Assembly (NCBI GenBank): GCA_902500705.1
Contig: CABVRR010000022.1
Span: 3,194-35,481, forward strand
Direction: 5' to 3'
Source of the DNA: an uncultured Nitrospira sp.
GTDB taxonomy: Bacteria; Nitrospirota; Nitrospiria; Nitrospirales; Nitrospiraceae
DNA: 32,288 nucleotides
This document shows, in pieces, positions 1-32,288 of the stretch. Within the stretch, counting starts at the first letter, position 1; each line of letters starts with the position of its first letter. The position numbers and the translations under genes are program-made. Under the pieces are notes generated by a model that saw nothing but the letters and a program-made list of their open reading frames with translations, was not told where the DNA came from and made no database searches.

Positions 1-48
1 GTTCCATTGCGATTCCCCATGACGAAGTAAGACTAATCGAGCCATTGG

Positions 49-771
49 CTATCCTTTGTCGTTGAACGTGAGTATTCCGCCGGGGACTAACACATACTGA
101 ATTGCCGTCGTGTCAAGGTAAGCCTGTGAGGACAGGACCGCTTGTTTGGCCGGTCGACCAGGCGGCTGATCCAAATCGGGAGGACCTTCCTGAATCATCT
201 TCACCAGTGTCGCGAGGAAGATGACGTAGAACACCACGCCGACCCAGATGACATAGGGCTGTACCCCGCCGGCCTCCTTTGATGCGGTTTCTTGTATCGT
301 ATGACCCAACTGGCCGGCTTTTTTGATTTCACCGACGTGCTCCCGGCAATGCCAATAATACAGATAGTTCGCGGTTGCTCCCGCCATCAGGCTCCAGACA
401 ATTCCGGCGGAAAAATCGCCCGTGAGATAGGTGGAAACCATCGGACCGACCGCATAGACGAACGCGTGAAGATACATCTTACGGTACAGAAACCAGAGGA
501 ACGAGATGAAGAGAAACGCCGGCCAGTTCCACGACAGCGCGAACTTCGGCTGGCCGTTCGACGAAAATTTCTTAAATACGGTTAGGTAGTAGTCGGCGTT
601 GGGGCCGATGAACTGGCGCCACAGCGTCTCCTCGTTCTGAACCGGCCGGTCGGTGGGAGCCTCGGAAACGCTCTCGTCGGTCGCTGCGGGCTCAGCCAAT
701 TTGGCACCACACTGATGACAGAAATGGGCCTCGTCGGGGTTCTGTTGTTTGCACTCACCGCACAGTCTCAT
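49..771 (-). CDS. Zinc-ribbon membrane protein (DUF2628-like)
   Basis: The 240-residue protein begins with a zinc ribbon (C4, C7, C18, C21). A polar linker of about 50 residues follows, then a membrane region with helices near 84-96, 98-117, 121-140 and 172-192. The WNWPAFLFISFLWFLYRKMY stretch resembles the DUF2628 family, in which a cytoplasmic segment precedes a 'WNW..FF...WFLYRKMY' core. Function is unknown; such proteins are inner-membrane and possibly sensory or scaffolding. The start at MRLCGEC is chosen because the zinc ribbon normally opens these proteins. The reading frame stays open upstream for another 68 codons, but that extension runs into the argD leader and looks non-coding. 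No strong ribosome binding site is seen. The gene is divergent from argD. Confidence 0.75.
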   Translation of the reverse strand: MRLCGECKQQNPDEAHFCHQCGAKLAEPAATDESVSEAPTDRPVQNEETLWRQFIGPNADYYLTVFKKFSSNGQPKFALSWNWPAFLFISFLWFLYRKMYLHAFVYAVGPMVSTYLTGDFSAGIVWSLMAGATANYLYYWHCREHVGEIKKAGQLGHTIQETASKEAGGVQPYVIWVGVVFYVIFLATLVKMIQEGPPDLDQPPGRPAKQAVLSSQAYLDTTAIQYVLVPGGILTFNDKG

Positions 772-940
772 GGAGGCGCAGCTTACCACACTCGGAACAG
801 AAGGATACGGCCTATCGTACGCGGCAGATCGTGGACGTATCGCAGGTGGCTCCTGCGACGCTTTCATCGAGGCTCCGCTTATTGCTCTTCTCACTGCCCC
901 TGTGCTAGCTTTCCTTTCTTTCTTAAGGGGATACGTCGTC

Positions 941-2158
941 ATGCCGACCGAAGAACTGAAAGATGATGCCGCCAAATACTTGATGCAGACTTACACCCGT
1001 CAGCCGGTATCGATCGTACGGGGACGAGGCGCGAAGGTCTACGATCTGGAGGGGCGAGAGTACCTCGATTTTGTCGGTGGGATTGCCGTCAACGTGCTGG
1101 GGCACGGTCACCCTGATCTGGTTCAGGCCATCCAACGCCAGGCCGCCCAACTCATCCATACGTCAAATCTCTACTACACCGAACCGCAAGTGAAATTGGC
1201 GCGCCTTCTGGTGGACCATTCGTTCGCTGACCGTGTGTTTTTCTGCAACAGCGGGGCGGAAGCCAATGAAGCCGCGATTAAGCTGGCGCGGCGGTACGGA
1301 CATGAGCGACATGGACCCGACCGCTTCGAAGTGATCACCATGAAGAACTCGTTTCATGGCCGAACCCTAGCCACGCTCACTGCCACGGGACAGGAGAAGG
1401 TCCAAAAAGGGTTTGAGCCGCTGATGCCTGGATTTGCCTATGCGCCGTTCAATGACTTCGAGGCTCTCGAATCCATGGTCACTGAGAAGACCGCTGCGAT
1501 CATGCTGGAACCGATTCAGGCCGAAGGCGGCGTGTATGTCGCCGACCGGGACTATCTCAAAAGCCTGCGCGCCCTCTGCACGCAACGCGACATCTTGCTC
1601 ATTTTCGATGAAATCCAAACCGGCATGGGGAGAACCGGTACCTTCTTTGCCCATGAGCAACTCGGGGTGAAGCCCGATATCATGACCCTTGCAAAAGGTC
1701 TCGCCGGGGGCGTGCCGATCGGAGCCTGCCTGGCAAAAGAATCGGCGGCCGCCGCGTTTACGCCCGGCGTTCATGCCTCGACGTTCGGTGGAAACCCCTT
1801 GGCCTGTGCTGCGGCATTGGCGGTGTGCCGGGTGCTGCTCGAAGGAAGAGTGTTGGATCAGGCACGCCGCATGGGAGAGTACCTGACAAAAGAGCTGGCG
1901 GGCTGCAAAGAGCGCCATCGAATCGTGAAAGACGTGCGCGGCCTTGGGCTCTTGCAAGGCCTGGAGTTGGAAGTCGATGCCAGGGCGGTCGTGGCCGATG
2001 CGCTTGCCCGTGGTGTGCTGATCAATGCCGCCACCGATCGAGTGCTGCGCTTTGTGCCGCCGTTAGTGATCACTCAGCCTGAGGTGGATAAGCTCATCGA
2101 ACTCCTCGGTGCCCTATTCACCCAACGCTCGACGACAGGAAAAGATTCACGCCACTGA
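941..2158 (+). CDS. argD: Acetylornithine aminotransferase
   Basis: PLP-dependent class III aminotransferase of 405 residues that converts N-acetylglutamate semialdehyde to N-acetylornithine in arginine synthesis; family members often also serve as succinyl-DAP aminotransferases. Visible landmarks are the FCNSGAEANEAAIK cofactor-phosphate region (101-114), D223 in IFDEIQTGMGRTG that holds the pyridine nitrogen, and the Schiff-base lysine K252 in TLAKGLAGGVPIGA. The start is placed at MPTEELKDD because AAGGGG lies 10 bases upstream (925-930) and family members begin here; the frame stays open further upstream but has no homology-like content. It is first in the arg-lys operon and overlaps argF by one base (TGATG). 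Confidence 0.95.
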   Translation: MPTEELKDDAAKYLMQTYTRQPVSIVRGRGAKVYDLEGREYLDFVGGIAVNVLGHGHPDLVQAIQRQAAQLIHTSNLYYTEPQVKLARLLVDHSFADRVFFCNSGAEANEAAIKLARRYGHERHGPDRFEVITMKNSFHGRTLATLTATGQEKVQKGFEPLMPGFAYAPFNDFEALESMVTEKTAAIMLEPIQAEGGVYVADRDYLKSLRALCTQRDILLIFDEIQTGMGRTGTFFAHEQLGVKPDIMTLAKGLAGGVPIGACLAKESAAAAFTPGVHASTFGGNPLACAAALAVCRVLLEGRVLDQARRMGEYLTKELAGCKERHRIVKDVRGLGLLQGLELEVDARAVVADALARGVLINAATDRVLRFVPPLVITQPEVDKLIELLGALFTQRSTTGKDSRH

Positions 2159-3135
2159 TGACCAAGCCAGCTCGACAAAAAACCCGCAGCGGTCGCTACG
2201 CCAAAGACTTGCTCGATGTCGCAGCGATGCCGCGCCAACAGATCCTTGACTTGCTTCGCTTAGCGGCGTCGCTGAAGAAAAAGCAGCATCAAGGTATTCC
2301 ACATCGGTTGTTGCCCGGAAAGACACTAGGGTTGCTGTTTCAAAAGCCGTCGACAAGGACTCGTGTGTCGTTTGAGGCAGGGATGAACCAACTGGGCGGC
2401 CATGCGCTCGGTCTTCCCCTGAGTGACATTCAACTCTCGCGTGGGGAGACCATTCCGGATACCGCGCGCGTCTTGTCTCGGTATCTGGACGGAATCGTCA
2501 TCCGCACCTATGACCATGCGATCGTGGAAGAATGGGCGGTCGAAGCCTCGATGCCGGTGATTAACGGGCTGACTGACCATAGCCATCCGTGTCAGGCCTT
2601 ATCCGACTTGATGACGATTCAAGAGATCAAGGGCCGGCTCAAGGGACTGAGCCTTGCCTACATCGGCGACGGAAATAATGTCGCCAACTCACTCATCGAA
2701 GCCGGAACGAAGATGGGCATGCGCATCGTGGTCGGATGCCCGTCCGGCTATCAACCGGACCAGCAGGTGATCGATCGGGCGAGGATTGACGGACAAGCCA
2801 CCAACGCCTCCATCGAGGTGCTGGAGAATCCCCTCGTCGCCGTGAAAGAAGCGGATGTGGTATACACCGATGTGTGGATCAGCATGGGCCGCGAACGGGA
2901 ACAGGCCCGACGATTACGCACACTCGCTCCGTATCAGCTAAATAAGCGGCTGCTGCAAGGGGCGAAACCCGATGCCATCGTCATGCATTGCCTGCCGGCC
3001 CACCGCGGAGAAGAAATTACAGCCGAGGTGCTGGACGGCCCACAGTCCGTCGTCATCGATCAAGCGGAGAATCGCCTGCACATGCAAAAGGCAATTCTGA
3101 CTCAACTACTCAGCCGAACGAATGATACTAAGTAG
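2158..3135 (+). CDS. argF: Ornithine carbamoyltransferase
   Basis: Cytosolic enzyme of 325 residues that makes citrulline from ornithine and carbamoyl phosphate. The carbamoyl-phosphate loop STRTR is at 65-69, HPCQ at 143-146, the ornithine-specific DVWISMG segment begins near 238, and the catalytic HCLP is at 277-280. The SMG loop favours ornithine over acetylornithine or aspartate as the acceptor. The start ATG shares its A with the argD stop codon, indicating translational coupling. Ten bases separate it from argG. The first 15 or so residues are basic and longer than in many homologues, which is common and not suspicious. Confidence 0.96.
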   Translation: MTKPARQKTRSGRYAKDLLDVAAMPRQQILDLLRLAASLKKKQHQGIPHRLLPGKTLGLLFQKPSTRTRVSFEAGMNQLGGHALGLPLSDIQLSRGETIPDTARVLSRYLDGIVIRTYDHAIVEEWAVEASMPVINGLTDHSHPCQALSDLMTIQEIKGRLKGLSLAYIGDGNNVANSLIEAGTKMGMRIVVGCPSGYQPDQQVIDRARIDGQATNASIEVLENPLVAVKEADVVYTDVWISMGREREQARRLRTLAPYQLNKRLLQGAKPDAIVMHCLPAHRGEEITAEVLDGPQSVVIDQAENRLHMQKAILTQLLSRTNDTK

Positions 3136-3144
3136 GATGCCATC

Positions 3145-4359
3145 ATGAAACCGAAACCGATTAAGAAAGTTGTCCTCGCCTATTCCGGTGGGCTGGATAC
3201 GTCCGTCATTCTCAAGTGGTTACAAGAAACCTATCAGGCCGAGATCATCGCGTTTTGTGCCGACCTCGGCCAAGGAGAAGACCTGAAGGCGGTCAAGGCC
3301 AAAGCTCGGGCGCTCGGCGTCAAGAAAGTCTATGTCGAGGATCTCCGGGAAATCTTCGTCAAGGACTATGTGTTCCCGATGTTGCGCGGAAACGCGATGT
3401 ATGAGGGCTGCTACCTCCTGGGGACATCAATCGCTCGCCCGTTGATCGCCCGCCGACAGGCGGAAATCGCGCTCAAAGAAGGCGCTGAAGCAGTGTCGCA
3501 CGGCGCAACGGGGAAGGGCAACGATCAGGTGCGGTTCGAGTTGACGTATACGGCACTCGCGCCGAACCTCAAGATCATTGCGCCCTGGCGGGAATGGACC
3601 ATGCGATCTCGGCGGGAATTGATCGACTATGCTGAGCAACACGGCATTCCCGTGACCGCAACTAAAGCCAAGCCCTACAGCACGGACCCCAATCTCTTTC
3701 ACATCAGTTATGAAGGTGGCATCCTTGAAGATCCGTGGGAATCGCCACCGGATGAAATATTCCAGATGACCGTCTCTCCGGAAAGGGCACCGAATAAACC
3801 ACTGGAAGTCGAGATCGAGTATCAGGCCGGTAATCCAGTCGCGATTGACGGCAAAAAGATGAGCCCTGCTGCCTTGCTTGCCCGTCTCAATACATTGGGT
3901 GGAGCCCATGGGATTGGACGGGTTGACTTGGTGGAAAACCGCTATGTTGGAATGAAGTCGCGCGGCGTGTACGAAACACCGGGAGGCACGATCCTGCATA
4001 TCGCACATCGTGGAATCGAATCCTTGACGATGGACCGCGAAGTCCTCCACTTCCGCGACAGCTTGATCCCACGCTTTGCAGATCTGATCTACAACGGATA
4101 TTGGTTCAGCCCTGAGCGCGAGATGATGCAGGCGGCCATCGATGAAGCTCAGAAAGATGTGAGCGGCGTTGCACGGGTCAAGCTTTATAAGGGAAGCTGT
4201 ACGCTGGCCGGACGCAAATCCAAACAATCCCTCTATCGCCTCGATGTCGCCACGTTCGAGGAAGATGACGTCTACAACCAGAAAGACGCGGAAGGTTTCA
4301 TTCGGCTGAACGCGTTACGGCTCAAGATTCGCGCACAGAGAAGGAAAGCCTCATCCTGA
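3145..4359 (+). CDS. argG: Argininosuccinate synthase
   Basis: The 404-residue enzyme condenses citrulline and aspartate using ATP. The N-type ATP pyrophosphatase loop SGGLDTS lies at 14-20 in [12 protein letters not shown]. Other family signatures are [27 protein letters not shown] and the [15 protein letters not shown] region. Length is normal for the bacterial type I enzyme. It sits between argF and argH, and its stop codon overlaps the argH start by one base (TGATG). Confidence 0.97.
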
Positions 4360-5771
4360 TGGCCAAGCGTAAGGGTCGTCCGACATCAGTCGAGGGTGGA
4401 GGAAAAGCCTGGGCCGGTCGATTTCGCGAGAAGACCGACCGAATCGTCGAGGCGTTTACCCGGTCGGTGACGGTCGACAGTCGGCTCTATGGCGAAGACA
4501 TCGCCGGGAGCATCGCTCATTGTAAAACACTGGAGAAGGCTCGGGTTCTCACACGGTTGGAGGCACGCACCATCGTCCGTGGGTTGGAATCGGTCAAACA
4601 AGAGCTGGACCGTGGCCGATTTGCGTTCTCGCCCCAGGACGAAGATATTCACATGGCAATCGAACGACGACTGACCGAAGTGATCGGCCCATTGGGAGGA
4701 AAATTGCATACGGGCCGGAGTCGGAACGACCAAGTGGCCTTGGATATTCGCCTCTATTTGCGCAATCAGCTGGATCAGCTGCATGAGCGATCAACCGAGT
4801 TACAACGGGTGTTGGTCGCAAAAGCCGGGGCGAACCGCACCGTCATGATGCCCGGTTATACGCACTTGCAGCGAGCCCAACCGGTTCTTTTTGCGCATCA
4901 CCTGTTGGCGTATGTGGAAATGTTCGAACGGGACAAAGGTCGACTCCGTGACGCCAGGGCAAGACTCAATGTCATGCCGCTCGGATCCGGGGCCTTAGCC
5001 GGGACGAATTATCCGATCAACCGGCGATACACGGCTGAATTGTTGGACTTTCCGGCCATCACTTTGAACAGCATGGACGCGGTCTCCGACCGTGACTTCA
5101 TGATTGAGGTGGCATCGGCCCTCTCCATCGTCATGATGCATTTGTCTCGGCTCAGCGAGGAGTTGATCGTATGGGCCTCGCAGGAATTTCAGTTTATCGA
5201 CCTGCCGGATGCGTTCTGCACGGGAAGCAGTATGATGCCGCAGAAGAAAAACCCCGATGTTCCTGAGTTGGTCCGAGGGAAAACGGGACGCGTCTACGGC
5301 CACCTCGTCAACCTGCTGACTCTGCTCAAGGCGCTGCCGTTAAGTTATAATCGGGATTTGCAGGAAGACAAACCGGCGATCTTTGATGCACTAGATACCG
5401 TGACGGCCTCTCTCCAGGTGATGACGGAGTTGATGCGTCGGTTGAAAGTCAACGGAGAAGCCCTGAAACGGGCGCTGCAAGGAGGCGGGCTGCTCGCCAC
5501 GGAACTGGCCGACTACTTGGTCATGCGAGGCGTGCCGTTTCGCGAAGCTCACGGGATCACAGGACGCATTGTTCGAACTGCACTCGATCAAGGACGCGAC
5601 CTCACGGAGTTGTCGCTGGAAGAACTGCGGGTATTCTGTGACCGGATCGACAAGAGTGTGTTTTCCAGATTGACCACGGCAGCGGCCATTGATCATAAGG
5701 GGCAAATCGGCGGAACCGCCCGAGGGCGGGTGGAGCGACGAATTCGAGAGCTGGAGCAATTGCTGTCATGA
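4359..5771 (+). CDS. argH: Argininosuccinate lyase
   Basis: Fumarase/aspartase-superfamily lyase of 470 residues that releases arginine and fumarate. The signature GSSMMPQKKNPD is at 289-300, TGRSRNDQVALD begins at 118, and the GYTHLQRAQP catalytic-histidine segment lies near 166-175. The N terminus carries a short basic extension before the usual KAWAGRF start; the first ATG is kept because it overlaps the argG stop. The next gene, a small lipoprotein, overlaps the stop as ATGA, so the transcript very probably continues into the lysine genes. Confidence 0.97.
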   Translation: MAKRKGRPTSVEGGGKAWAGRFREKTDRIVEAFTRSVTVDSRLYGEDIAGSIAHCKTLEKARVLTRLEARTIVRGLESVKQELDRGRFAFSPQDEDIHMAIERRLTEVIGPLGGKLHTGRSRNDQVALDIRLYLRNQLDQLHERSTELQRVLVAKAGANRTVMMPGYTHLQRAQPVLFAHHLLAYVEMFERDKGRLRDARARLNVMPLGSGALAGTNYPINRRYTAELLDFPAITLNSMDAVSDRDFMIEVASALSIVMMHLSRLSEELIVWASQEFQFIDLPDAFCTGSSMMPQKKNPDVPELVRGKTGRVYGHLVNLLTLLKALPLSYNRDLQEDKPAIFDALDTVTASLQVMTELMRRLKVNGEALKRALQGGGLLATELADYLVMRGVPFREAHGITGRIVRTALDQGRDLTELSLEELRVFCDRIDKSVFSRLTTAAAIDHKGQIGGTARGRVERRIRELEQLLS

Positions 5772-5992
5772 GAGCGTTGGTCGTCATCGCGTCGGCAGTA
5801 ATCCTAGTTTCTTGCGGAGTGGTGGGGTCGCCGGTCCCTCCAGAGTTCGTAGGAGTCGCACCCACGATCGACAAACAGAAACGGCAGGCCCTTGAGGCAG
5901 AGCGTCAGGCGGCGGAATCGGTTGACCCGGACCTTCTCCTGGGCACCCATGACATGGATCTGCCTCCATCGCAGCCGGTCGGAATACGATAA
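5768..5992 (+). CDS. Small lipoprotein, LptM/LppL-like
   Basis: A 74-residue lipoprotein with an N-terminal hydrophobic segment and a lipobox ending at C16 (ILVSC). The mature part opens CGVVGSPVPPEF, which recalls the CG.KGPLY.P opening of LptM (YifL/LppL) lipoproteins. In proteobacteria those genes commonly lie directly upstream of lysA and dapF and assist maturation of the LPS translocon LptDE. Here the gene lies directly upstream of lysA and overlaps argH by ATGA. What I see is the lipobox, the motif and the position; assignment to the LptM family is an inference, because Gly-Leu-Lys-Gly-Pro-Leu-Tyr is not conserved exactly. The rest is charged and probably flexible. Confidence 0.75.
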   Translation: MRALVVIASAVILVSCGVVGSPVPPEFVGVAPTIDKQKRQALEAERQAAESVDPDLLLGTHDMDLPPSQPVGIR

Positions 5993-6038
5993 ATGGAATT
6001 AGGTTTACGACAATTAGTCTCTCTCAAGGATGAACGCG

Positions 6039-7310
6039 ATGCATAGTTTTGAGTATCACCATGGTGAATTGCACTGTGAACAGGTCCCGGTCAGCCGCAT
6101 AGCGAAGGAAATCGGTACTCCCTGTTACATCTATAGTCATGAGACGCTCATTCGGCATTTTCACGCCTATGACCATGCCTTTAAAAATATCCCGCATGTC
6201 ATCGCTTTTGCGATGAAGGCCAATTCCAATCTGGCCATCCTTCGCCTGATGGCAAAGGAAGGAAGCGGTGCGGACATCGTATCGGGAGGCGAGCTGTTCC
6301 GAGCCCTCAAAGCAGGGGTGCCGGCCTCCAAGATCGTCTTTGCCGGCGTCGGCAAATCGCCGGAGGAGATCCGCGATGCACTGAAGGCTGAGATTCTCAT
6401 GTTCAATGTCGAGTCGTCGGCTGAGATCCATGCGATCAATGAGGTCGCGGCCTCGGTCGGTAAAAAAGCGCGGATCGCGTTGCGGATTAATCCGGACGTG
6501 GATCCGAAAACACACCCCTACATCTCAACAGGGATGAAGAAAAGCAAGTTCGGCATCGCTGCGGATCGAGCATTAGACGAATACAAAGCGGCCTCCTTAC
6601 TGAGTCATATTGACGTCGTGGGAGTTCATGCCCACATCGGCTCGCAGCTGACGGAGGTGACACCGTTCGTCGATTCATTGAAGAAAGTCGTGGCCCTCAT
6701 CGACACCCTAAAAGAGCAGGGCATCAACATCCGCTACCTGAACATCGGGGGTGGGCTTGGGATCACGTATTCCGAGGAGAAGCCGCCGCTACCACAGGAA
6801 TTGGCGGATGCGATTTCACCGTTCGTGAAAGATTTGGGGGTGACGCTGGTAATGGAACCTGGCCGCGTCATCGTCGGTAATGCCGGCATCATGGTCACGA
6901 AAGCGTTGTACGAGAAGGTCGGTGAGACGAAGCATTTCGTCATCGTCGATGCCGCTATGAACGACCTGATTCGGCCGAGTCTGTACGGAGCCTACCACGA
7001 AATTCTCCCTGTGAATGAAGGTGCTACTCATCGAGTCAAACAGACGATGGACATCGTCGGACCCGTCTGTGAGTCGGGAGATTTCTTGGCCAAGGATCGA
7101 TCGTTACCCGATATCAAGCCTGATGAGTTGCTGGCGGTCATGAGTGCGGGGGCCTATGGCTTTGTCATGGCGTCGAATTACAACTCTCGGCCCCGTGTAC
7201 CGGAAGTGCTCGTCAAGGGCGAGACATTTCACGTCATTCGCGAGCGAGAAACCTACGACGACCTCGTACGAGGGGAGAAAATTCCGTCGTTTCTCAACGA
7301 AACGGAGTGA
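6039..7310 (+). CDS. lysA: Diaminopimelate decarboxylase
   Basis: PLP-dependent fold III decarboxylase of 423 residues that converts meso-diaminopimelate to lysine. The Schiff-base lysine is K60 in FAMKANSN; the glycine-rich NIGGGLG phosphate-binding segment, the EPGR motif and the C-terminal GPVCESGDFLAKDR active-site cysteine segment are all present. Two in-frame ATGs exist, at 6030 and 6039. The later one is preferred because AAGGA at 6026-6030 would be well spaced for it but overlaps the earlier codon, and because MHSFEYHHGELHCE matches the usual family start. The stop lies two bases before the dapA ATG. Confidence 0.95.
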   Translation: MHSFEYHHGELHCEQVPVSRIAKEIGTPCYIYSHETLIRHFHAYDHAFKNIPHVIAFAMKANSNLAILRLMAKEGSGADIVSGGELFRALKAGVPASKIVFAGVGKSPEEIRDALKAEILMFNVESSAEIHAINEVAASVGKKARIALRINPDVDPKTHPYISTGMKKSKFGIAADRALDEYKAASLLSHIDVVGVHAHIGSQLTEVTPFVDSLKKVVALIDTLKEQGINIRYLNIGGGLGITYSEEKPPLPQELADAISPFVKDLGVTLVMEPGRVIVGNAGIMVTKALYEKVGETKHFVIVDAAMNDLIRPSLYGAYHEILPVNEGATHRVKQTMDIVGPVCESGDFLAKDRSLPDIKPDELLAVMSAGAYGFVMASNYNSRPRVPEVLVKGETFHVIRERETYDDLVRGEKIPSFLNETE

Positions 7311-7312
7311 AG

Positions 7313-8185
7313 ATGTTTACCGGATCTCTTGTCGCGATCGTCACCCCGTTTCGACAGGGTAAAGTCGACGAGCGCGCCTTGGCCGAGTTGATCGAATGGC
7401 AGATCGACAATGGCACCAACGGCATTGTCCCCTGCGGAACCACCGGTGAATCGGCCACACTTTCTCATCGTGAACATGATCGGGTGATTGAGCTGACGGT
7501 CGAAGTGGTCCGCCGTCGGGTGCCGGTTATTGCCGGTACCGGCTCAAACAGTACGGAAGAAGCCGTCACGCTCACGAAACATGCAAAACAGGCCGGAGCC
7601 GACGGCGCGTTGCTCATTACTCCCTACTACAACAAGCCTACGCAGGAAGGACTTTTTCGACATTATGCAGCAGTTGCAGAGGCTGTCGACCTTCCCTTAA
7701 TCCTGTATAACATTCCAGGTCGTACTGGGGTCAACATGCTCCCATCGACAATCGCTAGACTTTCAGCCATTCAAACGATCATCGGGGTTAAGGAAGGAAG
7801 CGGCTCCGTTCAACAGGCTTCGGATATCGTGCAAATGTGCGGTGATCGTCTCACGGTGTTGGCTGGTGACGACGCTCTTACGCTCCCGATGATGGCAGTC
7901 GGCGGAAAAGGTGTCATCACCGTAACGGCCAATATCATGCCGGCGGAAATGACTGGTCTTGTAAAAGCTTTTACCGAGGGGCGCATCGACGAAGCTCGAC
8001 GGATTCATTTTAAGCTCTCTCCTCTCTTTGCGGCGTTGTTCTATGAAACCAATCCCATTCCGGTTAAAGAAGCGTTGGGACTTATGGGGAAGATCGATCC
8101 GGAATTACGGTTGCCGCTCTGCCCTATGGCGCAAGACACTCGCGAGAAATTGGTTCGTATTCTTAAAGACGCAGCATTGATTTAA
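7313..8185 (+). CDS. dapA: 4-hydroxy-tetrahydrodipicolinate synthase
   Basis: Class I aldolase of 290 residues that condenses pyruvate with aspartate semialdehyde, the committed step to diaminopimelate and lysine. The CGTTGES motif is at 41-47, Y132 lies in LYNIPGRTG, and the Schiff-base lysine is K160 in GVKEGSG. A GTG six bases upstream (7307) is also in frame and overlaps the lysA stop. The ATG is preferred because GGAG at 7304-7307 precedes it and family members start MFTGS. It is co-directional and near-contiguous with lysA. Confidence 0.95.
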   Translation: MFTGSLVAIVTPFRQGKVDERALAELIEWQIDNGTNGIVPCGTTGESATLSHREHDRVIELTVEVVRRRVPVIAGTGSNSTEEAVTLTKHAKQAGADGALLITPYYNKPTQEGLFRHYAAVAEAVDLPLILYNIPGRTGVNMLPSTIARLSAIQTIIGVKEGSGSVQQASDIVQMCGDRLTVLAGDDALTLPMMAVGGKGVITVTANIMPAEMTGLVKAFTEGRIDEARRIHFKLSPLFAALFYETNPIPVKEALGLMGKIDPELRLPLCPMAQDTREKLVRILKDAALI

Positions 8186-8201
8186 CCTTGGCAAGGCGCA
8201 G

Positions 8202-9017
8202 GTGCACGACAAGATGATCAAAGTCATTGTAGCGGGTGCAGCCGGACGAATGGGATGTCGGCTCGTGTCACTAATCAAAGATTCGACAGCTTTGACGCTG
8301 GCAGGGGCCTTAGAGGGGAAAGGGCATCCGGCGCTGGGCGAGGATGCAGGCGAGACGTCCGGGTCGGGGCGCGCCGACCTTCCCATTACGGACGATCTCT
8401 CCATTTTGATGGAACGAGGAGAGGTGGTCATCGATTTTTCAGCACCCGTGGCGACACTGGAGCATATGCGGATTGTTGCCCAGCATCGGCGAGCCATGGT
8501 AATCGGGACGACCGGATTTTCGGCAGCTCAACTCGACGAGCTGAAATCAATGGCCCAACAGATTCCCTGCGTTTTTTCTCCGAATATGAGTGTCGGGGTC
8601 AACCTGATTTACAAAGTCATCGGCGAAATGGCCAAAACGCTTGGGGACGACTACGACATCGAAGTGATTGAAGCTCATCACAGACTGAAAAAAGACGCGC
8701 CAAGCGGCACGGCTCTCAAGATTGCTGAAGTCTTGGCTCGTTCAGTCAGCCGGGACTTGAACCAAGTCGGCGTCTATGCCCGCAAGGGATTGATCGGGGA
8801 GCGAACAAAAGGAGAGATCGGAATACAAACCATTCGCGCTGGCGATATCGTCGGCGACCACACCATCCTGTTCGGGGGTATGGGAGAACGAATCGAGGTC
8901 ACCCATCGGGCCAGCAGCCGCGATACATTCGCCCGTGGAGCCCTGCGAGCCGCAAGATGGGTCGTCCGCCAACCACCTGGCTTGTACGATATGATGGACG
9001 TCTTGAGCCTTCATTGA
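8202..9017 (+). CDS. dapB: 4-hydroxy-tetrahydrodipicolinate reductase
   Basis: NAD(P)H-dependent reductase that follows DapA. The Rossmann motif GAAGRMG, the GTTGFS loop and the catalytic signature EAHHRLKKDAPSGTA are all present, with normal length (271 residues). The start is uncertain: GTG at 8202 has AAGG five bases upstream (8193-8196), while ATG at 8214 gives the more typical opening MIKVIVAGA but has no clear ribosome binding site. It is the last gene of the arg-lys operon; no further plus-strand gene follows for about 560 bases. Confidence 0.94.
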   Translation: MHDKMIKVIVAGAAGRMGCRLVSLIKDSTALTLAGALEGKGHPALGEDAGETSGSGRADLPITDDLSILMERGEVVIDFSAPVATLEHMRIVAQHRRAMVIGTTGFSAAQLDELKSMAQQIPCVFSPNMSVGVNLIYKVIGEMAKTLGDDYDIEVIEAHHRLKKDAPSGTALKIAEVLARSVSRDLNQVGVYARKGLIGERTKGEIGIQTIRAGDIVGDHTILFGGMGERIEVTHRASSRDTFARGALRAARWVVRQPPGLYDMMDVLSLH

Positions 9018-9227
9018 CCATCTTTTAACGGCACCTTGATATCGATCTTACTTGGCTCATGAGCGAAGACTATCTGGCACTGACTATCTACGGAGCAGCG
9101 ATAGGTAGAGCGTGGATAGGGCTACTGCGGCCCACGCTTGGCTAGGAAGGCCCTAGGACCAAAAGTAACCACGCTACCCTCTCCAGCTTGCCGGTGAGCA
9201 GTACGTTTGAACTGGGAAGAAGAGGGC
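9018..9227. other. Intergenic segment downstream of dapB
   Basis: About 210 bases between dapB and the small minus-strand zinc-ribbon gene hold no credible coding sequence. A 7-bp inverted repeat (AGCGTGG 9109-9115 / CCACGCT 9132-9138, 16-base loop) could end the arg-lys transcript, but no T-run follows. No RNA family was recognised. Confidence 0.35.
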
Positions 9228-9380
9228 CTAGTGGCGAGCCGTGATCGGTCGAGGTTCTTGATCCGCTGCTTTCCGGCGACCACAATTCAAGCAGGCAAAC
9301 ACGGTGATCGCAAGCCCGGCATCCAAATCTACGGCTCGTTCCGGCAACATCGCACCATGGCATTTATCACAAGTTTTCAT
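9228..9380 (-). CDS. Small zinc-ribbon protein
   Basis: A 50-residue protein opening MKTCDKCHGAML with paired cysteines C4/C7 and C30/C33 (CLNCGRRK), the spacing of a small zinc ribbon, and a polar tail. The start is set at the methionine directly before the first CxxC. The frame is open for another 27 codons upstream, but that part looks non-protein-like. No clear ribosome binding site is seen, so coding status rests on the knuckle geometry. Function is unknown; a role in nucleic-acid or metal binding is only a guess. Confidence 0.5.
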   Translation of the reverse strand: MKTCDKCHGAMLPERAVDLDAGLAITVFACLNCGRRKAADQEPRPITARH

Positions 9381-9527
9381 AGACGGCACTGTAGCACCAT
9401 AAGAATGGGAAACCAATACACCTGAAGTACTGGATGGCACTGCCAAGAGTCCCAATAGCACCTATTGTCATAGGCCATTTGCCCATAACACTCAAACTGA
9501 ACTTACGATATACCGATGGCTCTATTC

Positions 9528-9556
9528 TTGAAAGGTCGATGCCACCTTCATAGGAT
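9528..9556 (+). promoter_or_regulatory. Sigma70-type promoter for the YHS-like gene
   Basis: TTGAAA (9528-9533), a 17-base spacer and TAGGAT (9551-9556). The predicted start, near 9563, leaves a leader of about 20 bases before the ATG at 9582. Confidence 0.5.
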
Positions 9557-9581
9557 TGTGGCTCTAGTTAGCTAACCCACT

Positions 9582-9842
9582 ATGTATAGATTACTTCTCA
9601 TCGTTTTACTCTTGACCGTTCTCTATTTTTTGCTCCGTCAAATGTTTCGTGGATTCAATGCCCCGATTCGAGATAGCCGGGACAAATCAAAAAATGAAGA
9701 ACCCGATCACATGGTCGAAGATCCGGTGTGTCACACATTCGTTCCGAAGCAAATCGCTGTGATCGAAACGATTGGGGGACGCGAGTACTGTTTTTGTAGC
9801 CAAGAATGTGCTGTGAGGTTTCGGAGTGAGCACCCTGTATGA
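9582..9842 (+). CDS. Membrane-anchored YHS/TRASH-like metal-binding protein
   Basis: An 86-residue protein with one N-terminal transmembrane helix (about 3-19), a charged linker and a C-terminal metal-knuckle region: DPVCHTFVP (C50) then GGREYCFCSQEC (C70, C72, C76). The pattern matches the YHS/TRASH-like 'DPVC...YFCS..C...F' proteins thought to bind or sense heavy metals, and PP0621-type small proteins. It is expected to be membrane-anchored, but which side the knuckle faces cannot be told. The start is the only ATG before the helix. It converges with the lipoprotein gene at 9912-10226. Confidence 0.75.
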   Translation: MYRLLLIVLLLTVLYFLLRQMFRGFNAPIRDSRDKSKNEEPDHMVEDPVCHTFVPKQIAVIETIGGREYCFCSQECAVRFRSEHPV

Positions 9843-9911
9843 GGCGGGGTTAGAAACTGCGAAAAACTCGATTACGGAAGAAGAATACAGCTGTTTTGTG
9901 CACGCGGCTGG

Positions 9912-10226
9912 TTAACAACCTGAATACGTGTAGTCGGACAGCTTCTCCTCTTTGTCAAACTTGAGAGTGATTTGACATTGATTGGGGGAGAAGTTGAAGA
10001 ATGGAGGACCTGATTTTCCTCCGGCAATACGATAGTACGTCCACGTCTCTCCGCCAAAAAAACGAGAGGCTTTGCCGTCGGGAGTACCCCAATTCTTTTC
10101 AAACCAACCTTTATCCTTTCCCTGAAGCTCGGCCGGTTTCAACGATGTTTCTAGATAGGGATTCTTTCCCGAACAAGCTGGAAGGACAAGCAAGAAGAAC
10201 AGCAACCAGATGTACCGTTGCATCAT
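9912..10226 (-). CDS. Small BamE/SmpA-like lipoprotein
   Basis: A 104-residue lipoprotein with signal peptide and lipobox LPAC (C18). The mature part contains KGWFEKNWGTPD...ETWTYYRIAGGKSG and ends in a beta-rich segment with two cysteines. A 'G...V...WGxP......GxxxWxY' pattern is typical of small SmpA/OmlA (BamE-like) outer-membrane lipoproteins, so a similar fold is likely, but function is unassigned. GAGGAG at 10233-10238 is well placed for the tandem ATGs at 10226 and 10223. A strong promoter lies at 10269-10297 on the same strand. Confidence 0.8.
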   Translation of the reverse strand: MMQRYIWLLFFLLVLPACSGKNPYLETSLKPAELQGKDKGWFEKNWGTPDGKASRFFGGETWTYYRIAGGKSGPPFFNFSPNQCQITLKFDKEEKLSDYTYSGC

Positions 10227-10268
10227 AGCTATCTCCTCATAAGAACAATGGTCACTGTTAACCGGGAA

Positions 10269-10297
10269 ATCTTATCCCTCGCTCGAAAAACTGTCAA
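10269..10297 (-). promoter_or_regulatory. Sigma70-type promoter for the BamE-like lipoprotein
   Basis: On the minus strand, a consensus -35 TTGACA (10297-10292), a 17-base spacer and TAAGAT (10274-10269). It would start transcription near 10262, some 36 bases before the lipoprotein ATG. It is back to back with the transaldolase promoter. Confidence 0.65.
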
Positions 10298-10306
10298 ACT
10301 TTTGCG

Positions 10307-10329
10307 TCAACTTCTTGCAGTCAAGTTGA
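10307..10329. promoter_or_regulatory. Inverted repeat over the transaldolase -35
   Basis: TCAACTT (10307-10313) and AAGTTGA (10323-10329) form a perfect 7-bp inverted repeat with a 9-base centre that covers the -35 hexamer at 10315-10320. It could be an operator; the binding protein is unknown. Confidence 0.4.
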
Positions 10330-10343
10330 GTTCTCCATAAAAT
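10315..10343 (+). promoter_or_regulatory. Sigma70-type promoter for transaldolase
   Basis: TTGCAG (10315-10320), a 17-base spacer and TAAAAT (10338-10343). The expected start, near 10350, falls inside the palindrome at 10348-10363. Confidence 0.6.
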
Positions 10344-10347
10344 AACC

Positions 10348-10363
10348 GATACTTGTAAGTATC
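10348..10363. promoter_or_regulatory. Palindrome at the transaldolase transcription start
   Basis: GATACTT-GT-AAGTATC is a perfect 7-bp inverted repeat with a 2-base centre, positioned over the predicted transcription start. The tight centre is better suited to a dimeric repressor than to an RNA hairpin. Confidence 0.45.
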
Positions 10364-10397
10364 ATTCCATGATCTCTTCGCTAGGAAAGGGACTATC

Positions 10398-11045
10398 ATG
10401 AAAATTTATCTCGATACAGCCAATGTCAAGGAAATCCATGAGGCTGCAAGCTTCGGATTGCTCGACGGTGTCACGACAAATCCCTCTTTGGTCGTCAAGG
10501 AAGGCCGAAGCTTCAGGGAAATGCTTCAAGAGGTCTGCAAGATCGTGGACGGGCCGATCAGCGCCGAGGTCGTGAGCGTGGAAGCGGACGCCATGGTGAA
10601 GGAAGGCAAAGAGCTCGCCAAAATCCATAAGAACATCGTGGTCAAATGTCCGCTGATCCCCGAAGGGCTGAAAGCCACGAAGCGGTTGGCTGCCGAAGGA
10701 ATCAGGGTGAACGTGACCCTCTGCTTCTCGCCCACGCAGGCGCTGCTGGCCGCCAAAGCCGGTGCCTGGTGCGTTTCTCCTTTTATCGGACGGCTCGACG
10801 ATATCAGTTCATCTGGAATGGAACTCATTCGTCAAATTCTGACCATCTATAAAAACTATGATTACAAGACCTTAGTGTTAGTGGCTAGTGTCCGTCATCC
10901 ACAGCACGTCGTCGAGGCGGCCTTGGCAGGTGGTCACATCTGCACGATGCCCTACGGCATCTTTCAAGCCCTCTTCAAACACCCGTTGACCGATGCCGGA
11001 CTCAAAAAGTTTATGGATGACTGGAAGGCGAAAGGGCAGCAATAG
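10398..11045 (+). CDS. tal: Small transaldolase / fructose-6-phosphate aldolase family
   Basis: A 215-residue protein of the short TalC/FSA branch of transaldolases, which transfers dihydroxyacetone units in the non-oxidative pentose phosphate pathway. It opens [10 protein letters not shown] with DGVTTNPSL near 23-31, and the Schiff-base lysine is K83 in VVKCPL. Later landmarks are [23 protein letters not shown] and the C-terminal [12 protein letters not shown]. The sequence does not settle whether it acts as transaldolase or F6P aldolase; this clade is usually annotated as transaldolase. AGGAAAGGGA sits just upstream of the start. It is monocistronic, with its own promoter at 10315-10343 and a hairpin after the stop. 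Confidence 0.92.
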
Positions 11046-11056
11046 AGTTTTCTCTC

Positions 11057-11099
11057 GACTGGGGTGAGCTCCATGCTCGCGCGGATGTCCACCCCAGTC
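11057..11099. terminator. Hairpin between convergent tal and the uracil-DNA glycosylase gene
   Basis: GACTGGGGTG (11057-11066) and CACCCCAGTC (11090-11099) form a perfect 10-bp stem with a 23-base loop, 12 bases after the tal stop. It lies between convergent genes, so it may end transcription in both directions. Neither side has a T-run, so intrinsic termination is uncertain. Confidence 0.45.
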
Positions 11100-11160
11100 A
11101 ATAGCTGCTCCTCTCATAAGGCCCGCCAATAAGAGGAATGCCTATCAGCCCTCCCTTGAG

Positions 11161-11847
11161 CTATGCACGCTCAATTTCTTTTTTAGCCCGCCGAAACACC
11201 GTGTGAAACATCGCTCGCGTCAATTTCCCGGTAAACGTGTTTTGTTGGCTGGGGTGATAGGAGCCCAGTAGTGTCACGCCCCAGGACAAACGATAGGCGA
11301 CATTATGTCCAAATTTAGGGACCGGTACCGGCATGACACAACCCTGGGCTCGGCAGGTCTTGAGGTAATGATCAAAGGCAATCTTACCTAACGCAATAAC
11401 CACGCGATAATTCTTGAGCAGGGAAACCTCTTCACGCAAGAATCGGCTGCAGCGTTCAAACTCATCGGGCGCCGGTTTGTTCTCCGGCGGCGCGCATCGG
11501 ACGGTCGCTCCGATGTAGCAATCGGTTAATACAAGCCCATCATCCCTATGTTGCGACACAGCCTGATTAGCAAAGCCGTACCGGTACAGGGCTTCATACA
11601 GCCAGTCTCCACTCCGATCTCCAGTGAAGACACGCCCCGTCCGATTCCCTCCATGAGCTGCAGGAGCCAGCCCAAGCACATAGAGTCGAGCCTGATCGTC
11701 TCCGAAACCGGGAACCGGTCGTCCCCAGTAGACCCAGTCACGATATTGTTTCCGTTTCTGCTGCGCAATCGCCTGCCGATAGACGACCAGCCGAGGACAA
11801 ACTGTGCAGTCGGTGATAGTCTTGTTCAACACCGTCAGTGCGTGCAT
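11161..11847 (-). CDS. Family 5 uracil-DNA glycosylase (UDGb type)
   Basis: A 228-residue iron-sulphur DNA repair glycosylase. Four cysteines suited to a 4Fe-4S cluster are visible: C14 and C17 (CTVC), C118 (RCAPPENKPAP) and C133. Motif 1 is GLAPAAHGGNRTGR (59 onwards), which has alanine rather than the usual catalytic Asp/Asn, as in family 5 UDGb enzymes. The second catalytic motif is GSYHPSQQNTFTGKLT near the C terminus. It is expected to remove uracil, and probably other deaminated bases, from DNA. Divergent from the lytic transglycosylase gene; no strong ribosome binding site is seen. Confidence 0.9.
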   Translation of the reverse strand: MHALTVLNKTITDCTVCPRLVVYRQAIAQQKRKQYRDWVYWGRPVPGFGDDQARLYVLGLAPAAHGGNRTGRVFTGDRSGDWLYEALYRYGFANQAVSQHRDDGLVLTDCYIGATVRCAPPENKPAPDEFERCSRFLREEVSLLKNYRVVIALGKIAFDHYLKTCRAQGCVMPVPVPKFGHNVAYRLSWGVTLLGSYHPSQQNTFTGKLTRAMFHTVFRRAKKEIERA

Positions 11848-11886
11848 ATGCGCGGCAGTGTAACACGAACGAGAACCCTATTCTGC

Positions 11887-11915
11887 TTGCCGGTGTTTCG
11901 ATGAGCTGCTAGCAT
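11887..11915 (+). promoter_or_regulatory. Sigma70-type promoter for the lytic transglycosylase gene
   Basis: TTGCCG (11887-11892), a 17-base spacer and TAGCAT (11910-11915), about 50 bases upstream of the ATG at 11968. Confidence 0.45.
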
Positions 11916-11967
11916 AACTTCGCGTTTTATGATGGCTTGTGTCGGGAGGCCATAGAGGAGTTCGCGA

Positions 11968-13017
11968 ATGATTATCCGTGTCATGCAGTCCTTGTTTTCG
12001 GTAGTCGGAATCGGTTGCGTAATCCTGTCATTGTGTCCACCGGCTCTCGCCGCACCGGAAACAGGGGATACTGGCGTTCACAAATCAGAGGTGGAGAAGG
12101 ATCTCCTCATACCAGATCTCCTGGATTCGCAAGCCGAACCGGAAGACCGTCTGGTCATTTTGCCAGAAATCAAACGCGAGGGAGAACGGTTCTTTCTGAG
12201 TTCCTTCAAGCTGCCCGACAAGATCACCTTCGCAGGAGTGCCGGTTCCCCTGGATAACTGGCAAGTGCGAGAGCGGATTGAATATGAATTCTACCAATTT
12301 CTTGAAGATCAGGGTGAAAGCATCGTCCTTGCCAAGCGAACCGGACGTTGCTTCCCTCCTGCGGAAAAACAGCTGGCCGACACCGGCTTGCCGGATGATC
12401 TCAAGTACATGTTGCTGGTCGAGAGCAAGTGCATTGCAGCTGCCTACTCCAAGGCGAAAGCCTCTGGTCCTTGGCAATTTATTCCCTCCACCGGACGCCG
12501 CTACCGGCTCAAGAGCGATGCCGTCCGAGACGAACGACGAAATCTTGAAATGTCCACCGAAGCCGCGGTGAAATACCTCAAGTACCTGAAAGACTTTCAG
12601 GAGAATGATTGGTTTTTGGCGATGGCCTCCTACAATGCCGGTGAGGAGAGAATCCGCAAGTTGCTCAAGGAACAAAAAATTACCGACTATTGGAAGATGC
12701 ATGGCCCACGCGAGACCATGCGCTACGTCCCTCGTATCATCGCCGCGAAAGAAATCTACTCGCAGCCGGAGAAGTATCTTGGGCTGACTAAAAAAGACCT
12801 CTATATGCCGCTGGAGACCGAAACCATCACCGTGAATGTCAAAGAGTCTCAGCGCGCACTGACCTCGATTGCAGAGGAATTCGGCAGCTACCTACTGGAG
12901 GTCAAGATGCTGAATCCTGAATTTAAAAAGGATATACTCCCGCGTGGAACCTACCGCATCCGAGTTCCTCGTCAGACATGTCCCAATCGGTGCTTCAAAC
13001 AAGACATGACCCCGTAG
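11968..13017 (+). CDS. MltD-like membrane-bound lytic transglycosylase
   Basis: A 349-residue protein with an N-terminal signal peptide (hydrophobic to about 27, ending ALAAP) and an SLT goose-lysozyme-like domain near 140-260. The catalytic glutamate is E152 in LLVESKCIAAAYSKAKASG, followed by GPWQFIPSTGRRY and MASYNAGEERI, as in MltD. The C-terminal part (TITVNVKE...LNPEFKKDILPRGTYRIRVP) resembles the LysM-like tail of MltD proteins. It should cleave peptidoglycan in the periplasm. GAGGAG at 11955-11960 is seven bases from the start. Its 3' end is very close to, or overlaps, the glycerate kinase gene. Confidence 0.9.
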   Translation: MIIRVMQSLFSVVGIGCVILSLCPPALAAPETGDTGVHKSEVEKDLLIPDLLDSQAEPEDRLVILPEIKREGERFFLSSFKLPDKITFAGVPVPLDNWQVRERIEYEFYQFLEDQGESIVLAKRTGRCFPPAEKQLADTGLPDDLKYMLLVESKCIAAAYSKAKASGPWQFIPSTGRRYRLKSDAVRDERRNLEMSTEAAVKYLKYLKDFQENDWFLAMASYNAGEERIRKLLKEQKITDYWKMHGPRETMRYVPRIIAAKEIYSQPEKYLGLTKKDLYMPLETETITVNVKESQRALTSIAEEFGSYLLEVKMLNPEFKKDILPRGTYRIRVPRQTCPNRCFKQDMTP

Positions 13018-13028
13018 CGTACGCGTCT

Positions 13029-14366
13029 ATGCCGCTTCGTCTTCCCTCTTCACCTGCACGACTGCTACTCAAAAAGCTGATCACTGCGGGGCTGGCCGCA
13101 GCCGATCCCTACCACGCCTTGCTCAAGCACGTTACGTTTGATCACCATTCCCTGAATGTGGGCCGCCGTGTTTACAATCTTTCATCTGTTGATCGCATTC
13201 TCGCCGTCGGCGCAGGCAAGGCATCGGCCAGAATGGCGCAGGCACTAGAAGCAGCGCTGGGTACACGGTTGGAAGACGGTCTTGTCATCGTAAAGGCCGA
13301 CCACACACTCGCGACCAAACGGATCGCCGTGCTCGAAGCCGGTCACCCTATTCCCGACCGCGCAGGTCTTCTCGCAACTCAACGGCTTCTGCGTCTGACA
13401 CACCCATTGACGTCTCGCGATCTGCTGATCGTTCTGTTGTCCGGAGGCGCCTCGAGCCTGCTCCCTGCTCCGGTCCCTGGGGTGACACTGACTGATAAGC
13501 AGCGCACAACGAGATTGCTGCTCCGTAGCGGTGCAACGATTAACGATATCAATATCGTGCGAAAGCACTTATCCTTGATCAAAGGCGGCGGACTGGCCAG
13601 ATCCACTCAAGCAAAGATTGTGACGCTTCTCCTCTCGGATGTCATAGGTGATGACCTGGGGTCCATCGGCTCAGGGCCAACAGCAGCCGATCCTTCTACG
13701 TTTGCGGATGCCATACGAGTATTGCAACGACATAAAAGCTGGCAGACCGTGCCTACGGCCGTACGTCGTTACTTACATCAAGGCCAAAGCGGGAATAGCC
13801 CCGAAACCCTGAAGCCTGGTTCACGACGGTTGCGCTCCGTGCAACATCACATCATCGGTAACAACCGAATCATGCTGGAAGCCGTCGTGCGCGCCGCACA
13901 ACGGGCAGGCCTTCATACCAAGTTTATCGCTCGCCCTATCACGGGAGAAGCGCGCGTCGCCTCAAAACGGTTGACGGACCTGGCCAAGACCATGACAGAG
14001 GGCCGTGGGGGCATGCGTCGTCCATGCTGCATCGTGGCGGGGGGCGAGACCACAGTAACCGTGACAGGCTCTGGGAAAGGTGGTCGCGCTCAGGAATTTG
14101 CGGTCTCTGCGGCGTTGGAGATTGCCGGCCTTCCCAACACATGGGTCGCAGCACTGGGGACCGATGGAACCGACGGACCCACGGATACAGCAGGGGCAAT
14201 TGTCAGCGGAGGCACTGTCGCGCGAGCGAAGAAACTCGGTATTGACCTCAGTGCTTCCGTACATCAACACAATACCTACCCTGCATTAAAAGCGTTAGGG
14301 TGCCATATCCATACCGGTCCTACCGGAACAAACGTCAATGACCTTTACCTCGTCCTCTCGCTCTAG
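13029..14366 (+). CDS. Glycerate 2-kinase (GckA/TtuD, MOFRL type)
   Basis: DUF4147-MOFRL family kinase that phosphorylates glycerate, in this family giving 2-phosphoglycerate. Visible motifs are AVGAGKASARMAQALE, LIVLLSGGASSLLPAP, NIVRKHLSLIKGGGLA, LSDVIGDDLGSIGSGPTAADP, and the C-terminal MOFRL part with GTDGTDGPTDTAGAIVSG. Length is about 445 residues from the ATG at 13029; an in-frame ATG at 12978 would overlap the upstream gene by 40 bases. Neither has a clear ribosome binding site, so the start is unsettled. The next gene begins 15 bases after the stop, suggesting one transcription unit. A role in glyoxylate/glycolate salvage is plausible. Confidence 0.9.
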   Translation: MPLRLPSSPARLLLKKLITAGLAAADPYHALLKHVTFDHHSLNVGRRVYNLSSVDRILAVGAGKASARMAQALEAALGTRLEDGLVIVKADHTLATKRIAVLEAGHPIPDRAGLLATQRLLRLTHPLTSRDLLIVLLSGGASSLLPAPVPGVTLTDKQRTTRLLLRSGATINDINIVRKHLSLIKGGGLARSTQAKIVTLLLSDVIGDDLGSIGSGPTAADPSTFADAIRVLQRHKSWQTVPTAVRRYLHQGQSGNSPETLKPGSRRLRSVQHHIIGNNRIMLEAVVRAAQRAGLHTKFIARPITGEARVASKRLTDLAKTMTEGRGGMRRPCCIVAGGETTVTVTGSGKGGRAQEFAVSAALEIAGLPNTWVAALGTDGTDGPTDTAGAIVSGGTVARAKKLGIDLSASVHQHNTYPALKALGCHIHTGPTGTNVNDLYLVLSL

Positions 14367-14381
14367 CTACTATGCCGATGT

Positions 14382-17003
14382 ATGACACGTCCCGTTATTC
14401 TTCCGCTGGCTCAGTGTCACGACGTCGCTCTCGTGGGGGGAAAGGCGATCGGGCTCGCCCAGCTCATTGCAGCCGGATTCTCCGTCCCTCAGGGGATCTG
14501 CATCACGACAGAAGCCTATGCCCAATGCCTGTATGCAGCAAAGATTATTGAGGATACTCAGTGGCATAAGGTCTGCTCATTATCAGGAGACGAGCGTGCG
14601 TCGGCGTTAACCGACTGTCGCGATCGCATCAGGCAGGGAGGGACATCCCAACTCGCCGCGCAATGGCGGACGGCACTCCACACGCTTGGTCGACCAGCAA
14701 CCGAGCGCTGGGCCATCCGATCATCAGCCACCAACGAGGATACCGCCCACACCAGTTTCGCCGGGCTCTACCGTACCCATCTCGGCATTGCGTTTTCAGA
14801 GATTGATGGAGCAATCCGAGACCTCTGGGCCTCGCTGTGGGAAGAACGCGTGGTGAGCTACTCCCCTTACCAGAGCCGCCGAACCGCCCCGAGAATGGCC
14901 GTGGTGATCCAGCCGATGATCCGTGCGCAGGCAGCAGGAGTAGCCTATTCTATTCATCCCGTCACCGGACGGAGCAATCAGGTAACGATCAATGCCGTGC
15001 CTGGACTCGCGGCGCCGCTGGTTGACGGCACGGTCGCACCGGATCAGTACATCGTGGACATGGCCGACGAAGGACGTCCGATGTGGGTTCGTCGACGCAC
15101 GCTTGTTCCTAAGTCTGAACGCCTCGTGGTGTCTCAGGCAGGTCTACGCATTGATCCGTTGGATGACGCGACGACGCTCCAATCTGTGCTGACCGATGTT
15201 CAACTTTTTTCCCTGGCACAGACGGCCAAACAGATTGAACAGGCCTTCGGACACCCGATCGATCTCGAATGGGCGTTTGATGCTGAGCGGCTGTGGCTCC
15301 TCCAAGCCCGGCCGATTACGGTCGTACGTCCTTCCTCCAAGCTGACGAACGAGGACTGCGAGTGGTCGCGCACGAACTTCAAAGAAACCTTGCCCGAACT
15401 GCCTAGCCTATTGAGCCTCTCATTTCTTGAACAATTCATGGAACGCTACATCCTCTCGTACTATCGAAGACTGGGATGTCGTATCCCCGATGGGTTGACA
15501 TCGGTCCGCATCCTGAAAGGACGTCCGTACTTGAACCTGACCCTCTTCCACATCTTGGTGGCCCAACTTCGTGGCGACCCCTCGTTGAACGCCGAACAGA
15601 TGGGTGGCGAGTCTCCACAAGCAGTTCCTCAGGTACAACCGCTCAACGGGATGGCGTTCGTTCGAGCCGGATGGATGATGTGGAAAGAGATGCGCCGAGT
15701 GGAACGGTCCGGGCCACGAGTATTTCAGGAAATGAAGCAGCTGGCGACAACCTACCGTCGCGAGCACATCATGCATTTGTCGATGGAAGCACTCGTACCG
15801 GAGCTCGACAAACTTGGTCCCTGGTTAGAGGGCCGTGAGGTCACATTCGGCATCGCCGGTGGAGTCGGACAAGGTCTTCAGATCTTCAACCAATTGCTGC
15901 CTCGGTGGCTCGGACCAGACTGGAGAGGTGTGCTGAATGCCGCTCTCCAAGGACAAGGGACCGTCATCAGCGCACAACAGATTCTCCGTCTTGCCGAACT
16001 GACGGACATCGCCCGAGATGAACCGACAGCCGGCAGCTTTCTGACATCAGAACCATGGGAGCCATCGCTGTTTCGTGCGGCACTCATCGGTACGAAATTC
16101 CTGCAGGCTTTCGATCGGTACTTAACGGACTATGGTCATCGCGCAGTCGGTGAATCAGACGTGATGTCCCCGCGCCTTGCCGATAACCCCGAATCCATTC
16201 TGGCCATCTTGCGCCTACAATTCTTTTCCGCCTCCCCTTCGCAGTCAGACATTCTCTTGCGCCAGAATAGCGCCAGAACAGCGGCATTGGCTCAGGTCAA
16301 ACAACGCATCGGCTGGCGTTTTCACAGATGGATCATCTTTTTGTGGTGCTATCACAGGCTCTGTCGCTTCTTCGCGCTCCGCGAAGCCAATCGACACCAT
16401 TTGATGTATTACTCGATGGCCATCCGCACTCTGTTGCTGCGCCTTGGAGAACTGCTCGTCGAGCGAGGACTGCTTCAACGCGTGGATGATATCTTTTTTT
16501 TAACCATCAGCGACCGAGCCGACCTCTTAGCCGGTCACACGCAGGACTGGAAGGTTGTGATCAATGCCCGAAGAACCGAGTGGGAATGCCACACAGCGAT
16601 CGCGGTGCCCGACACGATCCGCGACTGGGAAACTGCGAGTGAACAAGCCATGGCATCCCACAAATCTGACGTCAACAGCATCCTATCTGGTACGCCGATC
16701 AGCGTCGGAACCGTCACAGGTCCGGTTCGGACAGTCCGCTCAATGGCGGATTGGGGCAAGGTCATGCCGGGAGAAATTCTGGTGGTTGCGGTGATTGATC
16801 CTGGGTTGGCTCCTCTCTTCGGTCTTGCCGGAGGGTTGATCGCAGAAATGGGCGGCACCCTGTCTCACGGAGCCATCATTGCTCGCGAATATGGACTACC
16901 CACCATCGCCAATGTTGAAGGTGCCATGGCACGACTCACTGACGGGCAGTGCATTACCGTAGATGCTGAGGCAGGGACCATTCGCCTAGAGCCGTTTCCA
17001 TAG
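14382..17003 (+). CDS. Phosphohistidine phosphotransferase, PEP-synthase/rifampin-phosphotransferase-like
   Basis: An 873-residue protein in three parts. Residues 1 to about 310 are a PEP-synthase/PPDK-type ATP-grasp domain (VGGKAIGLAQLIAAGFSVPQG, RSSATNEDTAHTSFAGLY, EWAFDAERLWLLQARPIT). A long central helical region of unknown specificity has YGHRAVGESDV and EDIFFLT-like (VDDIFFLT) segments reminiscent of the rifampin-binding domain. The C-terminal swivelling domain has its catalytic histidine at H829 in GGTLSHGAIIAREYGLPT. The PEP/pyruvate TIM barrel of true PEP synthase is missing. Length and order match rifampin phosphotransferases, whose histidine lies near residue 825. The ATP-to-histidine chemistry is well supported; the acceptor is unknown. 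It follows glycerate kinase by 15 bases. Confidence 0.85.
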   Translation: MTRPVILPLAQCHDVALVGGKAIGLAQLIAAGFSVPQGICITTEAYAQCLYAAKIIEDTQWHKVCSLSGDERASALTDCRDRIRQGGTSQLAAQWRTALHTLGRPATERWAIRSSATNEDTAHTSFAGLYRTHLGIAFSEIDGAIRDLWASLWEERVVSYSPYQSRRTAPRMAVVIQPMIRAQAAGVAYSIHPVTGRSNQVTINAVPGLAAPLVDGTVAPDQYIVDMADEGRPMWVRRRTLVPKSERLVVSQAGLRIDPLDDATTLQSVLTDVQLFSLAQTAKQIEQAFGHPIDLEWAFDAERLWLLQARPITVVRPSSKLTNEDCEWSRTNFKETLPELPSLLSLSFLEQFMERYILSYYRRLGCRIPDGLTSVRILKGRPYLNLTLFHILVAQLRGDPSLNAEQMGGESPQAVPQVQPLNGMAFVRAGWMMWKEMRRVERSGPRVFQEMKQLATTYRREHIMHLSMEALVPELDKLGPWLEGREVTFGIAGGVGQGLQIFNQLLPRWLGPDWRGVLNAALQGQGTVISAQQILRLAELTDIARDEPTAGSFLTSEPWEPSLFRAALIGTKFLQAFDRYLTDYGHRAVGESDVMSPRLADNPESILAILRLQFFSASPSQSDILLRQNSARTAALAQVKQRIGWRFHRWIIFLWCYHRLCRFFALREANRHHLMYYSMAIRTLLLRLGELLVERGLLQRVDDIFFLTISDRADLLAGHTQDWKVVINARRTEWECHTAIAVPDTIRDWETASEQAMASHKSDVNSILSGTPISVGTVTGPVRTVRSMADWGKVMPGEILVVAVIDPGLAPLFGLAGGLIAEMGGTLSHGAIIAREYGLPTIANVEGAMARLTDGQCITVDAEAGTIRLEPFP

Positions 17004-17046
17004 TAAGAGAAGAAATAGAGCTGATCGATTGGGGCCTTCTGCGATC

Positions 17047-17075
17047 TTGACCTTTTTCAATCCCTTGCGTAGTCT
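17047..17075 (+). promoter_or_regulatory. Sigma70-type promoter for rmuC
   Basis: TTGACC (17047-17052), a 17-base spacer and TAGTCT (17070-17075) in the 136-base gap before rmuC; the leader would be about 60 bases. Confidence 0.45.
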
Positions 17076-17139
17076 GCCTTTTATTACATCTTTTTCACAC
17101 TACATATGGCAGGGCTTGCTCGGCCAGTCTTTTAACTAA

Positions 17140-18510
17140 GTGGATCAAGTCGTAACAGACAGCATGCCTCTTCTTGCAGCCTTTGGGGGAGGGCTGTTGT
17201 TGGGTGGCCTGTTGACGGGTCTGTGGCTCGCCAGTCGCCTGCGGCCTCAGGCTCAACGAGCTGAGGCGACGGTGGATGAACTGCGAAAGCAACTGGACCT
17301 TGAGCGAGAAGCTCTTGTGTCCGTCCGTCAAGCATGGGCCGAGGCTCAACTGGCTCGAGTCACGGCGGAAACCCGCATGGAAGATACAACTCGACAAATT
17401 CTGGAGCAGAAAGCCCTGCTCGATCACACACGCCAGGAACTTATGGGATCCTTTCAGGCCCTTTCCGGTGAGGCCTTGAAGCAAAACAACGAAGCCTTCT
17501 TGAAACTCGCCGCCGTTTCGTTTGAGGCGCTCCACGTCAAAGCCGATAGCGACTTAGTGCAGCGACAGCGCGCCATCGACGGCTTGGTTCGCCCGCTTCA
17601 GGAATCGCTCCAACGCTATGACCAGCAACTCCTGCAACTGGAACAGTCTCGCCAGTCGGCCTATGGTGGCCTAGATCAGCATCTCCGTTCCTTAGCAGAA
17701 TCACAACAACGGTTGCATCAGGAGACCGGTAATCTCGTAAAGGCCTTGCGTGCACCCACCGTACGAGGACAATGGGGCGAATTGACGTTAAAGCGCGTGG
17801 CCGAGCTCGCGGGGATGGTGGATCATTGTGACTTCGCCGAGCAACTCTCGGCGACCGGCGACGAGGGGCGTGTGCGTCCGGATATGGTCGTGCAGTTGCC
17901 CGGAGGTCGCCAGATCATCGTCGATGCCAAGACGGTGCTCTCGGCTTACCTTGACGCCCATGAAGCCCGGAGTGAGGCCGAACAGACAGAGGCCTTGCGT
18001 CGTCATGCCGCGCAAGTCAAATCCCGGATGGATGAACTATCTCTGAAAGCCTACTGGACACAGTTCGATCGGACACCGGAATTCGTTGTATTGTTTCTCC
18101 CTGGTGAACAATTCCTCGGGGCGGCGCTGGACCACAATCCCCGTCTTATCGAAGAGGGGTTTGCCAGCGGAATCGTGTTGGCGACCCCGGCGACGCTGAT
18201 GGCCTTGCTCCGTGCCGTCGCGTATGGCTGGCGCCAAGATCAAATGACCGCCCATGCCGAAGAAGCCGGTCGGCTGGGCAAAGAACTGTATGAGCGCATG
18301 GCGGTGCTGGCTCAGCATATGAACGATGTCGGCCAAGCTCTCGGCAAAAGCGTGTCTGCGTACAACCGGGCCGCCGGCTCTCTCGAAACACGCATTCTCC
18401 CCGCCGCACGGCGATTCAAAGACTTGGGCGTCTCATCGGATCGAGATATCCCTATACTGGAACCGACAGAGGTGGTCCCGCGCAAAACATTGCCGTTTGA
18501 GATGGAATAA
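17140..18510 (+). CDS. rmuC: DNA recombination protein RmuC
   Basis: A 456-residue RmuC-family protein: an N-terminal transmembrane helix (about 9-31), a long coiled coil (about 35-190), then the nuclease-like RmuC domain with APTVRGQWGELTLKRV, RPDMVVQLPGGRQIIVDAKTVLSAYLDA, FLPGEQFLGAAL and TPATLMALLRAVAYGW. RmuC limits inversion and other rearrangements in E. coli. GTG at 17140 is the longest start; ATG at 17164 (MPLLAAFGG) is an alternative, and neither has a good ribosome binding site. The next gene follows after 10 bases, preceded by AGGAG. Confidence 0.92.
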   Translation: MDQVVTDSMPLLAAFGGGLLLGGLLTGLWLASRLRPQAQRAEATVDELRKQLDLEREALVSVRQAWAEAQLARVTAETRMEDTTRQILEQKALLDHTRQELMGSFQALSGEALKQNNEAFLKLAAVSFEALHVKADSDLVQRQRAIDGLVRPLQESLQRYDQQLLQLEQSRQSAYGGLDQHLRSLAESQQRLHQETGNLVKALRAPTVRGQWGELTLKRVAELAGMVDHCDFAEQLSATGDEGRVRPDMVVQLPGGRQIIVDAKTVLSAYLDAHEARSEAEQTEALRRHAAQVKSRMDELSLKAYWTQFDRTPEFVVLFLPGEQFLGAALDHNPRLIEEGFASGIVLATPATLMALLRAVAYGWRQDQMTAHAEEAGRLGKELYERMAVLAQHMNDVGQALGKSVSAYNRAAGSLETRILPAARRFKDLGVSSDRDIPILEPTEVVPRKTLPFEME

Positions 18511-18520
18511 AGGAGCAGAC

Positions 18521-18955
18521 ATGACCGACGAGCAAGCCATGGTTGAAGCATTTCACCGCAAGTTTGAGATTCTCACTCAAGCCATCCCGATGGATGTGAA
18601 CGAAACAACGAAAACCCTTCGCACTCGACTTATTCAGGAAGAGTTCGATGAATTGAAAGAAGCGATGGCCGCCGGAGATCTTGCCGCCGTCGCCAAAGAG
18701 CTAGCAGACCTTCTCTACGTGACATACGGAACTGCCGTTTCCTACGGGATCGATATGGAACCGGTGTTTCAGGAAGTGCATCGATCAAATCTCAGTAAAG
18801 TCGGTGGCTACAAGCGAGCGGATGGGAAATGGGTGAAGCCGCCCACCTACTCACCGGCCAATGTCGAAGCGATCCTGAACCTGCAGCGAGCGCACCAGTC
18901 GTCGGATACGCAATCCGTGCGTGAGACCGCCATGCCGGTGCCCAGGAGTTCATGA
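18521..18955 (+). CDS. MazG-like NTP pyrophosphohydrolase
   Basis: A 144-residue all-alpha pyrophosphatase of the MazG/phosphoribosyl-ATP pyrophosphohydrolase-like superfamily. The metal-binding pattern is clear: EE..E at 40-44 (LIQEEFDELKEAM) and E60..D63 (KELADLLYVTYG). Such enzymes hydrolyse nucleoside triphosphates to monophosphates and often clean the pool, but the substrate cannot be read from sequence. The start has AGGAG at 18511-18515. The C-terminal 30 residues are low in conserved features. The stop overlaps the PilZ gene as ATGA, so the two are translationally coupled. Confidence 0.85.
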   Translation: MTDEQAMVEAFHRKFEILTQAIPMDVNETTKTLRTRLIQEEFDELKEAMAAGDLAAVAKELADLLYVTYGTAVSYGIDMEPVFQEVHRSNLSKVGGYKRADGKWVKPPTYSPANVEAILNLQRAHQSSDTQSVRETAMPVPRSS

Positions 18956-19464
18956 GAGACCCACACTGCCCAAGTTGCGGAACACCCTTCGTCCGAGTCG
19001 TCCATGACGAGGGAACCATGGAGCGATTCTTGAACCGCTTCAGGTTTTTTGCATTCCGATGCCAGCTGTGCACCGCGCGCTTCCGGGTCTATCAGAAGCG
19101 ATCCGTCGGCGGGACCTCCATTCAAGATCGCCGCCAATACAAACGACTGCCGGTGTCATTTCGTGCCAACATGCTCGCAAAGAACGCCACGCGGACGGAC
19201 AATCGGGTGACGGATATCTCGATGGGCGGCTGCACGCTCGAAACCTCTGCGACCTTACCGCAAGGGACAGTGATCGAACTGGTCATCAAGCCGGCTTCCG
19301 ACGAAGAACCTATTAAGATTGGAACCGCTATGGTGTGCTCCTCGCGACCGGAATCGATGGGCATTCGATTTCTGAACATACTTGCAGACGACAAGAACCG
19401 CCTCAGCCAAGTGATTCTCAGCCTGCTGGTGGGACAAAGCCTCCATTCGAATCTTCTCTCCTAA
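18952..19464 (+). CDS. Zinc-ribbon PilZ-domain protein
   Basis: A 170-residue protein with an N-terminal zinc ribbon (C6, C9, C37, C40) and a C-terminal PilZ domain. The cyclic-di-GMP signature is intact: R60/R61 and R65 (DRRQYKR) plus D88-x-S90-x-x-G93 (TDISMGG). It is therefore likely to bind cyclic di-GMP; the output is unknown, and there is no membrane segment. It overlaps the MazG-like gene by four bases and converges with panC 14 bases downstream. Confidence 0.87.
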   Translation: MRDPHCPSCGTPFVRVVHDEGTMERFLNRFRFFAFRCQLCTARFRVYQKRSVGGTSIQDRRQYKRLPVSFRANMLAKNATRTDNRVTDISMGGCTLETSATLPQGTVIELVIKPASDEEPIKIGTAMVCSSRPESMGIRFLNILADDKNRLSQVILSLLVGQSLHSNLLS

Positions 19465-19478
19465 AGACACCTCACCCG

Positions 19479-20339
19479 TTAAGAAGACCGTCGTGGAAGC
19501 GTGACGAGAAGGTTATCAATAAGCCGAACAGATCCTATTCGCACTGCGCCAAGAAGAACGACTCGCGACGTCACAGTGGAAAGTGGTTCCAAGGTAAAGG
19601 GATCGCAGACAGCTAGATAGTCGATCGTCATGGCTGCTTCGCCTTTGACGACCTGAACCATGACAGACTGCACGGCTTCTCCGTCGGTCACACCTCGCCG
19701 GATCGCTTCGGCACCGGCTCGAAGACTCTTGTAGAGCGTGACGGCTCGTGTTCGCTCGTCCTGTGTCAGATACACATTGCGCGAACTCATCGCGAGCCCA
19801 TCCGCTTCACGCACGGTTGGGCAGACACTAATTTCCACACCGAGATTCAAGTCTTTCACCAGCTGCCGAACCAGCGCTGATTGTTGAAAGTCCTTCTGTC
19901 CAAAAAACGCGAGCTGCGGTCGGACCATTCCAAAGAGTTTGGTGACCACGGTCGCGACCCCTGAAAAATGATGAGGCCGTCTCTCTCCTTCCCACCGACG
20001 CGCAATCGTCGGAAGAGTCACAATAGTCTGAAATCCCTCCGGATACATCGCTTGCGCCGTAGGCTCAAAACAGACATCGACGCCTTCTGCTCGGCAGAGC
20101 GCTCGATCCTGAGGGAGCGTTCGGGGATACTTGGCCAGATCCTCCTGAGGACCGAACTGGGTTGGATTGACGAAAAGACTGACGACGAGTGCATCGCAAC
20201 GCAACCGCGCCTGCCGAATCAACGCCCGATGACCGTCATGCAGCGCGCCCATGGTCGGGACGAACCCGATGTTCACACCTTCACGCAGGAGTCTTTCGCT
20301 CCAATCCGTCATGGCTGTGGGTGAGCGAACGATCTTCAT
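19479..20339 (-). CDS. panC: Pantothenate synthetase
   Basis: A 286-residue enzyme that joins pantoate and beta-alanine with ATP, toward coenzyme A. PTMGALHDGH (28-37) carries the HIGH-type motif, GQKDFQQSALVRQL and the DGLAMSSRNVYL segment (KMSKS equivalent) follow, and length is normal. Its start codon overlaps the folK stop (ATGA), so folK and panC form one minus-strand unit. Confidence 0.96.
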   Translation of the reverse strand: MKIVRSPTAMTDWSERLLREGVNIGFVPTMGALHDGHRALIRQARLRCDALVVSLFVNPTQFGPQEDLAKYPRTLPQDRALCRAEGVDVCFEPTAQAMYPEGFQTIVTLPTIARRWEGERRPHHFSGVATVVTKLFGMVRPQLAFFGQKDFQQSALVRQLVKDLNLGVEISVCPTVREADGLAMSSRNVYLTQDERTRAVTLYKSLRAGAEAIRRGVTDGEAVQSVMVQVVKGEAAMTIDYLAVCDPFTLEPLSTVTSRVVLLGAVRIGSVRLIDNLLVTLPRRSS

Positions 20340-20890
20340 GAGCCCGATGGGGAACTACAGGCCGGACGTGAGCCGTACTTTGTTGAAGGCTGAGGGAATA
20401 GGAGCTGGACGTGAAATTGGTCTTTGGTGTGTTTCAGCAACTCTGCCATCGATTGTTTGAGCGTCGGATGGACCCACAGTGGGTCCAACTCATTCATGGG
20501 CATCAGAACAAATCGCCGCTGATGAAGGCGAGGATGTGGAACGGTCAGCCCCGGTTCCTTGATCACCTGCTCACCGTAAAAAAGAATGTCGAGATCGATC
20601 GTGCGAGGGCCGGATCGGTCGTCATCATCCCGCCCGAGCGAACGCTCGATTTCCTGAAGAGTCGTTAACAGGCTGCGAGCGGTGATGTCTGTTTCGAGCT
20701 GCACCACCCCATTCAGAAACCAGCCCTCTCCAGGATCGGTCTGATCCCGAACCGGCTCGGTCTCATACAATAACGAGACCCCGAGAAGCCGGGAATGCGG
20801 AAGGAGGCTGAGCAGCGTCACCGCTCGATCGCAGTAATCGACACGATCGCCGACATTCGATCCGAATCCGATGAACACAGTCTCTGGCAT
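20336..20890 (-). CDS. folK: HPPK: 6-hydroxymethyl-7,8-dihydropterin pyrophosphokinase
   Basis: A 184-residue folate-pathway kinase that transfers pyrophosphate from ATP to hydroxymethyl-dihydropterin. It opens with GFGSNVGDR, then shows LYETEPV, WFLNGVVQLET, EIERSLGRD, the signature GPRTIDLDIL and VPHPRLHQRRFVLMPMNEL. A C-terminal tail of about 25 residues exceeds the minimal enzyme and has no recognised motif. It is coupled to panC by ATGA. 114 bases separate it from dapL upstream, including a hairpin at 20961-20987. Confidence 0.95.
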   Translation of the reverse strand: MPETVFIGFGSNVGDRVDYCDRAVTLLSLLPHSRLLGVSLLYETEPVRDQTDPGEGWFLNGVVQLETDITARSLLTTLQEIERSLGRDDDDRSGPRTIDLDILFYGEQVIKEPGLTVPHPRLHQRRFVLMPMNELDPLWVHPTLKQSMAELLKHTKDQFHVQLLFPQPSTKYGSRPACSSPSGS

Positions 20891-20960
20891 GCGCGTATCT
20901 CGTGAATCGTTATGTGCGAATCGTCAAACCGACTACACCTTCTTCGATCGACGCACCACG

Positions 20961-20987
20961 CCTGCCTCGCTGAATCAGCGAAGCAGG
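20961..20987 (-). terminator. Intercistronic hairpin between dapL and folK
   Basis: The 27-base sequence has arms of 12 bases around a 3-base loop. In the minus-strand RNA the single plus-strand C-A mismatch becomes a U-G wobble, so all 12 positions pair, with two more pairs just outside. No T-run follows, so it may act as an attenuator, a processing site or a weak terminator for dapL. Confidence 0.45.
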
Positions 20988-21004
20988 TGTCACGAATGGC
21001 AGGG

Positions 21005-22180
21005 TCAAAAACCCATTTTCTTCATCCGCTCAACCGCTTCTGCCAGCCGTTCTTTGGATGTGCAGAGCGTCATGCGGATATACCCTTCCCCAGGCGCGCC
21101 GAACCCATTGCCGGGGGTCGTTACAATGCCGGCTTTCTCCAAAAGATGCGCGGTAAACGACGTCGATGTGTACCCCTTCGGGACCGTCACCCACACGTAG
21201 AAGGCAGCCGGCGGTGGATCCACTTCCAACCCAAGGCTCTTGAGCCCAGGAATCAGCGTGTCTCGGCGGTCTTGGTAGATCTTTCTCAAGCCGTCGGTCA
21301 CCGAATCATCCAGCCCCAGGGCGGTAATACCCGCCTCTTGGACCGCCTCGAAACAGCCGGAGTCCAGGTTGCTTTTCACCTTGCCGAGCCCGGCCAAGAC
21401 GTCTTTGTGACCGACGACAAAACCAAGTCGCCAGCCGGTCATGTTGTAGGTCTTTGAGAGCGAATGGAACTCAACTCCGACATCTTTCGCACCGTCGACT
21501 TCCATGAAACTCGTCGGACGACGTCCATCATAGTATATCTCCGAGTAGGCAGCATCGTGACACACGATCACCTGATTCTCCTGTGCAAACGCCACCACAC
21601 GCTTGAAATAGTCTTTCGTCATGATCACTGAGGTGGGGTTGTTGGGAGAATTCAACCACATCAACTTGGCCTTCTTGGCCACCTCTTTCGGAATCGCGTT
21701 GAGATCAGGCAAGAAGCCGTTGGCTTTCGTCAGTGGCATGATGTGAGAGGTACCCCCGGAAAAACCGGTCCCGACGGGGTACACCGGATACCCGGGGCTT
21801 GGAACCAGGACGATATCGCCGGGATCGACAAACGCCAGGTGAATATGCCCGATGCCCTCTTTTGACCCGATCAGCGTGAGGACTTCGCTTGCTGGATCAA
21901 GCGTGACGTTAAATCGGCGCATATACCACTCGGCCACGGCTTTCCGGAAAGACAACATGCCATCATAGGAGGGATACTGGTGATGCTTGGGGTCCTTGGC
22001 CGCGCTCGCCAACCGCTCGATGATCGGCATCGGGGTCGGCAAATCGGGGTCGCCGATGCCGAGATTGATAATGTCCGCTCCACGTGCGACGGCCTCTTGC
22101 TTCATTTTATCGATCGCAGCAAACAAATAGGGAGGCAGCGTTTTAATACGTGCAGCAACTTCGATTGGGAAACCACCCAT
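21005..22180 (-). CDS. dapL: LL-diaminopimelate aminotransferase
   Basis: A 391-residue fold I PLP aminotransferase. It converts tetrahydrodipicolinate directly to LL-diaminopimelate, bypassing succinylated or acetylated intermediates. Visible are NLGIGDPDLPTP (39-50), PSPGYPVYPVGTGFSGG (127 onwards), NSPNNPTS (177-184) and the Schiff-base lysine K243 in HSLSKTYNMTGWRLGF. The YPVYP and GFSGG stretch supports the DapL branch over generic aspartate aminotransferases. AAAAGGAG lies about 10 bases upstream of the start. It supplies the step between DapB and DapF/LysA. Confidence 0.93.
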   Translation of the reverse strand: MGGFPIEVAARIKTLPPYLFAAIDKMKQEAVARGADIINLGIGDPDLPTPMPIIERLASAAKDPKHHQYPSYDGMLSFRKAVAEWYMRRFNVTLDPASEVLTLIGSKEGIGHIHLAFVDPGDIVLVPSPGYPVYPVGTGFSGGTSHIMPLTKANGFLPDLNAIPKEVAKKAKLMWLNSPNNPTSVIMTKDYFKRVVAFAQENQVIVCHDAAYSEIYYDGRRPTSFMEVDGAKDVGVEFHSLSKTYNMTGWRLGFVVGHKDVLAGLGKVKSNLDSGCFEAVQEAGITALGLDDSVTDGLRKIYQDRRDTLIPGLKSLGLEVDPPPAAFYVWVTVPKGYTSTSFTAHLLEKAGIVTTPGNGFGAPGEGYIRMTLCTSKERLAEAVERMKKMGF

Positions 22181-22319
22181 AGTCGATCAAGCTCCTTTTA
22201 TGAATCAGTCAGTCGATGTGCTCGTTCGCAGACTCACCGCCGGTTCCCCCACACGGTGTGACGCCGTGGTCTCTCGGCTCAGTGAATGGGAGCAGACTAC
22301 TTCAGGAATGAGCCCGTAA

Positions 22320-23003
22320 TCAACGACTGGATTGCAGTAGATGGCCGATGAGTCGATCAGCCGTGTGATGGAGCTGCGGCAGTCGCGGCAGAGCAGCCGA
22401 TCTTACCTGCTCTACCGTCAGACCTGCTTTCAGTAAATCCGGCGCACAGTGTTGACAGAGCACATCGATCCCGCTCGCCTCCATTTCCAAATGAAAAAGA
22501 AGGCCATACGCATGATCGCCATACCGGAACGCCTGCAGCGGCGCAATGTCAGAGCCAGCCAAGGGCACACAATCTTGCGGCAAGTCGAAGACTTCCCCAT
22601 GCCATTCAAAAACCTCAAAGGCCTCAGGCTCGGTACCAAACACAGGGTCTTGTTTCCCCGCGTCAGTGAGACGCACAGGGGTCAGGCCGATTTCCAATGC
22701 GCTGCCTGATCGCACCGTGGCGCCGAGCGCCTTGGCCATGAGCTGGCTCCCCAAACAGACCCCGATCACCGGCTTCCCGTCGAGCAAGGCAGACCTGATA
22801 AAGGCAGACTCTTCGGCAATCCACTGGTCGGAATCGTTCACCGACATCGGCCCACCCATCACGATCAACAAATCCCCCGCGTCTTTCGGGAGCCCGTCGT
22901 TCGGGACAAGCGAAGAATCAAGGGCCACGCCCCGCTTAGAAAGGGCACTGGCAAAGGCACCCGGCCCCTCGAAGGGAACATGTTGGAGACAGACAGCGCG
23001 CAT
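22320..23003 (-). CDS. Class I glutamine amidotransferase
   Basis: A 227-residue GATase1 (GMP-synthase-like) protein. The nucleophile is C83 in GVCLGSQLMAKALGA, and the histidine/glutamate pair is H171 and E173 in LLFHLEME. MGGPMSVND matches stand-alone GATase1 proteins of unknown acceptor. It should release ammonia from glutamine or hydrolyse gamma-glutamyl compounds. AGGAG lies five bases before the ATG. It is 139 bases upstream of dapL on the same strand; co-transcription is possible but not shown. Confidence 0.9.
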   Translation of the reverse strand: MRAVCLQHVPFEGPGAFASALSKRGVALDSSLVPNDGLPKDAGDLLIVMGGPMSVNDSDQWIAEESAFIRSALLDGKPVIGVCLGSQLMAKALGATVRSGSALEIGLTPVRLTDAGKQDPVFGTEPEAFEVFEWHGEVFDLPQDCVPLAGSDIAPLQAFRYGDHAYGLLFHLEMEASGIDVLCQHCAPDLLKAGLTVEQVRSAALPRLPQLHHTADRLIGHLLQSSR

Positions 23004-23269
23004 GGAACTCCTCTCAGCAGAAATCTTGGCTTTTATATACCGATATGGCGTGATGAATAAAGAGTCTCTCCCTACAATTCAGCATAAGCCCATCAATGCC
23101 GATACCACAACGAAAAGCCCTGCTGTTGAACGATGCTGAGCTACCGCAATTTACTATTAATTTTGCTACCGAATTATTTGCACTTAAATTAAGATGCCTT
23201 CTACATTCATCGATGGCCAATTGGTGACTTCCCTTTTCCCTTTCCTCTCCCTTACAGTATGCGCCCTAT
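23004..23269. other. AT-richer divergent intergenic region
   Basis: These 266 bases separate the amidotransferase (minus) and the VOC-like gene (plus). The region is noticeably AT-rich around 23145-23195 and contains TATATA-like sequence upstream of the amidotransferase. No convincing gene, tRNA or repeat was found; short frames here look random. Confidence 0.4.
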
Positions 23270-24205
23270 ATGTTCAAACCTGATCTTACGCAGTCGCTGA
23301 TTCGTGGGGTCGATCGAGTCCTGATCCACACACAGGATGTCGAGCGTGTCTTCGGCCGATTTCGTCACGAGTTCGGCCTGCCGGTCGCCTGGCCGATTAC
23401 CGACTGTGGCCTACTCGTCTCTGGTGGCCTGCACGCGGGCAACATGACAATCGAGATCGGTCGGTTCGCGAGATTTGGCATTCCTGGAACCTGGCTCTAC
23501 GGACTCGGTCTCGCACCCTGGCTCCCGACATGGGAGATGCTGAATGGACTGGCCTCTCGAGGTGTGTCACACGCCCCTCCGGTCACACTGCGCCACGAAG
23601 AACCGTTTCTGACCACGTCTACGCTCACGTTCTTGCGCAATCTCCTCGACGGCGAGCCGACCACACCCTTTTGGCTGGGTCGGCGTTTGAGTGGAGATAC
23701 TCGGGTCGGTCGCGGTCTGGCAGCCCTCAGTACCTGGATGGCCGGCACAGAAACCGGCTCCATGACGTTTTCAAAACTATTGGGGAACTCCGTCGTCTTT
23801 CTGTGTGAACACCATCTTCATCGTCGTCAAGAACGGCTTGCAGAGTTGACGGCCACCTGGCAGAGGACGCAGTCGAGCCGACCGTATGGCATCACCGGAA
23901 TTGCAGCGGTCGATGTCGAGCTCGCAACCAACACAGCTTGTTGGGGAAGGCTGCTGGATCAGCCTGACTTAAACGCGACTGCGGTCCATTCATTCAGCAT
24001 GGGACCAAGGATTCGCTTTCATCACGGTCAGGAGAACCGATTGCTCGGCATTGAATTTTCATGCGCAGATCTCACATCGACCGCTCAAAAGCTTATTGAG
24101 AAACGACTGCTGGTTCCGATAGACGACAAGCGAGTCACCCTCTCGCCAGGCCAAATGGACGGATTGACGATCGGATTCAGCCAAGCTCCACACGACAAGC
24201 ACTGA
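23270..24205 (+). CDS. VOC/glyoxalase-like protein
   Basis: A 311-residue soluble protein. The first 80 residues (RGVDRVLIHTQDVERVFGRF...FGLPVAW) have the beta-alpha-beta layout and wording of a vicinal-oxygen-chelate (glyoxalase/dioxygenase-like) module. A second VOC-like stretch may run near 210-300 (GITGIAAVDVELA...GIEFSCADLTS). Metal ligands are not identifiable with confidence, so catalytic status is unknown. The start is the first ATG after a 266-base gap; no strong ribosome binding site. It heads three plus-strand genes of unknown function. Confidence 0.65.
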   Translation: MFKPDLTQSLIRGVDRVLIHTQDVERVFGRFRHEFGLPVAWPITDCGLLVSGGLHAGNMTIEIGRFARFGIPGTWLYGLGLAPWLPTWEMLNGLASRGVSHAPPVTLRHEEPFLTTSTLTFLRNLLDGEPTTPFWLGRRLSGDTRVGRGLAALSTWMAGTETGSMTFSKLLGNSVVFLCEHHLHRRQERLAELTATWQRTQSSRPYGITGIAAVDVELATNTACWGRLLDQPDLNATAVHSFSMGPRIRFHHGQENRLLGIEFSCADLTSTAQKLIEKRLLVPIDDKRVTLSPGQMDGLTIGFSQAPHDKH

Positions 24206-24332
24206 CGGGCAAGACCTCGCATCATAAGCGCCGACGATATGCGTACCGACCGCAGCCGCGTAGTAGCCTCTTCTCTCTTTCCACAGTGCTCCCTCTTCAG
24301 CTCGCTGCGTGAATGACCGATGAGTAGGCATC

Positions 24333-25193
24333 ATGCCTGCTGCAGCTCCGCAAGGAGAGCACCTCAGTGATGACCGTCCTTCAGAACGACTCCAGCTCTC
24401 TCCAGCCGTCACGCCGCAGTACTCGCTGAAGCAATTAGCACTCTCCCGCTATCATGCCTGTTGGTACCAGCTTGGGAAACGGCTGGCCTGGTCACGTGGA
24501 ATCTATCGAGAACAACCGGCTCACCAGCTTCATCATCTGAGTGGAATTCATCGAGAACGGATTGCGTCGCTCCAACGGCGGTTTCGCGTTCGATTTGAGC
24601 AGCACGTCAAACAGACCACCGCACTGAAGCAATACGATTATCTCGATATACTCGACCAAGCCTGGTCGGCGTGGAAGTTACCGCGTCTGATAGGCGGCAG
24701 CGTGCAGGACATCGGTTCGAGCAACTTCTGGTATGCCCATGCCTTGCACGCTTTTTTTCAACCTGTGGAAATGGTCGGCATCGAAGTGGAGGGTCACCGA
24801 ATTTATCTTGATGGATACAGCCGCCTTGATTATGCACAGGGATACATCCAACACCTCTCGAATACTCGGTTCTTCATCGGCGATTACACCTGCTATCATG
24901 ACTCGGCTGATGTCGTGACGGCGTGGTACCCCTTTGTGACGCCAGGTCCGGTGCTGTCCTGGCGAATGCCGCTTTCCGTGCTGGCGCCTGAGGCGCTCTT
25001 TTCACGGGTCGCACAAAATTTACCACCCCACGGACTCTTCATCATGGTCAACCAAAGCCGAGAGGAAGCGGCGATCGGAGCGACCTGGTGCGAGAAGGCC
25101 GGCCTCACTCGGCATGGCCTCTGCGTGCTCAAGGCCACACTGCGCTCCCGGCTTCCCGCCGTGGCATCCTATTGGATGCACTCGCACACCTAG
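24333..25193 (+). CDS. Methyltransferase-like hypothetical protein
   Basis: A 286-residue protein. The central part resembles a class I SAM-methyltransferase fold: motif-I-like VQDIGSSNFWYA at 124-135, then acidic-strand VGIEVEGHR at 148-156, and a later FIGDY strand. It lacks the canonical GxGxG, so cofactor binding is uncertain. The N-terminal 100 residues are basic and helical. There is no signal or membrane segment. Start chosen as the first ATG; another cannot be excluded. It lies between the VOC-like gene and another orphan, with 127 bases before it and 33 after. Confidence 0.6.
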   Translation: MPAAAPQGEHLSDDRPSERLQLSPAVTPQYSLKQLALSRYHACWYQLGKRLAWSRGIYREQPAHQLHHLSGIHRERIASLQRRFRVRFEQHVKQTTALKQYDYLDILDQAWSAWKLPRLIGGSVQDIGSSNFWYAHALHAFFQPVEMVGIEVEGHRIYLDGYSRLDYAQGYIQHLSNTRFFIGDYTCYHDSADVVTAWYPFVTPGPVLSWRMPLSVLAPEALFSRVAQNLPPHGLFIMVNQSREEAAIGATWCEKAGLTRHGLCVLKATLRSRLPAVASYWMHSHT

Positions 25194-25226
25194 CCGTACA
25201 AGAATCCTTGCGCTAGAATTGGGGTT

Positions 25227-26045
25227 GTGAACCACACCCTCAAAAACACAGACGATCTGCGGTGGCTGATCGAACATACAGGCGGTTTTCGTTCTGGGTA
25301 TGTGACGGATGTCCAGATGTCGAAACGCCGCCTCTTCGACGAAGGCTCCGGCCGCGAGGTACCGGCAGGCACCACCGTTGCCGTCACCATTCGGTATGAC
25401 TTTCGTGATTTGGTGCGAACGGCCAAGCTCACGATGATCGGGGTAACGGATTTTTCAATCTTCGAGCAAGATGGCGCTGATTGCTCCGCCCTGAGCACCA
25501 TTCAAACGGAGTTCAGCGCGGGAAAACTCCGCTTCTGGTTTGATCCTCAGGGGGAACTCTACGTGGTATGCGATGAGGCCCATCTGGATGAAATTGCCAC
25601 GCCGTTCGTGATGGCCGACCAGACAGCCGAACTCGCTCGATGGACATTCCAAGGCCGAACCGTCGAAGGTCCCACCATCCAATGGCTGTTACATGAATTA
25701 GAGCAGGCTGGCCTCCCCTGTGTGTGGCATGACACGGAACGGGCCGTCGCAATTCACCCGACGGTTCAGTGGGAAGGCGATCTGATCCCACACGCTGACT
25801 CCACGACCGGAGCCGAGAGTCGCGTCCATGTCCTGGCCTATCGTTTACTGGAGCGGCAGGGATTTGGTCTGATGCTGCGAGTGTTTGGGATTCACGATCG
25901 ACGGATGAGCCGAATCCTCGAAGTCCTGGCCGATCAAATCACTCAACACTTTCCCGGTGACTGCCTCGTCGGCACGACCATCATCCCCGGCCGTGAATGG
26001 GAAGGTTGGTTGATTCGAGAACACCATGCACGACATGGCCGCTGA
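25227..26045 (+). CDS. Hypothetical protein
   Basis: A 272-residue protein of no recognised family. It is soluble in appearance, with alternating beta-like stretches (GTTVAVTIRYDFRDL, GELYVVCDEAHLDEI) and a C-terminal mixed alpha/beta part (GFGLMLRVFGIHDRRMSRILEVLAD). No catalytic motif stands out. It starts with GTG just after a GGGG stretch. It begins 33 bases after the methyltransferase-like gene, so they may be co-transcribed. It converges with the PmtA-like gene. Confidence 0.6.
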   Translation: MNHTLKNTDDLRWLIEHTGGFRSGYVTDVQMSKRRLFDEGSGREVPAGTTVAVTIRYDFRDLVRTAKLTMIGVTDFSIFEQDGADCSALSTIQTEFSAGKLRFWFDPQGELYVVCDEAHLDEIATPFVMADQTAELARWTFQGRTVEGPTIQWLLHELEQAGLPCVWHDTERAVAIHPTVQWEGDLIPHADSTTGAESRVHVLAYRLLERQGFGLMLRVFGIHDRRMSRILEVLADQITQHFPGDCLVGTTIIPGREWEGWLIREHHARHGR

Positions 26046-26065
26046 GCACGATGCAAAGGTGCTGA

Positions 26066-26803
26066 TCAGTGCGCGTGTTCGTGGGAATACCGCCCATTCC
26101 CGTTCCCGTTGGTAAACCCGGCTTCGCCGTTGCCGTGTACATATCCGGCAACCGTATGAGCCGCAGCGCTGCCGTTGGTCTGTTTACCCTTTGCGTTGAC
26201 GCACTCCACCAACGCCCAAAACCGTAATGGGTTGACCTTCTGCTTTCTGGCAATTTGCAGTGACGTTCCCTCTACCACGGTATTCAGCGATAAGTCCGTC
26301 CGCCAGCCGAGATGTTTGGTCAACGGGGAAATCACCTTTTCCACGGCGGCAATGACCTTGTTGCCGTTGCTGAAATGGTTGAGCATGATGATGCGGCCAC
26401 CAGGACGGCAGACTCGGATCATCTCATTGACCACCTTTCGATGGTCGGGAACCGCCGTCACCACATACGCGGCAACGACCGTATCGAAACTGTCGTCGTT
26501 GAACTCCATGGCCCCTGCGTCCATGCGGTGAAGTTGGACGTGGTCAAGCCGGTTGGCTTCCGCCTTTTCCTTGGCTTTCGCCAGCATCCCTTCGGACAAA
26601 TCAATCCCAACAATCCGGCAATGCCGTGGATACATCGGAAGCGCGAGCCCGGTCCCCACTCCTACCTCAAGGATCCGTTCGTCAGGCTGGACATTCAAAT
26701 TCCTGATCGCCGATTCACGCCCTTCATGAAAGACCTTCCCGAAGACTTTGTCGTAAAACCCCGCATAGGAGGTGTACACACGCTCAATCTTGATGGGATC
26801 CAT
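26066..26803 (-). CDS. PmtA-like phospholipid N-methyltransferase
   Basis: A 245-residue class I SAM methyltransferase. It opens MDPIKIERVYTSYAGFYDKVFGKVFHEGRESAI, which matches the Rhodobacter-type phosphatidylethanolamine N-methyltransferase opening, and has motif I LEVGVGTGLALPMY, IVGIDLSEGML and VVAAYVVTAVPDH. The likely role is phosphatidylcholine or methylated-PE synthesis at the membrane face; related ubiquinone/menaquinone methyltransferases are the alternative. ATG at 26803 is chosen over TTG at 26815 because GGAGG sits directly before it. The last 35 residues form an odd tail rich in Asn-Gly repeats and histidine. Confidence 0.82.
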   Translation of the reverse strand: MDPIKIERVYTSYAGFYDKVFGKVFHEGRESAIRNLNVQPDERILEVGVGTGLALPMYPRHCRIVGIDLSEGMLAKAKEKAEANRLDHVQLHRMDAGAMEFNDDSFDTVVAAYVVTAVPDHRKVVNEMIRVCRPGGRIIMLNHFSNGNKVIAAVEKVISPLTKHLGWRTDLSLNTVVEGTSLQIARKQKVNPLRFWALVECVNAKGKQTNGSAAAHTVAGYVHGNGEAGFTNGNGNGRYSHEHAH

Positions 26804-27073
26804 GTTTTCCTCCAAACCTCACAGGGCCTCACCTCTGCCTACCACACCATGGCAGAAGCGACAGACCGACAGTGGGACACGGGATAAACTTAAGGCGGGA
26901 AATTCACATGGTACAAGGCCCGCCCGGAATGCAGCCGCGCGTACTGTAGCCAAACTTATCTTCTTGAGTCAACAGACTTCTTGGAGCGTCCGAGACGAAC
27001 ATACCGCCGTCAGTCCACGAATACCCTACTCGATTTCGTATCTGACGCGCCTTGATTCAGAGCTCATTCCTAT

Positions 27074-27706
27074 GTGATAGCTACGTCCATGATGCTGGCT
27101 GGCCTCTTTGCAGGGGCCCTATTCATCGGACTGATCGTCGGCGATTGGTTCTATTTTATTCGGCTGACCCCGGACGCCGTTCGGTACGGTTGCCTGGTCG
27201 CGAAGCACCAGGATCAGTGGCCTGGCACAGCGCTCACAACCCTGGGCGATCGGTTCACGCCTGAAGGCGTGCTGATGCTCCCGCATGGAGTGGCCTGGTT
27301 TTACCCGGAACTGTCCCAGATTGCGATCCGCCCGCAGTATCGCCTATTCTCCCGACGGTTTCGTACCGCCTGGCCTGTGAAAGGATTGATTCACCTTTCT
27401 CCTCAGGACCACTCGCTGAACACGCTGTGTGTAAAGCGGATTCCGTGGTCGTCGGCTATTATTACGCTCATCTGGTTCGCGCTCGTCTCGATCGGGTCTC
27501 TGATCTTCGTGGCGCAATATGCCATGGAGGGAGGATTCGCTTCGTTGGGAGGAGCCCTCACTGGCCTGGCGGTCATCGCCCTTGCAGGCCTTGTCTTCGC
27601 TTTTGGACTCGTCACGGCGGCATTCGCCTATCGGCTTGAAGACAGCCGCCTCATGCAGGTCTATGGCGAGTTGCGAGAGGCCATCGCGCAGGCCACCTCT
27701 TCCTAA
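27074..27706 (+). CDS. Membrane protein of unknown function
   Basis: A 210-residue protein with one N-terminal hydrophobic segment (about 7-25) and two more near 130-150 and 155-180. The part between (VRYGCLVAKHQDQWPGTALTTLGDRF...) is polar and beta-like and presumably lies outside the membrane. GTG at 27074 is the longest start; ATGs at 27089/27092 are equally possible. No family recognised. It is divergent from the PmtA-like gene across 270 bases. Confidence 0.65.
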   Translation: MIATSMMLAGLFAGALFIGLIVGDWFYFIRLTPDAVRYGCLVAKHQDQWPGTALTTLGDRFTPEGVLMLPHGVAWFYPELSQIAIRPQYRLFSRRFRTAWPVKGLIHLSPQDHSLNTLCVKRIPWSSAIITLIWFALVSIGSLIFVAQYAMEGGFASLGGALTGLAVIALAGLVFAFGLVTAAFAYRLEDSRLMQVYGELREAIAQATSS

Positions 27707-27724
27707 AACCTATCCCTGCGTTTC

Positions 27725-28063
27725 TCATTCTGCGCGAAACAGGCTTAGAAAGTGGTCGTATTCAGCCGGCAAACTCAAGGCCGATCGGTTGCGAGCCAGA
27801 CCGGCGATGATCCCGCGATGTTTCTTTGCAAGACCCGACGCCTCAAAGGCCAATCGGAACTGCCGCCATCGCAAGTCGTGATCGACCATGATGCGGGTTT
27901 GTTCTTCGAGCGGAAGTCCATGTATCATGGTGATCAAGGTGCGGATGGCCTTCTCCACGCTTTCATACGGAGAAGCCAGTTGCAGCCCGGCGTAGAACGT
28001 TTCCAGATGATGGCGGAATTCCGCTTTCAGAGCCGAGAATTGATCGGGAGTAGATTCGGGCAT
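27725..28063 (-). CDS. Small hypothetical helical protein
   Basis: A 112-residue, mainly helical soluble protein: ALKAEFRHHLETFYAGLQL, VEKAIRTLITMIHGLPLEEQ, then a histidine- and arginine-rich middle. No family was recognised. The start MPESTPDQF is preferred over one 17 codons upstream, which would run into the promoter region of the next gene. It converges with the membrane protein gene and is divergent from the His-cluster lipoprotein. Confidence 0.55.
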   Translation of the reverse strand: MPESTPDQFSALKAEFRHHLETFYAGLQLASPYESVEKAIRTLITMIHGLPLEEQTRIMVDHDLRWRQFRLAFEASGLAKKHRGIIAGLARNRSALSLPAEYDHFLSLFRAE

Positions 28064-28125
28064 GGTGTGCCGACGATGATACGGTATACATAAACCACGT
28101 GACAACTTTTCCACGGAGGATTGTT

Positions 28126-28611
28126 ATGAATCAATCGTTTACGGGACTGCTGGCATTAACGGGACTCCTCGTGCTGACGGGGTGCTCCTCTCATCACCAT
28201 CACCACGGGATGGCGGGAGGCGGCAAGAGCGACGCCTACTGGCAGAAGGGCCAGCAAGATATGGAAGGGCTGATCAATCGAACCGTCAAGGATCCTGAGA
28301 AAGCGAAGCAAGTCAATACCCTGGTCGGCGAGATCGTGAGCGAGCTCAAAGCCAGCCGTGAGCAAGAACGGGCCTATCACCGGGAACTCTACACGTTGAA
28401 CGCCAGCTATACCGCGGCGCCGGAAGAGTTTTCAAAAATCCTCAACGAAGCAAACATTCAGCGAATGCAGAATTCCGCCAAGGTGCTGAGCCTCCGGTTC
28501 AGGATGAAAGACCTGATGACCGCCGACGAATGGAAAGAGATCTCGGACCGCATGATCGCGTACAGCGGTCGCTATCAACATGGGAGCACGGGAGCAAAAA
28601 CGGGATACTGA
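28126..28611 (+). CDS. Lipoprotein with natural His5 cluster, CpxP/Spy-like
   Basis: A 161-residue lipoprotein: signal peptide, lipobox LTGC (C20), then SSHHHHHGMAGG, so five consecutive histidines (23-27) sit right behind the lipid anchor. The mature part is strongly helical (MEGLINRTVKDPEKAKQVNT...) and ends with a TADEWKEISDRM element like the LTxxEW pattern of Spy/CpxP-type periplasmic heavy-metal sensors. Metal buffering or an envelope-stress role is an inference. GGAGGA lies five bases before the ATG. A long hairpin follows the stop. Confidence 0.8.
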   Translation: MNQSFTGLLALTGLLVLTGCSSHHHHHGMAGGGKSDAYWQKGQQDMEGLINRTVKDPEKAKQVNTLVGEIVSELKASREQERAYHRELYTLNASYTAAPEEFSKILNEANIQRMQNSAKVLSLRFRMKDLMTADEWKEISDRMIAYSGRYQHGSTGAKTGY

Positions 28612-28626
28612 GCACAGTCAGAGGCG

Positions 28627-28677
28627 AGGTGAAGGTTGAGAGCCGAGACACTAAACTTTCTCGCTCAACCTTGACCT
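28627..28677. terminator. Long hairpin between convergent genes
   Basis: An almost continuous stem: AGGT/ACCT (28627-28630 with 28674-28677), AAGGTTGAG/CTCAACCTT (28632-28640 with 28664-28672), and an inner CGAGA/TCTCG (28644-28648 with 28659-28663), 18 pairs in all with a 10-base loop. It lies between convergent lipoprotein genes and touches the stop of the second. It may stop transcription in both directions, though neither side has a T-run. Confidence 0.55.
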
Positions 28678-29738
28678 TACTCTGGTCTTGCTGCTGCCGC
28701 CTTGAGCGGCACCGATACCCAGCTCGCCCCGGCGTCGGTGGAACGATAGAGCCCACTCCCGTTGGTGCCGGCATAGATGATCTGTGCATTCTTTGGATCC
28801 ATGGCCAGAGATCGCATGTTCAGCGTGGCGATTCCCCGATTCACCGCCTGCCAGGTTTTCCCACTATCCGAACTTTTCCAGACACCGCTGGGACCACCGA
28901 TATACAGCTGCGACGGTTCCTTCGGGTGAATGAGAATGCTGCTCACGAATGGCTCCGGAAGCAATTGGCCGATCCGCTCCCACTGCTCACCGTTATTCGC
29001 AGTGCGAAACAACCCTTTCGTCGTGCCCGCATAGACGATATCGGGGTTCGTCCGATCGATCTCAATCGCATTGACACCGAGCGCCATAGAGGCCATCAGT
29101 TCGCTTTCGGGAATGAGTCCGTTGTTGATCTTTTTCCAAGTTCCCGCTCCGTCGTCTGAGCGATACATCCCACCCGTCGTACCCGCGAACAAGATGGTAG
29201 GATCTTTGGGATTGATGGCAATGGATGTCACGATATGGACTTCCTTCATCCCGTTCATCCGTTCTTGCCATTCACGCCCCGCGTCCTTTGTGGAGAAGGC
29301 GCCCACCGTCGTCGCAATGTAGATTTTTTCGCTGAGGGCGGGATGGAACACGAATTGATTCACGAATGAGACATGTTCTTTGAGTCCGACATTATGCGGC
29401 AGCCAATGTTGCCCCCCGTCCGGACTCTTGTAGACTGCGTCCCCCATCGTCCCGGCATAGATCGTAGCCGGCAGCAGTGGATCGATCGCGAGCGTCGTCA
29501 CTCGGCGCGCACTGAAGCTAGGGAAACGCTCCCAAGTCCCACCCCCATCGCGAGATTTATACACCGCATCGTTCGTCGCGACGTAAAGGATATTCGCGTT
29601 CGTCGGATGCAGCGCAATCGAGACGACAGACTCGCTGTCCTTTTGGCAGCCAGTCGCACCGAATCCGATGAACAGAAGGGTCAAGACAAGCAGCAAGAAG
29701 TGACTGGACCGCAGCATAGTGGCGGCAGACCTAATCAT
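28677..29738 (-). CDS. Beta-propeller lipoprotein with seven Asp-boxes
   Basis: A 353-residue lipoprotein: signal peptide and lipobox with C31 (FGATGC), then repeats of about 45 residues. Each has an Asp-box-like motif: SRDGGGTW, SPDGGQHW, TKDAGREW, SDDGAGTW, TANNGEQW, SSDSGKTW and STDAGASW. Seven repeats suggest a seven-bladed propeller like Ycf48 and sortilin/BNR proteins, more likely a binding or assembly factor than a glycosidase. Start ATG 29738 or 29717; neither has a clear ribosome binding site. The stop lies within the hairpin at 28627-28677. Confidence 0.82.
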   Translation of the reverse strand: MIRSAATMLRSSHFLLLVLTLLFIGFGATGCQKDSESVVSIALHPTNANILYVATNDAVYKSRDGGGTWERFPSFSARRVTTLAIDPLLPATIYAGTMGDAVYKSPDGGQHWLPHNVGLKEHVSFVNQFVFHPALSEKIYIATTVGAFSTKDAGREWQERMNGMKEVHIVTSIAINPKDPTILFAGTTGGMYRSDDGAGTWKKINNGLIPESELMASMALGVNAIEIDRTNPDIVYAGTTKGLFRTANNGEQWERIGQLLPEPFVSSILIHPKEPSQLYIGGPSGVWKSSDSGKTWQAVNRGIATLNMRSLAMDPKNAQIIYAGTNGSGLYRSTDAGASWVSVPLKAAAARPE

Positions 29739-29800
29739 AGCGGTCAGATGGGAGTCAAGCAGGAGGACGGAACGTCACCGCTGGCGAAGTGAAGGAATTA

Positions 29801-30160
29801 TTAGGCCGCAGTACCAATGAGGCTTTCCAAGGGAATATGCAACTTATGGTGAAGTCGACGGATCATCTCAAGCGAGAGATTTCGTTTCCTCGTTAGAATT
29901 TCTGACACGCGCCCGCGCCCGCCCAACACCGTCTCTAAGTCTTTCCACGTCATGCCAAGTTGATCCATCCGAAATGTGATCGCGTCGATCGGGTCGGGAG
30001 GACACATCGCGTAATGCTTCGCTTCATATGCCTCAACGAGCGTCGTTAACACGTCCAGCTCATCACCAGCCTTTGTACCAAACTTGGCGTCCATCAATTG
30101 TTCGATGCGTTTCAACGTCCGATCATAGTCTCGGACCGTTTTGATCGGAGCGATGGTCAT
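29801..30160 (-). CDS. higA: HigA-type antitoxin
   Basis: A 119-residue antitoxin of the HigA (COG5499-type) family. The C-terminal half is a Cro/C1 helix-turn-helix (MTWKDLETVLGGRGRVSEILTRKRNLSLEMIRRLHHKLHIPLESLI). The N-terminal half (about 1-60) is helical and presumably contacts the toxin. It should neutralise HigB and repress the operon. Ribosome binding site GGAGAGGA precedes the ATG. It is second in the operon, 16 bases after higB, the usual toxin-first order of higBA. Confidence 0.92.
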   Translation of the reverse strand: MTIAPIKTVRDYDRTLKRIEQLMDAKFGTKAGDELDVLTTLVEAYEAKHYAMCPPDPIDAITFRMDQLGMTWKDLETVLGGRGRVSEILTRKRNLSLEMIRRLHHKLHIPLESLIGTAA

Positions 30161-30176
30161 GATATTTCCTCTCCTG

Positions 30177-30470
30177 CTAGATGCCCGTCACATCGATCGC
30201 ATCGTACTCAGTGTGCGTACCGATGAATCGGACATACACCACTCGGTACGGATAATTAATTTTCACGACGAGCCGATACTGGTTCCCCGCCATGTTGAAG
30301 ACAACCCGATTGCCCGGCAAAACACTGGCCGAACGAAAGTGCGACTTGACCGCCGATGGGGAAGCCCAATCGGCATGCGCAACCTCCTGATGCCAGGCTT
30401 CCAAAGGCCCCTTGGCCTTTGGGTATCGCTTCCAGAAGTTCCGCAGTGCCCGCTTGGCAATAATGCGCAC
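30177..30470 (-). CDS. higB: HigB-type mRNA interferase toxin
   Basis: A 97-residue RelE-superfamily toxin of the HigB family. It shows RIIAKRALRNFWKRYPKAKGPLEAWHQEV, HADWASPSAVKSHF, and the conserved core RVVFNMAGNQYRLVVKINY...VYVRFIGTHTEYDAIDV. It should cleave mRNA at the ribosome. The start is set at GTG 30470; a TTG at 30476 lies inside the predicted -10 element. There is almost no room for a leader, so translation may be leaderless or start with weak recognition. It is first in the operon under the promoter at 30476-30504. Confidence 0.9.
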   Translation of the reverse strand: MRIIAKRALRNFWKRYPKAKGPLEAWHQEVAHADWASPSAVKSHFRSASVLPGNRVVFNMAGNQYRLVVKINYPYRVVYVRFIGTHTEYDAIDVTGI

Positions 30471-30475
30471 GAACA

Positions 30476-30504
30476 ACTATATCATGATCCCAAATTGGGA
30501 TCAA
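30476..30504 (-). promoter_or_regulatory. higBA promoter
   Basis: On the minus strand: TTGATC (30504-30499), a 17-base spacer and TATAGT (30481-30476). The palindrome at 30485-30503 lies over the spacer and part of the -35. The expected start is next to the GTG of higB. Confidence 0.6.
30485..30503. promoter_or_regulatory. Putative HigA operator
   Basis: TGATCCCAA, one central A, TTGGGATCA: a perfect 9-bp inverted repeat of 19 bases inside the promoter of higBA, the expected place for HigA autoregulation. Confidence 0.65.
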
Positions 30505-30619
30505 TTAGACTCAAAGCAGGGACGGCGAATTCCAGAACCTGAGGATGACACTGAGGAGGCTGAACTTGTCTTTTGCGCGGCACCGGCGTACCGTTTATCC
30601 GCGTTCACATTATTAGAGG

Positions 30620-30943
30620 CATTTCGAAATAGGCAAAAAACTCACCGGCAAAGCACTCGCCGATTTCGAGGCAACGCGCGATGTGTGACAAGAAGTCCTG
30701 GGCGGCGTACGGGAGATCAAAGCCGGTGGAGGGAAGCGGACAAAGGTTGAAGCCAAATCGTACATTGTCCGTGTGCGGTTGAAGAGCGGACTCTCGCAGG
30801 CCAAGTTTGCCGCGGCACTCGGTGTGTCGAAACGTACCTTGGAGCAATGGGAACAAGGCCGCCGCAAGCCATCCGGCGCCGCGAAACAACTCTTGAAGAT
30901 TGCCGAACGTCATCCCGAGGTCTTCCTTGAGGTAGCGGCATGA
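30620..30943 (+). pseudogene. Antitoxin-type XRE regulator, broken by in-frame TGA
   Basis: Read in the frame ending at the TGA at 30941, the sequence gives HFEIGKKLTGKALADFEATRDV, then a stop (TGA 30686-30688), then 84 further codons: QEVLGGVREIKAGGGKR and a Cro/C1 helix-turn-helix (LSQAKFAAALGVSKRTLEQW) followed by EQGRRKPSGAAKQLLKIAERHPEV. This matches the RelE-partner antitoxins that end in an EQGRRxPSGAA helix. The TGA sits where a Trp or another residue is expected, and a start codon is not visible (ATA where ATG might have been; TAG at 30614 just upstream). A shorter product of about 56 residues from GTG 30773 cannot be excluded. No intact partner toxin is seen. Confidence 0.7.
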
Positions 30944-31034
30944 TGAGACCCGATAAGCTTCACACCCAGGCCAACCAGGTAGTTATGGAGATACTAATCA
31001 TAAGACCTATTTTTGTTTTACAGATGAGACGAAC

Positions 31035-31958
31035 TTGAAGATCTTCGTTAGCTGGTCAGGACGGCTGAGTCATAAAGTAGCAACCATCCTCAGAAACTGG
31101 TTACCCAATGTAATACAGTCCATTGATGCCTATGTCTCATCAGAAGATATCGATAAGGGAACAAGATGGTCTCATGAGATTGCTAAAGAGCTGGAAGCAT
31201 CAGACTTCGGCATCATATGTGTTTCAAGAGACAATTTAAATGCCCCATGGCTCCTTTTTGAGGCTGGTGCACTCTCAAAGAAGTTTGAGAGTGGCCGCGT
31301 TTCTCCTTTCCTGATAGACCTAAAAATTACTGACATCTCAGGACCATTGGCGCAGTTCCAGGCAACTCCTTTTTCCAAAGAAGAGATTAAGAAACTAATG
31401 TACTCCATAAATAGATCGGCCGACATCCCTACTTTGCATAATGAAAGACTGGACAGTTCGTTTGATAAATGGTGGCCCGATCTGGAGAAAGACCTTACTG
31501 AAACAATTAGAACGACATCTGTAGATACGAGTTTCCAAGAGCCAAGATCTCAGCAGGAGTTACTTGAGGAATTAGTCAGGAACTCTCGGACTACCCTGCA
31601 CATGATTTCTGATCAGCAACCTCTTCTACGGTGGTCGTCCATACCACCTCGCCTCCCAGATCCAGTCACGCAGCCTATCGTATTAACTAGAAGCGTAAGC
31701 AGTGGTTGGCCTGGGAAGACCAATCTCACACCAGACCAAAAAAAGTTACTCGGTCACCTATACTATCAACAGGCACAAACCCTTGATGAACTAATTATGC
31801 ACACTAACCTACCTGCGCAGTATGTCATTGATATCATCCAGCAATTATCTAAGATGGTCTCGCAGAAGAATCAGGACGGCAAGTACTGGGCTATAACGTT
31901 CGATAAAAAATGGGCTCGTGCCCTTGCGGAGGAAGCTAGCAGAGAAAGGATAAGATGA
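31035..31958 (+). CDS. TIR-domain protein with C-terminal winged helix
   Basis: A 307-residue protein. Residues 1-130 are a TIR domain: KIFVSWSGRLSHKVATILRNW (1-22), DAYVSSEDIDKGTRW (31-45), FGIICVSRDNL and WLLFEAGALSKK with the candidate catalytic glutamate E76. This is the bacterial TIR_2-like type often found as an NAD+-degrading or signalling defence domain. A coiled region follows, then a winged-helix-like domain near 231-288 (LTPDQKKLLGHLYY...TLDELIMHTNLPAQYVIDIIQQLSK...DGKYWAIT). TTG 31035 is the only plausible start in the open frame; no ATG or GTG exists upstream of it. Twelve of its 18 arginine codons are AGA/AGG and its GC is lower than its neighbours', so recent acquisition is likely. 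Confidence 0.82.
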   Translation: MKIFVSWSGRLSHKVATILRNWLPNVIQSIDAYVSSEDIDKGTRWSHEIAKELEASDFGIICVSRDNLNAPWLLFEAGALSKKFESGRVSPFLIDLKITDISGPLAQFQATPFSKEEIKKLMYSINRSADIPTLHNERLDSSFDKWWPDLEKDLTETIRTTSVDTSFQEPRSQQELLEELVRNSRTTLHMISDQQPLLRWSSIPPRLPDPVTQPIVLTRSVSSGWPGKTNLTPDQKKLLGHLYYQQAQTLDELIMHTNLPAQYVIDIIQQLSKMVSQKNQDGKYWAITFDKKWARALAEEASRERIR

Positions 31959-32043
31959 GGAGAATTTGCCTTAGTTGAGTGTATCAAAAGATGCCCCGCA
32001 GGCAAGTTGACTTCTCCGCTCGGGGACAGGGATAACTCCCTCC

Positions 32044-32288
32044 ATGCCTCGGGAACGTAACACCACCGCTGGCCCTCGCCTTCCCTCTGCCCCACGCTCT
32101 ATCCAGAAAGGCAGCTCGCTCGCGGATCTGCTTGATCGGGAAGCGATCGAGTGCCTCGCGCACAATATCGGCCTCGTACATCCCAATTTTGACGGCAAGA
32201 CCTTCCAGCGATTGGCATTGAACGGGCTGAAGCCGCTCAGCATCATGCAGCGTGGGCATCATCTGGCAAAGGCCCTCCGCGAGCATCT
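32044..32288 (+). CDS. DNA alkylation repair protein (AlkD-like), 5' part
   Basis: The frame runs off the window end, giving 81 residues. It begins MPRERNTTAGPRLPSAPRS and continues SSLADLLDREAIECLAHNIG, NFDGKTFQRLALNGLKPLSIM and QRGHHLAKALREH. This matches the opening of HEAT-repeat DNA alkylation repair proteins, which typically have 'F....AL.GL..LELKAR..HIA.AL' at the N terminus. The rest, including the glycosylase residues, is outside the window, so activity cannot be judged. The start is the first ATG; the ribosome binding site is weak. Confidence 0.72.
   Translation, partial: MPRERNTTAGPRLPSAPRSIQKGSSLADLLDREAIECLAHNIGLVHPNFDGKTFQRLALNGLKPLSIMQRGHHLAKALREH

Follow-up and report, generated by a model that had tools for sequence, protein, structure and literature searches.

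A TIR-hinge protein with a winged-helix-like tail from Nitrospira as a putative single-protein abortive-infection NADase

The gene at positions 31035–31958 (+ strand) of the window, the whole 32,288-nucleotide stretch of Nitrospira DNA that was analysed, encodes a protein of 307 residues in which a TIR domain is followed by a hinge helix, a linker and a winged-helix-like tail. We think it fairly probable that this is a horizontally acquired abortive-infection NADase that works as a single protein and senses infection through its winged helix. One-gene TIR defence and the TIR-hinge family have been described before. Neither the winged-helix tail nor the quantified pattern of a constant TIR domain with a fast-changing tail was found in the open-access papers searched.

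The open reading frame was confirmed. Its TTG codon is the only in-frame ATG, GTG or TTG start in a 333-codon open frame, and it lines up with Met1 of the relatives. The TIR domain (residues 1 to about 150; 31035–31484, + strand) matches the Pfam families TIR_2 (7.7e-10) and TIR (2.4e-5), both above the gathering score, and was modelled by AlphaFold2 with pLDDT mostly above 90. The model resembles the solved TIR domains of SPARTA TIR-APAZ, SpbK, SARM1 and AbTir. The putative catalytic glutamate E76 (codon 31260–31262, + strand), in the segment WLLFEAG, aligns with the glutamate of the AbTir WxxxE motif, and both E76 and W72 are invariant in the aligned relatives (112 of 112), so that the TIR landmarks named in the preliminary description, E76 among them, were borne out. 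The fold, the profile matches and a glutamate at the WxxxE position are all present and place the protein in the TIR family, as a putative NADase type. The closest solved TIR fold is that of SPARTA TIR-APAZ (Foldseek 6e-6, VIA-align Z 14.7). SPARTA has APAZ and a short Argonaute, whereas the window protein has a short winged-helix-like tail instead, and no Argonaute was found beside the gene in the ORF lists of its neighbours or in Pfam and PADLOC scans. IbfA was dropped as a comparison because it has no TIR.

Beyond the TIR domain the chain carries on as helices through residues 151–193, and the hinge motif found there is common to the family. The hinge helix itself (residues 173–193, QQELLEELVRNSR; 31551–31613, + strand) is amphipathic and of the family-wide motif type dILeEILelvR. 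Residues 199–228 (31629–31718, + strand) have pLDDT below 50 in the model and are probably a disordered linker.

When the whole model was submitted to VIA-align the list of matches was filled by TIR domains, and the C-terminal tail, residues 229–307 (31719–31955, + strand), was therefore modelled and searched separately. The resulting model has helices at 233–243 (H1), 250–257 (H2), 261–275 (H3) and 291–305 (H4), with two short wing strands near 278 and 284 between H3 and H4. H3 is the predicted recognition helix (31815–31859, + strand), and residues 278–284 form the predicted wing (31866–31886, + strand). These assignments agree in the model with the recognition-helix and wing segments that had been read from the sequence at the outset, at a moderate fold confidence (single-sequence AlphaFold, mean pLDDT 69, with 78–82 in the HTH core). 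In the fold search that the preliminary description had proposed, Foldseek ranks 1–5 were all MarR-type or MotA winged helices, and nearly all of the matches listed were MarR, Lrp/AsnC, LysR or similar winged-helix proteins (best E 0.17), while VIA-align gave a top Z of 6.0, to Lrp/AsnC proteins. No Pfam family reached threshold for the tail, the nearest being a YlxM-type HTH (0.027, residues 231–279) and DprA_WH (0.052, residues 229–267). Since the fold scores are low in absolute terms, a winged helix is the likely rather than the proven fold of this tail.

The window tail stands apart in sequence. By phmmer it had no significant match to the other family members, among which it forms a singleton cluster. 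Used alone as query, it found no relatives in viral contigs and only weak partial matches (best E 4e-4) among 398 genomes of the phylum of one Rhodopseudomonas carrier of the family (L003). A tail in a viral contig (L039) that looked similar by eye was dropped after BLASTP, phmmer and Pfam gave no support, and a weak match in a Zixibacteria genome (L058), which falls in a stop-containing frame, is probably noise.

Because the window tail is without sequence relatives, the figures on tail divergence come from other members of the family. The 112 aligned relatives are 26–54% identical to the window protein per block in residues 1–150 and about 5% identical in residues 196–300. The tails of 113 members fall into 78 phmmer sequence clusters, and where two TIR domains are at least 90% identical, the median identity of the tails is 0.33. 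We compared substitution rates in close pairs picked by hand, using a simple Nei-Gojobori estimate. For L120/L131 the TIR domain has dN 0.017 and dS 0.90 and the tail dN 0.457 and dS 0.89; for L037/L092 the values are dN 0.028 and dS 1.16 in the TIR domain and dN 0.584 and dS 1.30 in the tail. In a further pair, L127/L107, dS is less equal (0.92 in the TIR domain versus 1.87 in the tail). Over these three pairs, taken as equal in dS between the halves, TIR dN is 0.017–0.028 and tail dN 0.36–0.58, or 13–27 times the TIR value. The pair L012/L106 differs in kind: the TIR halves are 95% identical with dS 0.22, and the tails look unrelated, with saturated dS, which points to a probable recent tail replacement. 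Together with the equal-dS pairs, this suggests two modes of tail change, rapid substitution and exchange of the whole tail. Relaxed constraint could also account for the fast evolution of the tails. Most of them match nothing in Pfam and are not recognisably HTH; DNA-binding motifs nevertheless recur, in L124, whose tail passes the gathering score for HTH_24, and weakly in L117 and L128, which have low-scoring HTH matches.

The family to which the TIR and hinge belong is widely carried. The window protein matches the PADLOC TIR-TM model at 8.2e-84 over positions 1–201 of 293 and PHROG 13899 at 5.6e-73 over positions 1–195. The AC1 locus, which corresponds to PADLOC TIR-TM, is named Rst_2TM_1TM_TIR in DefenseFinder. 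Members are common in prophages and occur in the E. coli phages P2_AC1 and mEp390, and the family extends to plasmids and to genomes from many different phyla. Genes directly beside its members match PHROGs for Q antiterminators, holins, integrases and HNH/terminase genes, and single members adjoin AbiU or Thoeris genes. In IMG/VR, where prophage boundaries are predictions, one profile scan returned 88 relatives. This number suggests that prophages carry the TIR-hinge family more than was implied by a 2022 survey, which found TIR domains relatively infrequent in viral genomes (PMC9503650). On a Gloeothece verrucosa plasmid (L050, 4001–4843) the gene lies between cas1/cas2 and cas10/cmr3 in a type III-B CRISPR locus, and its tail (DLIIYVYSKS...) is common to L046 and to L024, a member in the phylum of the window. 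The small Acidithiobacillus plasmid pGT2 (L044) carries three TIR-domain genes, one of which is a family member.

Several observations support the view that the window gene was horizontally acquired. Its GC content is 44.7%, compared with 51–59% in 14 neighbouring genes of the window, which make up the whole reference set for both composition measures. Arginine is encoded by AGA or AGG in 12 of 18 codons, compared with 16 of 224 in those 14 neighbouring genes (Fisher p = 6e-9), and the AGA/AGG bias from which transfer had been proposed at first reading thus holds up when counted. The flanking ORFs comprise a HigBA pair, an HTH remnant, and HEAT-like and other genes. The HigB toxin and its HTH antitoxin lie at 29801–30476 (- strand; HigB_toxin 1.1e-29). 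A NadS-type HTH antitoxin remnant at 30632–30943 is interrupted by an in-frame TGA near 30686 and lacks an adjoining toxin. No partner gene was found in the flanking ORFs on either side or in the contig outside the window, and the gene is solo, as first described. In relatives of the genus, the chromosomal interval from the BNR-repeat gene (28677–29738 of the window) to the downstream AttH-like gene differs in nearly every genome; its contents include transposases, TauE-like permeases, HigBA and a second HigB-type toxin paired with an HTH antitoxin. A TIR gene is absent from it in all nine relatives in which the interval is covered, and the window gene is thus inserted at a variable site.

The same neighbourhood yielded further observations. 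PADLOC labels the HigB toxin and HTH antitoxin at 29801–30476 as PD-Lambda-2 A and B (3.5e-39 and 5.7e-41), with the B match covering the antitoxin part only (1–120 of 402). An intact antitoxin corresponding to the NadS-type remnant is present in the relative G016 (L178:1954–2575) together with a HigB-like toxin. Across the genus the BNR–AttH interval (L169, L171–L178) is a hypervariable integration site, and in G012 it holds a caspase/sulfatase-modifying-like protein.

The best functional model is SpbK of Bacillus subtilis ICEBs1, a mobile-element protein whose activation by a phage portal protein runs through the domain other than the TIR, whereupon TIR assembly creates the NADase site (PMC11984713, PMC12847820). 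Similar to the window protein, SpbK is one protein on a mobile element with a TIR NADase fold (VIA-align Z 13.5) and a separate sensor region. The order differs, as SpbK has its portal-binding sensor at the N terminus followed by the TIR domain and the window protein has the reverse, and the comparison is one of how the two would work, not of sequence kinship between the sensor parts. The divergence pattern of the family fits an unchanging killing domain joined to a fast-evolving sensor, after the manner of SpbK. We propose that the TIR domain at the N terminus acts as an NADase that is held inactive as a monomer or dimer, and that the winged helix, on its flexible linker, would detect a sign of infection, most probably a protein or a nucleoprotein complex of the phage. 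Binding of the trigger would cluster the TIR domains, a step modelled on SpbK, joining them through head-to-tail contacts to form a composite active site with E76. NAD+ would then be depleted, and the infected cell would stop growing or die. The tail is taken to be the sensor of a self-contained protein because it evolves fast while the rest of the protein stays constant.

It is unlikely that the trigger is DNA itself, either that of the phage or a particular DNA structure, bound by the winged helix and serving as the scaffold on which TIR domains cluster. The tail model does resemble the DNA-binding domains of MarR and Lrp/AsnC, and the HTH_24 match of the L124 tail lies in the same direction. 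However, the predicted recognition helix (LPAQYVIDIIQQLSKMVS) contains a single basic and a single acidic residue, the whole tail has 11 K+R versus 9 D+E, most family tails are not recognisably HTH, and a DNA ligand by itself would not explain such fast tail divergence. With a single basic residue in the predicted recognition helix, DNA binding by the tail is putative, and winged helices can act as protein-binding modules too. Of the DNA-binding-like tail in the preliminary description, the winged-helix-like shape is retained in the model and DNA binding is unproven.

The second alternative starts from the closest relative in defence. The TIR protein of the P2-like phage AC1 is 47% identical to the window protein over residues 1–198 and belongs to the same TIR-plus-hinge family; the two have in common the catalytic glutamate, the WSG and FEAGA motifs and a mobile-element location, and their C-terminal tails are unrelated in sequence. 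The AC1 three-gene locus gives E. coli C protection against three phages, lambda, LF82_P8 and P2 (PMC9122126), and this homology, with the PADLOC TIR-TM match, supports a link of the gene to defence. The AC1 protein is the only family member known in defence, and the experiments on it also included the two membrane proteins, which the window lacks. Their genes adjoin the AC1 TIR gene and the authors of that work propose messenger signalling (PMC9122126). The window TIR, being of the same family, might likewise produce a signal of the cyclic ADP-ribose type, activating an effector whose gene lies elsewhere in the genome or cell, as in Thoeris. This we regard as quite improbable. No effector gene adjoins the window TIR, and homologues of the AC1 membrane proteins are absent from the flanks (mostly 3–8 kb) of the other family loci that were fetched. 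The Thoeris protein ThsB has a TIR domain in common with the window protein, but there is no ThsA beside the window gene and the Pfam ThsB_TIR model does not match the protein. Genome-wide, neither ThsA nor an AC1 membrane protein was found, by searches that had no positive control and on an assembly that is about 86% complete. As the AC1 partners are lacking from the flanks of the other fetched loci, most family members look solo, and the general expectation that TIR effectors are paired with sensors does not hold for this family.

A TIR protein that regulates itself or other transcription, with the winged helix binding its own promoter and the TIR domain modulating it, is very improbable: the winged-helix fold is the one point in its favour, the recognition helix has few basic residues, and the location and family-wide diversity of the tail fit a sensor better, so that of the two roles first suggested, self-contained sensor or autoregulator, the sensor is the best reading and autoregulation is unsupported.

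The sensor reading of the window protein extends, more tentatively, to its relatives, which may form a large family, borne mostly by phages, of immune proteins encoded by one TIR gene each. In it a near-constant NADase would carry fast-evolving, exchangeable sensor tails, every tail being adapted to its own phage trigger, and the window version would have taken up a winged helix. To our knowledge, phage detection by bacterial TIR proteins is understood for few systems only. A near-invariant TIR domain in a protein whose tail changes 13–27 times faster at equal dS suggests that recognition evolves in the tail, and such fast change would be expected if the tail detects the invading phage.
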